From positions 1 through 58,135 of the forward strand of contig JAQXQE010000020.1 of the NCBI GenBank assembly GCA_029101005.1: a DNA stretch of 58,135 nt, read 5' to 3'. Positions 1-58,135 of this stretch are shown piece after piece. The notes beneath the pieces are model-generated. The model had not been told where the DNA came from. It did not search any database and saw only the letters and a program-made list of their open reading frames with translations. Position 1 is the first letter of the stretch. Every line of letters begins with the position of its first letter. This stretch comes from Bacillota bacterium. Its GTDB lineage: Bacteria > Bacillota > Clostridia > Peptostreptococcales > Anaerovoracaceae. The position numbers and the translations under genes were made by a program.

Positions 1-134
1 GATGGTTGACGGTTTTATTGACGGATGCGAAATCCAAAAAGAGCCACGCCAGACCAATCACTCTCCTTATCGTAAAAAAATAAGTGCAAGTTTCCAAGTA
101 TCAATTCGATACCTGTTACTTACACTTCTATGGT
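1..134. other. Left-edge stretch with no recognised gene
   Basis: I see no gene I can support here. A 64-codon open frame crosses it but has no ribosome site and no recognisable protein, and it runs through the rqcH terminator. It may be the far side of an intergenic region whose next gene lies outside the window. Confidence 0.4.
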
Positions 135-164
135 ACAAAAAGAGCGGTCGATTGACCGCTCTTT
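135..164 (-). terminator. Intrinsic terminator of rqcH
   Basis: A perfect 11-bp inverted repeat (AAAGAGCGGTC, loop GATT, GACCGCTCTTT) sits just past the rqcH stop. On the minus strand the stem is followed by a T run, as expected for a Rho-independent terminator. Confidence 0.8.
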
Positions 165-173
165 GCTTATGCG

Positions 174-1853
174 TTATTTGTCCTGTGGAAGCTTAGGCTC
201 GATGTATACGGTTCTGTTGTGAGTGAAGATTACATAGCCTGGCTTCGAACCGTTCGGCTTCTTGATATATCTGACAGGTACGTAGTCGACTGGAACCTGT
301 GCCGAATTCTTCGCCTTGCTGTGGTAGGCAGCGAGGGCAGCCGCTTCATAGATTATCTCTGCTGGTAGGTCGTCCACTGTTCTTCCGTCTTCGAGTCTGA
401 GAAGCACGTGTGAACCAGGGATGTCCTTGGTGTGCATCCAGACGTCAGTCTTTGATGCGAACTTCATAGTGAGCCAGTCGTTCTCGTTGTTATTTCTTCC
501 TACGTATACCTCAGTTCCATCAGATAGTGTATAGCGGATAGGTGAAGGCTTGCTCTTCTTGCGAGGGAAGCCGTTCTTCTTGCGGAAGCGAACATAGCCT
601 GTATCCTGAAGCTCGTCCTTGATGATGTCGAGTTCCTCTTCTGTACCTGCCGAATCTACAGCATGAAGTACGGATTCAAGGTACAGAATGTCCTGCTCGT
701 TATCTTCGAGCTGAGCCTGCTTCTCGTGGATGGCAGTTCTCGCCTTGGAATACTTCTTGAAATACTTCTGGGCATTCTTAGAAGCTGAGAGCTTCTCATC
801 CAGAGGAATAGTGATCGGATTGCCGTCGTAGTAATTGATGACCTCAACTGAGCGTGAACCAGGCTTGATGAGGTGGATATTGGCAGTTAGAAGTTCTCCG
901 TAGAGTCTGTACTTGTCAGAACCCTCTGCAGCGAGAAGATCCTCGCCGAGTTTCTTCTTCTTAAGGAGAGCCTTGTCGAGAGCAGCCTGTACAGTCCTCT
1001 TGAGAGGCATGGACTTCTGCTTGAACATATTCGAACTTTCTCTGTTGAAGAAGTAGAACTCAACCGCCTCGCTGATTGAATCGAAGAAGCGCTCCTCAAG
1101 ACCCTCATACTCGCTGAGTGTTGTGAGGTGGAACTCGCGCGGAGTTCCCTGCTCATCAATATAGACTCTGCCACGCGCAGCACCGGTCTCAATCTCATTG
1201 AGTATCTCAGAAAGCCTTGCGTGCACAGAAGTACCGTTCAGGAGCTCTCTTGCGATAGCAGGTGAGATGCCGCCCACAGCCATAGTGAGAAGCTTAGCCT
1301 CATCTGGAAGCTCACTCTCCGCTTCTATATTCTTGAATGGGAGCTTGTCCTGTGCTGGAGGATACTTGTAGATTATGCCAGGCAGGAGCTGTCTGTATCG
1401 ATTAACATCAATTGAGATGCGCTTGATGGTGTCGATGATCTTGCCAGATTCGATGTCTATGAGTATGATGTTCGAGTGCTTGCCCATGATCTCGATGATG
1501 AGCCTTTTGCACACGTCAAAACCGAGTTCGTTCTGCGCCTCGATGTCTATCTCGATGATACGCTCGGACTCGTACTGTCTTACGTCGGTAATTCGGCCGC
1601 CCTGCAGGTGCTTACGCATGAGCATACAGAAAGTCGGAGGCTGCTGCGGATTCTGATACTTGTTGTCCGTCAGGCAGAGTCTCGCTGACTGGCTGTTGCA
1701 TGAAGCGAAGAGCTTAACATTGCCGCTCTTGGTGTGAATCTGAAGCAGCAGTTCTTCGTTGCCGGGCTGATATACCTTCTCAATCTTACCGAGCTTCAAT
1801 CTCTCGCGAAGCTCGCATGTTATTCCATATGTAATAATTCCGTCAAATGCCAT
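174..1853 (-). CDS. rqcH: RqcH/FbpA-type NFACT protein (ribosome quality control)
   Basis: The protein is 559 residues, close to bacterial RqcH. In the family it binds the obstructed 50S subunit with its peptidyl-tRNA and recruits tRNA-Ala to add a C-terminal Ala tail that marks the nascent chain for proteolysis. The N-terminus MAFDGIITYGI fits the NFACT-N domain, a charged coiled coil lies in the middle, and the C-terminal NFACT-R domain shows DVWMHTKDIPGSHV near residue 460. I chose the start at 1853 because family proteins begin at MAFDG; an in-frame ATG at 1901 would add 16 unrelated residues. No good Shine-Dalgarno precedes 1853, so the start is a family-based choice. The gene is divergent from yicC. 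Older annotations call this fibronectin-binding protein. Confidence 0.88.
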   Translation of the reverse strand: MAFDGIITYGITCELRERLKLGKIEKVYQPGNEELLLQIHTKSGNVKLFASCNSQSARLCLTDNKYQNPQQPPTFCMLMRKHLQGGRITDVRQYESERIIEIDIEAQNELGFDVCKRLIIEIMGKHSNIILIDIESGKIIDTIKRISIDVNRYRQLLPGIIYKYPPAQDKLPFKNIEAESELPDEAKLLTMAVGGISPAIARELLNGTSVHARLSEILNEIETGAARGRVYIDEQGTPREFHLTTLSEYEGLEERFFDSISEAVEFYFFNRESSNMFKQKSMPLKRTVQAALDKALLKKKKLGEDLLAAEGSDKYRLYGELLTANIHLIKPGSRSVEVINYYDGNPITIPLDEKLSASKNAQKYFKKYSKARTAIHEKQAQLEDNEQDILYLESVLHAVDSAGTEEELDIIKDELQDTGYVRFRKKNGFPRKKSKPSPIRYTLSDGTEVYVGRNNNENDWLTMKFASKTDVWMHTKDIPGSHVLLRLEDGRTVDDLPAEIIYEAAALAAYHSKAKNSAQVPVDYVPVRYIKKPNGSKPGYVIFTHNRTVYIEPKLPQDK

Positions 1854-1893
1854 GCAATTAATATAACATTCGAAGCCACTCGCTTCAAGTCTG

Positions 1894-1923
1894 TTCGACA
1901 AGAGGCGTCCAAAGTGATATACT
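1894..1923 (+). promoter_or_regulatory. Promoter upstream of yicC
   Basis: TTCGAC at 1894-1899, an 18-base spacer and TATACT at 1918-1923, preceded by TGA, form an extended -10 promoter. It fires across the rqcH 5' end. The following leader can fold GGAAG with CTTCC before the yicC ribosome site. Confidence 0.55.
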
Positions 1924-1988
1924 TATACAACCACGGAAGGAAAGGGGCAGGGGGCCCGAGTAGTCGCTTCCGAGAAAGAGGAAATAAT

Positions 1989-2879
1989 ATGATTAAGAGT
2001 ATGACAGGCTTCGGTAGAGGCCAGTATACAGACGAGATCAAGACTGTCACAGTTGAGATCAAGGCTGTTAACCACCGTTACTGTGATATCTATGTTAAGA
2101 TGCCTCGTAAGTATGCATTCGCAGAAGAGGCAATCAAGGCGGAGATTAAGAAGAATCTTTCTAGGGGCAAAATCGAAGTTGGTGTCAACGTAGACGTTTT
2201 CGGTGCTAGCGATACTGATGTTAGACTCGATAAGGAGCTCGCTAAGAAGTACTACAACGCGCTGAAGGAACTCGACAGAGAGTTCGGATTCGCTGCTGTT
2301 AACGGACTCAGCCTTTCACTTCTCGCTAAGATGCCTGATGTAATCAAGACAGCACCTGCAGAGGAGGACGAGGAGGCTATGCTCAGAGCACTGCTCGACG
2401 CTACTTCAAAGGCAGCGGATGACATCTGCTCAATGAGAGAGGTAGAGGGTGCTAAGCTTGCTGCTGACCTTGAGATGAGAGCTGATATCATCGATGATAT
2501 AAGAGCGAGAATCAGCGAGAGAGCACCTGAGATTGAGGCAGAGTACGCTGCTAAGCTCAAGACAAGAATCGAGGAGCTTCTCGACGGAACTGTTGAGATG
2601 CCACAGGATAGAATCGCACTTGAGGCGGCTATCTTCGCAGATAAGGCTAACATCACAGAGGAACTGATACGTCTCGAGAGCCACATCTCTCAGCTGAGAG
2701 CTTTTCTCAAGACAGAGAATGAGGCTATCGGTAAGAAGATAGACTTCCTGATTCAGGAGATGAACAGAGAGGCTAACACTATCGGTTCTAAGTCGAACGA
2801 CAAGGAGATTACCAGCATGGTGCTCGACCTCAAGGCTGAGATAGAGAAAATCAGAGAACAGGTGCAGAATATCGAGTAA
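1989..2879 (+). CDS. yicC: YicC family endoribonuclease
   Basis: The 296-residue protein begins MIKSMTGFGRG, the hallmark start of the YicC family, and contains VEIKAVNHRYCDI near residue 25. The C-terminal DUF1732-like part carries IDFLIQEMNREANTIGSK, also typical. E. coli YicC is known as an endoribonuclease acting on small RNA; that function is carried over by family only. The start is set by GAAAGAGGAA about seven bases upstream and by the conserved N-terminus; the open frame extends further 5' but that part is unlike the family. gmk and rpoZ follow, the usual Firmicutes order, although remA, often found between yicC and gmk, is absent. Confidence 0.9.
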   Translation: MIKSMTGFGRGQYTDEIKTVTVEIKAVNHRYCDIYVKMPRKYAFAEEAIKAEIKKNLSRGKIEVGVNVDVFGASDTDVRLDKELAKKYYNALKELDREFGFAAVNGLSLSLLAKMPDVIKTAPAEEDEEAMLRALLDATSKAADDICSMREVEGAKLAADLEMRADIIDDIRARISERAPEIEAEYAAKLKTRIEELLDGTVEMPQDRIALEAAIFADKANITEELIRLESHISQLRAFLKTENEAIGKKIDFLIQEMNREANTIGSKSNDKEITSMVLDLKAEIEKIREQVQNIE

Positions 2880-2881
2880 TG

Positions 2882-2890
2882 TGATATAAT
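2882..2890 (+). promoter_or_regulatory. Extended -10 promoter before gmk
   Basis: TGATATAAT lies directly after the yicC stop, 27 bases before gmk. The TG one base ahead of a perfect TATAAT suggests that gmk-rpoZ can be transcribed independently of yicC. No clear -35 is seen. Confidence 0.5.
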
Positions 2891-2916
2891 TATTCGGTTG
2901 AATATAAGGAGGAAAG

Positions 2917-3540
2917 ATGAGTAATCATCAGAGAGGCAAGCTCTATGTAATATCGGGTCCATCGGGAACCGGCAAGGGCACTATCTGTAAGGAACTTACA
3001 GCTAGAGGCGCTATGGATATCTCGATATCTATGACTACTAGAAACCCAAGACCGGGCGAGGTGGACGGCAAGGACTATTTCTTCGTAACTCACGAGGAGT
3101 TCGAGAAGGCAATCGCTGAGGGCAAGATGCTCGAGTATGCGAACGTCTTTGATAATATCTACGGTACTCCTAAGGAGGCTGTGATTCAGAGGCTCGAGAG
3201 AGGAAGGAATGTGATTCTTGAGATTGATGTTCAGGGAGGACTTCAGGTTAAGCAGTCGATGCCGGAGGCAGTGCTGATTTTCATTCTGCCACCAAGTCTG
3301 GCCGTTCTCAGAGAAAGACTGGTTGGAAGACAGACTGATACGCCGGAGGTTATCGAGAAGAGACTTGCTGAAGCAATCAACGAGATCAAACTACTCGGAG
3401 AGTACGACTACTATGTAGTCAACGACGTGCTTGAAGATGCAGTTAATGATGTTAAAGGAATCGTCGCTGCAGAGGCGAGACGAGTTCCAGATAAGGTTAA
3501 GCCGATTATCGGCAAGTACGAGAGAGAGAAAGGGGAATAA
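2917..3540 (+). CDS. gmk: Guanylate kinase
   Basis: At 207 residues this is the normal size for guanylate kinase, which phosphorylates GMP to GDP with ATP in purine nucleotide synthesis. The P-loop GPSGTGKGT is at residues 14-22, followed by the GMP-binding TTRNPRPGEVDGKDYFF segment and DVQGG for magnesium and nucleotide. The ribosome site AAGGAGGAAAG is strong. rpoZ begins two bases after the stop, so the two are co-transcribed, a common pairing. Confidence 0.96.
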   Translation: MSNHQRGKLYVISGPSGTGKGTICKELTARGAMDISISMTTRNPRPGEVDGKDYFFVTHEEFEKAIAEGKMLEYANVFDNIYGTPKEAVIQRLERGRNVILEIDVQGGLQVKQSMPEAVLIFILPPSLAVLRERLVGRQTDTPEVIEKRLAEAINEIKLLGEYDYYVVNDVLEDAVNDVKGIVAAEARRVPDKVKPIIGKYEREKGE

Positions 3541-3542
3541 TA

Positions 3543-3743
3543 ATGCTTCTACAGCCAGCAGTTAAAGAACTTCAGAAGAGAACTGATTCAAAGTATACAC
3601 TTGTTACTCTTACTGCTAAGAGAGCAAGAGACATCATCGATGGCAAGCCAATCCTCACAGAGGAGGCTATGGAGAGACCTGTTAGCCAGGCCGCTAAGGA
3701 GTTAGTTCAGGATCTCATCTCTTACAAGAGAACTGAAGAGTAA
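3543..3743 (+). CDS. rpoZ: RNA polymerase omega subunit
   Basis: A 66-residue protein with the omega core: YTLVTLTAKRARDI near residues 19-32 matches the conserved helix (LVxxxAKRAR) that clamps the beta-prime subunit, and a second conserved part reads PVSQAAKELVQDLI. Omega helps assemble RNA polymerase and in many bacteria contributes to ppGpp binding. It lies two bases after gmk and is followed by a terminator. Confidence 0.93.
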   Translation: MLLQPAVKELQKRTDSKYTLVTLTAKRARDIIDGKPILTEEAMERPVSQAAKELVQDLISYKRTEE

Positions 3744-3765
3744 TTTATTATGCATTATGCGAAAT

Positions 3766-3792
3766 GGAAACTGTAACGGTTTCCTTTTTCTT
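3766..3792 (+). terminator. Terminator after rpoZ
   Basis: GGAAAC and GTTTCC form a short stem followed by TTTTTC. It ends the yicC-gmk-rpoZ transcript before the next gene, whose ribosome site overlaps the end of the T run. Confidence 0.65.
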
Positions 3793-3809
3793 TTGAGGTA
3801 GGAAGAAGA

Positions 3810-5360
3810 ATGGGCGACAAGGCTGTTGCTACAACTAAATACGCTCTTCTCAGCAGGAATCCGGAGGGAAGTATATCGGTCAAGGCCTTCGATAAGCTAG
3901 GCGGAATCGATTACGACTGCATCAGGATAGAGAACAAGGCGGATATTGAAGCTGCACTTAAGGATGAATCCTATGGCGGCTATCTTGTTGCGAATCCATT
4001 CAAGGATGCAGTAGTGGAGCTTTGCGATGAGTTGAGCGATGCGGCAACAACAATCGGCGGAGTTACCACCATTCTAAGAAGAGAGGACGGAAGCCTTCTC
4101 GGCTGTAACTTTGATATGCAAAGCTTCGTGTCTCTGATTCCTGAAGATGTAGATGGGTGGAAGGCTGTCATCCTCGGAACTGGAGTTGCTGCGAGAACGG
4201 CAGCCGCAGGCCTGTTGGTACTCGGAGCAAAGCCTATTATCCACGTTGCAGATAATCCTGATGAAGCAGTGACCTATTTCGATGAGGAACAGGTAATCAC
4301 ATATAACGAACTTCGTTATCATAAGGATGCCAAGATAATGGTCAATGCTACAGAGATAGGAAGATATCCGCGCAACGGAGTATCGCCTCTCGATGGCAAG
4401 ATGATCAAGATGAGCGCATTCAGACAGCTCGAGCTAGCAATCGACATGAACCACAATCCTAGCCGAACCAAGTTCCTTCAGGATGCCGAGCGCTGTGCAG
4501 GCAAGGAGAACAAGCTCGTAATTCAGAAGCTTGTCGGCAATCTCACAGACCGTATCCGCGGAGTAAGACATACTGGCTTCCACAAGTCGGCGAGCGAAAA
4601 TCTGCATTCCACTAGCCGCGTCTACACCCACTCGGGAATGGACATGGTCGTAAGACAGATAATGTACTCTAGAGAACTCTGGAGAGGCAACAATCCGCTG
4701 AATATCAGCACAGATGAGGTTGTTCAGCTCAAGCGAGAGCTTCTCGAAGACCAGATCAATGTAGTACTCATCGGAATGCCTGGAAGTGGCAAGTCATCAA
4801 TCGCCAAGATGATGGCGAAAGAGACACGAAGAGAGTTCATAGATGTAGACCGCATCACAGAGCGCCTGATGGGCGACAAGATAGCTAACGCTCTGGTCGA
4901 TGAAGAACGAGGCGAAGCCTACGTCAGAGAGTACGAGACACAGGCTATTAGAGAAGCCTGCAGTCACAGCCGCTGCATCATAGCCACTGGAGGCGGTGCA
5001 GTTCTAAGACCAGTCAATAGAGATATCATCCGAGAGAACGGCTGCGTCGTATATATCAGAAGACCGCTCGATCAGCTCTCTCTCAAGAACAGGCCGCTCA
5101 GCCAGAAGAAGGGCGTTGAGAATCTCTATAAGGAGAGAGTAGGCCTATACTACAAGGCGGCGGACGTAGTCGTAACGAATTCCTATACCTTCGGCGAGAC
5201 AGTCGACAAGAACGGTGGCAAGAATTCGTACACTTATGACCTCAAGCGCTTTGCTTACAAGGTAATTCGCGCATCTTATGCTAAGCTCGACGATATGATC
5301 GCAATGCATTCGTATAAGTACGAGCAGGCAGATAAGCATCGTAAGAAGCGCTCGAAATAG
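3810..5360 (+). CDS. Shikimate dehydrogenase-like/shikimate kinase fusion
   Basis: This 516-residue protein joins two shikimate-pathway domains. Residues 1 to about 300 resemble AroE: an S-I-S near residue 23 may stand for the shikimate-binding serines, NPFK places the catalytic-type lysine at residue 65, NFDMQSF keeps the conserved aspartate, VILGTGVAARTAA is the dinucleotide-binding loop and NATEIGRYP matches the NATPLG motif. Residues from about 317 are shikimate kinase: Walker A GMPGSGKS at 322-329, DVDR for shikimate, and ATGGGAV. The AroE half is divergent from classical enzymes, so activity is uncertain. The product would turn 3-dehydroshikimate into shikimate 3-phosphate. aroD, which makes 3-dehydroshikimate, lies at 38,144. 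Confidence 0.82.
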   Translation: MGDKAVATTKYALLSRNPEGSISVKAFDKLGGIDYDCIRIENKADIEAALKDESYGGYLVANPFKDAVVELCDELSDAATTIGGVTTILRREDGSLLGCNFDMQSFVSLIPEDVDGWKAVILGTGVAARTAAAGLLVLGAKPIIHVADNPDEAVTYFDEEQVITYNELRYHKDAKIMVNATEIGRYPRNGVSPLDGKMIKMSAFRQLELAIDMNHNPSRTKFLQDAERCAGKENKLVIQKLVGNLTDRIRGVRHTGFHKSASENLHSTSRVYTHSGMDMVVRQIMYSRELWRGNNPLNISTDEVVQLKRELLEDQINVVLIGMPGSGKSSIAKMMAKETRREFIDVDRITERLMGDKIANALVDEERGEAYVREYETQAIREACSHSRCIIATGGGAVLRPVNRDIIRENGCVVYIRRPLDQLSLKNRPLSQKKGVENLYKERVGLYYKAADVVVTNSYTFGETVDKNGGKNSYTYDLKRFAYKVIRASYAKLDDMIAMHSYKYEQADKHRKKRSK

Positions 5361-5371
5361 TATCGCAAGAT

Positions 5372-5399
5372 AAAACCACGGGACGTCTCGTGGTTTTTT
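5372..5399. terminator. Bidirectional terminator
   Basis: AAAACCACG and CGTGGTTTT form a 9-bp stem ending in T runs on both strands. It sits between the converging aroE/K-like fusion gene and gpmI and can serve both. Confidence 0.8.
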
Positions 5400-5430
5400 G
5401 CTTGCGTAATTATATTCGTAAGATGCGGGG

Positions 5431-6948
5431 CTATATCAGCACATCGCCCTCCATACCCGCAGGAACCTCGAGACCCATCAGAGTCAGGAGTGTTGGTGCG
5501 ATATCTGCGAGCTTACCGCAGTCCTTATTGAACTTCGCTGGCTCATTGCAGATGTGGCAGAGCGGAACTCTTGATACTGAATGCTTAGTTACGACATTGT
5601 CCTTGTCATCGAGCATGTAGTCCGCATTGCCGTGATCAGCTGTGAGCAGAATCTGACCGTCCTTAGCGAGAATAGCATCAGCGATCTGACCAACGAGTCC
5701 GTCGAGTGTCTCGATTGCCTGAACCGCTGCATCGAATACACCTGTATGTCCTACCATATCAGGATTTGCAAAATTCAGGATATACAGATCGTAATTATCC
5801 TCGGCAATCTGCTCGAGAACCTTCTCTGTTACTTCGGGTGCACTCATCTCAGGCTTGAGGTCATATGTCTCAACCTTAGGTGAAGGAATGAGAATTCTGT
5901 CCTCGCCCGGATTAGGCTCCTCAACACCACCGTTGAAGAAGAAAGTAACGTGAGCGTATTTCTCAGTCTCAGCAATTCGAAGCTGCTTGAGACCTGCCTT
6001 TGCGATAGTGCCGCCGAGAGTTGTCTCTACATCTTCTGGTGGGAAGGCAACGAGCACGTTAGGCATGGTAGCATCGTACTCAGCCATGCACACGAAAGTG
6101 AGATTCTCGTACTTCTTCTTTCTGTCGAAGCCGTCGAATTCTGTATCCACAAGAGCTCTTGTGATCTCACGGGCTCTGTCTGGTCTGAAGTTGATGAAGA
6201 CGAATGAATCACCGTCCTCTACAGGCTTGGCATCCACGATAGTTGGCTGCAGGAACTCATCGGTCTCGTCCTTAGCATATGACTGATCAACTGCTTCCTT
6301 GGCACTAGCAGCTGTGAGGCCCTTGCCGAGAGTGAGTGCATCGTATGCGCGAACGAGTCTCTCCCAGCGCTTATCTCTATCCATTGCATAGAAACGGCCG
6401 GAGATTACGCCGATCTTGCCGAGTCCGATCTCAGCCATATACGCCTCAAGCTCTTCAAGATATGTCATAGCACTCTTAGGCGGAACATCTCTTCCATCAA
6501 GCCAGCAGTGAACATATACTTCCTCAACATCCTTCATCTTAGCCATCTTGATAACAGCCTTGAGGTGGTCGATGTGGCTGTGAACTCCGCCATCTGAGAG
6601 CAGACCCATGATATGAAGCGCGTGGCCTGAAGCCGCGTTCTCCATAGCCTTGAGCATAGCCTCGTTCTCGAAGAACTTGCCTGACTCGATTGAGCGTGTG
6701 ATCTTAAGAAGGTTCTGGTAGATGATGCTTCCAGCTCCGATGTTGAGATGGCCTACCTCGGAATTACCCATCTGGCCAGCTGGCAGACCAACGTCAACGC
6801 CGCTTGCCTCAAGGGTGATCATAGGATATTCAGACATGATTGCATCGAGGCGTGGCTTGTTTGCTGCGGCGATTGCATTGCCGTGCTCCTCATTGCGGAT
6901 TCCGTAGCCGTCGAGAATCATGAGCATAGTCGGTTTGTGTTTAATCAT
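5431..6948 (-). CDS. gpmI: 2,3-bisphosphoglycerate-independent phosphoglycerate mutase
   Basis: At 505 residues this is the full iPGM length. It interconverts 3- and 2-phosphoglycerate in glycolysis using two manganese ions. D13 in ILDGYG and S63 in GQMGNSEVGH, the phosphoserine nucleophile, are present, as are WLDGRD near residue 150 and the C-terminal metal motif LLTADHGNAD. The ribosome site GGAGG lies seven bases upstream of the ATG. The gene is divergent from addA and converges on the fusion gene. Together with gap it covers lower glycolysis, though the two are not one operon here. Confidence 0.96.
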   Translation of the reverse strand: MIKHKPTMLMILDGYGIRNEEHGNAIAAANKPRLDAIMSEYPMITLEASGVDVGLPAGQMGNSEVGHLNIGAGSIIYQNLLKITRSIESGKFFENEAMLKAMENAASGHALHIMGLLSDGGVHSHIDHLKAVIKMAKMKDVEEVYVHCWLDGRDVPPKSAMTYLEELEAYMAEIGLGKIGVISGRFYAMDRDKRWERLVRAYDALTLGKGLTAASAKEAVDQSYAKDETDEFLQPTIVDAKPVEDGDSFVFINFRPDRAREITRALVDTEFDGFDRKKKYENLTFVCMAEYDATMPNVLVAFPPEDVETTLGGTIAKAGLKQLRIAETEKYAHVTFFFNGGVEEPNPGEDRILIPSPKVETYDLKPEMSAPEVTEKVLEQIAEDNYDLYILNFANPDMVGHTGVFDAAVQAIETLDGLVGQIADAILAKDGQILLTADHGNADYMLDDKDNVVTKHSVSRVPLCHICNEPAKFNKDCGKLADIAPTLLTLMGLEVPAGMEGDVLI

Positions 6949-6983
6949 ATATAACCTCCATCTGTGGATATATTCTCCCAGTT

Positions 6984-6992
6984 ATTATACCA
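6984..6992 (-). promoter_or_regulatory. Extended -10 promoter of gpmI
   Basis: Read on the minus strand, TGGTATAAT (the -10 proper at 6984-6989) lies about 36 bases before the gpmI start. No good -35 is seen. The addA start lies about 55 bases to the other side, so the two genes share a compact divergent control region. Confidence 0.5.
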
Positions 6993-7041
6993 CAGCTCCT
7001 TCGAACTAGCATTGACAGGCTGTATATTGTACAATTCTGGT

Positions 7042-10000
7042 ATGGGTAAGATAAGTTATACAGACGAACAGAAACAGGCAATAGATACTTTAGACAGAAG
7101 TATACTCGTTGCTGCGGCGGCAGGTTCCGGCAAGACGGCGGTCCTGATACAGCGTATCGTGAACATCATCCTTCAGGGCAAGGCGGACGTTGACGAGATG
7201 CTTATCGTGACTTTTACCAACGCGGCTGCTGCCGAGATGAGAACTAAGCTCTCTCGCGAGATAAGAAAGCGCATGAAAGAAGACCCTGATAGCAGGGCTA
7301 TGCTCAACGAGCAGTTGGACAAGCTCTTCAAGGCGTATATCTCCACATTCAACAGCTTCGCCAACAGAATCATCAAGGAGTTCTTCTATCTGATTGATAT
7401 GGAACCTAACTTCAGAATATGCGACGAAACTGAAGCTATTATGATGAAGAATGAGGCGATTGACCAGCTCTTCGAGGAGGCTTTCGAGAATGACAATCTG
7501 ATCGAAGGCGGCTCTTTCCGTGACTTCCTCAGACTGTACAGCGGAGATCGAAATGAGGATACAATCAAGGGTGAGATCATAGCGGCATATGACAAGCTGA
7601 GAACTATGCCGGATTACTTCGAGTGGGCGAGAAATAGCCTCTCGGCTCTTGATATGGATAAGGAGACTTTCCTCAAGAGCGAGACGGGACAATATCTCGA
7701 GGCTGAGTGCAAGGCTGCTGTCGACAAGGCAATAGTTGGCATGGAGTACATACAGTGCCTTTTCTCTGATGAGGGCGTAGAGAAGCTCTACGAGGAGAAG
7801 TTCCAGTCTGAGTACGACAGCATGATAGCGGTGCGCGACAGCCTGACAAGGGACTGCTTTGATCCGGATATTCTCAACACGGTCGAATTCGTTCGTGCAC
7901 CTTCAAGTGTCAAGGCGGCCTACAAAGATGGCTATGCTATGATCAAGGATGAGGTCAAGGAAGTAAGGGACGCATATAAGAAAAGCTTCTTGTCTATTAG
8001 GGATGAGTTCTTCTATCCTGATCTTGAGACCAGACTCGAGGAGATGAGGTGCAGTGGCAAATACACAGCCTACTATCTCAACCTGCTCGAGGCTTTCGAG
8101 TGCAGATATCAGGCAATTAAGAAGGATGGCGGCTTAATCGACTTCGGAGATGCGGAGCACACAGCTGCGAGAATCCTCAAGGACGATGATGTTGCGGCAA
8201 CTCTCCGCAACAGATTCAAGTACATCTTCATCGACGAGTACCAGGATACAAACAATATTCAGGAGGCGCTGATCGGAAGAATCGCGCGCGCTGATAACGT
8301 CTTCAAGGTTGGCGACGTGAAGCAGAGCATCTACAGATTCAGACTCGCCGAGCCGGCGATTTTCCAGGAGACATACAGAGAATATTCGGACGAGGCCAAC
8401 GCTGACGCCATCGCAATTGACCTCAACAAGAACTTCCGCTGCAATCCTCGCAGTGTCGACTACATCAACGCTGTCTTCGAGGAGATCATGCCAGGCTACG
8501 ATGATGCGGCAAGGCTCTATGCGGGAGTAGATTCCTGCCCAGCCGAGTTCGACTTCGTGCCTGAGGTCCACGTCCTGCTGAATGGTGATCAGACTGAGTA
8601 TGCTAGCGAAGAGGAAGATGAAGACAATCTCGAGGCTATGGACGGCGAGTTCATCGAGGAAGAGGCTGATGAGGAGATCAGACAGCTCTCTGTTGTCGAG
8701 GCTGAGGCCGAGTACGTGGCTGCAGAGGTCGGCAAGCTGCTCGGAACTGAGTTCTTCGACACTGCTACGGGCGAGCGACGCAAGGTTCAGGCGAGGGATA
8801 TCGTTATTCTTCTCCGCAAAATGAAAAACAAGGGTGACCGCTATGCGGCGGCTCTCCGTGCTCTCGATGTGCAGACTTATGTAGAGGACGACGAGAATTA
8901 CTACGACACGATTGAGATAAGACAGGCGCAGTCTCTTCTCATGACTATAGACAATTTCAAGCGAGACGTGCCACTGATTGCGACACTACACTCGCAGATC
9001 TTCAAATTCGGTGCTGATGAACTTGCAACTATCCGTGCTGAGCACAAGGCAATGCTTCGCGAGTCTAAGCAGAGCACTCGCAATATCCCATACTGGCGTG
9101 CAGTCAAGTGGTACGCTTCTTATGGTAAGGATGCTTCGATTCAGGAGAAGCTTATCAGTGCTATCCAGACTCTGGAGTACTGGAAGGAACTCTCTGCGAT
9201 GATGCCACTTTCGGATTTCATCTGGAAGGTTATCACCGAGTCGGACTTCTATCTCTATGTGGGTGCGATGTCCGACGGCAGCAGACGACAGGCTAACCTC
9301 AGAGCTCTCGCTGACAGGGCTGCGGCCTTCGCCAAGGACAGCATTGTGTCACTCAGTGATTTCATCAGATACCTTGAGATTCTCAAGGGCCGCAAGGTTG
9401 ACAGCGGTCAGGCTGGAATGGTCGGCAAGGATGACGATGTTGTGCGCATCCAGACAATCCACAAGAGTAAAGGTCTCGAGTATCCATTTGTAATAATTGC
9501 GGGACTCGGGACTAAGTTCCGCACAGACAATATCAGCAAGGGCTTCATGCTCGACACCAAGCTCGGCGTTGGTCTCTCATATGTGAGCCCTGACAAGAAG
9601 TTCTGGCGTGCAACTATACGCCAGCGAATGATGTTCGAGAAGGGCATCCGCGAGAGCATGGAAGAGGAGCTTAGAGTGCTCTATGTTGCTATGACTAGAG
9701 CCCGCAACAAGCTGATCCTCGTTGGTACTATCAAGGGTGAGCTTCAGACTTTGCTTGCAGATGAGACTGGTTGCAAGTGCTTCTACGAGCTTATGGGCAG
9801 CAGGCTAAGCACCAAGTTCAATCATCTGGAGATTGCTGATCTCAACAGAGAGGGCGCATACAGAAGCAGAAGCAAGGCGTCTAATGTGATTGAGAACTGC
9901 ATGCCTTCTGAGTCTGTGCTTGCGGATGAGACTGTTGCTGCAGAGGTTGCCAGAAGACTCGACTACAGCTATCCGACTGCTAAGCTTGAACTCAAGGCAA

Positions 10001-11478
10001 AGTATTCTGTAAGTGAGCTTCGCCGCGAGGTGCTCTTCGCGGAAGCTGAGGCTTCAAGTTCTGATGACGAGGTGGTTTCAATTCTTCGCAACACTAACCA
10101 CCAGAAAACTCGCGCTAAGAGCACAGATATTGGAATTGCCTACCACAGAATTATGGAATTCGTGGATTTCGAGAGGGCAGTTTCGGAGTCTGGCACGGTT
10201 AATACTGAATATATTCGCGCATCGGTTTCGCATCTTCTTGACTGCGGTGCCATCGATGCGGATGCATACGAGATGCTCGAACTCGGGCACATTGACGCAT
10301 TCTTCGAGTCGCCTCTCGGCTTAAGGGCTGTAGCTGCGGCGAGAAGGGGCAGCCTGCGTAAGGAGAAGCCTTTTACCCTCGTGAGGGAGAAGGATGGCCA
10401 GTCAGTGCTGGTTCAGGGTGTCATCGACTGCTGTTTCGAAGAGGATGGAGAGATGGTGGTCATTGACTACAAGAGCAGCTTCGTTCGCAAGGGCATAGCC
10501 CACGAACTCGAGCTCAAGCGAATTCGCAAGGAGTACGCGGTGCAGCTCGAACTCTATAGTGAGGCTATCGAACAGGGTACCGATCTTAGCGTTAAGGAGG
10601 CGTATCTATACCTCTTCTTATCGGATGAGGCTGTCAGAATTGAGGCGGACGCGACAGCGTCTGCTTGTGCCAGGCTCGGCCGCTTCTGTAGATTAGTTGG
10701 AATGGGGGAGCTTGAGGGCGGCGATGTGTCGGGAGTTGATTCGGAGTCGCGCCGCCTGATTGAGGGTTTGAATTCGGCGTTGGCGTCGGAATTTGGGGTG
10801 TCTGCTGATACTTCGCTTGGCCCTGCGCCTGATGATGATGTGTGGCGCACAATCTCGGATCTGGTTGTGCAGGCTTTTCCTTACGGCCTATACAGAACTA
10901 AGGCGAAGGATCTGGCTCGCCAGATCCATCAGCTCAGATATGTCATCAGTGCTCAGCAGGCTGAGTACGTCCGTGCGATGTACCCGGCTGACTGCGACGA
11001 GGACAGCCTTGCGATGTATTTCGCTGGCCTCGGCGATGAGTGGTCTTCGGAGGAGTCGGACAGACTTCACAACAAGCGCACTGGTGCTTCATCTCGCAAT
11101 CTGCTGAGGCACGAACCGAATATCAAGCTGGTCTGCGAGAATTTCCATTCGGAGTTCATCCTGGACAACGATGGCAATTTCCTCTACATTCTCAATCCGC
11201 TCGGTTCTGAGAATGACATCATCAATGGCTCAAGCTTCAACTACGCACGCGGCAACGACCTCTGGCTCGACGGCGCAGAGAATCCGCTGAGCATCCACGG
11301 TCTGCTCGATGTTCACATCAGCAAGCTTGACCCGGCCTTCCGCCGCAAGGCGCTGAAGGGCTGGTTCTCGCCATCGCTTATGGAATACAAGATCGGCGGC
11401 TTGTGGCTCGCATCCGTCGCTAGGAAGAAGAGATTCAAGACGAAGGTGGAGAGATATAAGGGAGACTGTGTCAAGTAA
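7042..11478 (+). CDS. addA: AddA-like ATP-dependent helicase-nuclease with C-terminal extension
   Basis: A 1478-residue UvrD/RecB-type enzyme. AddA unwinds and cuts DNA ends to load RecA during double-strand-break repair. Seen here: Walker A AAAAGSGKT at residues 24-32, IFIDEYQDTNNIQ as motif II, GDVKQSIYRFR, RIQTIHKSKGLEY, RVLYVAMTRARNKL, and the RecB-type nuclease motif VIDYKS with D1142 and K1144. Known AddA ends about 60 residues after that motif; this one continues about 335, the last 240 forming an unrecognised domain. No addB lies beside it, which is unusual. The start at 7042 matches the family N-terminus SYTDEQKQAI; no Shine-Dalgarno is visible and the frame is open further upstream. 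Confidence 0.88.
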   Translation: MGKISYTDEQKQAIDTLDRSILVAAAAGSGKTAVLIQRIVNIILQGKADVDEMLIVTFTNAAAAEMRTKLSREIRKRMKEDPDSRAMLNEQLDKLFKAYISTFNSFANRIIKEFFYLIDMEPNFRICDETEAIMMKNEAIDQLFEEAFENDNLIEGGSFRDFLRLYSGDRNEDTIKGEIIAAYDKLRTMPDYFEWARNSLSALDMDKETFLKSETGQYLEAECKAAVDKAIVGMEYIQCLFSDEGVEKLYEEKFQSEYDSMIAVRDSLTRDCFDPDILNTVEFVRAPSSVKAAYKDGYAMIKDEVKEVRDAYKKSFLSIRDEFFYPDLETRLEEMRCSGKYTAYYLNLLEAFECRYQAIKKDGGLIDFGDAEHTAARILKDDDVAATLRNRFKYIFIDEYQDTNNIQEALIGRIARADNVFKVGDVKQSIYRFRLAEPAIFQETYREYSDEANADAIAIDLNKNFRCNPRSVDYINAVFEEIMPGYDDAARLYAGVDSCPAEFDFVPEVHVLLNGDQTEYASEEEDEDNLEAMDGEFIEEEADEEIRQLSVVEAEAEYVAAEVGKLLGTEFFDTATGERRKVQARDIVILLRKMKNKGDRYAAALRALDVQTYVEDDENYYDTIEIRQAQSLLMTIDNFKRDVPLIATLHSQIFKFGADELATIRAEHKAMLRESKQSTRNIPYWRAVKWYASYGKDASIQEKLISAIQTLEYWKELSAMMPLSDFIWKVITESDFYLYVGAMSDGSRRQANLRALADRAAAFAKDSIVSLSDFIRYLEILKGRKVDSGQAGMVGKDDDVVRIQTIHKSKGLEYPFVIIAGLGTKFRTDNISKGFMLDTKLGVGLSYVSPDKKFWRATIRQRMMFEKGIRESMEEELRVLYVAMTRARNKLILVGTIKGELQTLLADETGCKCFYELMGSRLSTKFNHLEIADLNREGAYRSRSKASNVIENCMPSESVLADETVAAEVARRLDYSYPTAKLELKAKYSVSELRREVLFAEAEASSSDDEVVSILRNTNHQKTRAKSTDIGIAYHRIMEFVDFERAVSESGTVNTEYIRASVSHLLDCGAIDADAYEMLELGHIDAFFESPLGLRAVAAARRGSLRKEKPFTLVREKDGQSVLVQGVIDCCFEEDGEMVVIDYKSSFVRKGIAHELELKRIRKEYAVQLELYSEAIEQGTDLSVKEAYLYLFLSDEAVRIEADATASACARLGRFCRLVGMGELEGGDVSGVDSESRRLIEGLNSALASEFGVSADTSLGPAPDDDVWRTISDLVVQAFPYGLYRTKAKDLARQIHQLRYVISAQQAEYVRAMYPADCDEDSLAMYFAGLGDEWSSEESDRLHNKRTGASSRNLLRHEPNIKLVCENFHSEFILDNDGNFLYILNPLGSENDIINGSSFNYARGNDLWLDGAENPLSIHGLLDVHISKLDPAFRRKALKGWFSPSLMEYKIGGLWLASVARKKRFKTKVERYKGDCVK

Positions 11479-11517
11479 TAGCTCTGCTCGGAGCAGGAAG
11501 CGTAACGCATAACGACA

Positions 11518-11550
11518 AAAGAAGTGGCGTGGAGCCACTTCTTTGCTTTT
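11518..11550. terminator. Bidirectional terminator between addA and gap
   Basis: AAAGAAGTGGC and GCCACTTCTTT form a perfect 11-bp stem around GTGGA, with T-rich tails in both directions. It serves the converging addA and gap genes. Confidence 0.8.
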
Positions 11551-11560
11551 GCTGAATATT

Positions 11561-12568
11561 CTAGAGGGTGCCCATGTACTTGAGGGTACGGCAGAGCTGG
11601 TGAACGTAGCTCATCTCGTTGTCGTACCACGCAACTACGCGGACGAGGTAGATGTGTGTGCCTGTCTTCTGAACGAGTGTCTGGGTCGCATCGAAAAGGG
11701 AGCCGTAGCTCATGCCGATTATGTCGCTGGATACGATCTCTTCCTCGGTGTAGCCGAATGACTCGGATACTGCGTTGGCCATTGCGGCGTTCAGGGTCTC
11801 GAGGCTTACGCTGTCTGTCTCGTCTTTGAGGGTAGCATCGAGGATGGTGATTGAACCTGATGGAACTGGCACGCGCTGTGCTGAACCGATGAGCTTGCCG
11901 TCGAGCTCTGGAATTACCAGACCGATGGCTTTTGCGGCGCCGGTGCTGTTAGGCACGATGTTGATTGCGCCGGCTCTTGCTCTTCTGAGATCGCCCTTGC
12001 GGTGTGGACCGTCGAGGATCATCTGGTCGCCTGTGTAAGCGTGGATTGTTGTCATGAATCCGGTTCTTACTTCTCTATAGTCAGCGAGGACTTTTGCCAT
12101 TGGCGCAAGGCAGTTGGTTGTGCATGATGCGCCGGAAACGATTGTGTCCTCTGGCTTAAGTGTCTCGTGGTTAACTCCGTATACGATAGTAGGAAGGTCG
12201 TTGCCGGCAGGTGCTGATATCAGAACTTTCTTAGCTCCGGCGTCGATGTGCGCCTGTGACTTCTCTTTCGAGCAGAAGAATCCAGTGCACTCGAGCACTA
12301 CGTCAATCTCGAGTTCCTTCCAAGGAAGCTTCGATGGATCTGGCTCTGCATATACTGGAATAGCCACTCCGTCAACGATGATATTCGACTCATCGCAGCT
12401 GACTGACTTACCGTATCTCTTCTGAACGCTGTCGTTGCGCAGCAGGTAGGACAGCATCTCAGTATTTGTCAGATCGTTAATCGCAACAATCTCAATGCCC
12501 TCCGCCTGGAAAAGCTGCCTGAACGACAATCTTCCGATTCTTCCGAATCCGTTAATAGCAACTCTCAT
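11561..12568 (-). CDS. gap: Glyceraldehyde-3-phosphate dehydrogenase
   Basis: A 335-residue GAPDH catalysing the NAD-linked oxidation of glyceraldehyde 3-phosphate to 1,3-bisphosphoglycerate in glycolysis. The N-terminal INGFGRIGR is the Rossmann loop, the aspartate in AINDL at residues 30-33 favours NAD over NADP, and SGASCTTNC places the catalytic cysteine at residue 149. ATG 12568 has AAGGAGGAG six bases upstream, so I prefer it to an in-frame ATG 19 codons earlier. The gene is monocistronic, with its own promoter and a shared terminator, not in the frequent gap-pgk-tpi-gpmI operon. Confidence 0.95.
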
Positions 12569-12624
12569 TACATTCTCCTCCTTATTTGAATCTATAATCT
12601 CTAGTCTTTTTGAATCCTGAGACA

Positions 12625-12653
12625 ATTATACTCCTATTGCTCTGTAGTTTGAA
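12625..12653 (-). promoter_or_regulatory. Promoter of gap
   Basis: On the minus strand TTCAAA (12648-12653), 17 bases and TATAAT (12625-12630) form a good vegetative promoter 57 bases before the gap start. Confidence 0.65.
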
Positions 12654-12757
12654 TAGAGAATTTGTGGGATTGTGGGTTTGTGGTATCTGATGTGGTTTTT
12701 GATGCTAGCCGGGTGCGAGCGCGGTGCGGGTGTGGTGCGTGAGGCTAAAATTATGAA

Positions 12758-12778
12758 GGCAACGCGGGTGGCGTTGCC
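12758..12778. repeat. GGCAACGC hairpin, left of element A
   Basis: GGCAACGC and GCGTTGCC flank a five-base loop. The same stem word recurs at 13222-13242 on the other side of element A. Confidence 0.7.
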
Positions 12779-12804
12779 GACTGTTTTGTGAGTGGATTGG
12801 GACT

Positions 12805-13098
12805 GTATCACGAAATTGTGTACGAAATCGCTGAACCCGTTGATGTTTGAGCGATTTGTACACAATGCAAAAAAGCTGCATCAGCGAGTTTGCGCTATTT
12901 GTGAGGGAGGAGGGCTGTTGGGGGCTCGAAATATGTCGATATTTGGTGATGATTGTCGGAGGATCCCGACGAGAGGATTCGAAACTAGCTGACTGGAGGC
13001 GGATTGGTGGCAAATCTGGGAATCAGAAGAAGAGGTTGTGTGTACAGATTGCTTTAGTTTCAAGGGGTTGCGGGAATCTATACACAATTTCGTGATAC
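12805..13098. mobile_element. Element A: 294-bp MITE-like structured repeat
   Basis: The ends are an 18-bp perfect inverted repeat, GTATCACGAAATTGTGTA at 12805-12822 and its complement at 13081-13098, and similarity continues inward for about 20 bases. The sequence GGACT lies immediately outside both ends (12800-12804 and 13099-13103), as a 5-bp target duplication would. Inside are a hairpin at 12815-12866, a 22-base core at 12924-12945 shared exactly with element B, a GTCGG/CCGAC hairpin and another hairpin at 13039-13086. There is no credible coding sequence, so any movement would need a transposase from elsewhere. Confidence 0.7.
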
Positions 13099-13109
13099 GG
13101 ACTTTTTTT

Positions 13110-13163
13110 GATTGTGTATAGGAGGGCGAAATATCAAGGGGTTGCGGGATTTTGGACACAATC
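13110..13163. repeat. Third hairpin unit beside element A
   Basis: ATTGTGT and ACACAAT enclose a loop containing GGGTTGCGGGATTTT, the same loop words as the 13039-13086 hairpin. A matching unit lies in the same relative place after element B (40286-40337). GC-rich repeats (CAATCGGCGCG twice) follow up to 13220. Confidence 0.55.
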
Positions 13164-13221
13164 GGCGCGAAGCGAGGGTGCGCGGGGAGGTCAATCGGCG
13201 CGCGGGGAGTGGCAAATCGGA

Positions 13222-13242
13222 GGGCAACGCGTAGCGTTGCCC
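13222..13242. repeat. GGCAACGC hairpin, right of element A
   Basis: GGGCAACGC and GCGTTGCCC form a 9-bp stem with a GTA loop, repeating the stem word found left of element A at 12758. Confidence 0.7.
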
Positions 13243-13264
13243 TCTAATCAAATAATCAACGCAG

Positions 13265-13292
13265 AAAAAAACAGAAGCCCGAGGGCTTCTGT
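13265..13292 (-). terminator. Terminator of gdhA
   Basis: ACAGAAGCCC and GGGCTTCTGT form a 10-bp stem with a two-base loop. On the minus strand it is followed by a seven-base T run, about 40 bases past the gdhA stop. Confidence 0.85.
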
Positions 13293-13331
13293 TTCTTCTG
13301 TGTTGTGAATTTCTTCGAGAGTCGATTGATC

Positions 13332-14702
13332 TTATACAAGACCCTGAGCCATCATAGCCTTTGCAACCTTCTCGAATCCAGCGATGTTAGCACCCTGTAC
13401 GAGAGCGTTCTTGTCGCCGAAGTACTTCTCACCAGCGTTAGCGCAAGCTGCGTAGATGTTCTTCATGATCTGGTGGAGCTGATCATATACAGCCTGGTGC
13501 TGGAATACTGTGTGACCTGAGTTCTGACCCATCTCGATGCATGATGTAGCAACACCACCAGCGTTAGCAGCCTTAGCTGGACCAACTGCTGTCATGTTCT
13601 CCATGAGGTATGTCAGAGCATCGTTTGTTGTAGGCATGTTAGCTCCCTCGCAGTAGAACTTAGCGCCTGACTCTACGATCTGCTTAGCATGCTCCATGTG
13701 AACGTCGTTCTGCATTGCGCATGGGATGAAGAGGTCAATCTTGCATCCTGTATCCTGAGCTACGCCCCAAGGCTTCTTGCCTGCGAAGAACTGAGCGTTA
13801 GGGAACTTCTCTGCGTAAGGTGCGCAGATGTTCTTTCCTGATGATCTGAGCTCGAGGAGGTATGCGATCTTCTCGTCTGTGCTGATTCCGTCTGGATCGT
13901 AGATGTATCCGTCTGGTCCTGAGATTGTTACGCACTTAGCGCCGAGCTGCTGGAGCTTCCAAGCTGTTCCCCAAGCAACGTTTCCAAAACCTGAGATAGC
14001 AACGTTCTTACCAGCCATCTCCTCGCCGTTAGCCTTGAGCATCTCCTCAGCGTACCATACGATACCGAATCCTGTAGCCTCTGTTCTACCAAGGCATCCG
14101 CCGTACTCGAGTCCCTTACCTGTGAGAACTCCGCCGTCGAATCTGTCAACGATTCTCTTATACTGTCCGAAGAGGTATCCAATCTCTCTTCCGCCTACAC
14201 CGAGGTCACCAGCAGGTACGTCTGTGTAAGGTCCGATATGTCTGTAGAGCTCTGTCATGAATGCCTGGCAGAATCTCATAACCTCAGCGTCTGACTTTCC
14301 GTTAGGATCGAAGTCAGAACCACCCTTACCACCACCGATAGGAAGACCTGTCAGTGAGTTCTTGAAGATCTGCTCGAATCCGAGGAACTTGATGATTCCT
14401 GGGTATACGTTTGGAGCGAATCTCAGACCACCCTTGTAAGGTCCGAGTGCTGAGTTGAACTGGTATCTGTAACCCTTGTTAACCTGTACCTTGCCGTTGT
14501 CGTCAACCCATACTACTCTGAATGTAACACCTCTCTCAGGCTCTGTGAGTCTCTCGAGAAGAGCGCACTCCTCGTACTCTGGGTGTGCATCCATAACTGG
14601 TGCGAGTGATGTGAGAACCTCTTCTACTGTCTGATGGAACTCAACCTCACCTGGGTTCTTCTGCTTACAGAGTTCAATGACTCTCTCAACATAATTTGCC
14701 AT
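13332..14702 (-). CDS. gdhA: Glutamate dehydrogenase
   Basis: The 456-residue protein fits the hexameric small GDH family, which interconverts glutamate with 2-oxoglutarate and ammonia. Visible features are GPYKGGLRF, the catalytic-lysine region LPIGGGKGGSDFDP, PAGDLGVGGREIGYL, and the coenzyme loop AISGFGNVAWG. Overall similarity is to the E. coli GdhA type, usually NADP-linked, but I cannot settle coenzyme choice from sequence alone. AAGGAG lies about ten bases upstream of the ATG. It stands alone with its own promoter, a palindrome at the transcription start and a strong terminator. In an amino-acid-fermenting anaerobe it could run in either direction. Confidence 0.95.
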   Translation of the reverse strand: MANYVERVIELCKQKNPGEVEFHQTVEEVLTSLAPVMDAHPEYEECALLERLTEPERGVTFRVVWVDDNGKVQVNKGYRYQFNSALGPYKGGLRFAPNVYPGIIKFLGFEQIFKNSLTGLPIGGGKGGSDFDPNGKSDAEVMRFCQAFMTELYRHIGPYTDVPAGDLGVGGREIGYLFGQYKRIVDRFDGGVLTGKGLEYGGCLGRTEATGFGIVWYAEEMLKANGEEMAGKNVAISGFGNVAWGTAWKLQQLGAKCVTISGPDGYIYDPDGISTDEKIAYLLELRSSGKNICAPYAEKFPNAQFFAGKKPWGVAQDTGCKIDLFIPCAMQNDVHMEHAKQIVESGAKFYCEGANMPTTNDALTYLMENMTAVGPAKAANAGGVATSCIEMGQNSGHTVFQHQAVYDQLHQIMKNIYAACANAGEKYFGDKNALVQGANIAGFEKVAKAMMAQGLV

Positions 14703-14739
14703 TGGTTTATTCTCCTTCGTTATAACACTATAGTGATGT

Positions 14740-14757
14740 GTGCACGCAAACGTGCAC
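14740..14757 (-). promoter_or_regulatory. Palindrome at gdhA transcription start
   Basis: GTGCACG, four bases, CGTGCAC: a perfect 7-bp dyad starting 8 bases downstream of the gdhA -10 box. Its place at +1 fits a repressor operator or a 5' mRNA hairpin. No regulator can be named. Confidence 0.55.
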
Positions 14758-14764
14758 CAAATAA

Positions 14765-14792
14765 ATCATACCACTAGACAGAAATTTGTCAA
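14765..14792 (-). promoter_or_regulatory. gdhA promoter
   Basis: On the minus strand a perfect TTGACA (14787-14792), 16 bases, and TATGAT (14765-14770) make the strongest sigma-A promoter I see in the window, in line with a highly expressed dehydrogenase. Confidence 0.75.
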
Positions 14793-14893
14793 CCTCGATA
14801 GAGGGGTTTATTCGAATGTCGACAATGTTAATTAATTATCGAGATTTTGAGGGGTGCGAGTTTCGCGGAAGCAAACAAAAGAGGTCAAAATTA

Positions 14894-14902
14894 TGCTACA
14901 AT
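14894..14902 (+). promoter_or_regulatory. Extended -10 promoter of pcrA-ligA
   Basis: TGCTACAAT lies about 32 bases before the pcrA start. The TGn extension compensates for the absence of a clear -35. Confidence 0.45.
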
Positions 14903-14933
14903 AATATGTCATCAAACTTTGAAAGGAGCAGGA

Positions 14934-17264
14934 ATGGATTTCAGCAATCTCAATAGCGAACAGATCAGAGCTGTTAAACATATAGAAGGACCGCTCCTTA
15001 TACTTGCTGGCGCGGGATCCGGCAAGACAACTACGATGACACATCGTATCGCATACATGCTTGAGCAGGGAGTGGATCCAAGGAGCATACTGGCCGTGAC
15101 TTTTACGAATAAGGCGGCAGGAGAGATGCGCTCAAGAGTAGAGAATCTGACGGGCAGCACGAGAGGAATGTGGATTATGACATTCCACGCAATGTGCCTT
15201 AGAATGCTCAGATTCCAGAGCGACAGACTGGGATACAAAGAAGGATTCACAGTATACGATGAGTCGGATAAGAAGGCGCTGATCAAGAGAATCTACAAGG
15301 CGCTCGAGATAGATGAGAAGCAGCATTCCGTATCGGGTAGCATCGCAATGATAAGCAAGTGTAAGGAGCAGGCGATGGACCCGGAGGATTTCAAGTGCGA
15401 GCATGCATATCTTATGCCAGAAGACAAGGTGCACTATGAGGTCTATAAGGCTTATAGGACTGAGATGATGAGCAACAATGCTATGGATTTCGATGACCTG
15501 CTGTGGAATGGAGTGAGACTGCTCGAGGAGAATCAGGATATTCTCGACTATTATAGCGAGAAGTTCAGATACATCATGGTAGACGAGTATCAGGATACCA
15601 ACTATCTGCAGTACAAGCTCATCAAGATGCTAGCGAGCAGACATGGCAATCTCTGCGTAGTCGGAGATGATGACCAGTGCATCTACCAGTGGAGAGGAGC
15701 AGATATCAGGAATATTCTCGACTTCGAGAGTGATTTCAAGAATACAGAGACGATTAAGCTGGAGCAGAATTACCGCTCGGATGCGAACATTCTGGGTCTG
15801 GCGAATTCGGTAATCAAGAATAACAGGGGACGTAAAAGCAAGGCTCTGTGGACCGAGAAGGAAGACGGAGAGAAGATCACATATAAGCAGCTCGATGATG
15901 AGAAACTCGAAGCATGGTATGTGGGCGGAGAGATTGAGCGCTGGCGCGAGCAGGGATATAACTACAGAGATTGTGCGGTGCTGTATCGTAAAAATGCGCA
16001 GTCGAGACCATTCGAAGAGAAGTTCTCATTCAGAAGAATCCCGTATAGAGTGCTCGGCGGCACCAAGTTCTACGACCGCAAGGAGATCAAGGATGTCACA
16101 TCATATCTGAGACTCGTAGAGAATCCGGACGACGATGTGGCAATGCTGAGAGTAATCAACGAGCCGAAGAGAGGTATGGGACCGAAGGCAATCAGCGGTA
16201 TCACCAATTACGCGAAGGCGTATGACATAAGCGTGTATGCGGCGCTTTGTGAGCCGCAGGTTAGAGCGACGCTTTCGAGAAAAAGTGCGGCGCTTGTCGA
16301 GGATTTCCTGCAGATGATACAGGATATCCGAGGAGAGAGGGATAACCTCACGATCGAGGATATCTACGACAACATACTCAATCGCTCAGGTTACCTCAAG
16401 GCGCTTGAGGATGCGAATACGATTGAGGCAGATGGTCGAATCGAGAACATTATGGAATTCAAGTCTGCTATCAAGGAGTTCGAGAAAGGACTCGAAGATG
16501 GCAGTATTCAGGAGATGCAGGAAGAGCTGGCAGCAGAGAAAGCTGCACTGCTCGGCGAAGGACTTGCGGCGGAAGAGCCAAGCCTGCTGGCTTGTTTTCT
16601 CGAAAGAATAACGCTGATGGCGGAGATCGATAACCACGACGCGGAGGAGGATGCGGTAACGCTGATGACACTGCACAGCGCGAAGGGACTGGAGTTCCCG
16701 ATCGTGTTCATGCCGGGTATGGAGCAGGGCGTTTTCCCGGGACCAGCGGCTGCAGAGGACGCTGTGATGGAAGAAGAGCGAAGACTCTGCTACGTTGGAA
16801 TCACAAGAGCGATGAAGAAGCTCTACCTGACCAGCGCAAGAACGAGAATGCTCTACGGTAGGACAGACTACACCGTGGAATCGCCGTTCCTCGAGGAGAT
16901 GGACAAGGAACTGCTTGACGGCGACAAGCTGATGAGCGAACGCAAGATTAAAGGTGGTGGCTTCGACGGCGAGGGCGGACTGTACGGAGAGTATTTCTTC
17001 GGCAAGAGAACGCTTGGAACAGCAGACGGCTACAGCGGTGCGCCTAAGGGCAAGCCTTTCGACAGCCTGAAGCAGTCTACACTTGAGACGAAGGAGAAGA
17101 TTGCGGAGTCGCAGGATTTCGAGATTGGAGACACACTCAAGCATCCGAAGTTCGGCGAAGGGCTGCTGATTGAGCAGGATGCGAAGACCCTGTCGATCAT
17201 GTTCGACTCGGTTGGAATGCGCAAGATAGCCAAGGGCTATGTCAAGATAGAGAAGATTAATTAG
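14934..17264 (+). CDS. pcrA: ATP-dependent DNA helicase PcrA/UvrD
   Basis: A 776-residue superfamily 1A 3'-5' helicase used in repair, in replication of rolling-circle plasmids and in clearing RecA from DNA. Walker A AGAGSGKT is at residues 25-32, VDEYQDTNYLQ is motif II, GDDDQCIYQWRGAD is motif III, TLHSAKGLEFP is motif V and YVGITRAMKKL is motif VI. The C-terminus has the Tudor-like segment EIGDTLKHPKFGEGLL found in PcrA, a contact site for RNA polymerase in related bacteria. GAAAGGAGCAGGA marks the start. ligA follows twelve bases on, the normal Firmicutes pairing. Confidence 0.95.
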   Translation: MDFSNLNSEQIRAVKHIEGPLLILAGAGSGKTTTMTHRIAYMLEQGVDPRSILAVTFTNKAAGEMRSRVENLTGSTRGMWIMTFHAMCLRMLRFQSDRLGYKEGFTVYDESDKKALIKRIYKALEIDEKQHSVSGSIAMISKCKEQAMDPEDFKCEHAYLMPEDKVHYEVYKAYRTEMMSNNAMDFDDLLWNGVRLLEENQDILDYYSEKFRYIMVDEYQDTNYLQYKLIKMLASRHGNLCVVGDDDQCIYQWRGADIRNILDFESDFKNTETIKLEQNYRSDANILGLANSVIKNNRGRKSKALWTEKEDGEKITYKQLDDEKLEAWYVGGEIERWREQGYNYRDCAVLYRKNAQSRPFEEKFSFRRIPYRVLGGTKFYDRKEIKDVTSYLRLVENPDDDVAMLRVINEPKRGMGPKAISGITNYAKAYDISVYAALCEPQVRATLSRKSAALVEDFLQMIQDIRGERDNLTIEDIYDNILNRSGYLKALEDANTIEADGRIENIMEFKSAIKEFEKGLEDGSIQEMQEELAAEKAALLGEGLAAEEPSLLACFLERITLMAEIDNHDAEEDAVTLMTLHSAKGLEFPIVFMPGMEQGVFPGPAAAEDAVMEEERRLCYVGITRAMKKLYLTSARTRMLYGRTDYTVESPFLEEMDKELLDGDKLMSERKIKGGGFDGEGGLYGEYFFGKRTLGTADGYSGAPKGKPFDSLKQSTLETKEKIAESQDFEIGDTLKHPKFGEGLLIEQDAKTLSIMFDSVGMRKIAKGYVKIEKIN

Positions 17265-17276
17265 AAGGTAAGAAGT

Positions 17277-19244
17277 ATGACAGACAAGAAGGCTGCAGAG
17301 AGAATACAGGAGCTGATCGAGATTCTGAACAAGGCGTCGAAGGCGTATTACGACGATGCAAGCGAGATCATGACCAATTATGAATATGACAGGATGTACG
17401 ACGAGCTCGAGGCCCTTGAGAAGGAGACTGGTATTGTCATGGCCAACAGCCCGACTGTCAATGTAGGATATACCGTCAAATCGGAGCTCCCTAAGGTTCA
17501 GCACGAGAAGAAGATGCTGTCCTTAGATAAAACCAAAGACCGTGAGGAGTTACGCGCGTGGCTTGCGGGTCACGAGGGTCTTCTGTCGTGGAAGCTCGAC
17601 GGACTGACTGTCGTTCTCACATACGAGGACGGACAGCTTCAGCAGGCGGTGACAAGAGGTAATGGAACAATAGGCGAGCTGATCACTGACAATGCGAAGG
17701 CCTTTAGAAATGTGCCTTATGCGATTCCATATAAGGGAAGAACAGTTGTCAGAGGAGAGGCCGTAATCAAGTATTCAGACTTCGAGAAGATCAACGAGGC
17801 GATCTGCGATGCGGATGCGAAGTATAAGAATCCGAGAAACCTCTGCAGCGGAAGCGTGAGACAGCTGGACAGCAGAATCACAGCAGAGAGGAATGTATAT
17901 TTCTATGCTTTTACACTGACAGGTTCGGACGAGGAACTCAGCTTCGCAAGACGATCAGAGCAGATGGAGTGGATGAAGACACAGGGCTTCGACACAGTCG
18001 ACTATATCAAGGTCGAAGAAGCGAATCTGCTTGAGGCGATAGACAGCTATGAGGAGAGAATTCCAAGCTTCGACATTCCATCGGACGGACTCGTTCTAAC
18101 ACTTGAGGATCTCGAATACGCTGCGAAACTTGGAACAACAGCGAAGTTCCCTAAAGATTCGCTTGCATTCAAGTGGCAGGATCAGCAGGCGGAGACGGTG
18201 CTTCGCGAGATCGAGTGGAGCCCATCGAGAACAGGGCTGCTTAATCCTGTAGCGATTTTCGACCCAGTAGAGCTCGAAGGAACAACAGTAAGCAGAGCTT
18301 CAGTTCACAACATTAATATAATGGAAGAACTGCAACTTGGAATCGGTGACAGAATCACCGTATACAAAGCGAATATGATTATCCCGCAGATTAGCGATAA
18401 TCTGACACGAAGCGCGCATATCGAGATACCGCCCTCGTGTCCTGTCTGCGGAGGAGCGACCGAGATTAAGGACGAGAGCGGAACGAAGACTCTCATCTGC
18501 ACTAATCCGGATTGCATAGCTAAGCACGTTAAGAGCTTCTCGCTCTTCGTATCAAGAGATGCCATGAATATCGAAGGACTCTCAGAGGCAGGCCTTCTCA
18601 AATTCATCGGCAAGGGAATCATCAGAGAACTGCCCGATCTCTTCGATGTCGAAGAGCACAGAGAAGAGATAGTCACTATGGAGGGCTTCGGGGCGAGGAG
18701 CTTCGATAAGCTTGTCGAGAGCATTGACAAGGCGAGAGAGACCACTCCTGCTAGACTGCTCTACAGCCTTGGCATCACCGGCGTTGGAGTCACTATGGCG
18801 AATGTGATAGCGAGATACTGCCACAACAAGTGGGAGGAGATAATGGCACTCGACAAAGAGAGCCTGCTCGCAATCGACAAGGTCGGAGATGTAATGGCTG
18901 ACAACATATGTGCTTATCTTATAGATGAAGACAATAAGGCGATGATCGCATCGCTTCTTACTAAGCTTAAGCTCGACGAGAGCTTTGAAGAGAACGGAAC
19001 GGGACTTGATGGACTGACCTTCGTCATTACTGGAAGCCTTGAGAATTACAGCAACCGCAAGGAACTCAAGGCGGAGATTGAGGCACAGGGCGGCAAGGTT
19101 GCCGGAAGCGTAAGTGCAAGTACGGACTACCTCATCAACAACAACCCGGCATCGGGATCTTCGAAGAACAAGGCGGCTAAGGAACTCGGCATTCCTATCA
19201 TCACAGAGGAAGAGATCATCCGCATGCTCGAAGAGCTGAAGTAG
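17277..19244 (+). CDS. ligA: NAD-dependent DNA ligase
   Basis: A 655-residue LigA that seals nicks in replication and repair using NAD. The order is a Ia domain, an adenylation domain with K106 in WKLDG as the AMP-accepting lysine, an OB fold, a four-cysteine zinc finger (CPVCGG, then CTNPDC), helix-hairpin-helix repeats and a C-terminal BRCT domain from about residue 580. All parts are present at normal length. It is twelve bases downstream of pcrA with a modest AAGGTAAG ribosome site, and is probably co-transcribed. Confidence 0.96.
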   Translation: MTDKKAAERIQELIEILNKASKAYYDDASEIMTNYEYDRMYDELEALEKETGIVMANSPTVNVGYTVKSELPKVQHEKKMLSLDKTKDREELRAWLAGHEGLLSWKLDGLTVVLTYEDGQLQQAVTRGNGTIGELITDNAKAFRNVPYAIPYKGRTVVRGEAVIKYSDFEKINEAICDADAKYKNPRNLCSGSVRQLDSRITAERNVYFYAFTLTGSDEELSFARRSEQMEWMKTQGFDTVDYIKVEEANLLEAIDSYEERIPSFDIPSDGLVLTLEDLEYAAKLGTTAKFPKDSLAFKWQDQQAETVLREIEWSPSRTGLLNPVAIFDPVELEGTTVSRASVHNINIMEELQLGIGDRITVYKANMIIPQISDNLTRSAHIEIPPSCPVCGGATEIKDESGTKTLICTNPDCIAKHVKSFSLFVSRDAMNIEGLSEAGLLKFIGKGIIRELPDLFDVEEHREEIVTMEGFGARSFDKLVESIDKARETTPARLLYSLGITGVGVTMANVIARYCHNKWEEIMALDKESLLAIDKVGDVMADNICAYLIDEDNKAMIASLLTKLKLDESFEENGTGLDGLTFVITGSLENYSNRKELKAEIEAQGGKVAGSVSASTDYLINNNPASGSSKNKAAKELGIPIITEEEIIRMLEELK

Positions 19245-19280
19245 GTTCGACCCAAATCTTAAGAAAGGAGGAGCACTCAC

Positions 19281-20675
19281 ATGGATAACAATACAATGTA
19301 TGAGTATGAGAGAGCGATTGAAGAATCAAGAGATAAGATATTTGAACTGCTCGAAGAGAAGAAGTATTTCCAATGCAGAGACGAGCTCCTTGAATATAAT
19401 GCAGTAGATATCGCTGAACTTCTTGAGGAGGTAATGGAAGAGTACGATATGGCGAAGGCTGTAATGCTCTTCAGAACACTCCCTAAGGATGTATCAGTAG
19501 ATGTCTTCGCTTACCTTGCAGTAGACGATCAGGTTGAGATTATCAACTGCATCACTGATCCCGAGATAAGATACATCATCGATGAGCTCGACTTCGATGA
19601 TATGATCGACGTCCTTGAGGAGCTGCCTGCTAATCTAGTAGATAAGATTCTCGAGAAGACACCTAAGGCAGAGAGACGACTGATCAATACCTTCCTAAAG
19701 TATAAGGAGGATTCAGCTGGATCACTGATGACTCCAGACTACATCAATCTTCACAAGAACTGGAGTGCTAAGGAGGCTCTTGAGCATATCAAGGAAGTCG
19801 GAATGGACTCCGAGACAATCTATACCTGTTACGTGCTCGACAGCGGTCGTAAGCTGACAGGAATCGTATCGCTGAGAGCACTGGTTCTCGCAGATGACCA
19901 GATCAGAGTATCTGACCTGATGCATGAGGACTATGTGGCAGCTCACGTAGACGACGACCAGGAGGAGATATCCGAGCTCTTCAAGAAGTACGGCTATCTG
20001 GCAATTCCAGTAGTAGATACTGAGGGAAGACTGGTCGGAATCGTAACAGTTGACGATATCCTGGATGTAATCGAAGAAGAGACAACCGAGGATATGGAGC
20101 GTATGGGAGGAGTCATCGATAGCAATGACAAGGACTACCTAGATATGTCTGTCTTTGCTCACGTCAAGGCGAGACTTCCATGGCTTCTGCTTCTGATGTG
20201 CTCATACTTCATTACAGGAGGAATCATTGCAAGCTTTGAGGAGGCCCTTTCGGCTGTAATCGTGCTTGTTACATACATGCCTATGCTGATGGGAACTGGC
20301 GGTAACTCAGGAACTCAGGCATCTACGCTGGTCATTTGTGGAATGGCAACTGGCGAGCTCGAGCTCGGCGATTTCCTCAAGGTAGCATGGAAGGAGATTC
20401 GTATCGGTATCTTCATTGGTATCTGCCTGAGTATCATCAACTACACAAGAATCGTATACCTCGACCACGAGGCACCGATGATTGCGCTGACTGTATGCTG
20501 TGCGATGGTGGTTATCGTGATCATTGCGAAGCTCATCGGATCGCTTCTGCCTATGCTTGCCAAGAAGATCGGCTGGGACCCTGCTCTCATGTCAGGCCCA
20601 ATGATGGCATCAATCACAGATATGATCTCTCTTTGCACATACTTTGCAATGGCGGGTTTATTCCTGCACATTTAG
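19281..20675 (+). CDS. mgtE: MgtE-type magnesium channel
   Basis: The 464 residues show the MgtE layout: an acidic helical N domain with repeated EL-rich segments, two CBS domains (about 140-265) and a five-helix membrane part from about 285 to the end. The pore helix region reads TGGNSGTQAS near residue 337, the family signature. In MgtE the cytosolic domains bind magnesium and close the pore when the ion is plentiful. AAGAAAGGAGGAG is a strong ribosome site. No magnesium riboswitch is evident in the 36 bases after ligA. Confidence 0.94.
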   Translation: MDNNTMYEYERAIEESRDKIFELLEEKKYFQCRDELLEYNAVDIAELLEEVMEEYDMAKAVMLFRTLPKDVSVDVFAYLAVDDQVEIINCITDPEIRYIIDELDFDDMIDVLEELPANLVDKILEKTPKAERRLINTFLKYKEDSAGSLMTPDYINLHKNWSAKEALEHIKEVGMDSETIYTCYVLDSGRKLTGIVSLRALVLADDQIRVSDLMHEDYVAAHVDDDQEEISELFKKYGYLAIPVVDTEGRLVGIVTVDDILDVIEEETTEDMERMGGVIDSNDKDYLDMSVFAHVKARLPWLLLLMCSYFITGGIIASFEEALSAVIVLVTYMPMLMGTGGNSGTQASTLVICGMATGELELGDFLKVAWKEIRIGIFIGICLSIINYTRIVYLDHEAPMIALTVCCAMVVIVIIAKLIGSLLPMLAKKIGWDPALMSGPMMASITDMISLCTYFAMAGLFLHI

Positions 20676-20739
20676 AGGTTATAATAAATAAGCACGAGAA
20701 ATTCTATTTATAATAATGTAAACAATCTAGGAGGACAAA

Positions 20740-21573
20740 GTGAAAGAAAGAAACTACCAGGAGCTCAGAGAGATTGCTCGCAGATGCAGAATCGATGCGC
20801 TCAAGGCAATCTATGCAGCTAATTCCGGACATCCGGGTGGATCATTCTCAGTAACAGACATTCTTGTTGCTCTGTATTTCGATGAGATGAATATCGACCC
20901 TGCAAATCCAAAGATGGAGAACCGTGACAGACTCGTTCTGTCCAAGGGACATGCTGTGCCTGCCCTCTATGCTGTACTCGGCGAGAGAGGTTACTACGAT
21001 GTTGAAGAGATGATGAGTCTCAGACAGGTAGGTAGTCATTTCCAGGGTCACCCTAATATGCATAAGTGTCCTGGCGTTGAGATGTCAACAGGATCACTCG
21101 GTCAGGGTTATTCAGTAGCAGTAGGTATGGCAATTGCTGACAAGATGGAAGGCAAGGATTCATACGTATATGCAGTAACTGGAGACGGAGAGCTTCAGGA
21201 GGGCATCATCTGGGAGGCTGCTCTCAGTGCTGCCAAGTATCAGCTCGACAGATTCATCACTATCGTTGACTGCAATGGTCTGCAGATTGACGGACAGGTT
21301 GATGTAGTTAAGAAGGTTCAGCCTATCGACGCTAAGTTCGAGGCCTTTGGCTTCAATACTATCGTATGTGACGGTCACGATTTCGAGAGCCTGCTCGGAG
21401 CAATCGATCAAGCTAAGGCTAATGCTGGTTCAGGCAAGCCAACAGCAATCATCGCTAATACACATAAGGGTCAGGGCGTATCATTCATGTGCGATCAGGC
21501 AGGATGGCACGGCAAAGCTCCTAACGCAGAGCAGATGGCTGAGGCAATGAAGGAACTCGGAGGTGAAATGTAA
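20740..21573 (+). CDS. Transketolase, N-terminal subunit
   Basis: A 277-residue protein covering the thiamine-diphosphate-binding half of transketolase. SGHPGGSFSVTDILVALYF is the N-terminal signature and GDGELQEGIIWEAALSA, followed by DCNGLQ, is the diphosphate and metal motif. It starts with GTG after AGGAGG. The stop overlaps the next start as TAATG, so the two halves are translationally coupled and should assemble into one enzyme of the non-oxidative pentose phosphate route. Split transketolases are well known in Clostridia and archaea. Confidence 0.93.
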   Translation: MKERNYQELREIARRCRIDALKAIYAANSGHPGGSFSVTDILVALYFDEMNIDPANPKMENRDRLVLSKGHAVPALYAVLGERGYYDVEEMMSLRQVGSHFQGHPNMHKCPGVEMSTGSLGQGYSVAVGMAIADKMEGKDSYVYAVTGDGELQEGIIWEAALSAAKYQLDRFITIVDCNGLQIDGQVDVVKKVQPIDAKFEAFGFNTIVCDGHDFESLLGAIDQAKANAGSGKPTAIIANTHKGQGVSFMCDQAGWHGKAPNAEQMAEAMKELGGEM

Positions 21574-22508
21574 TGGCAGACGTTAAGAAGATCGCTACAA
21601 GACAGGCGTACAGTGAGTTCCTCGTTGAGGAGGGAGCTAAGAGACCTGAGCTGGTTGTAATGAGTGCTGACCTCTCCGGTTCTAACAAGACAGATGCTTT
21701 CGAGAAAGCTTATCCAGAGAGATTCGTTGAGTGCGGTATTTCAGAGCAGGATATGTATGCACAGGCTGCAGGACTTGCTCACTCAGGCAAGGTAGTATGC
21801 GCAAGCTCATTCGCAATGTTCGCTGCAGGCAGAGCTTTCGAGATTATCAGAAACTCAATCGGATATACAGAGGCTAACGTTAAGATCTGTGCAACTCACG
21901 GCGGAATCACAGTAGGTGAGGACGGTGCGAGCCATCAGACTTTCGAGGATATCGCTCTTATGAGAACTATCCCTGGCATGCTCGTTGTTAACCCTGCAGA
22001 TGCAGTAAGTGCTAAGGCGCTTCTTGCTGAGTCAGTTGCAACTTACGGCCCAGCATATGTAAGACTCGGAAGATCAGGAGTTCCAGTAATCTACGATGAG
22101 AACGAGACATTTGAGATCGGCAAGGCTAAGACTGTAAGAGAGGGTAAGGATGTTACTATCATCGCTACAGGTATCATGGTAGCTGATGCTATGGCAGTAG
22201 CAGACAAGCTGGCTGCAGAGGGAGTAAGCGTAAGAGTACTCGATATGCACACAATCAAGCCACTCGATGAGGAGGCTGTAATCAAGGCTGCAAAGGAGAC
22301 TGGTGCTATCGTAACTGCAGAGGAGCATTCTGTAATCGGTGGACTTGGTGGAGCTGTTGCTGAGACAGTAGTTCAGAACTGCCCGGTTAAGGTTGCTATG
22401 GTAGGCCAGAAGGACTGCTTCGGTGAGTCAGGCAAGCCTGCTCAGCTCCTTGAGAAGTACGGTATGACAGCAGCAGATATTGAGGCGGCTGTAAGAAGCG
22501 TACTCTAG
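21573..22508 (+). CDS. Transketolase, C-terminal subunit
   Basis: The 311 residues supply the pyrimidine-binding and C-terminal domains. The catalytic glutamate type segment FVECGISEQDMYAQAAGLA lies near residues 51-69, followed by CATHGGITVGEDGASHQTFEDIALMR with the conserved histidines and PADAVSAKALL. The last 120 residues form the transketolase C domain. It overlaps its partner by one base and is followed by a clear terminator, so the pair forms its own unit. DXS-like alternatives are less likely because the other half lacks DXS features. Confidence 0.92.
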   Translation: MADVKKIATRQAYSEFLVEEGAKRPELVVMSADLSGSNKTDAFEKAYPERFVECGISEQDMYAQAAGLAHSGKVVCASSFAMFAAGRAFEIIRNSIGYTEANVKICATHGGITVGEDGASHQTFEDIALMRTIPGMLVVNPADAVSAKALLAESVATYGPAYVRLGRSGVPVIYDENETFEIGKAKTVREGKDVTIIATGIMVADAMAVADKLAAEGVSVRVLDMHTIKPLDEEAVIKAAKETGAIVTAEEHSVIGGLGGAVAETVVQNCPVKVAMVGQKDCFGESGKPAQLLEKYGMTAADIEAAVRSVL

Positions 22509-22542
22509 TAGCGAATATACGCATAAATATAGAACCTAAACG

Positions 22543-22568
22543 ACTGCCCCTAATATGGGGCAGTTTTA
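22543..22568 (+). terminator. Terminator after transketolase
   Basis: ACTGCCCC and GGGGCAGT form an 8-bp stem followed by TTTTATT. Confidence 0.8.
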
Positions 22569-22620
22569 TTGTACGCCTTGCAATACAAAGAACGAGCGCA
22601 AATGCATATAGAATGCATAT

Positions 22621-22648
22621 TATGAATATTCTTGAATAAAAATACATT
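22621..22648. promoter_or_regulatory. Arginine-box-like sites upstream of ABC transporter
   Basis: Two overlapping 18-base stretches resemble the ArgR/AhrC consensus: 22621-22638 (TATGAATATTCTTGAATA) and 22631-22648 (CTTGAATAAAAATACATT). The second is close to the B. subtilis box. They lie 17 bases upstream of the -35. ArgR control of amino-acid uptake is inferred. Confidence 0.45.
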
Positions 22649-22664
22649 TTTTTGCATAAAAGTC

Positions 22665-22693
22665 TTGCTTTTGTATCTCGCAAGTGTTAAAGT
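22665..22693 (+). promoter_or_regulatory. Promoter of amino-acid ABC operon
   Basis: TTGCTT, 17 bases, TAAAGT, leaving a leader of about 70 bases before the binding-protein gene. A TATAAT at 22744 is too close to the start codon to be preferred. Confidence 0.5.
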
Positions 22694-22768
22694 ATCACTT
22701 GTGTTAAGGAAACACCAAATTATGTTATTAATTACAACCCATATATAATATTCAAAGGAGAGACAGAG

Positions 22769-23527
22769 ATGAAGAAGAATTTAATGAAATTTGCTGCAAT
22801 CGCTTCAGTTCTCGTAATGATGTTCGCTATGACATCATGTGGCGGAAGCGACAAGCTGCTCGTTGTTACAGAGGCTACATTCCCACCATTCGATACAATC
22901 GATGATGACGGCAACATCGCTGGATTCGATATGGATCTTATGAATGCTATCGCTGAGGACCAGGGCTTCGAGGTTGAGTACAAGGATATCGGATTCGACT
23001 CACTCATCCCTGCACTTGAGGCAGACGAGGCTGACATCATCGCAGCTGGAATGAACTCACTCGACCCAGAGCGTCAGGCTAAGGTAGACTTCTCAACACC
23101 TTACTTCGACAGCCAGCTCGTACTCGTAGTTGCTGAGAGCAACACAACAATCAACAGCATCGACGACCTCACAAGCGACATGAAGGTTGCTGGTCAGATC
23201 GGAACAACAGGTGCTGACGAGGCTAACGCTCTCGCAGAGGACGGCAAGATTGCTAAGGCAGTTATCCTCGACAAGGTAAGTGATGCAATGCTTCAGCTCC
23301 AGAACGGAGACATCGACGCTATCATCCTTGACAAGCCAGTTACAGAGTCATACATCGCTAAGCAGCCAGGAATCGCTAAGATTGTTGGAAGCCCAATCGG
23401 TGAGCTCGAGGCTTATGCATTCGCAGTACAGAAGGGCAACGAGGAGCTCCTTGAGAAGATCAACACAGGTCTTCAGAACATAATCGACAACGGAACATAC
23501 GATGAGCTCGTAGCTAAGTGGTTCTAA
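22769..23527 (+). CDS. Amino-acid ABC transporter substrate-binding lipoprotein
   Basis: A 252-residue family 3 solute-binding protein. The signal peptide ends in a lipobox (MTSC) with cysteine 24 as the lipidated residue, so it is anchored outside the membrane. TFPPFDTIDDDGNIAGFDMDLMNAI, written in part as PPFD and GFDMDLM, matches the polar amino-acid binding signature; GMNSLDPERQAKVDFSTPY is the hinge-region motif. The permease and ATPase follow. Arginine or another basic amino acid is suggested only by the arginine-box-like sites upstream. Confidence 0.92.
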   Translation: MKKNLMKFAAIASVLVMMFAMTSCGGSDKLLVVTEATFPPFDTIDDDGNIAGFDMDLMNAIAEDQGFEVEYKDIGFDSLIPALEADEADIIAAGMNSLDPERQAKVDFSTPYFDSQLVLVVAESNTTINSIDDLTSDMKVAGQIGTTGADEANALAEDGKIAKAVILDKVSDAMLQLQNGDIDAIILDKPVTESYIAKQPGIAKIVGSPIGELEAYAFAVQKGNEELLEKINTGLQNIIDNGTYDELVAKWF

Positions 23528-23566
23528 GATTGTAACAAGCTAAAGCTTATATAATGTAAACACTGA

Positions 23567-23593
23567 CGGAACTGCCGTATATCGGCAGTTCCG
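23567..23593 (+). promoter_or_regulatory. Intercistronic hairpin between binding protein and permease
   Basis: CGGAACTGCCG and CGGCAGTTCCG form a perfect 11-bp stem with no following T run. Such hairpins stabilise the upstream message, giving more binding protein than membrane parts. Confidence 0.6.
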
Positions 23594-23617
23594 ATTCGTG
23601 GGTTTAAGGGAGAAACA

Positions 23618-24286
23618 ATGGAATTATATGTAAAAGGTTTTCTGATTGCGTGCAAGGGTATTCCGGCAACCGTAGGCGTATCACTGTTCGCCATCTTAAT
23701 CGGCGCATCACTTGGTCTGCTTCTTGCGCTCGCAAGACAGAGCAAGGTGAAGCTCCTCAGAGGAGTAAGTGCCGTATATGTTGACATCATCAGAGGAACA
23801 CCGATGATCGTACAGGCTCTCATAATGGCTTACGGTATACCACAGCTCATGCAGTCAAGTGGTGTTCCATTCAAGTGGCCTGAGCTCATCATCCCAGCTA
23901 TGATCGTATGTGCGCTCAACTCAGCAGCCTACATGGCAGAGGTAGTTCGAAGCGGACTTCAGGCAGTAGACAGGGGACAGATGGAGGCAGCAAGATCACT
24001 AGGAATGCCTAAGAAGATGGCTATGAGACTCATCATCATCCCACAGGCTATCCGTATCATTCTCCCTGCATTCTGTAACGAGTTTGTAACACTCATCAAG
24101 GAGACATCAGTACTCAGCTTCGTAGGAGTAATTGAGATCACACGTCGTGGAGCTCTCTGGAATTCTCAGTCATTCGAGACATTCCCGGCTTATATCGGAG
24201 TAGCACTTGCGTATATGATTCTCACAATTCCACTGACTAAGCTCATCGGAAGATATGAGAAGAAGCAGGCAGTAAAGGGGGCGTAG
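23618..24286 (+). CDS. Amino-acid ABC transporter permease
   Basis: The 222-residue protein is a HisM/GlnP-type permease with about five membrane helices. The His/Glu/Gln transporter signature [16 protein letters not shown] (residues 52-67) and the ATPase-contact EAA loop [20 protein letters not shown] are present. AAGGGAG precedes the start. It pairs with the ATPase four bases downstream to form the membrane part of the importer. Confidence 0.93.
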
Positions 24287-24290
24287 AATC

Positions 24291-25016
24291 ATGGCAATGA
24301 TAGAAATCAAGAATCTTAAGAAGAGCTTCGGAGATAATCACGTTCTCAAAGGCATCGACCAGAGCGTAGAGCAGAACGAGGTGCTCTGCATCATCGGACC
24401 ATCAGGTTCAGGTAAGTCAACAATGCTCCGCTGCATCAACCAGCTCGAGGTGCCAAGCTCAGGTGAGATATATATCGACGGAGAGCTCGTAACAGAGGCT
24501 AACCTCGATAGAATCAGAACAAAGATGGGAATGGTTTTCCAGCAGTTCAACCTCTTCCCGCATATGTCTGTACTCGACAACCTCACTGTTGCTCCTATCA
24601 ACGTTAAGGGAGTATCAAAGGAAGAGGCAGAAGCAAAGGCAAAGCAACTGCTCGAGAGAGTTGGACTCTCAGATAAGGTCAACGAGTTCCCTCGTTCACT
24701 CTCAGGCGGACAGCAGCAGAGAGTTGCTATCGCAAGAGCTCTCGCAATGGATCCTGAAGTAATGCTCTTCGACGAGCCAACTTCAGCTCTCGACCCAGAG
24801 ATGGTAGGAGAGGTACTCGACGTAATGAAGTCACTCGCCAAGGAAGGAATGGCGATGGTAGTAGTTACTCATGAGATGGGTTTCGCCAAGGAGGTAGCAG
24901 ACAAGGTTATCTTCATGGACGGCGGATACATCGTAGAAGAAGGTACACCAGCAGAAGTACTTGGCAACCCACAGGAGCCAAGAACAAAAGACTTTCTGTC
25001 GAAGGTGCTGGTATAA
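24291..25016 (+). CDS. Amino-acid ABC transporter ATP-binding protein
   Basis: A 241-residue GlnQ/ArtP-type ATPase that drives uptake. Walker A GPSGSGKS is at residues 36-43, the Q loop reads [12 protein letters not shown], the signature [16 protein letters not shown], Walker [15 protein letters not shown] and the switch histidine is in VTHEMGFA. It ends the operon and is followed by a strong terminator. Confidence 0.95.
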
Positions 25017-25028
25017 TATCGACAAAAG

Positions 25029-25060
25029 AAGAAGGGTTGCAGTTTGCAACCCTTCTTTTT
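25029..25060 (+). terminator. Terminator of amino-acid ABC operon
   Basis: AAGAAGGGTTGCA and TGCAACCCTTCTT form a 13-bp stem with a GTT loop, followed by TTTT. Confidence 0.85.
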
Positions 25061-25078
25061 GCATGGTCTGAAAAGTTG

Positions 25079-25165
25079 TTATTTGAGTCCCATCATATCA
25101 TATGCGATATCGCCTGGAACAAGTCTGTAATCTCCAAGAAGATGTGGCGGTGTTGCGTTCCGAAG
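25079..25165 (-). pseudogene. Possible 3' remnant of a lost gene
   Basis: Read on the minus strand, the last 28 codons give a protein-like tail containing NATPPHLLGDYRLVPGD and ending YDMMGLK before a stop at 25079. The frame has no start or ribosome site that fits and its upstream half runs through the ftsE control region. It could be the degraded end of a gene. I cannot name a family. Confidence 0.2.
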
Positions 25166-25224
25166 TAACAATATGTTGTTTCGGTGAGAATGCGGACAAT
25201 CGTGTTTAGATAGAGTGGATATTG

Positions 25225-25233
25225 TGTTATAAT
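25225..25233 (+). promoter_or_regulatory. Extended -10 promoter of ftsEX
   Basis: TGTTATAAT, with a weak TTTAGA 17 bases ahead of the hexamer, lies 31 bases before ftsE. Confidence 0.5.
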
Positions 25234-25264
25234 TACTGTGAATTTTTATCGGTAGGAGGGCCGT

Positions 25265-25993
25265 ATGATCATTTTCAAGGATGTATGCAAGAACTACGGA
25301 GAGAATATAGGTCTTAGCAGAGCTTCCGTTCATATCAAGAAGGGCGACTTCGTCTTCCTTGTTGGACCAAGTGGTGCTGGTAAGACAACATTCATCAGAC
25401 TTATTCTTAAGGAGATTGAGCCAGACAGAGGAACAATTACTCTCGCTGGTAAGGATATAACTAATCTTTCAAGAAGGGAGATTCCGGAAGTACGACAGAA
25501 GATCGGAATGGTATTCCAGGACTTCAGACTTCTTGAGAAGAAGACTGTCTATGAGAATGTTGCATTCGCTATGGAAGTTCTTCACAGAAGTAAGAAGGAG
25601 ATTAAAGAGAGAGTACCATACGTACTCGATCTCGTTGGAATTGCAGATAAGGCAGACAGATATCCACATGAGCTGTCAGCTGGTGAGCAGCAGAGAGTAG
25701 GTATCGCAAGAGCTATCGTCAACAGACCTAGAGTTCTTATCGCGGACGAGCCTACAGGTAACCTCGACCCTGTAACAGCAATGGAGATTATGTCACTTCT
25801 CGAGAAGATTAATGTTCGTGGAACTACTGTTCTCATGGTAACTCACGCAAAGGACATCGTAGACAAGATGCATAAGAGGGTAGTTGCTATCGAGAACGGT
25901 AAGATTGCAAGAGACGAGCATGGAAGCTATGGTTTCGAGACTGTTAATCCATACTACATCAGCGGGGAGGAGGTAGATCCATATGTTTTCTAG
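25265..25993 (+). CDS. ftsE: Cell-division ATPase FtsE
   Basis: A 242-residue ABC ATPase that works with FtsX to switch on peptidoglycan hydrolases at the septum or along the wall. Walker A GPSGAGKT is at residues 34-41, the signature is LSAGEQQRVGIARA, and Walker B with the D loop reads ADEPTGNLDP, as in FtsE and the LolD-like group. TAGGAGGG is the ribosome site. It overlaps ftsX by 11 bases. The extra C-terminal 20 residues are poorly conserved in the family. Confidence 0.95.
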   Translation: MIIFKDVCKNYGENIGLSRASVHIKKGDFVFLVGPSGAGKTTFIRLILKEIEPDRGTITLAGKDITNLSRREIPEVRQKIGMVFQDFRLLEKKTVYENVAFAMEVLHRSKKEIKERVPYVLDLVGIADKADRYPHELSAGEQQRVGIARAIVNRPRVLIADEPTGNLDPVTAMEIMSLLEKINVRGTTVLMVTHAKDIVDKMHKRVVAIENGKIARDEHGSYGFETVNPYYISGEEVDPYVF

Positions 25994-26876
25994 ATTAGCA
26001 TATTCTATTAAACAGTCCTTCTCACAGATGGGAAGAAACAAGGGAATGTACTTCACATCCATCTGCGCTATCACAGCGATGATGCTGATTCTCGGACTCT
26101 TCTTCGTAGCGTTCGTCAACGTGGATACATTCACTGAGACACTGAAGGAGAATTACAATGTCGTTCAGGTATATATGGACGATGAGAACTCCAAGGACGA
26201 TAACAAGGAGCTCGGTAAGACTATCGAGGCTATGAACGGAGTAGACAAGGTGGACTTCGTAAGCAAGGATGAGGCTCTCAAGACTCTCAAGAAGAGATGG
26301 GGAGACAATGCATATCTGCTCGACAATCTGCAGAGCAATCCTCTTCCTAACTCATATATGGTATATGTTGAGGACTCAGATGCTGCAGCAAGTGTATCAA
26401 AGGCTGCAGAGGGAACTGATGGTGTAAGTGATGTCGTATACTATCAGGATACTATCGAGAAGCTCGCTGCTGTAACACACTTCATCGAGGTTGGTTCAGT
26501 AGTAGTAATGGTATTCCTCATCATAATCTCAATTCTCATCGTAGCGAATACTATCAAGCTGACAGTATTCAATCGTGAGAAGGAGATCTCAATTATGAAA
26601 TATCTCGGAGCAACAGACTGGTTCGTAAGAGGACCATTCATCTATGGAGGAATCTTTATGGGAATTCTCTCATCTGCTGTTGCAACAGGTCTTATCTACG
26701 TAATATACAGCAAGCTGATGAAGGTTATCGGCGCTGATGTTGCTAGAATGCTGTCCGTGACACTGGTACCGGCAGAGTATCTTACAGTTAATCTGCTGAT
26801 TATCTTCGTGGCACTTGGCGTAGGAATTGGAACTGTAGGAAGTATCATCTCAATCAGACGATTCCTGATGAAATAA
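25983..26876 (+). CDS. ftsX: Cell-division membrane protein FtsX
   Basis: A 297-residue protein with the FtsX plan: one helix at about 22-44, an extracellular domain (about 45-165) containing VDKVDFVSKDEAL and NPLPNSY, and three C-terminal helices from about residue 170. The FtsEX complex passes ATP-driven movement to an outside hydrolase or activator. The following gene encodes a coiled-coil LytM protein, the expected partner in Gram-positives. Confidence 0.94.
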   Translation: MFSRLAYSIKQSFSQMGRNKGMYFTSICAITAMMLILGLFFVAFVNVDTFTETLKENYNVVQVYMDDENSKDDNKELGKTIEAMNGVDKVDFVSKDEALKTLKKRWGDNAYLLDNLQSNPLPNSYMVYVEDSDAAASVSKAAEGTDGVSDVVYYQDTIEKLAAVTHFIEVGSVVVMVFLIIISILIVANTIKLTVFNREKEISIMKYLGATDWFVRGPFIYGGIFMGILSSAVATGLIYVIYSKLMKVIGADVARMLSVTLVPAEYLTVNLLIIFVALGVGIGTVGSIISIRRFLMK

Positions 26877-26890
26877 GGAGGATTAGTATT

Positions 26891-27952
26891 ATGCGTAATT
26901 CACGCAGATTCAACAGCATACTCGTGCTCGTTCTTGCTGTTGCTATGGTAATGAGTTCTGTAGCTGGAGTATTCGCGGGCAAGAGAGATGAAGCTGCGAA
27001 GGCAGAGAAAGAGGCTGCAGCTGCAAGAGCACAGAGAATCGAAGCACTCAAGGATGCGGAGGCGATGGTTGATGCAGGACATCTTCTCGTAGCACAGATC
27101 GAGGAGAAGCAGGCTCAAATTAATGAGACAAAAGCGAAGCTTGAGGCTAAGCAGAAGGAAGTTGATCAGCAGGAGCAGGATCTCGGTGACAGACTTACAG
27201 CGATGTATAAGACTGGAACTGTTGGATACGTAGATGTAATCCTCAGTTCAGAGGGAATCACTGACCTGATTCAGAATATCGGAATGGTACAGAAGATTCT
27301 TGAGAGCGATGAGGACATGCTTGCTAAGCTTGAAGATGAGTATAAGGAGATCGACAAGCTGAAGCAGCAACAGGAGACTCAGATGGCTGAGCTCAAGGAC
27401 AAGAAGGCCGAGTGTGATATGCTCGCTGAGAAGTACAAGAAGACAGCAGATGATTATGCTGCAAGAGAGAAGGCCCTTGAGGCTCAGGCTGACAAGCTGA
27501 TTGCTCAGGCAATTGCAGAGGAGTCAAAGCATCCTTCACTTCCAAATCCAACTCCTATGGGTGCGTATTGCTGGCCAACAAGAAGCAATTATATTATCAC
27601 ATCGAATTATGGATACCGAATTTGTCCATTCCATGGACCAGAGTTCCACAATGGACTGGATATCGTACTGACAAGTGGAACACATGGTTCACCTGTATAT
27701 GCGGTAGCAGACGGATATATTGAGAGAGCATCATGGTACAGCGGATATGGTCACTGTATTATTCTCAATACAGGTAACGGCATCAGAGCTCTGTATGGAC
27801 ACTTGAGCGGATACAACTGCTCATACGGACGGAAGGTAAGCAAGGGCCAGGTTATCGGATACATTGGAAGCACAGGTAATTCAACAGGACCACACCTGCA
27901 CTTCACTGTATACAGAAATGGTTCTGAAATTAATCCTTGGTCATTATATTAA
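26891..27952 (+). CDS. Coiled-coil LytM/M23 peptidoglycan hydrolase, FtsEX partner
   Basis: A 353-residue secreted protein. A signal peptide ends near residue 29 (GVFA). A long charged coiled coil follows to about residue 215, of the type that docks to FtsX, and then an M23 domain from about residue 225. Zinc-binding motifs look intact: FHNGLD with its histidine and aspartate, YGHL, and GPHLHF. Some EnvC-type relatives have lost these residues and act only as activators; here they suggest an active endopeptidase. AAGGAGG precedes the start, 14 bases after ftsX. Confidence 0.9.
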   Translation: MRNSRRFNSILVLVLAVAMVMSSVAGVFAGKRDEAAKAEKEAAAARAQRIEALKDAEAMVDAGHLLVAQIEEKQAQINETKAKLEAKQKEVDQQEQDLGDRLTAMYKTGTVGYVDVILSSEGITDLIQNIGMVQKILESDEDMLAKLEDEYKEIDKLKQQQETQMAELKDKKAECDMLAEKYKKTADDYAAREKALEAQADKLIAQAIAEESKHPSLPNPTPMGAYCWPTRSNYIITSNYGYRICPFHGPEFHNGLDIVLTSGTHGSPVYAVADGYIERASWYSGYGHCIILNTGNGIRALYGHLSGYNCSYGRKVSKGQVIGYIGSTGNSTGPHLHFTVYRNGSEINPWSLY

Positions 27953-27990
27953 GAACAAGTAAATAAGATAGCACGATTGGAGACGGCTGA

Positions 27991-29643
27991 GTGCACAGCG
28001 CAATATTAGAGATTCTTGAATCAAGAGGCATAGCTGAGGAGGCTCGCGAGGAGTTCTTCTCGGCTAAGCCTAAGCTGGCATATGATCCATTCCTGCTTGC
28101 GAATATGCAGGCTGCAGTGGATCTTCTGCTCAAGGCGGTAGATGAAGGCAAGCGCATTGTAATCTATGGAGATTACGATGTCGACGGCATTACAGCTACC
28201 TCTCTTATGATGAAAGTAATCAGCACTCTGACCGATAACGTGAGTTACTATATCCCTTCAAGACTTGAGGAGGGCTATGGTCTTCACAAGGATTCAATAG
28301 ATACTATTCATGAGCAGGGCTGTGAGCTTCTCATCACAGTAGACTGTGGATCGGTTTCGAAGGAGGAGACTGAGTACGCCCACTCTCTTGGAATCGAGAC
28401 TATCGTTACGGACCACCATAATATGTCCGCTGTCAGAGCTGAGGGCATCATTGTTAACCCGATGCTCCCGGAGGACAATTATCCATTCAAGGGACTTGCT
28501 GGCGTAGGCGTAGCATATAAGTTCGCACTTGCAATCGCAAGATGCAGGGAGGTCCCTAAGAAAGTAATGTCTGAGATTCTCGAACTCGCAACTATCGGTA
28601 CTATCGCAGATATCATGCCGATGCTCGATGAGAACAGAACGATCGTCAAGTTCGGCCTCAGATTCATGCATCTTGGATGTCAGAACAAGGGTCTCAGAAG
28701 ACTCATTGAGCTCTCGGGACTCGACTATAAGAAGCTTAAGACTTCAGATGTATCATTCGGAATTGCTCCAAGAATCAATGCGGCGGGAAGACTCGGAGAT
28801 GCTACTCTTGGAGTTAAGCTCTTCCTTGCTGATGACGATGCGCTTATTGAGCAGTACTGCACACAGCTCATCGAGACTAATCAGGAGAGACGTTCGCTTC
28901 AGGACGATGCTCTTTCAAGAAGCCTTGAGATTGCAGAGAAACAGCACGCGGAAGATGACTTCCTTGTTCTCGAGGTAAATGATGCACACGAGGGTGTGCT
29001 CGGTATTGTTGCGGGCAAGATCCGCGAGACCGTCAATCGTCCTTGCATCATCGTTACACAGAGTGGCGAATACTACAAGGGCACGGGACGATCCATCGAC
29101 ACAGTGGATCTCTTCGAGATGCTGGACAAGTATCGAGATGAATTCATAAGCTTTGGTGGCCACAGCGCAGCCTGTGGTTTTACCATCGAAGGCGAGAAGA
29201 TTGCGGGCATGAGGGAGAAACTCAATCGCGATCTTGCGGAGAAGTACGCCGAGGATGATACACTTTTCGATATCGATTACAAATACGACGCGCTGATTGA
29301 GCCGTGCGATTTCAATCTGGAACTCGCGGACGATGTCAGAATGCTCGAGCCTTGCGGCAAGGACAATGAGGTTCCACTCTTCTGTATGAAGGCGGTAAGA
29401 CCTGTCGGCTGGAGATATCTGAAGAATGATAAGCGCTATGCGAAGTTCAGCGTTAGATCTGAGGATGGAAGGAATATCGACTGTCTGCTCTTCAGGGATG
29501 CTGACAAGTACGAGGCGCTGGTGGCTGGCGATGAGCTGGTGGATGTAATCGGAACTATTGAGATTAATAACTGGAGAGATAACAGGAAGGCTCAGATGAT
29601 TGTCAGATGGGTGCTTCCAGAGGGCGGTGCGAATGGCAGATAA
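27991..29643 (+). CDS. recJ: Single-strand exonuclease RecJ
   Basis: The 550-residue DHH-family protein degrades single-stranded DNA 5' to 3' in recombinational and mismatch repair. Motifs seen are DYDVDG at residues 61-66, TVDCGS, the DHH box in TDHHN, GTIADIMP, and the DHHA1 segment SFGGHSAACGFTI. An OB-type domain follows. GTG is the likely start, with GGAG nine bases upstream; the same frame has no better ATG. The next gene begins inside its last codons. Confidence 0.92.
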   Translation: MHSAILEILESRGIAEEAREEFFSAKPKLAYDPFLLANMQAAVDLLLKAVDEGKRIVIYGDYDVDGITATSLMMKVISTLTDNVSYYIPSRLEEGYGLHKDSIDTIHEQGCELLITVDCGSVSKEETEYAHSLGIETIVTDHHNMSAVRAEGIIVNPMLPEDNYPFKGLAGVGVAYKFALAIARCREVPKKVMSEILELATIGTIADIMPMLDENRTIVKFGLRFMHLGCQNKGLRRLIELSGLDYKKLKTSDVSFGIAPRINAAGRLGDATLGVKLFLADDDALIEQYCTQLIETNQERRSLQDDALSRSLEIAEKQHAEDDFLVLEVNDAHEGVLGIVAGKIRETVNRPCIIVTQSGEYYKGTGRSIDTVDLFEMLDKYRDEFISFGGHSAACGFTIEGEKIAGMREKLNRDLAEKYAEDDTLFDIDYKYDALIEPCDFNLELADDVRMLEPCGKDNEVPLFCMKAVRPVGWRYLKNDKRYAKFSVRSEDGRNIDCLLFRDADKYEALVAGDELVDVIGTIEINNWRDNRKAQMIVRWVLPEGGANGR

Positions 29644-30826
29644 GGATAACAGCAAAGAGAGCAGATTGAGGGAGTGGCTTAGAAAGCCTGATGTCAGATT
29701 CACTGCTCTGGGTTCAATCGTAACAATTGCTGTCATCGCTCTTTACGTATACGTTTTCAACGGCATGTTGCCGGGAAGCGGCAGAACATTGGAATATTAC
29801 GAGGGTCTGGATGAGAGCTACGGCAAGTACTACGAGATGCAGGAGCTACTTGAGGAACAGGCCCTTTTCTCATATTCATATGAGGGAGTCGATGACCAGG
29901 AATTAGCGGATGAGATTCTCGGCGGACTCGAGGATGATGACTATGCGGAGTACTATCCACCTGAGAAGTACGATGAGTTCCGAAAGAAGTATTTCTCATT
30001 CGTGGGAGTGGGAATATCTGCTACCGAGGAGAACGGCAAATATGTCATTGTCAGGGTAATTTCCGACAGCTCAGCTGGAGAGGCTGGTGTCTGTGAGGGA
30101 GACATTATCGTAAGCGTTGACGGCAAGAATAGTTCAAAGTTCAAGAATCTGAACGAGATGTTCACCGGCAAGGAAGGCGACAAGTTCAAGCTCGTTGTAG
30201 ATCGTGATGGTGAGGAGCTTGAGTATGAGCTCGAGCTTCGCAAGATCACAGATGAGACAGTGACTTACGGCGAATATGATAGAGACAATAGCATCGGATA
30301 CATCAGAATCAGATCCTTCAGCACTGGAACATCCAAGGAGTTCGAGGCTGCAATCAAGTATCTTGAGGAGAAGGGCATTGACAAGGTCATCATCGACCTT
30401 CGCAACAACCTCGGCGGATCTGAGAAAGCGAGCCTTGATGTTGCTGACCAGCTGCTTCCTGAGTGCACGATAATCACAGAGAAGCGCAGAGATAAGGGGG
30501 AGACTGTCCGCAAGTCGGATGATGACTGCATTCCTATGGAATATGTTCTGCTCGTCAACGAGTTCAGTGCGAGCAGCTCTGAGATTGTCACTTCAGCTGT
30601 CAAGGCTAACAAGGGCGGCAAGATTATCGGTACGACTACTTACGGCAAGGGCCTGATTCAGGTGATGCACAGCTTCAATGACGGCAGTGCTGTCAAATTC
30701 ACTATCGGTGAGTATTACGCTGCTGATGGAAGCAAAATCCAGGGTAAGGGCGTTAAGCCTGATATTGAGTGCAAGGATCTTGAGGAGATTCTCAGAATCG
30801 CGGTCAAGACCCTGATGGACAAATAA
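29633..30826 (+). CDS. S41 carboxy-terminal processing protease
   Basis: A 398-residue membrane-anchored CtpA/CtpB-type protease. One helix spans about 24-43, so the rest lies outside the membrane. A PDZ domain occupies about 115-195 and contains SAGEAGVCEGDIIVSVDG. The protease core carries VIDLRNNLGG, the serine-rich NEFSASSSEIV segment around 311-319 and the lysine in TYGKGLIQ, forming the Ser-Lys pair. ATG 29633 overlaps the recJ end by 11 bases, so coupling is likely. The substrate is unknown. Confidence 0.92.
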   Translation: MADKDNSKESRLREWLRKPDVRFTALGSIVTIAVIALYVYVFNGMLPGSGRTLEYYEGLDESYGKYYEMQELLEEQALFSYSYEGVDDQELADEILGGLEDDDYAEYYPPEKYDEFRKKYFSFVGVGISATEENGKYVIVRVISDSSAGEAGVCEGDIIVSVDGKNSSKFKNLNEMFTGKEGDKFKLVVDRDGEELEYELELRKITDETVTYGEYDRDNSIGYIRIRSFSTGTSKEFEAAIKYLEEKGIDKVIIDLRNNLGGSEKASLDVADQLLPECTIITEKRRDKGETVRKSDDDCIPMEYVLLVNEFSASSSEIVTSAVKANKGGKIIGTTTYGKGLIQVMHSFNDGSAVKFTIGEYYAADGSKIQGKGVKPDIECKDLEEILRIAVKTLMDK

Positions 30827-30850
30827 TGACGCAGTATATAAGGAGATTCA

Positions 30851-31408
30851 ATGTATATTCTTACTTGTGATAATTACGACGGCAAGAAGGAGACAAGCAA
30901 GGCACTTCTTGCAAGAGCGATTGATATCTACAATATGGATGTCGGCATTGCCATGGACAAGAGCGGAGCTGAGCTCGTTGAGACAATAGTCACCAGCGAG
31001 AACGGCAAGCCTTCGATTCCAGGTTGGATGGAGTTCTCAATCTCGGATTCCGAGGGCTACTGGGCAATTCTGATTGCAGATGTTCCATGCGGCTTCGACA
31101 TTCAACTCACACGTCCATGCAAGCTCGACCGCATCGCACTGAAGTATTTCGCAGACGAGGACAATATGCTTATCGTTGAAGAGGGAGAGTCTGCTTTCTG
31201 GCGAATCTGGGCTCGTCGCGAGGCGGCAATCAAGGCAGTCGGAGCAACTGTGCTTAATCGCATCCCAGCCGTTGGAGGCGAGACTGTCGAGCTGAACGGA
31301 CAGGAGTTCTTCCTCTACGATGTGGAGCCGCTCGGCGTGCCTGAGAACTGCTACGGCGCAATGTGCCTGCCTGTTGAGGCTGGCGAGATACATTACTTCC
31401 GTATGTGA
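30851..31408 (+). CDS. 4'-phosphopantetheinyl transferase superfamily protein
   Basis: The 185-residue protein resembles Sfp-type transferases, which load acyl- or peptidyl-carrier proteins with phosphopantetheine. GKPSIPG precedes SISDSEGYWA, in the place of the usual SHS segment; GFDIQ stands for the metal-binding GIDIE, so the second acidic residue is glutamine 85; WARREAAIKAVG is the conserved W(T/A)RKEA motif with E124. The changes make activity uncertain. One possible client in the window is DltC, though DltC is normally served by AcpS. Confidence 0.7.
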   Translation: MYILTCDNYDGKKETSKALLARAIDIYNMDVGIAMDKSGAELVETIVTSENGKPSIPGWMEFSISDSEGYWAILIADVPCGFDIQLTRPCKLDRIALKYFADEDNMLIVEEGESAFWRIWARREAAIKAVGATVLNRIPAVGGETVELNGQEFFLYDVEPLGVPENCYGAMCLPVEAGEIHYFRM

Positions 31409-31416
31409 GGTGTCGT

Positions 31417-31926
31417 ATGACAGAAGAAGGCAAAAAGCTTAAACGCTCGGCTCTTGATGCAGCAGCTGACATTCTCTCGTACAGAATGAGAACGGCCGCG
31501 GAGCTTGCTGCGAAGCTTAAGGAGAAAGGCTACGAGTCGGACGAGATCGAATCTGCAGTTGAGCAGATGAAGAGCCTGAGATATATTGATGATTATGCCT
31601 ATGCTCTCAGATATTTCGAGTACGGCTTCGAGAAGAAGCGTGGGTATAGGCGGCTTGTTAGGGAACTCACTGAGAAGGGTGTGAGTGCTTCGGATATTGA
31701 GCTGGCTTATGAGGACTTCTGCTATGAGAATAAGGTGGACGAGTACGAGGCTGCACTTGAGCTCGCCCGAACTGAGTTCGACAGAGCATCGGCTTCTATC
31801 GAACTTGACAAGTTGATTGCCAGAGTTGCCCGCAAGCTTGAGAGTAGAGGCTACAGAACTGACGACATATATAAGATTATGGCGGAGATGAGAAGATGGA
31901 GAGATTCAGAAGAACAATCAATCTGA
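31417..31926 (+). CDS. recX: RecX-like regulatory protein
   Basis: The 169 residues fit RecX, which binds RecA filaments and limits recombination. It is built of three-helix repeats; ELAAKLKEKGYESDEIESAVEQM, given in part as AAKLKEKGY, and LRYIDDYAYALRYFE (Y-x-DD-x-x-YA) are typical. I prefer the ATG at 31417, preceded by GAGGTG, over one at 31405 that overlaps the previous stop. The end overlaps tcdA by 31 bases. Confidence 0.85.
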   Translation: MTEEGKKLKRSALDAAADILSYRMRTAAELAAKLKEKGYESDEIESAVEQMKSLRYIDDYAYALRYFEYGFEKKRGYRRLVRELTEKGVSASDIELAYEDFCYENKVDEYEAALELARTEFDRASASIELDKLIARVARKLESRGYRTDDIYKIMAEMRRWRDSEEQSI

Positions 31927-32567
31927 TAGGTGAGGAATGCCAGCAGAGAATCATCGATTCAAAGGTGCTGATTCTTGGTGTCGGCGGTGTTGGTTCGTAT
32001 GCTGCTGAGTCAATTGCCAGAAGCGGTGTTGGCAGAATCACACTGATGGACGGCGACGAGGTTGCCCCTAGCAATCTCAACAGACAGCTCGTCGCCCTCA
32101 CTTCGACTATCGGAAGACCGAAGGCTGAGGTCTGTGCTGAGAGACTCAGAGACATCAATCCGTATGCCGAGATTGATGCAATCTGCAGCTTCTACAAGTC
32201 TGCTGATGATGTCGATGTTACTCAGTACGACTGGGTTGTGGACGCAATCGACGATGTGGATGCCAAGGTCGAACTGATCAGAACCTGCATCGACAAAGGG
32301 GTGCCAATTGTTGCAAGTATGGGTGCTGCTGGCAAATTCGGCACTGACTTCGTGGTTGCCGACCTTGCTGAGACAATGACCTGTCCTCTCGCGAAGGTAA
32401 TGAGGCGAAGATTAAGGGAGTTCGGCATCGAACATCTCCCTGTTGTATATTCTAAGGAGAAGCCGCAGCCAAGACGTGGTGAGCTCGGTACTATGAGCTA
32501 TGTGCCTGGTTCTGCGGGACTGGTTCTCGGAGGCTATGTCATCAGACAGCTTGCGGGACTCGAATAG
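31896..32567 (+). CDS. tcdA: tRNA threonylcarbamoyladenosine dehydratase
   Basis: A 223-residue ThiF/MoeB-fold enzyme that cyclises t6A37 of ANN-decoding tRNAs to ct6A using ATP. LILGVGGVGSYAAESIARSGVG is the nucleotide loop (about 25-46), followed by the DGDEVAPSNLNRQ box and DAIDDVDAK. The PGSAGLVLGGYVI tail is typical of TcdA/CsdL rather than MoeB or ThiF, and the zinc CxxC pairs of those proteins are missing. The start lies inside recX. Confidence 0.9.
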   Translation: MERFRRTINLIGEECQQRIIDSKVLILGVGGVGSYAAESIARSGVGRITLMDGDEVAPSNLNRQLVALTSTIGRPKAEVCAERLRDINPYAEIDAICSFYKSADDVDVTQYDWVVDAIDDVDAKVELIRTCIDKGVPIVASMGAAGKFGTDFVVADLAETMTCPLAKVMRRRLREFGIEHLPVVYSKEKPQPRRGELGTMSYVPGSAGLVLGGYVIRQLAGLE

Positions 32568-32579
32568 TGGGGTTATAGT

Positions 32580-33680
32580 ATGAGTGCAAATGCGATGCTG
32601 ATAATAATAGTGGTACTTGCGGTGCTGCTTCTGTGCACCCTGATTCTGATGATTCTATCATTCAGCAAGTCACAGAACAATGCGGCTCGCATGGAGTCCT
32701 ACCTCAAATCATACACGGAGATCATGGCTAACAATCAGCGCATTCTCGGCGAGCAGCAGGACATCAGACTGCGCGCGCTTGAGGAAAGTATGGGCCGCCT
32801 TCGCAATGACAACAGTCTGCAGTTCGAGGGCATGATGCGTTCCATGGACGATCAGATTGAGGGAATGCGTCAGACGGTTGACAGCAGGCTCGACGAAGTA
32901 TATAAAGGTCTCGGTGAGATGAAGTCGGTTGCTGCTAATGTGGGCGACCTCAAGAAAATTCTATCGAATGTCAAGACTCGCGGCATTCTCGGCGAGGTCC
33001 AGCTCGCTGCTATTCTCGAGCAGATTCTCAATTCTGAGCAGTACGAGACGAATGTGGCGACAAGGAAGGGCAGCAGTGAGCGTGTGGAGTTTGCAATCAG
33101 GCTGCCTGGAGATGGGGATTCGTATGTGTATCTGCCTGTGGATTCCAAATTCCCGGGGGACGCATACGGGGCACTGATGGATGCATACGAGACTGGCGAC
33201 AAAGTCACTGTTGATGTGTGCAAGAAGAGACTTTTCCAGACCATGGCTGGAGAGGCGAAGGATATTAGGGATAAATATATTGATCCGCCTAATACGACGG
33301 ATTTTGCAATTATGTTCCTGCCGTTCGAGGGTCTCTACGCGGAGGCAGTCAACGGTGGTATGGTCGAGATGCTTCAGCGCAAGTACAAGGTTACTATCGC
33401 TGGCCCGACCACTATGGCGGCTCTGCTGAACAGTCTGCAGATGGGATTCAATACTCTAGCGGTAGAGAAGAAATCGAGCGAGGTATGGGAGCTCCTCGGC
33501 GCAGTGCGAACTGAGTTCGATACTTTTGCCGATGTGCTTGCCCAGGCGCAGAACCGAATCAATCAGGCGAATGCTGAGCTCGATAAGCTGGTCGGTGTCC
33601 GCACTCGCAAGATTCAGAGCAAACTTAGAAATGTTGCAGCTCTTGGCGAGTCTGACACTCGCAAGTTGCTTGACGATTAA
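32580..33680 (+). CDS. rmuC: RmuC family DNA recombination protein
   Basis: The 366-residue protein has an N-terminal membrane helix (about 5-27), a coiled coil to about 110, and the RmuC core with VEFAIRLPG, LPVDSKFPGDAY, and FLPFEGLYAE. RmuC proteins are predicted PD-(D/E)XK-like nucleases that limit inversions between short repeats. That is of interest beside the inverted-repeat elements here, but any link is speculation. It is the third DNA-transaction gene of this cluster after recJ and recX. Confidence 0.9.
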   Translation: MSANAMLIIIVVLAVLLLCTLILMILSFSKSQNNAARMESYLKSYTEIMANNQRILGEQQDIRLRALEESMGRLRNDNSLQFEGMMRSMDDQIEGMRQTVDSRLDEVYKGLGEMKSVAANVGDLKKILSNVKTRGILGEVQLAAILEQILNSEQYETNVATRKGSSERVEFAIRLPGDGDSYVYLPVDSKFPGDAYGALMDAYETGDKVTVDVCKKRLFQTMAGEAKDIRDKYIDPPNTTDFAIMFLPFEGLYAEAVNGGMVEMLQRKYKVTIAGPTTMAALLNSLQMGFNTLAVEKKSSEVWELLGAVRTEFDTFADVLAQAQNRINQANAELDKLVGVRTRKIQSKLRNVAALGESDTRKLLDD

Positions 33681-33704
33681 TTTGTTACAAAAGGAGGACG
33701 GCTC

Positions 33705-34439
33705 GTGAGAATCTGGGCTATCGGTGATACACATCTCTCCTTCCACGAAGGGGTGAATAAGCCTATGGACATCTTCGGTCCCGGCTGGGAGAACCACGCC
33801 GAGCACCTGAAGGCTGCCTGGATTGAGCGCATTGCTCCTGAGGACGTGGTCTTGATTCCGGGCGACATCTCCTGGGGTCTTCGCATCGAGGAGGCGATGC
33901 CGGACATCGAGTGGCTCCACGAGCTGCCTGGCTTGAAGCTGATCTCGAAGGGCAATCACGACCTCTGGTGGAGCCGAATCCACTATCTGAATTCGCTCTA
34001 TGACGATATAATTTTCGTTCAGAATGATGCGGTCTACATCGAGAGTGAGAACATCTGCATCGCCGCTACTCGCGGCTGGCCTTACCCTGGCTCCGAGGAG
34101 TTCTCTCAGCACGATGAGAAAATCTATAGACGTGAGGCGATGCGTCTCCGTATGGGCCTCGAGTCTGCTCGCAAGCAGTCGAAGGATGCGCGCCTCTTCG
34201 TGGCTCTGCACTATCCGCCTTCGGGCGCGAAATGTGAGGAGACGGAGTACACCGGCATTCTTGAGGAGTTCGGTGTTGAGCTCTGTGTATACGGTCACCT
34301 TCATGGTCAGCGCGCCTACATGCGCGGCCCGAAGGGCATACACCGTGGTGTTGACTACAAGCTGGTATCTGCTGACTACCTCGGTGCAATTCCGAAGTGC
34401 ATCTACGACAGCGAATGGGAAGTTGAAGGAGGAGAATAG
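33705..34439 (+). CDS. Calcineurin-like metallophosphoesterase
   Basis: A 244-residue cytosolic protein with all five metal motifs: GDTHLS, GDISWG, GNHDLWW, the histidine in ALHYPP, and GHLHG. It starts with GTG, preceded by AAGGAGGA. It resembles uncharacterised Firmicutes phosphoesterases (YkuE/YfcE-like in fold). The substrate cannot be told from sequence. The next gene starts directly after its stop. Confidence 0.88.
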   Translation: MRIWAIGDTHLSFHEGVNKPMDIFGPGWENHAEHLKAAWIERIAPEDVVLIPGDISWGLRIEEAMPDIEWLHELPGLKLISKGNHDLWWSRIHYLNSLYDDIIFVQNDAVYIESENICIAATRGWPYPGSEEFSQHDEKIYRREAMRLRMGLESARKQSKDARLFVALHYPPSGAKCEETEYTGILEEFGVELCVYGHLHGQRAYMRGPKGIHRGVDYKLVSADYLGAIPKCIYDSEWEVEGGE

Positions 34440-35393
34440 ATGAAATATGCTTTTATCGTGAACCCTGTCTCAGGTAAGGGCGGTAAGGACAATATCGTCA
34501 ACAAGATCAATGAAATCATCGAGTCTTCATCAAAGGATGTGAAGCTCTACTATACACATGGCCCTAAGGATGCGACTGTGCTCGCTGACATGATTGCTTC
34601 TGAGGCCGGCGACGAGCAGGTGGTTATCTTCGCTTGTGGTGGCGACGGCACTGTCAACGAGGTTGCTAATGGTCTGGTCGGCCACGAGAATGCTGTTCTC
34701 GGTGTTGTTCCTGTCGGCAGTGGCAACGACCTGGTTCGCGAGCTAGGTGGTGGTATGAATGAAGGTGAGAAGTTCCTCGACCTCGACCGCCAGCTCAACG
34801 GTGAGATCATGAAGATGGATCTCATCAAGCTCTCATATATGAAGGACAACAACGAGGTATGCACTTATGTCGTAAATGGCATCAACATCGGTTTCGATGG
34901 CCACACTGCTATCCTCGCCAACTATCTCAAGAGCAGATCTATTCTGCCTGGTCAGATGTCATACATCGGTGCCCTGGTTGCGAACCTCATCACCAAGAAG
35001 GGCGAGTCCCTCCGCGTCACTGCTGACGGCGATGAGATTCACAACGGTCCACTTCTCCTGACTACTGCAGCTAACGGCGGCTTCTGCGGAGGCGGTTTCA
35101 ACAGCTGTCCACACGCAGACCTCTACGACGGACTGCTCGAGCTTCTGATTGTCCGCGACATCAAGAGACGCGAGTTCCTCGGCCTCGTTCCTAAGTACAA
35201 GGCGGGTAAAATTTTGGAGGTGCCAGGCGTGGAGCGACTCATCAAGTACACTCAGGCTAAGGAAATCATCTTCGAGCCTGTTGCTGCTACAACTATGAAA
35301 TTCGTTGGCGACGGGGAGCTCTTCGAGTGCGGTGCTCTCAAGGTTGAGACTGCTAAGCAGGCAATCTGGGTCAACCTTCCAGGCGAAGCTTAA
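34440..35393 (+). CDS. Diacylglycerol kinase-like lipid kinase
   Basis: The 317 residues match the DagK/YegS/BmrU family, which phosphorylates diacylglycerol or related lipids. FIVNPVSGKGG is the N-terminal motif, FACGGDGTVNEV the nucleotide motif with GGDGT, and GSGNDLVREL the next conserved block. In Gram-positives DgkB recycles diacylglycerol from lipoteichoic acid synthesis, which would suit an organism with a dlt operon, but the exact substrate is inferred. GAAGGAGGAG lies in the end of the previous gene. Confidence 0.88.
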   Translation: MKYAFIVNPVSGKGGKDNIVNKINEIIESSSKDVKLYYTHGPKDATVLADMIASEAGDEQVVIFACGGDGTVNEVANGLVGHENAVLGVVPVGSGNDLVRELGGGMNEGEKFLDLDRQLNGEIMKMDLIKLSYMKDNNEVCTYVVNGINIGFDGHTAILANYLKSRSILPGQMSYIGALVANLITKKGESLRVTADGDEIHNGPLLLTTAANGGFCGGGFNSCPHADLYDGLLELLIVRDIKRREFLGLVPKYKAGKILEVPGVERLIKYTQAKEIIFEPVAATTMKFVGDGELFECGALKVETAKQAIWVNLPGEA

Positions 35394-35512
35394 GCGCGAG
35401 TTTCGCCGACTGGGCGACTTGCGACGAAGCGAAGGCGCAGCGCCTCTCTAGTATTTGCGATGCTGGCGTGCGGGACTGAGACGCGCGTTTTATACTATAA
35501 GGATGAGAGATT

Positions 35513-36838
35513 GTGAGAAAGAACGATAAGTTAACGATTATGAATAGACTGTCGGCGGCACTGCTTGCGGTGCTGCTGATTATTGTGCTCGGCTTGTCTT
35601 CGATGCAGACGGCGTGGGCGTACGATGCGATTGTGCTGAGTGATGAGAAGCCGAAGCCTGTTGCGAAGGCGGCGATTGTCTACAGCGAGGACCTGGGCAA
35701 GGTTGTCTACTCTAAGAATGAGGATATGCGCCTCAATCCGTACAGCATCACCAAGCTGATGACTGCCTACATTGTGATTCAGAATCTGGAGCTGGGTGAG
35801 AGGATTACTATCAAGGGCACTTATGCGGATCCTGAGGAGTCGCAGATGAAACTCAAGGATGGTGAGACTCTGACTGTCGAGCAGCTGCTCCAGGGTCTGA
35901 TCGTCGAGTCTGGCAATGATGCGGCTCGTGCTCTTGCGAAGGCGGTTGCGGGCTCTGAGGCGAAGTTCGCTGCACTGATGAATGAGCAGGCGGCTGAATG
36001 GGGTTGTAAGAATACGCATTTTGCGAATGCCAGCGGTATGCAGGATAAGAATCACTACACTACTGCTGCTGACTATCTGATTATCGGCCGCAAGGTCATG
36101 GAGAATGATGTTCTGCGCGAGATTTGCATTTCCAAGAAGGTGGAGATTCCTGCGACTACTAAGAGCAAGAAGCGAATCTACAAGAATCACACGACTTTGG
36201 TCAATGTCAAGGACAGTGGTGTACTCGGCGGCAAGACCGGCTACTGGAATGAGGAGGACTGCAGTGTTGTTCTCCAGTATTATAAGAAAGACATGCGCCT
36301 TACTGTCGTGATTCTCGGTGATACCGAGAAGGGACGCGATAAGGATGTGGCTCTCCTGACTAAGGCGGCCCACAATCTGATTCCGGGATACGTGGTTGCT
36401 AAGCCTAGCGTATCCAATCAGAAGCTGTGGATCAAGGGTGGTGAATATACTCACATTCCAGTCTACGTTACTGAGCGTGCTTACGCTTATCCAACTGATG
36501 GCTCTGAGGAATCAATTTCCTTGAACTATGTTCTGAAGGATGGACTCAAGGCTCCACTCAAGAAGGGCCAGAAGGTTGGACATGTTGATGTCTGTGTTGA
36601 TGGCTCAGTTCGTGCAACTCACGACATCGTGGTCCACAAGGCAGTCAAGAAGGGCTGGTTCACTTCAAATCTGTACATCTCGAATCGCGCCGCACTTGGC
36701 ATCCTGGCCGGTGCAGTTCTGGCGGCGCTGGCGGTAGCGGTGCTGGTGGTGAAGCGCAGACGCAGAGAGGCTACGGGTGCGGAGGCTGCGAATCGACTTG
36801 ACTGCACAACGCAGGATGAAGAGTCTGAAGTTGAATAA
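35513..36838 (+). CDS. dacA: D-alanyl-D-alanine carboxypeptidase (PBP5/DacA type)
   Basis: A 441-residue S11 peptidase that trims the terminal D-Ala of peptidoglycan stem peptides. A signal peptide runs to AWA near residue 35. The SxxK motif is SITK, SxN is SGN in VESGNDAA, and KTG is in LGGKTGYW. A C-terminal domain and a membrane anchor (about 389-411) followed by RRRR tie it to the membrane, rather than the amphipathic anchor of many DacA proteins. GTG is used as start, with GGATGAGAG upstream; an internal ATG nine codons on lacks a site. A TATACT at 35491 may be its -10. Confidence 0.92.
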   Translation: MRKNDKLTIMNRLSAALLAVLLIIVLGLSSMQTAWAYDAIVLSDEKPKPVAKAAIVYSEDLGKVVYSKNEDMRLNPYSITKLMTAYIVIQNLELGERITIKGTYADPEESQMKLKDGETLTVEQLLQGLIVESGNDAARALAKAVAGSEAKFAALMNEQAAEWGCKNTHFANASGMQDKNHYTTAADYLIIGRKVMENDVLREICISKKVEIPATTKSKKRIYKNHTTLVNVKDSGVLGGKTGYWNEEDCSVVLQYYKKDMRLTVVILGDTEKGRDKDVALLTKAAHNLIPGYVVAKPSVSNQKLWIKGGEYTHIPVYVTERAYAYPTDGSEESISLNYVLKDGLKAPLKKGQKVGHVDVCVDGSVRATHDIVVHKAVKKGWFTSNLYISNRAALGILAGAVLAALAVAVLVVKRRRREATGAEAANRLDCTTQDEESEVE

Positions 36839-36860
36839 GCGATAGCAAATATGATATAAT
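36831..36860 (+). promoter_or_regulatory. Promoter of tRNA-Ser
   Basis: TTGAAT (36831-36836), 18 bases, and a TGA-extended TATAAT (36855-36860). The -35 overlaps the last codons of dacA. A GCCGCTC/GAGCGGC hairpin lies between the promoter and the tRNA (36867-36886). Confidence 0.65.
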
Positions 36861-36893
36861 CACATTCGCCGCTCGGCAGAGCGGCGTACATAT

Positions 36894-36985
36894 GGAGAGG
36901 TACCCAAGTGGCTGAAGGGTCTGGCTTCGAATACCAGTAGGTCGTTAATAGCGGCGCGAGGGTTCAAATCCCTCTCTCTCCGCCA
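36894..36985 (+). tRNA. tRNA-Ser (CGA anticodon)
   Basis: A 92-base class II tRNA with a long variable arm. The acceptor stem GGAGAGG pairs with TCTCTCC, the discriminator is G, and CCA is encoded. The anticodon loop TTCGAAT gives CGA, decoding UCG. The T arm reads GAGGG-TTCAAAT-CCCTC. The base pair next to the anticodon loop is C-A, otherwise the fold is regular. Serine identity is also supported by the G discriminator and the variable arm. No second tRNA follows. Confidence 0.93.
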
Positions 36986-36989
36986 GATG

Positions 36990-37021
36990 GCAGGGTGTGC
37001 GTTGGCACACTCTGCTTTTTT
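36990..37021 (+). terminator. Terminator of tRNA-Ser
   Basis: GCAGGGTGTGC and GCACACTCTGC form a stem with one G-T pair and a GTTG loop, followed by six T residues. Confidence 0.85.
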
Positions 37022-37056
37022 GTTTGGAGGATTTGGTGTGAGATGAGGATTGGAGG

Positions 37057-37083
37057 CTTGCCCGGAGCGGGGCGACGGGCAAG
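37057..37083. repeat. CTTGCCCG hairpin left of element C
   Basis: CTTGCCCG and CGGGCAAG surround an 11-base loop. It may correspond to the bracketing hairpins of elements A and B, though a clear right-hand copy is lacking; only GGCAAGCGGG near 37572 resembles it. Confidence 0.4.
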
Positions 37084-37125
37084 GCTACCTTCTAGAGTTT
37101 TCTAAATGGTGTTGTATGGTGCATG

Positions 37126-37510
37126 ATTCTAGTCCAAATGTCTGATTTTGAGGATTTGCCCATAGTCGGATTTTTTGAGTCGGCGGATTCTAGTCCAAAT
37201 TAGGGTTTTGGTGAGTTTGGCCATAGTTGGATTTTTTGATCCAGAGGAATTGGAGGGGCATTTTGCGGATTTTGGAGAATTTGGCGGTTGATGGTTTGAG
37301 CGGGATGTCAAAATTTGTCGATAAAGCTCGAAATTTGTCAAAATATGTATGTTCGAATTGGCGTGGATGCTGCGGAAGGGCGTTTTGCGGCTCGAACAAA
37401 AAATTTGAGTATGGGCAAAGTACGGATTTACGTGGTTTGGACTAGAATTTGGCGGATGGATTTTTTGCGTTGTGGGCAAAGTACGGATTTGGGCGGTTTG
37501 GACTAGAATT
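37126..37510. repeat. Element C: nested inverted repeat with 61-bp periodic ends
   Basis: ATTCTAGTCCAAAT occurs at 37126 and 37187; its near-exact complement TTTGGACTAGAATT occurs at 37436 and 37497. The spacing is 61 bp on both sides, so there are two nested inverted pairs. Words such as GGATTTTTTG and TTTGCCCA or GGGCAAA recur inside each unit. A core segment at 37326-37347 matches the core of elements A and B at 18 of 22 positions. The 600-base gap between tRNA-Ser and the next gene contains no credible coding sequence. Confidence 0.6.
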
Positions 37511-37592
37511 ATACGAGTGCCAAAGCTAAAGTGTCAAAGCCAAACAAAGACAAATCCACGCCAAAGAGCAAAGGCAAGCGGGCCGCCACTTG

Positions 37593-37601
37593 TGATATAA
37601 T
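37593..37601 (+). promoter_or_regulatory. Extended -10 promoter of small membrane protein gene
   Basis: TGATATAAT, in the longer word TTGTGATATAAT, lies 41 bases before the start. No clear -35. Confidence 0.55.
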
Positions 37602-37642
37602 CAACTCATGCTATTGGATGCCGATATTTGGGGAGATCGGAT

Positions 37643-38041
37643 ATGAATAGTAAGAAGCGAATGGTATTGACAATTGCGTTCGTTATTAGTTTGATACCAA
37701 TGCTGCTGAGTCAGTATGGCGGGGGAAGAGGTGTGCAGGAGATTAGCGGCCTGTTGAACCTGAGTAATCCGATTGGCATTGTGGCGATTGGACTGTTTGT
37801 GCTGGGCGTGTGGGGGAAGTTCAGTGTTAAGGTGGCGAGAGCGATGGGCGCGATTGGAGTGATTGGAATTGTTGCGGCGGAGGTATATACCTATCTGACG
37901 TGGCATGTGATGACCATTACGGGGGAGGTCAGCTTGGAGAACAGTATGGCACTGGCGTATCCGGAGTTCTACTTTGGGGTGGCGGTGTCGGTGCTGATGG
38001 TGATTGTGTATTTGGTGGTAAGCTCGGATGTGCGCCAGTAA
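37643..38041 (+). CDS. Small four-helix membrane protein, unknown function
   Basis: I do not recognise this 132-residue protein. It has about four hydrophobic segments (roughly 7-26, 43-60, 66-86 and 106-127) separated by short polar loops, and a short charged C-terminus. The ATG at 37643 follows GGGGAGATC; a TTG five codons earlier is possible but has no site. It lies alone between element C and aroD with its own extended -10 promoter, and its sequence is rich in GTG and GCG codons compared with neighbours. Confidence 0.6.
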
Positions 38042-38143
38042 TGCCGGTGAACAGATTTGATTGTTCGGCTTTTATTGAGAGAACTGGCAGAATTCCGGCG
38101 CCAATTCATTCGTTTAAGAATTAGAGATTAAGGGGTATTGGAG

Positions 38144-38902
38144 ATGAACACTGTTAAGGTTAGGGATCTTGTTATCGGCGAGGGTATGCCGAAAATCTGT
38201 GTGCCGATTGTTGGCAAGTCGCGCGATGCGATATTGGGGGAGGCGGCTGCGGTGACGCAGCTGCCGACTGATCTGGTTGAGTGGCGCGTGGACTGTTTCG
38301 ACGCGGCTGACTGGGGGAGCGTCGAATCTGTCCTAAGCGAGCTGCGCACGGTGCTTGGTAATCTGCCGCTGCTCCTGACTTTGCGCACTTCGGATGAGGG
38401 CGGAGAGCGCGCAATTGAGCCAGCTGCATATGCCGAGCTCAACATCAAGGCTGCGCAGTCAGGTCTGGTCGATATGATTGATGTCGAGGCGTACCGCGGA
38501 GACATCGTACCGAGCATCATCGAGGCTGCTCACGCTGCAGGGGTAAAAGTCATCGCGTCTTACCACGATTTCTCAGGCACTCCGTCCAAGGCGGAGATTG
38601 TAGAGAGGCTCTGCTATATGCAATTACTTGGCGCCGACATTCCAAAGATTGCCGTAATGCCACAGACCAAGGAGGACGTAATGACTCTGCTGGCTGCTAC
38701 CGAGGAGATGTACTTCCAGCATGCAGACCGTCCAATCATTACAATGTCGATGTCGCAGCTTGGAGTAATCAGCAGAGTTGCAGGTGAGCTCACCGGCTCC
38801 GCGGTGACCTTCGGTTCTGCATCGAAGGCATCTGCACCAGGGCAGATGCCAACCATTGAGCTCCGCGAAACACTCGAGGCCATCCACAAAGCATCGAACT
38901 AA
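38144..38902 (+). CDS. aroD: 3-dehydroquinate dehydratase, type I
   Basis: The 252-residue class I enzyme forms 3-dehydroshikimate through a Schiff-base lysine. VEWRVDCFD near residue 45 is the EWR motif, SYHDF carries the catalytic histidine, PKIAVMP the Schiff-base lysine, and SMSQLGVISR the conserved M-S-x-x-G segment. AAGGGG eight bases ahead supports ATG 38144. The shikimate pathway step that follows is covered by the fusion gene at 3,810; here aroD is monocistronic. Confidence 0.92.
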   Translation: MNTVKVRDLVIGEGMPKICVPIVGKSRDAILGEAAAVTQLPTDLVEWRVDCFDAADWGSVESVLSELRTVLGNLPLLLTLRTSDEGGERAIEPAAYAELNIKAAQSGLVDMIDVEAYRGDIVPSIIEAAHAAGVKVIASYHDFSGTPSKAEIVERLCYMQLLGADIPKIAVMPQTKEDVMTLLAATEEMYFQHADRPIITMSMSQLGVISRVAGELTGSAVTFGSASKASAPGQMPTIELRETLEAIHKASN

Positions 38903-38922
38903 CTGCGCCCTTGCGCAATAAT

Positions 38923-39045
38923 AAAGCCGCACGATGCGCGCGGCTCATACACATAGCACATGCCACGTGCGTGCGGCTCAACAAAATAAGCACTGCCGCA
39001 CGCGTTCCGCACATTTGAGCCGGAATTTAACGTGCGGCTTTTCTT
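38923..39045 (+). terminator. Tandem GCCGCACG hairpins after aroD
   Basis: GCCGCACG occurs at 38926 and 38995 and its complement CGTGCGGC at 38970 and 39031. They can form two hairpins in a row, the second followed by TTTTCTTTT, or one long-range stem 38923-39041 enclosing a CGGCTCAA/TTGAGCCG helix (38974-38981 with 39015-39022). A terminator is the simplest reading, but the alternative pairings are more elaborate than needed. Confidence 0.55.
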
Positions 39046-39128
39046 TTGGCTTAATATAGTGTTTAATAAATCTTAAGAAGTGCCGTGTATACTATTATCA
39101 TAGGTATTCATTGCGAAAGGACGTGGCT

Positions 39129-39713
39129 ATGACGATAGACAGGGAAGCGCAGATTAAGGCGGCAATTAAATACCTCCTCATCACTATGCTCGCGGTAGCA
39201 TCTATTGCGTTGCTCATCGGCTGGAGTGAGGGACACTTCGAGTCCGTCGAAACAATGCAGGAGTACATTGCTGGCTTTGGTGTGCTCGGCCCATTGGTCC
39301 TCACCATTATTCAGGCGTTGCAGGTAATCCTGCCAATTCTGCCTGGCTTCCTCGGCTGCGTGGCTGGCACCATGATGTTCGGACCAATCGGAGGTTTTCT
39401 GATCAACTACACCGGCATTTGCGCTGGTTCGATTGCTGCCTACTGGCTCGCCCGCATCTACGGCGTCAAGCTCGTTCGCCAGCTGATCAACCTCGACAAA
39501 TATGACCACCTCATCAAGTGGGTCAACGAGAAGAAGTACTATACCATTATACTTTTCTTTGCTATCCTGCTCCCCGCTGTACCCGACGACTTCTTCTGCT
39601 ATTTCTCTGGTCTCACCCAGACCGATAGCAAGAAGTTCACATGGATCATCATCATCTGCAAACCGTGGTATATTCTGGGGTATGTTCTGATCACTATGTA
39701 TGCTATGCGCTAG
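39129..39713 (+). CDS. TVP38/TMEM64 (VTT) family membrane protein
   Basis: A 194-residue integral membrane protein with about five hydrophobic segments. GFLGCVAGTMMFGPIGGFLINYTG, in part GTMMFGPIGG, followed by AGSIAAYWLAR, fits the VTT domain, and PAVPDDFFCYFSGL is the conserved C-terminal re-entrant motif. Members of the superfamily (DedA, TMEM41B) move phospholipids between leaflets; the role here is unproved. The ATG at 39129 has AAAGGA upstream. TATACT at 39088 may be its -10. Confidence 0.82.
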   Translation: MTIDREAQIKAAIKYLLITMLAVASIALLIGWSEGHFESVETMQEYIAGFGVLGPLVLTIIQALQVILPILPGFLGCVAGTMMFGPIGGFLINYTGICAGSIAAYWLARIYGVKLVRQLINLDKYDHLIKWVNEKKYYTIILFFAILLPAVPDDFFCYFSGLTQTDSKKFTWIIIICKPWYILGYVLITMYAMR

Positions 39714-39749
39714 GCGTGGCTCGGAGTGGCGGCTTGAAATTCCCAATAA

Positions 39750-39817
39750 CTTTGTCAGCGTGCCTGTTCGCGTGCTCACATACTCTAAGTATGCTCCGCG
39801 CGCTCGCAGGCACGCTT
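39750..39817. repeat. Dispersed repeat D, copy 1
   Basis: The segment beginning CTTTGTCAGCGTGCC folds into a long hairpin: AGCGTGCCTG pairs with CAGGCACGCT, and an inner CATAC pairs with GTATG. The first 55 bases match 48317-48371 at about 45 positions, with the inner stem changed to CGTAC/GTACG there. It lies just past the VTT gene. Confidence 0.6.
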
Positions 39818-39892
39818 TCGCGTTCTTGGAAATATTTCTGCGCCGCTGGGAATGGGGGGGCGTTTGGGGCTGATTGTGTTGCTTGGATGGAG

Positions 39893-39919
39893 CGAACTCG
39901 CGTATTGCGAGTTCGTTTT
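39893..39919 (+). repeat. CGAACTCGC hairpin 1 (left of element B)
   Basis: CGAACTCGC and GCGAGTTCG around GTATT, followed by TTTT. One of four hairpins with the same stem bracketing element B; could act as a terminator. Confidence 0.7.
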
Positions 39920-39936
39920 AGTTGTATAATGATGAT

Positions 39937-39959
39937 CGAACTCGCGTGTTGCGAGTTCG
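39937..39959 (+). repeat. CGAACTCGC hairpin 2 (left of element B)
   Basis: The same 9-bp stem as hairpin 1 with loop GTGTT, no T run. Confidence 0.7.
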
Positions 39960-39970
39960 TACTTATATAT

Positions 39971-40274
39971 GTATCACGAAATTGTGGTTAGAATGCTTGA
40001 GCCAGTTGATGTTTGAGCACTCTAACCACACGTCAAAAAAAGTGTATCAGCGGATTTGGTCAGCTTCTGATAGTAACGAGAGACTGGAAGCTCGAAATAT
40101 GTCGATATTTGAATGTGGGTGTCGGTGAAAGTCGACAAGAGGCAATTGCAATGTGCTTTTAAGGCTCAAACTGATGAGGATTTATAGCGAATCTTTGGTA
40201 GCTTGGATGAAGTTGTGTGGTTAGATTCTAAATTTACAATGGGTTGTGGGAATCTAACCACAAAATCGCAAAAC
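39971..40274. mobile_element. Element B: relative of element A
   Basis: It begins with the same 16 bases as element A (GTATCACGAAATTGTG) and ends with a decayed version of A's right end. It contains the identical 22-base core at 40090-40111. Its hairpins at 39983-40030 and 40216-40262 use the stem word TGTGGTTAGA where A uses TGTGTACGA or TGTGTACAGA, yet pairing is kept: the second stem is a perfect 12 bp. Length (304 bp) is close to A's 294. No flanking duplication is seen. Confidence 0.65.
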
Positions 40275-40285
40275 AGCAATTTTTT

Positions 40286-40337
40286 GTTGTGGTTAGGCGA
40301 GTCAAACGTCAATGGGTTGCGGGATTTTGTACACAAT
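40286..40337. repeat. Third hairpin unit beside element B
   Basis: TTGTGGTTAGG faces TTTTGTACACAA with a loop containing CAATGGGTTGCGGGA. Pairing is partial: the left arm is the B-type word but the right arm is the A-type word. The same unit follows element A at 13110. Tandem GGTGCGAATC/GGCGCGAATC repeats follow to 40415. Confidence 0.5.
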
Positions 40338-40415
40338 TGGTGCGAATCGGCACAGGTTGGCGCGTGCGCGAATGGGGAACTGGCGCGAATCGGTGCGAAT
40401 CGGCGCGAATCGGTG

Positions 40416-40442
40416 CGAACTCGCGGGGGCGAGTTCGTTTTT
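40416..40442 (+). repeat. CGAACTCGC hairpin 3 (right of element B)
   Basis: CGAACTCGC and GCGAGTTCG around GGGG, followed by a T run. Confidence 0.7.
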
Positions 40443-40458
40443 GTTGCAGGAGGAGGTG

Positions 40459-40486
40459 CGAACTCGCGGGGGCGAGTTCGGTTTTT
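40459..40486 (+). repeat. CGAACTCGC hairpin 4 (right of element B)
   Basis: The same stem and loop as hairpin 3, followed by GTTTTT. It could insulate the dlt operon from upstream transcription. Confidence 0.7.
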
Positions 40487-40513
40487 AGAAGGAGAGAGCT
40501 TTATTGCTAATTT

Positions 40514-40560
40514 TTCTTAAGAATTGGGTTAAGTATTTCGTAAGATTTGGCTCATACAAT
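40514..40560 (+). promoter_or_regulatory. dlt control region with T(T)AAG direct repeats
   Basis: TTAAG at 40517 and 40529 and GTAAG at 40540 are spaced 12 and 11 bases, about one helical turn. TACAAT at 40555-40560 could be the -10. Such direct repeats are typical of OmpR-family response regulators, which control dlt in many Gram-positives. The regulator is not in the window. Confidence 0.4.
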
Positions 40561-40599
40561 TGAATTGTAAAGGAATATGACAAGTGTTGGAGGCAGATT

Positions 40600-42111
40600 A
40601 TGGATATTCTGGCAAGGATTGAGGATTATGCGAAGACACAGGGTGACAAAGTAGCGTTCAGCTCAAGAGATGGAGAGATTACTTATCTTGAACTTTGGGA
40701 GAAGTCTGCCAGAATGGCTGAGACAATCGAGTGTAGGATGCAGGACAACAGGGAACCTGTTGTGGTATATGGGCATAAGGATCCGATGATGATTGTCTGC
40801 TTCCTGGCTTGTGTCAGAAGCGGAAGGGCGTACTGCCCAGTTGATGTGAGTGTGCCGAATGAGAGAGTGGAGCAGATTGTTGGAACAATTGGAGATCCGC
40901 TAGTGCTTATTGCGACGGAGAGGTGCTCACTGGATGCGAATTTGTGTGAGCAGATGTTGAGTTATGAAGAGTTGAAAGAGATTACATCGAGCGCAAGAGA
41001 ATGTTCTGTGAGCAGCGATGCGGGCAAAGTAGAGCTCGGTAAGTGCACTGGGGAGGATGTACACTACATCATATTCACCTCGGGAACAACGGGCAGACCG
41101 AAGGGCGTGCAGATTACAACAGAGAATCTGAATAATTATCTGGAGTGGGCGGTGACACTCGATGGCGGAATTGAAGAAGGTGCGAATTTCCTTAATCAGG
41201 CGCCGTACTCATTCGATTTGTCAGTGATGGATCTGTATCTGAGTCTGGCGACAGGTGGCAGAGTCGTAGCAGCTGACAAAGAACTGCAGCAGAACAATTC
41301 TAAACTGCTTGAATATACATCAGGACAGAGAATCAACTATTGGGTGTCGACGCCGTCTTTTGCGGATTTGTGTCTGGCAGATGCAAACTTCAATGGAGAG
41401 AAGCTGGCGGAACTTAAGGCGTGGCTGTTCTGCGGGGAGGTGCTGACTAATCAGACAGCGCAAGAACTCCTGGAGAGATTCCCGAAGGCGAATCTCATCA
41501 ACACTTATGGACCGACGGAGAGCACGGTGTGCGTGACGGAGGTCCGAATCAGCAAGTCGATGGCTGAGTCAGGTAGTCCGCTTCCAGTCGGTAAGGTAAA
41601 ACCAGGTTCATCTGTGGCGTTAGACCCCGACACGTCGGAGATTATAATTATCGGCGATACGGTAAGCCCTGGATACTACAAACTGCCTGAGCAGACAGCG
41701 AAGGCTTTTTACCAGAGAGAGGGGATAAGAGCGTATAGGACTGGAGATAAAGGACATTTCGATGAGAACGGACTGCTGTACTGTGATGGTCGAATTGACA
41801 ATCAGATCAAACTGCACGGGTACAGAATTGAACTCGAGGATATCGAGGCGAATCTGATGAAGATTGATGGAGTGCAGAGGGCGGCCGTCGTGCCAAGGTT
41901 CAAAGATGGGAAGGCGGAAAGCCTGACGGCTTTCGTGATTAGAGATAGGGAACTGATCAGTGATGATTATGAAGGACGAAAGTGCATAAGACTGGCCCTG
42001 AGAACGTCGATGCCGAGCTATATGGTTCCGAAGAGAATTGTGATGGTCGAGGAACTGCCGATGACGAATAACGGCAAACTCGACAGGAAGAGATTGAAGG
42101 AGATGGCATGA
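40600..42111 (+). CDS. dltA: D-alanine-D-alanyl carrier protein ligase
   Basis: A 503-residue adenylation enzyme that activates D-alanine with ATP and loads it on DltC for modification of teichoic acids. FTSGTTGRPKGV at 159-170 is the ATP loop, NTYGPTESTVCVT the A5 motif, YRTGD the hinge aspartate region, and NGKLDRKRL contains the catalytic C-terminal lysine. GGAGG precedes the start. dltB overlaps its stop by four bases. Together dltA-B-C-D raise surface positive charge and resist cationic peptides. Confidence 0.95.
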   Translation: MDILARIEDYAKTQGDKVAFSSRDGEITYLELWEKSARMAETIECRMQDNREPVVVYGHKDPMMIVCFLACVRSGRAYCPVDVSVPNERVEQIVGTIGDPLVLIATERCSLDANLCEQMLSYEELKEITSSARECSVSSDAGKVELGKCTGEDVHYIIFTSGTTGRPKGVQITTENLNNYLEWAVTLDGGIEEGANFLNQAPYSFDLSVMDLYLSLATGGRVVAADKELQQNNSKLLEYTSGQRINYWVSTPSFADLCLADANFNGEKLAELKAWLFCGEVLTNQTAQELLERFPKANLINTYGPTESTVCVTEVRISKSMAESGSPLPVGKVKPGSSVALDPDTSEIIIIGDTVSPGYYKLPEQTAKAFYQREGIRAYRTGDKGHFDENGLLYCDGRIDNQIKLHGYRIELEDIEANLMKIDGVQRAAVVPRFKDGKAESLTAFVIRDRELISDDYEGRKCIRLALRTSMPSYMVPKRIVMVEELPMTNNGKLDRKRLKEMA

Positions 42112-43307
42112 TGGAACTGTATGGTGAGAATACTTTCTTCATCCTGCTAGCAGTGGTGCTGATACCGGCTTTCGTGCTTGGCTACAACGAGAAGCCGTTG
42201 ACCAGATACGGTATGTTGCTCACATTTGCTTTTGTGGGACTGGCACTCAGAGGATCAGTGAAGGCAATTGGATGTCTGGCGGTTTTCGTGCTGACGGAGT
42301 TCGTGTTGGCAAAGTCTTACATTTGGCTATATGGCAAGATTCGCGCAGATGAGAATAACGTGAGATTGAGTAAACCGCTGTATTATGTGATGATGCTTCT
42401 CAGTATTGCACCGCTGGTAGCTAACAAAATTCTGCTGGCGACGGAGGGAAGTGCGGGCTTGCTGGCGATAGTCGGCATATCGTATATGACTTTCAAAGCG
42501 GTGGGAATTATCATCGAAGTCTATGATGGGCTGATCGATGAAGTGCGGTTGGGGGAGTATCTGTATCTGATGGTTTTCTTCCCGACGCTTGTCTGCGGCC
42601 CAATTGACAGAAGCAGGCGTTTCAACGAGGATATCAGACGCCACATTCCGCGAGATGAGTATCTCGAGCTTGCAGCTACAGGCATACAGCGCATTTTGCT
42701 TGGAATGGTATACAAGTTTGTTATCGCTGCTATCTTCAACATGATTCTGCGTCAGTTCGGAATGGAGCACACGCTTGGATCGCTGATTATATATACTTAT
42801 TGTTACGGACTGTATCTCTTCTTCGACTTTGCAGGATACAGCCTGATGGCTATAGGAACTGGCTACCTGCTTGGTGTCAAAGTGCCGGATAATTTCAACA
42901 AACCATTCGCAAGCAAGGACATCAGGGAGTTCTGGGATCGTTGGCACATAAGTCTTTCGCACTGGCTAAGAGACTATGTATACTCCAGGCTGACAATGAA
43001 GCTGATGAGAAGTGGTCTGACAAGGAACAAGCTCCTAATTTCGGGCATCGCTCTTATGGCGAATATGCTGTTGATGGGTTGCTGGCATGGTCTGAGTACG
43101 AGTTACATCGTATACGGCCTGTATCACGGAGTGCTGCTGGTAGCTTTCGAAATAATTCGTAAGAAATCTAAATTCTATAAGAAACATCACAAAGAGCGCT
43201 GGTTCGAAATAATATCATGGTTCATAACAATGCAAATTGTGATGATAGGTTTCGGCATTTTCTCCGGGCACTTACTTGGGGAAATTCAATATATGATTCT
43301 GCATTAG
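42108..43307 (+). CDS. dltB: DltB membrane O-acyltransferase
   Basis: The 399-residue MBOAT protein passes D-alanine from DltC across the membrane. It has about 11 hydrophobic segments, the conserved FFPTLVCGPIDR segment near 160, WDRWHISLSHWLRDYVY, and the active-site histidine H327 in GCWHG, with a second histidine at 340. ATGA overlap with dltA shows tight coupling. Length is normal for DltB. Confidence 0.95.
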   Translation: MMELYGENTFFILLAVVLIPAFVLGYNEKPLTRYGMLLTFAFVGLALRGSVKAIGCLAVFVLTEFVLAKSYIWLYGKIRADENNVRLSKPLYYVMMLLSIAPLVANKILLATEGSAGLLAIVGISYMTFKAVGIIIEVYDGLIDEVRLGEYLYLMVFFPTLVCGPIDRSRRFNEDIRRHIPRDEYLELAATGIQRILLGMVYKFVIAAIFNMILRQFGMEHTLGSLIIYTYCYGLYLFFDFAGYSLMAIGTGYLLGVKVPDNFNKPFASKDIREFWDRWHISLSHWLRDYVYSRLTMKLMRSGLTRNKLLISGIALMANMLLMGCWHGLSTSYIVYGLYHGVLLVAFEIIRKKSKFYKKHHKERWFEIISWFITMQIVMIGFGIFSGHLLGEIQYMILH

Positions 43308-43331
43308 TTGGCAGGGAAAGGTGAGATACAA

Positions 43332-43565
43332 ATGAAAGATAGAATTCTGGATATTATTGAAGAAATATGTGGTGATGAGATCGTCCGAGAGAATCCAGAC
43401 ATTAATCTGGTGGACGAGGGGTTAATCGATTCCCTTGATTACATATCAATGCTGATTGAGTTTGAGTCAGCCTTCGGTCTGCATATGTCACCGTCTGACC
43501 TCACGCGTGAAGAGATGGCGACTCCTAACCGAATAATAAAAGTGGTAGATTCAAGAATTGCATAG
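43332..43565 (+). CDS. dltC: D-alanyl carrier protein
   Basis: A 77-residue acyl-carrier protein. Serine 34 in LIDSLDYISMLIEFE is the phosphopantetheine site, in the DSL form. D-alanine is carried as a thioester from DltA to DltB. ATG 43332 with AAAGGTGAG ahead is preferred over a TTG eight codons upstream. It requires a phosphopantetheinyl transferase for activation. Confidence 0.93.
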   Translation: MKDRILDIIEEICGDEIVRENPDINLVDEGLIDSLDYISMLIEFESAFGLHMSPSDLTREEMATPNRIIKVVDSRIA

Positions 43566-43579
43566 AAAGAGTGTCCGTC

Positions 43580-44734
43580 ATGACAAGAATCAAATCATTC
43601 GCAGCGGCAGCCTTGCTCTTTGCAGTCTGCATTGGAGGTCTTCACATTGCGGCGAACAGACTTCCTCTCAAGGTGGATAACGGCAGATTTGGAACATGGT
43701 TCAACACATATAAAGATCTGTCATATTCTGCAATCTCGGAGAATATTGATGACAGAACTGTGCTCGTACTCGGCTCATCGGAGTTTCGCCATGGCCGCAA
43801 GACCGATTATCACCCGATGAATGCGCTCAGCAATGATGATTACAATCTCATGACTTTAGGTGGGCCCTGCAATCAGATTCTGTATCATACGATTGCCACA
43901 GGCGCATTCGAGGACAAGCTTGATTCACGTAAAGTAATTCTGCTCGTCTCACCAACCTGGTTCCGTCCTAAAGGTGTGAGTTCAAGCAGTTATGGCATAC
44001 GTTTCTCGGAGTCGGAATATATTATGTTTCTCAAGAACAGCAAAGTATCTGAGGAGCTTCGCGAGTATGTCGCATCACGCAGCAGTGACCTTCTCAAAGA
44101 TAACAAGAAATTCAGTCGCAAGCTCAGCATAATCAATCGTGCACTTCTTTCTGGTAAGACTATAAGTCTGCCGAACACGATTCTCTATAATGTTGAAGAG
44201 TACCTTGCTTTCAATCGAGACCGCATCACTGCCCAGTTCGCTATTCGCGCAATAAGCGGACAATCAGCTCTTCCGAGCAGATTATTCAACGCGAAGGAGT
44301 TTGCCGTACAGGCTGAAACTGATAGCCTCAAGGCATCAAGCAACCCGATCAATATCTCGAATCACTCCTGGGAGAGAAAGTTCAGCAAGATATACGACAA
44401 TGAGAAGAACAAACACTGCAATACAATCAGCGACAAATCCAAAGAGTTCGATGATCTCGAAGCCTTCCTTAAGGTCTGCGATGATTGTAATCTTGAAGTC
44501 AAATTAATAGTGCTTCCAGTCAACGGACGCTGGTTTGACCATATCGGCGCTGACAAGACTAAGCGTTCTGCCGCCATCTCAAGAATGAGAGATATGGCCG
44601 CCGAACACGGAGCTGAAATCGCGGATCTCTCGATTCACGATTACGAGCCATATATAACTAAAGATGTAACTCACCCATGGCATAAGGGCTGGGTCTACAT
44701 AGATGAAGAAATCGACAAATTCTGCAGGAGGTAG
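43580..44734 (+). CDS. dltD: DltD, D-alanyl transfer protein
   Basis: The 384-residue protein is membrane-anchored by one helix (about 5-25) with an SGNH-like domain outside. GSSE at 65-68 carries the nucleophile and THPWHKGW near the C-terminus the histidine. DltD transfers D-alanine to the teichoic acid after DltB and DltX. ATG 43580, eight bases after AGAAAGAG, is preferred to a GTG three codons earlier. The next gene begins five bases after the stop. Confidence 0.93.
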   Translation: MTRIKSFAAAALLFAVCIGGLHIAANRLPLKVDNGRFGTWFNTYKDLSYSAISENIDDRTVLVLGSSEFRHGRKTDYHPMNALSNDDYNLMTLGGPCNQILYHTIATGAFEDKLDSRKVILLVSPTWFRPKGVSSSSYGIRFSESEYIMFLKNSKVSEELREYVASRSSDLLKDNKKFSRKLSIINRALLSGKTISLPNTILYNVEEYLAFNRDRITAQFAIRAISGQSALPSRLFNAKEFAVQAETDSLKASSNPINISNHSWERKFSKIYDNEKNKHCNTISDKSKEFDDLEAFLKVCDDCNLEVKLIVLPVNGRWFDHIGADKTKRSAAISRMRDMAAEHGAEIADLSIHDYEPYITKDVTHPWHKGWVYIDEEIDKFCRR

Positions 44735-44738
44735 CAAA

Positions 44739-44891
44739 ATGAACAGACTTAAGAATCTTGCATTACGTATACGCAGCAGTATCAGCGGTAAGCAGGTGCT
44801 CATCTACTTTGGTCTAATGCTGACACTGTACATATTCTCGCTCTTCGGTACTATGTTCGGATCATCCGATTTCGCATATTCCGAATTCTAA
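44739..44891 (+). CDS. dltX: DltX-like small membrane peptide
   Basis: A 50-residue peptide with a basic N-terminus, one membrane helix (about 20-38) and a C-terminus reading DFAYSEF. DltX proteins are about 50 residues and end in a similar FxYxEF motif, whose tyrosine is known to carry D-alanine between DltB and DltD. GCAGGAGG precedes the ATG. In most Firmicutes dltX lies before dltA; here it is last in the operon. The match is by size, topology, end motif and context. Confidence 0.82.
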   Translation: MNRLKNLALRIRSSISGKQVLIYFGLMLTLYIFSLFGTMFGSSDFAYSEF

Positions 44892-44904
44892 TATAGATTA
44901 GAAG

Positions 44905-44947
44905 AGGAAGCCGTGCGCAGACAAGTTCTAGCGTGCGGCTTCCTTTC
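44905..44947 (+). terminator. Terminator of dlt operon
   Basis: AGGAAGCCG and CGGCTTCCT form the base of a long hairpin with TGCGC/GCG above, followed by a short T run. Confidence 0.7.
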
Positions 44948-45049
44948 TGCTCAGTTATACCTGCTGAAACACAAGAACAAAGCGCATTATTGGTGCGTAC
45001 GAACGAAAAAGAATATTTTTTTCGCAAATGCTACAAAGTCGTCAACATG

Positions 45050-45058
45050 TGGTATAAT
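45050..45058 (+). promoter_or_regulatory. Extended -10 promoter of hydrogenase-like gene
   Basis: TGGTATAAT lies 39 bases before the start. No clear -35. Confidence 0.55.
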
Positions 45059-45097
45059 GCTCTGGTTGACAAAAAATAAACAAAGGGGGACAGGAAT

Positions 45098-46547
45098 AAT
45101 GGTAGTAAGAGAATTTGAAGCACAGAAATTCGACTCGAATGTTCAGGTCGTTAAGAATAGAGTACTGTCGCTCGTTGCGAGAGCGCTGTGGGAGGACAAG
45201 CAGGTTTTTGCAATGTTTGACGAGATTGCGGATCAGGTCAGAAAGCCGGGTGAGCCGATGACCAGTTGCTGCGTATACAAGGACAGGGCAAAAATCGCAG
45301 AGCGTGTTAAGGTTGCGATGGGTCTCCGCAATGATGAGGAGGGCGTTATTCAGGTACTGGGCCTGATTTGCGATGAGTGTCCGGAGGCAGGTCACACTGT
45401 TACTGACCTCTGCCGTGGATGTCTTGCTCATGCCTGCAAGAATGCCTGCAAGCTTGGCGCAATCTACGACGAGAATGGCCATGCCAAGATCGACAAGACT
45501 AAATGCGTTGAGTGCGGTCAGTGTGCTAAGGCCTGCCCATACACAGCGATTACAAATTTCATCAGACCATGCGAGAGAGCCTGCAAGGCTAAGGCAATCT
45601 CAATGAATACAAAGGGTTCATACGAGACAGTTATCGACTACAAGAAATGTACGGATTGTGGTCAGTGTATGCTGAGCTGTCCGTTCGGCGCCCTCGTCGA
45701 CAAGTCATACATCGCGGATGCAATCGAGATGCTGAAGGGCGCAAAGGCTGGCAAGTTCAAGCTGGCGGCAGTTGTCGCTCCGGCAGTCGCCGCGCAGTTC
45801 ATCCCAGTGTCGCTCGAGAATGTAATTGGCGCAATCAAAGAACTTGGTTTTACCGAGGTATACGAGGCTGCGCTCGGTGCTGACCTCGTCGCATACAGCG
45901 AGGCTCGCGAGCTTGCGGAGAAAGGCAAGCTGCTGACTTCGTGCTGCCCAGGCTTCGTATCATACGTTGAGAAGAAATATCCAGCGCTCGCACCGCTGAT
46001 CTCACACAATCTATCGCCAATGGCTGAGATGGGAAAACTGCTCAAGGAGCAGGATCCTAACACGAAGGTTATCTTCATCGGACCATGCACAGCGAAGAAG
46101 GCTGAGATGAAGCGAGAGCGTGTGTCACCATTTATTGATTGTGTGCTGACTTTCGAGGAACTTCTCGCACTCTTAGACAGTCGAGATATCGATATGGACT
46201 TCGCTGAGCCAGCCGAGTTCGACCAGGCAACTGCATTTGGACGCGAATTCGCAATGTCAGGCGGAGTTGCCGCTGCAGCTGTTCGTGCACTCGACGAGGC
46301 AGGCAGCGCATTCGAGGTCAATCCGCTCTGCGTATCTGGTCTCGACAAAATCAAGCCGGCCCTCATGAAGCTCAGCAAGGACCTGCTCAAGGAGAATTTT
46401 GTCGAGGGAATGGCCTGCACAGACGGATGCATCGGCGGCGCCGGCTGCATCAAGCATAGCATGAAGCAGCCTAACGAGATACACAAGTATGCTGAAGCAG
46501 CGTCGAATGAAAGTATCACTTATGTGCATGCTAAGTGGTCCAAATAA
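45098..46547 (+). CDS. [FeFe]-hydrogenase-like protein with ferredoxin domains (group B type)
   Basis: The 482-residue protein has cysteine-rich ferredoxin motifs (CVECGQCAKACPY and CTDCGQCMLSCPF) followed by an H-cluster domain. The three cluster motifs are present in variant form: TSCCPG, GPCTAKKAE, and the last in EGMACTDGCIGGAG. Variants of this kind are found in the poorly studied group B enzymes of Clostridia, beside the classical TSCCPxW form. It probably makes or uses hydrogen with ferredoxin, or senses it. The start follows GGGGGACAGGA. It is transcribed alone. Confidence 0.88.
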
Positions 46548-46621
46548 CATTAGCACGGCTTGATAAATTGTCTCTGACTTTGTCACGGGCTTGGCGTAGG
46601 TGCTCGCGCTCCTTGTGTTTG

Positions 46622-46630
46622 TGCTATAAT
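46622..46630 (+). promoter_or_regulatory. Extended -10 promoter of pyrophosphatase gene
   Basis: TGCTATAAT lies 47 bases before the start. Confidence 0.55.
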
Positions 46631-46677
46631 TATCTTCCCAAGCAAATTGTTGCAATCCAACTCGAAGGAGATTATAT

Positions 46678-48288
46678 ATGAGCAAAGTTTACATTACAGG
46701 ACACCGCAATCCGGATCTGGATAGCATCTGTGGAGCTATCAGTTATGCGGCGTTGAAGAACAAGGTTGATCCGGACAATCAGTATATTCCGATTCACTGC
46801 TCACCGATCTCGAACGGAGTGCGCAAGCAGCTGGCGACTTTCGAAATCGAGGTGCCACAGTACAAGAAGGACGTAATCCCTCGCGTGCGCGACATCGTGA
46901 GCGCTCCAAGTAGCTATATACAGGCGAGCGATCCGATTTTCAAGCTGATACAGACATACAGTACTGACAAGCCGTCTGTAATTCCGATCTACAATGAGAC
47001 GGAGTTCCAGGCGCTGCTCAGTATTGACGATATTACTGCGTGGTTCCTGAGGGACAATATGGGAGAGCGCCCAGTCTACAGTTTTGATGTGGACAATGTG
47101 CCTAAGGTTCTGCCAGGTAAATTCGTACAGCGTGGCGACCAGAACACTATAGTGGGCGAGTACATCGCAGGTGCGGCGGACAGAGAGACTTTTACCGAGT
47201 ATATGGTGAGCGGCGAGAACACCGTGCTTTTCATCGGAGCGCGCTCTGCGAACATCGAGATTGCGATGGCGCAGGACATCTCGGCAATTATTATCTGCGC
47301 ATGCGACGAGGCGCCTGAGCTCGACTACTCGAAGTACAAGGGCATGGTCTACGTGACTCCGATCAACACTTCGGAGGCGATTCGCCGCATGAGAATGGTC
47401 GAGTCGATCGAGGGAATCGTGCGCGGTGCGACCGTGAAGGTGCAGGCGAAGGATCTTTTCGAGGACGCGCGTAAAATGCTCTTAGATTCTAATGTCCGCG
47501 GTCTTGCGGTAATGGATGGCGATGATTTCGTGGGTTTCGTTACTCGTCGTAACTTCATGGAGACTCCGCGCCAGAACGTGATTATGGTAGACCACAACGA
47601 AGCGAGACAGAGCATCAAGGGAATTGAGGAGGCGAATCTGCTGGAGATCATCGACCACCACAGACTCGATGCTATGTCGACAAAGATGCCGATTCACATT
47701 GCGGCCGAGCCACTCGGAAGCACATGCACAGTAATTCTCGGACTCTACCGCAAGCACGGAGTGATTCCAGATCGCAAAATCGCACGCGTACTTCTCACCG
47801 GCATCATTGCGGACACACTGATTCTGCGCAGTCCAACTACAACCGCGGTTGACGAAGCCGCAGTGCGCGAGCTCGCATGGCTCGCCCGCGTCGATGACGT
47901 GCAGGCATTCGGAGAGCAGCTTTTCGGTTGCGCAGACAGCCTTGCCAGCCAGGATCCACTCGAGACAGCCGCATCCGATTTCAAGAAATACGACGAGGCC
48001 GGCATCAACTTCGGCATCGGCCAGTGCGAGGTAACCACACTCAGCGACCTCGATAAATACACACAGACCTATCTCGATGCAATCGAAGAGATCCGCAAGC
48101 GCGAGAAGCTCGACTGGGCAATGCTCATGATTACCGATGTACTCGCCGAGCACAGCATCCTGCTCACAAGCAAGAGTAAACTCAACCGCAAACTGCCATA
48201 CGCGCAGATTGAGGAGCAGATTTTCGACATGCCAGGGGTTATGAGTAGAAAGAAGCAGTTGCTGCCTACTATTCTGAACATCAACTAG
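46678..48288 (+). CDS. CBS-domain family II inorganic pyrophosphatase
   Basis: A 536-residue manganese- or cobalt-dependent pyrophosphatase with a regulatory insert. GHRNPDLDSI gives H9, D13 and D15, and IDHHRLD the DHH box after the insert. Between them lie two CBS domains (about 70-125 and 245-300) split by a DRTGG domain, the layout in which AMP and ADP inhibit and ATP or diadenosine polyphosphates activate. The last part is the DHHA2 domain. CGAAGGAG precedes the start. It removes pyrophosphate made in biosynthesis. Confidence 0.93.
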   Translation: MSKVYITGHRNPDLDSICGAISYAALKNKVDPDNQYIPIHCSPISNGVRKQLATFEIEVPQYKKDVIPRVRDIVSAPSSYIQASDPIFKLIQTYSTDKPSVIPIYNETEFQALLSIDDITAWFLRDNMGERPVYSFDVDNVPKVLPGKFVQRGDQNTIVGEYIAGAADRETFTEYMVSGENTVLFIGARSANIEIAMAQDISAIIICACDEAPELDYSKYKGMVYVTPINTSEAIRRMRMVESIEGIVRGATVKVQAKDLFEDARKMLLDSNVRGLAVMDGDDFVGFVTRRNFMETPRQNVIMVDHNEARQSIKGIEEANLLEIIDHHRLDAMSTKMPIHIAAEPLGSTCTVILGLYRKHGVIPDRKIARVLLTGIIADTLILRSPTTTAVDEAAVRELAWLARVDDVQAFGEQLFGCADSLASQDPLETAASDFKKYDEAGINFGIGQCEVTTLSDLDKYTQTYLDAIEEIRKREKLDWAMLMITDVLAEHSILLTSKSKLNRKLPYAQIEEQIFDMPGVMSRKKQLLPTILNIN

Positions 48289-48316
48289 GGGGGGCGGCTG
48301 GAGAATTCGCGCTGAG

Positions 48317-48371
48317 CTTTGTCAGCGTGCCCGCTCACGTGCTCTCGTACATTAAGTACGCTCCGCTCTCT
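48317..48371. repeat. Dispersed repeat D, copy 2
   Basis: About 45 of 55 bases match copy 1 at 39750. The inner stem reads CGTAC/GTACG here and CATAC/GTATG there, a paired change. The right arm of the outer stem is lacking. Confidence 0.55.
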
Positions 48372-48485
48372 AGTCCTTTCTGTATGTGAATTAGTTTTGG
48401 TATTTCTTGATGTCGCTACTATACTCCTATAAACATAGTAGGCCAATAGGCGAAACAAAACTATTTCAAAAATTCTGCAAAAAAT

Positions 48486-48515
48486 AAAATTGCGATGCCA
48501 TAGCATCGCAATTTT
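48486..48515 (-). terminator. Terminator of minus-strand amidase-like gene
   Basis: AAAATTGCGATGC and GCATCGCAATTTT form a perfect 13-bp stem. On the minus strand it is followed by ATTTTTT. Confidence 0.85.
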
Positions 48516-48523
48516 GTTCGTTA

Positions 48524-49156
48524 TTAGTTACTCTTCCGACGCGCGTCACGTTGCGTCTTGCGTGCAGACTTACGCGCTCTGCGCGCCTCTTTGCGGAAAT
48601 CCCTGCCTTCACGTATGAAATCCTGGACCGATCCCTCGTACACCAACTCAAACTCAGTGTTAAGACCAATAATCGACTCCGGAGTAATCGCATCTGGATG
48701 CTGCTCCAGTAGCTCCGTCTCCGAGTGGATAGCGTCGTGGACGAACTCCGCACAGTAGTATTTGTCACGATCCAGCTTGACATTGAATGCAGCAGCCGCC
48801 AGACCGAGCACATTGAAGCCCCGATTTACTTCCTTGATGTGCCTGATGTTGCGCCTGATCTGCTTCGCCTCATTGCGCGTAACCACCAACCTGTAGATGG
48901 CCATCATATTGTCATCACGCTGAGCAAAAATCCTATCGTTGATATCTTCTCTCTTGAAGGTACCATACATAGGAATGTAATAATATTTGCGACCGAAAGA
49001 ATACATCTCCCTGCAACTCATGTTGAAGCTGAGAGACACATGCGAATACTTGCTCTTCGTGAACTTCCTGATAGTGCTCGCCAGCAGAGTATTAGTCTGC
49101 GTCAGCACAACGAAAAGCTCCTCCTTATGCACTCGTGTTTCCTGTCTATTTCCCAT
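48524..49156 (-). CDS. Permuted papain-like (YiiX/C92-type) protein
   Basis: The 210-residue protein seems to belong to the NlpC/P60 superfamily with permuted order: H39 in SHVSLSFN precedes C135 in YYCAEFVHDA. Such proteins (YiiX/YaeF group) are amidases or peptidases of unclear substrate. There is no signal peptide. The last 30 residues are extremely basic (repeats of RRARKSARK), suggesting nucleic-acid or membrane-phosphate binding. GAGGGAG supports the start. Confidence 0.65.
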   Translation of the reverse strand: MGNRQETRVHKEELFVVLTQTNTLLASTIRKFTKSKYSHVSLSFNMSCREMYSFGRKYYYIPMYGTFKREDINDRIFAQRDDNMMAIYRLVVTRNEAKQIRRNIRHIKEVNRGFNVLGLAAAAFNVKLDRDKYYCAEFVHDAIHSETELLEQHPDAITPESIIGLNTEFELVYEGSVQDFIREGRDFRKEARRARKSARKTQRDARRKSN

Positions 49157-49310
49157 ATATCTCCCTCGCTATGCATCAGTGTTATCACTGTTGTATACAC
49201 ATTGCAAACAAATGTCAACTATAATCAGCATAATTCACTGTGTCATTTCAGCCATAATACATACACAACAGATGCAAGAAACCTTTACACAATCAACATA
49301 ATCCAGTGCT

Positions 49311-49425
49311 ACTATAAGGGTGTCGATAAGAGACATCGACACAAACCTTTTTCTTTTGATTGTTCTTTCTTAGTTAAATATTTCGCAAGAGTGAGAAGAG
49401 TCTGCAGTGGCAGGCTCTTTTCCTC
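49311..49425 (+). ncRNA. Possible small RNA with two terminator-like hairpins
   Basis: After a CTATAA-type -10 at 49311, GTGTCGAT pairs with ATCGACAC (49320-49342), followed by a T-rich run. A second stem, AGAGTCTGC with GCAGGCTCT (49397-49418), is followed by TTTTCC. No plus-strand gene lies upstream to need a terminator. A short transcript of 40 or 110 bases is one explanation; no known RNA family is recognised. Confidence 0.3.
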
Positions 49426-49493
49426 TTTTTGTGATTAGCAAATGCGACATAGTTCTATAAAGCTTTTGTAAATTGTAATGATAAGAAGAACAG

Positions 49494-49595
49494 ATGGTAA
49501 GTGATAACTCAAAGATGTATAAGCTTGGCCTTGAGAAGTTTGAGGCGTATGGTGAGGAACAAGAGTTAAGGCGGCCTGATGGCCGTCTTTTCTAA
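49494..49595 (+). CDS. Possible 33-residue ORF running into a terminator
   Basis: ATG at 49494 opens a frame for a peptide with KLGLEKFEAYGEEQELRR that ends at 49595. Its last codons form the terminator hairpin GGCGGCC/GGCCGTC plus TTTT (49570-49591). A gene ended by a terminator inside its coding end is unusual; it may be a decayed gene end or not translated. The ribosome site is weak. Confidence 0.25.
   Translation: MVSDNSKMYKLGLEKFEAYGEEQELRRPDGRLF
49570..49591 (+). terminator. Terminator-like hairpin
   Basis: GGCGGCC, loop TGAT, GGCCGTC (one G-T pair), then TTTT. Confidence 0.55.
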
Positions 49596-49690
49596 TTGGG
49601 GAATTATTTCCGCAAAAGATATTGAGAGGCATTATATTATAAAGTCGAGCATTATACATATTTAGAGCAAGAATCGACAGCGGTGACTTG

Positions 49691-49699
49691 TGATATACT
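49691..49699 (+). promoter_or_regulatory. Extended -10 promoter of HAD gene
   Basis: TGATATACT, in TTGTGATATACT, 31 bases before the start. Confidence 0.55.
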
Positions 49700-49730
49700 G
49701 ATTCCATACAGATTATAAGGAAGTACGACT

Positions 49731-50597
49731 ATGACAACTAAGCGTTTAACTAAGGGCGATAAGCCTGTTGTGGCTATCTGCTACGATTTCGATAAGACTC
49801 TCTCGCCTGACAACATGCAGGCGCAGGGCTACCTCGCGGCCATCGACTACCCGAACCAGAACGAGTTCTGGGCGGAGTCGAACGAGTTTGCGGTGCAGAA
49901 CGATATGGACCGCGATCTGGCGTGGATGTTCAAGATGGTTCAGGAGTCGAAGGGTAAAACCTTCTTCAGAAGGGACATCCTCCGCGACTTCGGCTCCAGG
50001 GTCGCGCTCTATGATGGCGTGCGTGAGTGGTTCGCGCGAATTCGCGAATACGCCGAGGCTGCCGATGTGCAGCTTGAGCACTACATTATCTCGACTGGTC
50101 TCAAGGAGATGATCGAGGGAACTTCGATTGCAGACGAATTCGTCAAGATTTACGCGAGCTCGTTCTGCTACGACGAAGACGGACTTGCGGTATGGCCGGC
50201 ACAAGTCATCAACTACACGTACAAAACGCAGTTTCTTTTCCGCATATCAAAGGGCGTGCTCGACGTCAACGACCCCGGGGTCAACGAGTACTTCGCGCCT
50301 AACGAGATGCGCGTGCCTTTTCGCAATATGATATACATCGGCGACAGCGACACCGACATCCCGTGCATGAAGCTCGTTAACTCATACGGCGGCACATCGA
50401 TCGGCGTCTACGACCCGGTCAGCTGTGACTGCAGCAAGGTCGACCGCATGCTGAGGGAGAACCGCATCAGACACGCGGCGCCAGCCGACTACCGCGAGGG
50501 CTCCAAGCTCGACCGCCTGGTCAAACTCACAATCGACCGCACAGCGATCAACGAGAAGCTCGAAGATTCACACTATGAAGATATGAGACAACTATAA
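49731..50597 (+). CDS. HAD family phosphatase
   Basis: A 288-residue cytosolic HAD hydrolase of the phosphoserine-phosphatase-like group. YDFDKTLSP gives nucleophile D19 and D21; IISTGLKEMI is motif II; GDSDTDIPCMK near 212 is motif IV. The helical cap is inserted after motif I. Proteins of this kind are often annotated only as HAD hydrolase and the substrate is not clear. Its GC-rich third positions towards the 3' end contrast with the AT-rich CRISPR genes that follow. Confidence 0.83.
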   Translation: MTTKRLTKGDKPVVAICYDFDKTLSPDNMQAQGYLAAIDYPNQNEFWAESNEFAVQNDMDRDLAWMFKMVQESKGKTFFRRDILRDFGSRVALYDGVREWFARIREYAEAADVQLEHYIISTGLKEMIEGTSIADEFVKIYASSFCYDEDGLAVWPAQVINYTYKTQFLFRISKGVLDVNDPGVNEYFAPNEMRVPFRNMIYIGDSDTDIPCMKLVNSYGGTSIGVYDPVSCDCSKVDRMLRENRIRHAAPADYREGSKLDRLVKLTIDRTAINEKLEDSHYEDMRQL

Positions 50598-50651
50598 GGG
50601 TTAGTGTACCCAGGAATTTAACTAATGGTGTAATTCTGCGCTGGAAGAATA

Positions 50652-50657
50652 TATAAT
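50652..50657 (+). promoter_or_regulatory. Possible -10 of the cas operon
   Basis: A TATAAT on the plus strand, 168 bases before cas9. No good -35. If used, transcription would run across the tracrRNA gene in the opposite sense. Confidence 0.3.
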
Positions 50658-50664
50658 TTAATCA

Positions 50665-50788
50665 AAAAAAGAAAAGACCCCACTTAAGGGATCTTAAAGC
50701 ACACACTGTGCAGCTGGATAAACCAGCGGGTTGAGTTAAACTTTTATTTGAACTCGCAGTGCAATTCCATAGGGGTCTATGCAATTAC
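50665..50788 (-). ncRNA. tracrRNA
   Basis: On the minus strand an anti-repeat (50747-50778) matches the array repeat, with 23 uninterrupted identical bases on the plus strand (50756-50778) after a small bulge. The rest folds into a nexus-like region, a GCTGG/CCAGC hairpin (50712-50726), a GCACA/TGTGC hairpin, and a terminator stem AAGATCCC/GGGGTCTT followed by TTTTC. The section after the anti-repeat (GAGTTCAAATAAAAGTT) resembles the same part of other II-A tracrRNAs. Its promoter faces away from cas9. Length is about 124 bases. It pairs with crRNA for RNase III processing and Cas9 loading. Confidence 0.9.
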
Positions 50789-50794
50789 AAGTGA

Positions 50795-50823
50795 ATTCTA
50801 TCATCAGAATGGGGGAAAGTCTA
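50795..50823 (-). promoter_or_regulatory. tracrRNA promoter
   Basis: On the minus strand TAGACT (50818-50823), 17 bases and TAGAAT (50795-50800). It overlaps the cas9 ribosome site. Confidence 0.6.
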
Positions 50824-50824
50824 T

Positions 50825-53800
50825 ATGAAATATGATGGAAAATATTATTTAGGATTAGACATCGGTACTGATTCAGTAGGTTATGCTGTTACAGATGACA
50901 AGTATAATCTTCTCAAATTCCATGGCGAGCCAGCCTGGGGCGTTACAATCTTCGACCAGGGAGCGTTGGCTGAGGAGAGAAGAAGCTTCCGTTCTGCTCG
51001 AAGAAGACTTGATCGTAGACAGCAGAGAGTTGCTCTTGTGCAGGAACTCTTCGCCAAGGAGATTGAGAAAGTTGATGATAGATTCTTCATCAGGCTTCAG
51101 GAGAGTAAGCTCTATAGAGATGAAGTCAATGATAAGCATATTCTATTTAATGATGCGGACTTCACTGACAAAGAATACTATGCGAAATACCCAACCATTC
51201 ATCATCTGATTTGCGATCTGATGGAGAGCAAAGAACCTCATGATGTAAGGCTCGTTTATCTTGCTTGTGCTTGGCTTGTTTCGCACAGAGGTCACTTCCT
51301 CAGCAACATCAGCGTAGACAATGTAGCTGCAATTACAGATTTCAACACGGTATATGATGCATTCCTTCAGTATTTCGTAGATAACGGATATGAAGCTCCT
51401 TGGAATGCAGTTGATGCAGATGCTCTTGGAGCTGTGCTCAAGGCAAGTACTTCAATTACTGTAAAGAACAAGAATCTTACTGCAGTTATTAATCCTAATG
51501 GCAAGGTCAACAAAGATGATAGAGAGGAATTCCCTTTTGGTAGACCTGCGATTATTAAGCTCCTCGCAGGAGGAACTGTTAAACTTAAAGACCTATATAA
51601 CAAGGAGGAATACACAGACCTGGGTTCAATCTCGCTTGGAATGGATGATGATGCACTCGCTCAGATTGCAACAGAGATAGGTGAAGACTTTGACATCATT
51701 GAACAGATGAGAGCGTTATACGACTGGTCTGTTCTTGCAGATGCCTTGGGTGATAATAAGTGTATTTCTGAAGCTAAGGTCAAGGTGTATGAGCAGCACA
51801 AGAAGGATCTTGCTACACTCAAATACGTAGTGAAGAAATATATTCCTGCTGAGTATAATGCAATATTCAGGGATGTAGATAAGGATAACTATGCGGGCTA
51901 TGCTCATCACACAGATGAAGTAACTGGCAGTAAGTTCAAGGTGAAGAATATCGAGGACTTCTCGAAGTTCGTAATTAAGAAAATTGAGAAGATTGAAGTT
52001 GAGGCTGAAGATGTAGTCGCATTCGAGGACATGAAGACAAGACTCGAGAGCAGAAACTTCATGCCAAAGCAGAAGAATACAGACAACAGAGTTATTCCTT
52101 GTCAGCTCTATCATTATGAACTTAGAGAGATTCTTAAGAATGCTGAAACGTACCTGCCATTCCTCAAAGAGGAATCAGATGGTCTCTCTGTTAGTGGCAA
52201 GATAGAATCAATCTTCAAGTTCAAGATTCCATACTTCGTTGGACCACTGAATGCAGATTCAGAGCATGCTTGGCTTGTAAGAAAATCTGACAAGATATAC
52301 CCATGGAACTTTGAGGATGTTGTTGACCTTGACGCAAGTGAGGAGAAGTTCATCCAGAGAATGACAAATACTTGCACATATCTGCCTGGTGAACCTGTTG
52401 TTCCTAAGGATTCACTTGCATATCACAGATTCACTGTACTGAACGAGATAAATAATATTCGCATCAACGGTGAGAGAATATCTGTTGAGCTTAAGCAGGC
52501 TATCTATAATGATCTGTTTATGAATCTCAAGAAGGTGACACGCAGGAAACTCAACGAGTATCTGATTTGCAACGGAGTAATCGAGAAGGATGAGGAAGAT
52601 CTCATCACTGGAATTGATATTGCGATTAATTCAAATCTGTCCTCCCAGATTGCATTCAAGCAGTTACTTAATAGTGGGGTCTTAACCGAGAATGATGTCG
52701 AGAGAATAATAGAAAGAGCTTCATATGCGGAGGACAAGAGCCGCCTTGCCAAGTGGCTTGAGGTAAATTACCCACAGGTTAGCATCGAGGACAGAAAGTA
52801 CATCTGCAGAGTAAAAATTAAGGATTTCGGACGTCTATCGAGAAGATTCCTTACTGAGTTGGAAGGTGTATGCAAAGCGACGGGAGAAGTATATACAATT
52901 CTCTCCGCTCTTTGGAATACGCAGGATAATCTTATGGAACTTCTCTCTGACAGATACACCTTCTCAGAGGAGATTGCTTCATTCCGAGATGAATATTACT
53001 CAACGCATCCAATGAATCTCGAGAGCAAGCTCGACGAGATGTATGTATCGAATGCGGTAAGAAGACCTATATACAGAACTCTTGCAATTGTTAAGGATGT
53101 TGAGAAAGCATTCGGTAAGCCAGCGAAGATATTCGTAGAGACAACACGAAGTGCCGATGACAGTCAGAAGGGCAAGCGAACAAAGAGCAGAAAAGATCAG
53201 ATTCTTGATCTCTATAAGCTGTGCAGAGATGAGGAAGTCAAACTGCTCAAGCAGCAACTCGACGCAATGGGTGAATATGCTGACAACAAGCTGCAGGGTG
53301 ACAAGTTGTTCCTCTACTATATGCAGCTTGGAAGATGCATGTATACCGGTGAGCCTATCGAACTTGAGAAGCTTGGCACTAAGCTGTATGACATAGATCA
53401 CATCTATCCACAAGCAGTAGTTCAAGATGACAGCATTCTGAATAACAAGGTTCTCTGTCTCTCAACGGCAAACGGCGAGAAATCTGACACCTACCCAATT
53501 AAGGACAGCATTCGACATGATATGTATGGATTCTGGTCGATGCTCAATGACGCGGGACTGATTACAGACGAGAAGTACAAGAGGTTGAAGAGGGCTACTC
53601 CGTTCACAGATGATGAGAAATGGGGCTTCATTAACAGACAGCTGACAGAGACATCACAGTCAACTAAGGCCGTTGCATCAGTGCTGAACGACAGATTCCC
53701 AGATGCAGAAATTGTCTACAGCAAAGCAAAACTGGTTTCTGACTTTAGACATCAGTATGGTTTGCTCAAATCCAGAACATTCAACGACCTGCATCATGCA

Positions 53801-54886
53801 AAGGATGCATATCTGAATATCGTTGTGGGCAATGTCTATAATATGAAGTTCACAAAACGTTGGTTCTCTGTTGACTCGAAATACAGCATGAAGACAACTA
53901 CTCTCTTCTCGCATCCACTAGTATGTAACGGAGTTACAGTCTGGAACGGCGAGGAGATGCTTACGCACGTCAAGAAGACCGTTGCTAAGAACAATGCACA
54001 CTTCACTAAGTATTCGTACTTCAAGACGGGCGGACTGTTCGATCAGATGCCAGTGGCTGCCTCCGATGGTCTCGCACCTCTCAAAAAAGGACTCGATACC
54101 TCGAAGTATGGCGGTTACAACAAGTCGGGTGCTATGTTCTATATTCCTGTTCGTTACAAGGCTGGTAAGAAGTCTGACATTCTCATAATGTCAGTTGAGA
54201 TGCAGTTCGGAAAGAAGTTCCTTGCAGATGCGCAGTTTGCAGAGGAATACTCATTCCGCAGACTCAAACACATCCTGGGCAAGCCAGTAGATGAAGTCAG
54301 CTTCCCTATGGGAATGAGACCATGGAAAGTCAACACAATGCTTGAACTTGATGGGTTCAGAGTGTGCATTGCAGGCATTGGAAGCGGTGGAAAGTGTTTA
54401 ATTGCTCAACCAGTTATGCAGTTTGCAGAGAGTATCTACTGGAATAATTACATTAAGCGTATTGAAAGATTTGTAGAGAAATGCACAATAAATAAGAACT
54501 ACATCTATGATGAAGAGTGCGATAAAGTGTCCAAGGAGAAAAACTTGGAACTCTATGATGTCTGCTTAAACAAGTTCAAATCATCCATTTGGAGCAAACG
54601 AGTAAATGCCCCTCTCTCGACATTAGAGAAAGGAAGATGCATATTTGCGCAGCTGGATATCAAAGATCAAACTCGTGCGCTTTCAAACATTATGCAGACC
54701 TTTGGTAGAGTGGCAAGTGGTTGCGACCTTACGTTAATAGGTGGTGCAGGAAGAGCTGCAGCTTGTGTAAACTTCAGCTCGACTGTTTCAAACTGGGGTA
54801 AAAACTATTCGTGCGTTAGAATAATTGATTCTTCTACGTCAGGGCTGTGGATAAGCAAATCTGACAATTTGCTTGAATTATTATGA
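50825..54886 (+). CDS. cas9: CRISPR nuclease Cas9 (type II-A)
   Basis: A 1353-residue Cas9, close to SpCas9 in size. It cuts DNA matching the spacer under guidance of crRNA and tracrRNA. RuvC-I LGLDIGTDSVG has D12; the arginine-rich bridge helix follows (about 53-76); RuvC-II IFVETTRSA has E772; HNH YDIDHIYPQ has H859, with N883 in the STANGEK segment; RuvC-III LHHAKDAYLN has H991 and D994. All nuclease residues are thus kept. The last 240 residues form the PAM-interacting region; no RxR like that of SpCas9 is evident, so PAM choice is unknown. GGGGGAAAG is the ribosome site. cas1 overlaps by four bases. Confidence 0.97.
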   Translation: MKYDGKYYLGLDIGTDSVGYAVTDDKYNLLKFHGEPAWGVTIFDQGALAEERRSFRSARRRLDRRQQRVALVQELFAKEIEKVDDRFFIRLQESKLYRDEVNDKHILFNDADFTDKEYYAKYPTIHHLICDLMESKEPHDVRLVYLACAWLVSHRGHFLSNISVDNVAAITDFNTVYDAFLQYFVDNGYEAPWNAVDADALGAVLKASTSITVKNKNLTAVINPNGKVNKDDREEFPFGRPAIIKLLAGGTVKLKDLYNKEEYTDLGSISLGMDDDALAQIATEIGEDFDIIEQMRALYDWSVLADALGDNKCISEAKVKVYEQHKKDLATLKYVVKKYIPAEYNAIFRDVDKDNYAGYAHHTDEVTGSKFKVKNIEDFSKFVIKKIEKIEVEAEDVVAFEDMKTRLESRNFMPKQKNTDNRVIPCQLYHYELREILKNAETYLPFLKEESDGLSVSGKIESIFKFKIPYFVGPLNADSEHAWLVRKSDKIYPWNFEDVVDLDASEEKFIQRMTNTCTYLPGEPVVPKDSLAYHRFTVLNEINNIRINGERISVELKQAIYNDLFMNLKKVTRRKLNEYLICNGVIEKDEEDLITGIDIAINSNLSSQIAFKQLLNSGVLTENDVERIIERASYAEDKSRLAKWLEVNYPQVSIEDRKYICRVKIKDFGRLSRRFLTELEGVCKATGEVYTILSALWNTQDNLMELLSDRYTFSEEIASFRDEYYSTHPMNLESKLDEMYVSNAVRRPIYRTLAIVKDVEKAFGKPAKIFVETTRSADDSQKGKRTKSRKDQILDLYKLCRDEEVKLLKQQLDAMGEYADNKLQGDKLFLYYMQLGRCMYTGEPIELEKLGTKLYDIDHIYPQAVVQDDSILNNKVLCLSTANGEKSDTYPIKDSIRHDMYGFWSMLNDAGLITDEKYKRLKRATPFTDDEKWGFINRQLTETSQSTKAVASVLNDRFPDAEIVYSKAKLVSDFRHQYGLLKSRTFNDLHHAKDAYLNIVVGNVYNMKFTKRWFSVDSKYSMKTTTLFSHPLVCNGVTVWNGEEMLTHVKKTVAKNNAHFTKYSYFKTGGLFDQMPVAASDGLAPLKKGLDTSKYGGYNKSGAMFYIPVRYKAGKKSDILIMSVEMQFGKKFLADAQFAEEYSFRRLKHILGKPVDEVSFPMGMRPWKVNTMLELDGFRVCIAGIGSGGKCLIAQPVMQFAESIYWNNYIKRIERFVEKCTINKNYIYDEECDKVSKEKNLELYDVCLNKFKSSIWSKRVNAPLSTLEKGRCIFAQLDIKDQTRALSNIMQTFGRVASGCDLTLIGGAGRAAACVNFSSTVSNWGKNYSCVRIIDSSTSGLWISKSDNLLELL

Positions 54887-55761
54887 GTTGGCGGACTGTT
54901 ATAATAACTGAACAATCGAAACTGGATTATCGACTAGGGTATCTTGTTGTGAGAGGGATTGAGACAAAGAAAGTTCTCATTGATGAGATCAAAGTTCTTG
55001 TTATTGAGAATCCAGCAATCTCTCTTACAGGATGTCTTATCGAAGCTTTGACAGAGAAGAAGGTCAAAGTCATATTCTGTGACTCAAAGCGCAATCCGGT
55101 CTCAGAATTGGTGCCTCATCATGGGTGTCACGATTGTTCTGCGAAGATTCGAGTGCAGATTGATTGGGATGAAGATATTAAGGCCTCAATCTGGCAGGAG
55201 ATAATTAGCGAGAAGATTAGAAAGCAGGCAGGAATGCTTAAGAAAGCAAATAAGCTTAAAGAAGCCGAATTATTAAACTCTTATATAGGACAAGTTGAAC
55301 TATATGACACAACAAATAGAGAAGGTCATGCTGCAAAAGTGTATTTCAATGCTTTATTCGGTATGGATTTCTCGAGGAGTGCAGATAATGCAATTAATGC
55401 TGCTTTGAATTACGGATATAGTATATTGCTGTCTGCATTCAATAGAGAAATTACAGCTAATGGATACCTTACACAATTGGGTTTATTCCATAGCAATATG
55501 TATAATCCATTCAATCTAGCATGCGATATGATGGAACCCTATAGGGTGCTTGTAGATCAAATTGTCTATTATGACCAGCCAAAAACGTTTGACAAAGACG
55601 CAAAGCATCAGATGTGGAGCCTTCTTGATGAAACGGTTGTGATAGACGGAACTAGACAATCCCTGTCAAATGCAATCAAAATTTATTCGAGGAGCATCTT
55701 TGACGCAATAAACGAAAGAGATGCTGCATATATAAGACACTACACACTTCCAAACGTATAG
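54883..55761 (+). CDS. cas1: CRISPR integrase Cas1
   Basis: The 292-residue integrase inserts new spacers together with Cas2. Metal ligands fit E147 (NREGHAAK), H203 ([14 protein letters not shown]) and E218 (DMMEPYR). The size and motifs match type II-A Cas1. It overlaps cas9 by ATGA. Codon use is more AT-rich than in chromosomal neighbours. Confidence 0.97.
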
Positions 55762-55777
55762 AATCAAAGGCAATGGT

Positions 55778-56092
55778 ATGAGGTTTATGCGCGTTATCGT
55801 ATTCTTCGATTTGCCTACTGAAACGAACGAGGATCGCAGAAACTACAGATTGTTCAGGAAGGCATTAATCAAAAATGGCTTTATTATGTTGCAAGAATCA
55901 GTGTATTGCAAGCTTATTACTTCGCCTTCAGTTGAACAATCTGTAAAGAATATGATAATGAAGAACAAACCTCCTAATGGCTTAGTTCAAATGCTTACAG
56001 TTACAGAGAAACAATTCTCAAGAATGGAATATATCGTTGGAGAATCAAAGAACGAGGTAATTGATAATGCCGAGAGGTTGATTGTGTTATGA
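55778..56092 (+). CDS. cas2: CRISPR protein Cas2
   Basis: A 104-residue ferredoxin-fold protein that bridges two Cas1 dimers. [18 protein letters not shown] carries the conserved aspartate (D11) and typical DLP motif. It may start at either of two nearby ATG codons (first or fourth). It overlaps csn2 by four bases. Confidence 0.96.
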
Positions 56093-56751
56093 AATACTGT
56101 TATCCAGGAATAAACAAAGTGATAGATGTTGAGGCTGGTCCTTTTGAGCTAATCATCGAGAACCAGAGGTTGTTCGTTGATGTCATTGATGATATTGTTC
56201 ATCAAATCGAAGGAAATGATGGACAGTCAACACTGTCGAATAAGGATAAACCGCTACCGTTGTCAAAGTATGCAGAGGTAATCTCTACATATGTCCCATT
56301 CGACATCAATCAGAAAAGCTTACTAGCTAAATTATCAAACCGACTTTGTAGTTTAGCAATCGATGAAGATTATTACGAGAAAGCGATTTTGCTAGTGAAT
56401 AGCGTAAATAAGTTCTTGTATGATCTCTCAAATACCTGTGAGGGAAGTATTGAATTCAGCAAGTGTAATATAGAAAGTATAATAAAGGCAACGTCTCCAT
56501 GCTTTAATAATGACTATGCTAGTATAGAGGAGACTTTAATAGACTATTTCGAACTAGTATATTGTTATGATCGAAATAAAGTGTTTTTCTTGGTCAATCT
56601 AAGAAGCTTCCTTTCTGATTCGCAATGTACGAAATTCATAGACACTGTGACTCGGAAAGGCTATCAATGTATAATTATTGAAAGTCTTGAACGTTCTACA
56701 ATAGTTGGTTTAGATAGATTAATAATTGATAAGGATTTGTGCGAAATATAA
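56089..56751 (+). CDS. csn2: CRISPR adaptation protein Csn2
   Basis: A 220-residue protein that fits the short Csn2 family: a ring-forming tetramer that binds DNA ends and helps spacer capture. Its presence defines subtype II-A. The central [10 protein letters not shown]-like part reads STYVPFDIN and the C-terminal strand region reads [11 protein letters not shown]. The leader begins directly after the stop. Confidence 0.93.
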
Positions 56752-56825
56752 TTGCACAAGCCCTATGGATAGGCTCTCAGCCTGACAGAGCAAACTGTAT
56801 AATTCAAGATGAAGTTGAATTTGAG
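56752..56825 (+). promoter_or_regulatory. CRISPR leader
   Basis: The 74 bases between csn2 and repeat 1 hold TATAAT at 56798-56803, 23 bases before the array, without a good -35. The leader ends in ATTTGAG (56819-56825). This is the leader-anchoring motif known from streptococcal II-A arrays, where it directs new spacers to the first repeat. Confidence 0.75.
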
Positions 56826-57980
56826 GTTTGAGAGCAGTGCAATTCCATAGGGGTCTCAAACAGGCTTTGATGGTGCGTTTCCTGTGTAGTTGTTTGAGAG
56901 CAGTGCAATTCCATAGGGGTCTCAAACGGCGTGGCTTGGAGATAAGGCTGACTCTTCGTTTGAGAGCAGTGCAATTCCATAGGGGTCTCAAACGGTAGAG
57001 GTTGTAGCAAAGGAAATTGAAGTGTTTGAGAGCAGTGCAATTCCATAGGGGTCTCAAACCATATCGTAAAAGAGGGCAACAAGACGGGTGTTTGAGAGCA
57101 GTGCAATTCCATAGGGGTCTCAAACAATTTCGTTCGCTGAACGTATAACTATCATGTTTGAGAGCAGTGCAATTCCATAGGGGTCTCAAACACGATAGGA
57201 GGCATATAGATGGCAGACAACGTTTGAGAGCAGTGCAATTCCATAGGGGTCTCAAACTCTGTCCGCCATTGCGTAAATGTCATTAGGGTTTGAGAGCAGT
57301 GCAATTCCATAGGGGTCTCAAACGTTCCTGTTGAGCTATCTACTTATGGCCATGTTTGAGAGCAGTGCAATTCCATAGGGGTCTCAAACAACCCTATTAT
57401 TTTTTCCTCCATAAGACCAGTTTGAGAGCAGTGCAATTCCATAGGGGTCTCAAACACACGATACGCCTTGCGATTAATGACATAGTTTGAGAGCAGTGCA
57501 ATTCCATAGGGGTCTCAAACCTATCCTGAACAAGCAGATTTATGCTACTGTTTGAGAGCAGTGCAATTCCATAGGGGTCTCAAACATCGCGACTAAACTT
57601 AGAGCGAGATATGTCGTTTGAGAGCAGTGCAATTCCATAGGGGTCTCAAACCGGAAACAATTTGCATATGATATGCAAGTTGTTTGAGAGCAGTGCAATT
57701 CCATAGGGGTCTCAAACTCGCCAAAATCATTTGGGGTCGAATAGCCGTTTGAGAGCAGTGCAATTCCATAGGGGTCTCAAACTCACGAACTCTTTAATAA
57801 AACCACAAGTGCGTTTGAGAGCAGTGCAATTCCATAGGGGTCTCAAACAATTACGTTCTGAAAATGTATAACTATCCTGTTTGAGAGCAGTGCAATTCCA
57901 TAGGGGTCTCAAACGCTAATTCTGATCAGCTATTTAAGGATAGAGTTTGAGAGCAGTGCAATTCCATAGGGGTCTCAAAC
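56826..57980 (+). CRISPR. Type II-A CRISPR array, 18 repeats and 17 spacers
   Basis: A 36-base repeat begins GTTTGAGAGCAGTGC and ends AGGGGTCTCAAAC. All 18 copies look identical, including the last. Starts: 56826, 56892, 56958, 57024, 57090, 57156, 57222, 57288, 57354, 57420, 57485, 57550, 57616, 57682, 57747, 57813, 57879 and 57945. Spacers are 30 bases, or 29 for spacers 10, 11 and 14. Direction is plus, from the leader and by the GTTTGAGAGC 5' end that pairs with the tracrRNA. Spacers 5 and 16 are homologous to each other. Confidence 0.98.
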
Positions 57981-58125
57981 CGGTGATGATGGTTTCGTAA
58001 CCGCTTAATAACACGGTGCCTTTAACACCGGGATCTCCAATGAGATAATCTAGAGAGAATCAGACTAATTTGGTTTAGACTTTTTTGACTTTTTCGAACT
58101 GTCTAAAAAACTCTGGAGGTATCTC
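57981..58125. other. Region after the last repeat
   Basis: No repeat-derived sequence follows the last perfect repeat. CGGTG/CACCG forms a hairpin (58014-58030), and TTTAGAC (58074-58080) faces GTCTAAA (58101-58107) as an inverted repeat just upstream of the next gene start, a possible operator. Confidence 0.4.
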
Positions 58126-58135
58126 ATGGATCAAG
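58126..58135 (+). CDS. Start of a gene cut by the window edge
   Basis: ATGGATCAAG follows CTGGAGG with seven bases between. Only three codons (M-D-Q) are visible, so nothing can be said about function. Confidence 0.55.

Follow-up and report, generated by a model that had tools for sequence, protein, structure and literature searches.

Two silently differing spacers in a type II-A CRISPR array of an Anaerovoracaceae bacterium have homologues in the gokushovirus pilot protein gene

The type II-A locus and its array

The window, that is, the whole stretch of DNA analysed here, spans 58,135 nucleotides of contig JAQXQE010000020.1 from an Anaerovoracaceae genome of 1.6 Mb in 27 contigs (assembly GCA_029101005.1). 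It contains the following features.

50660..50780, minus strand: putative tracrRNA, with a 23-base anti-repeat (50756-50778), hairpins and a T run
50825..54886, plus strand: cas9 (1353 aa), type II-A, with Pfam matches to Cas9_REC, Cas9_PI, HNH_4, the bridge helix and RuvC, and TIGR01865 at 866 bits
54883..55761, plus strand: cas1 (type II), TIGR03639 at 309 bits
55778..56092, plus strand: cas2, TIGR01573 and PF09827
56089..56751, plus strand: csn2, TIGR01866 at 127 bits and PF09711
56752..56825, plus strand: presumed leader, named for its position between csn2 and the first repeat
56826..57980, plus strand: CRISPR array with 17 spacers (29-30 bases) between 18 identical repeats of 36 bases

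Because cas9, cas1, cas2 and csn2 occur together, we typed the locus as II-A, and it is an ordinary CRISPR-Cas system of that type. The array has the constant repeats and the unique spacers of about 30 bases that characterize type II-A arrays, and the cas9 product contains the DIG and DIDHI motifs. Upstream of cas9, the anti-repeat is identical over its 23 bases to repeat bases 9-31. The minus-strand RNA that carries it has a predicted fold of -33.4 kcal/mol (z -2.7; 5 of 200 shuffles were equally good) and gave no Rfam match at E 0.1. Its position, anti-repeat, fold and T run make it the likely tracrRNA.

In type II-A systems, the leader conventionally lies on the cas side of the array. This orientation agrees with the degenerate last repeat of a second array, which has five spacers with the same repeat (contig 3, 141-495) and a truncated first repeat. 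The spacers of this second array gave no match in the phage collection. Among 47 genomes of the genus, the repeat was found within 3 mismatches in this bacterium's own genome only. Elsewhere in the window, one 1504-residue frame (6964-11478) combines a UvrD-like helicase with a PD-(D/E)XK nuclease domain and also matches DUF3114.

When Cas9 was compared with the sequences of solved structures by phmmer, 9jwk scored 716 bits over residues 4-1346, followed by 9vj8 (453 bits) and 4cmp (448 bits), the last of which we take to be S. pyogenes Cas9. The C-terminal 286 residues matched 9jwk only among these sequences. 9JWK is reported to be FrCas9 (PMC13052146), making FrCas9 the closest solved relative of this Cas9, PAM domain included. 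FrCas9, from Faecalibaculum rodentium, is described as recognizing an NNTA PAM with guides of 21-22 bases (PMC8931148). As far as that system is described there, the two share cas1, cas2, csn2 and an array beside cas9, an anti-repeat that lies upstream of cas9 on the other strand, and an alignable PAM domain. However, the present Cas9 has clearly diverged from FrCas9, with the PAM domain alone scoring 36 bits.

Silent differences between spacers 5 and 16

Two spacers of the array had been singled out in the original prediction, and their coordinates, lengths and agreement were exact on recomputation.

57126..57155, plus strand: spacer 5, nearer the leader and presumably younger; antisense to a site homologous to gokushovirus VP2, peptide DSYTFSERN
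57849..57878, plus strand: spacer 16, presumably older; peptide DSYTFSERN, with the same VP2 site as spacer 5

The two are separated by ten other spacers. In register they are identical at 23 of 30 bases, and their ends are equal. When all 136 spacer pairs were compared, the second-best score was 12 matches in register; with ungapped shifts of up to 10 bases on either strand allowed, it was 17 of 29. The binomial probability of the likeness between spacers 5 and 16 is 8.7e-9 per pair and 1.2e-6 over the 136 pairs.

Comparison of all six frames confirmed the claim that both spacers encode DSYTFSERN over nine codons that differ only silently. Minus-strand frame 2 is the sole frame in which no amino acid differs, and the silent differences fall in Thr, Phe, Ser and Arg codons. 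Minus frame 0 is open in both spacers, yet it carries five amino-acid differences; the remaining four frames have a stop in spacer 5, spacer 16 or both. The seventh base difference lies outside the nine codons, at base 29, in the codon preceding Asp, where spacer 5 has NAT and spacer 16 has NAG. This difference necessarily alters the residue before DSYTFSERN, which was probably Asp in one source and Glu in the other.

When seven random changes were introduced into spacer 5, some open frame remained unchanged at the amino-acid level in 54 of 400,000 trials. When only the bases were randomized and the seven positions stayed fixed, this occurred in 7,378 of 200,000 trials. Together with the identity of all 18 repeats, the first of these figures bears out the view that random mutation of one spacer is an unlikely source of the other.

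Homologous sites in gokushovirus genomes

Exact protospacers of spacers 5 and 16 were absent from phages, plasmids, viral contigs (searched with peptide patterns) and GTDB contigs. None was found in 393 genomes of the order, 47 of the genus or 349 of the family (the own genome being counted in each). Together with a search of the own genome, these searches returned nothing but the two copies in the array and matches that look like chance. BLASTN of the two spacers against phages gave E values of 2-8. The search of phages with the spacers and their peptide that the original prediction had proposed thus returned a homologous site, in VP2, but not an exact protospacer; exact DSYTFSERN was absent from all microvirus loci examined.

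In a scan of 118 microvirus loci, spacer 5 matched one locus (L185) at 22 of 30 bases, a score reached by 12 of 340 shuffles. The match is antisense to a 372-residue frame that carries the VP2 motif; it shares the frame of DSYTFSERN and reads YMD-EIYKITDRN-NAWS. When spacer 5 was shuffled 1200 times, 54 shuffles reached 22 of 30 somewhere, and 9 did so antisense to an open frame no shorter than 100 aa at the offset seen in L185. Spacer 16 matched the VP2 gene of Peromfec virus RodF8_30 (L195; OM869643) at 20 of 30 bases (ALD-RIYQLSDRN-SARS), and equally that of PQ007143 (peptide QIYKISERN). The fairest test comes from the four loci other than L185 and L195, PQ007143 among them, which were picked by their likeness to the L185 VP2 stretch and not to the spacers. 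These read ALD-QIYKISERN-TARS (twice), ALD-NIYKLSDRN-SARS and ALD-RIYEVSERN-TARS, with DNA identities of 14-20 of 30 bases.

The six VP2 homologues and DSYTFSERN all have in common only Y, R and N plus a conservative pattern, Y-x-[FILVM]-[ST]-[ED]-R-N. Among frames of at least 60 aa, this pattern was found in 6 of 122 microvirus loci, once in each and always at the VP2 site. When DSYTFSERN was shuffled and scored against the six VP2 peptides, the mean score was reached in 3 of 20,000 shuffles and the best score in 14. The pattern and shuffle figures carry selection because the pattern and the six loci were chosen after the L185 match. The flanking codons also fit: Asp precedes the peptide in all six homologues, as NAT read as GAT (Asp) would in spacer 5, and NAG read as GAG in spacer 16 fits the VP2 site given a change from Asp to Glu. 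The codon after the peptide begins with T in both spacers, like the Ser codon (TCN) of L195 and of one further locus, L200. A profile scan of about 40 gut microviruses left the VP2 site unranked, its best site being a capsid site equalled by 882 of 2000 shuffles; the scan missed the VP2 site because most of these microviruses have different residues there.

Judged by homology, then, the shared site of the two spacers has its counterparts in gokushovirus VP2, the DNA pilot protein gene, antisense and in the predicted frame, and the target gene family can be identified on that basis. These homologues have the strand and frame named beforehand and do not lie in unrelated genes or on the wrong strand or frame. 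They also support the proposal that the two spacers were captured, with equal ends, from coding sequences that are homologous between related phages.

Several other candidates were set aside. The best single DNA match that we saw, one of the stretches returned by the pattern scans of viral contigs, was to the gene of an HU-family protein (PF00216, E 2.3e-12) that reads DSYTFKERN and agrees with each spacer at 23 of 30 bases. A wider pattern for this site occurred in three contigs only, its phage relatives are all less than 60% identical, and the VP2 site suits the rest of the array better; we keep it as the less likely candidate. DSYTFSERN itself occurs in a pectate lyase of a GTDB contig (PF00544, E 1.5e-6), where the DNA agrees with each spacer at 18 of 30 bases, a match that we attribute to chance. 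Five scans of viral contigs with peptide and spacer patterns returned 0, 37, 9, 3 and 0 stretches; the contexts of the 37 and the 9 were unlike one another, several with stops nearby, and these look like chance. A Capybara microvirus match to spacer 16 (20 of 30) has a stop in frame, as read by eye. A VP4 site before QLFMKRLR reached at most 18 of 30 bases and fell outside the top five of the profile; in tests confined to this single chosen site, it was equalled by 20 and 3 of 2000 shuffles. The VP4 C-terminus ESFAFSERR was equalled by 119 of 1000 shuffles, and the capsid site YLDTYYFFVPNR with an added Tyr by 83 of 2000.

Four other spacers also matched gokushovirus genes, one of them weakly.

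57521..57549, plus strand: spacer 11, homologous to the major capsid gene, sense (ILNKQIYAT); 24 of 29 bases to bajarodmic viruses 521 and 25
57586..57615, plus strand: spacer 12, homologous to the major capsid gene, antisense (DISRSKFSRD); 26 of 30 to Microvirus mar30
57652..57681, plus strand: spacer 13, homologous to the C-terminus of the replication initiator, VP4 (RKQFAYDMQV); 22 of 30 to bajarodmic viruses 95 and 566
57915..57944, plus strand: spacer 17, possible capsid C-terminal site, weak

In the 118 microvirus loci, the scores of spacers 11 and 12 were reached by none of 340 shuffles, and their profile scores by none of 500; BLASTN gave E 0.01 for spacer 12. For spacer 13, 12 of 340 shuffles attained the DNA score; the profile supports the site better (3 of 500). 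For spacer 17, the profile score was reached by 13 of 500 shuffles and the DNA score (21 of 30) equalled by 95 of 340. Spacers 11-13 (57521-57681) are consecutive, and their capsid (11, 12) and VP4 (13) matches point to a link between gokushoviruses and this host. Spacer 3 was rejected: its translated score was 43 (0 of 242 in the null), yet its DNA agreed at only 19-20 of 30 bases, and the profile score of another frame was reached by 393 of 500 shuffles. The best profile sites of spacers 2, 7 and 15, in VP1, VP2 and VP4, were equalled by 50, 46 and 43 of 500 and were likewise rejected. Spacer 6 (57192-57221) resembles a gene start, with AGGAGG followed by ATG GCA GAC AAC; no target was found for it. 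One of the 349 family genomes carries a gokushovirus capsid gene (PF02305) and other microvirus-like frames at 9546-12782 of its contig 48. This contig also carries bacterial-looking frames, as judged by eye, and the locus reaches the contig end; it is possibly a provirus and may be an assembly artefact.

Flanks of the homologous sites bear on the PAM. For spacer 11 they are GGTA (bajarodmic 521, mar30) and GGTT (bajarodmic 25); for spacer 12, AATA (mar30, Dulem virus 166, OM869699), AAGA (bajarodmic 521) and TAAA (bajarodmic 95, 566); and for spacer 13, ATTA (OM869699, mar30) and TTAA (bajarodmic 95, 566). TA stands at flank positions 3-4 in 23 of 49 homologous sites of spacer 11, 9 of 29 of spacer 12, 4 of 14 of spacer 13 and 7 of 48 of spacer 17; the background frequency of TA is 7-9% of dinucleotides in eight genomes. 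The FrCas9-like Cas9 and spacers 11-13 suggest that NNTA is the likely, if unproven, PAM, which the VP2 site does not support. There, NNTA would require a Tyr codon (TAY) two before the Asp, where the six homologues have Leu or Met, and none of the six has an NNTA flank. Derivation of a PAM from the bases 3' of the paired protospacers, as originally proposed, therefore failed on these homologues, which share no such flank.

Origin and meaning of the spacer pair

We consider it probable that spacers 5 and 16 are separate captures of one VP2 site, antisense to the gene, from two related gokushoviruses. Gokushoviruses, which are small single-stranded DNA phages, would be encountered as the double-stranded replicative form. 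The VP2 protein would have stayed constant over nine residues while its DNA drifted at silent positions. Cas9 and its PAM would fix the ends of the spacers, so that both start and stop alike. Spacer 16, being farther from the leader, would have been acquired first. Against the spacer 5 target, the spacer 16 guide has mismatches at positions 2, 14, 17, 18, 19 and 20 from the 3' end of that target. Cas9 depends on seed pairing, and the spacer 16 guide should not cut the spacer 5 target. With six mismatches in the 20 PAM-proximal bases, one of them at seed position 2, spacer 16 should thus not stop the spacer 5 virus. A virus that encodes the same protein in other codons would then escape spacer 16 and be captured anew at this position, so that recapture following silent drift is plausible. 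If all 17 draws came from a single type of genome and the PAM had two bases, the probability of a repeated site would be 0.19 for a genome of 5.2 kb and 0.03 for one of 40 kb. Because the virus genome is small, a repeated site is unsurprising under these assumptions.

Since annotated microvirus records that we examined each hold one pilot protein, the two spacer versions stand for two viruses or for one lineage at two times. Under the second alternative, a single virus lineage was captured, then drifted or escaped, and later gave rise to a second spacer. This would yield the same pair, and the mismatch at seed position 2, together with the run of four at 17-20, would impair the older guide. 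However, seven changes that include a swap of Ser codons (AGC/TCA) and are silent over nine codons resemble long divergence rather than escape from a single guide, and we regard this course of events as improbable.

A single virus carrying the site twice, as paralogues or a repeated domain, would also give silent divergence and equal ends. The single pilot protein per record, the single occurrence of the site pattern per locus and the ten spacers between 5 and 16 make this very improbable. A conserved non-coding or structural element, with the silent frame as a side effect, has in its favour that the plus strands of both spacers form a short hairpin in a similar place (-3.2 and -2.0 kcal/mol; z -1.2 and -2.2). 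These folds are weak, the minus strand of spacer 16 is unfolded, frame and strand agree with VP2, and an all-silent outcome is rare in the random trials, so that such an element is most unlikely to explain the pair. Finally, duplication of a repeat-spacer unit followed by mutation would likewise give equal ends, but 18 identical repeats beside spacers that differ at 7 of 30 bases, the silent pattern, and a probability of about 1e-6 for chance likeness leave a copied or coincidental pair scarcely credible.

Separate capture from two related gokushoviruses also invites a bolder reading, in which silent drift at the constrained VP2 site is itself the escape from Cas9 guides, the host recaptures the site, and the array records the molecular clock of a single-stranded DNA phage gene; we think this rather unlikely. 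If the PAM were NNTA, we would guess that a Tyr (TAY) stood two codons before DSYTFSERN, where a silent change could never remove the PAM.

Repeated use of one protospacer has been described in another system. In the Legionella type I-C system, two of the 23 spacers newly acquired from a single plasmid are reported to target the same protospacer (PMC5071653). That case, as reported, shares with ours two spacers from one protospacer position; it involved one plasmid, an identical protospacer and priming, whereas 7 of the 30 bases differ between the two spacers here. Spacers that target Microviridae have been used for host assignment (PMC9239249), and the targets named in that source, capsid, pilot and replication genes, are those found here. 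In contrast to its cases, the present array has only homologues (20-26 of 29-30 bases) and no exact target. The literature that we searched does not show that silent-variant spacer pairs are unreported. The capture behaviour fits known CRISPR biology and leaves the picture of CRISPR adaptation unchanged.

A silent-variant pair in one array would document a host's encounters with a single phage gene site in two versions, and it shows how protein constraint and free codon choice may together shape CRISPR targets. With 5 of the 17 spacers assigned by homology, gokushoviruses, which are mostly known from viromes, would be linked to a host.
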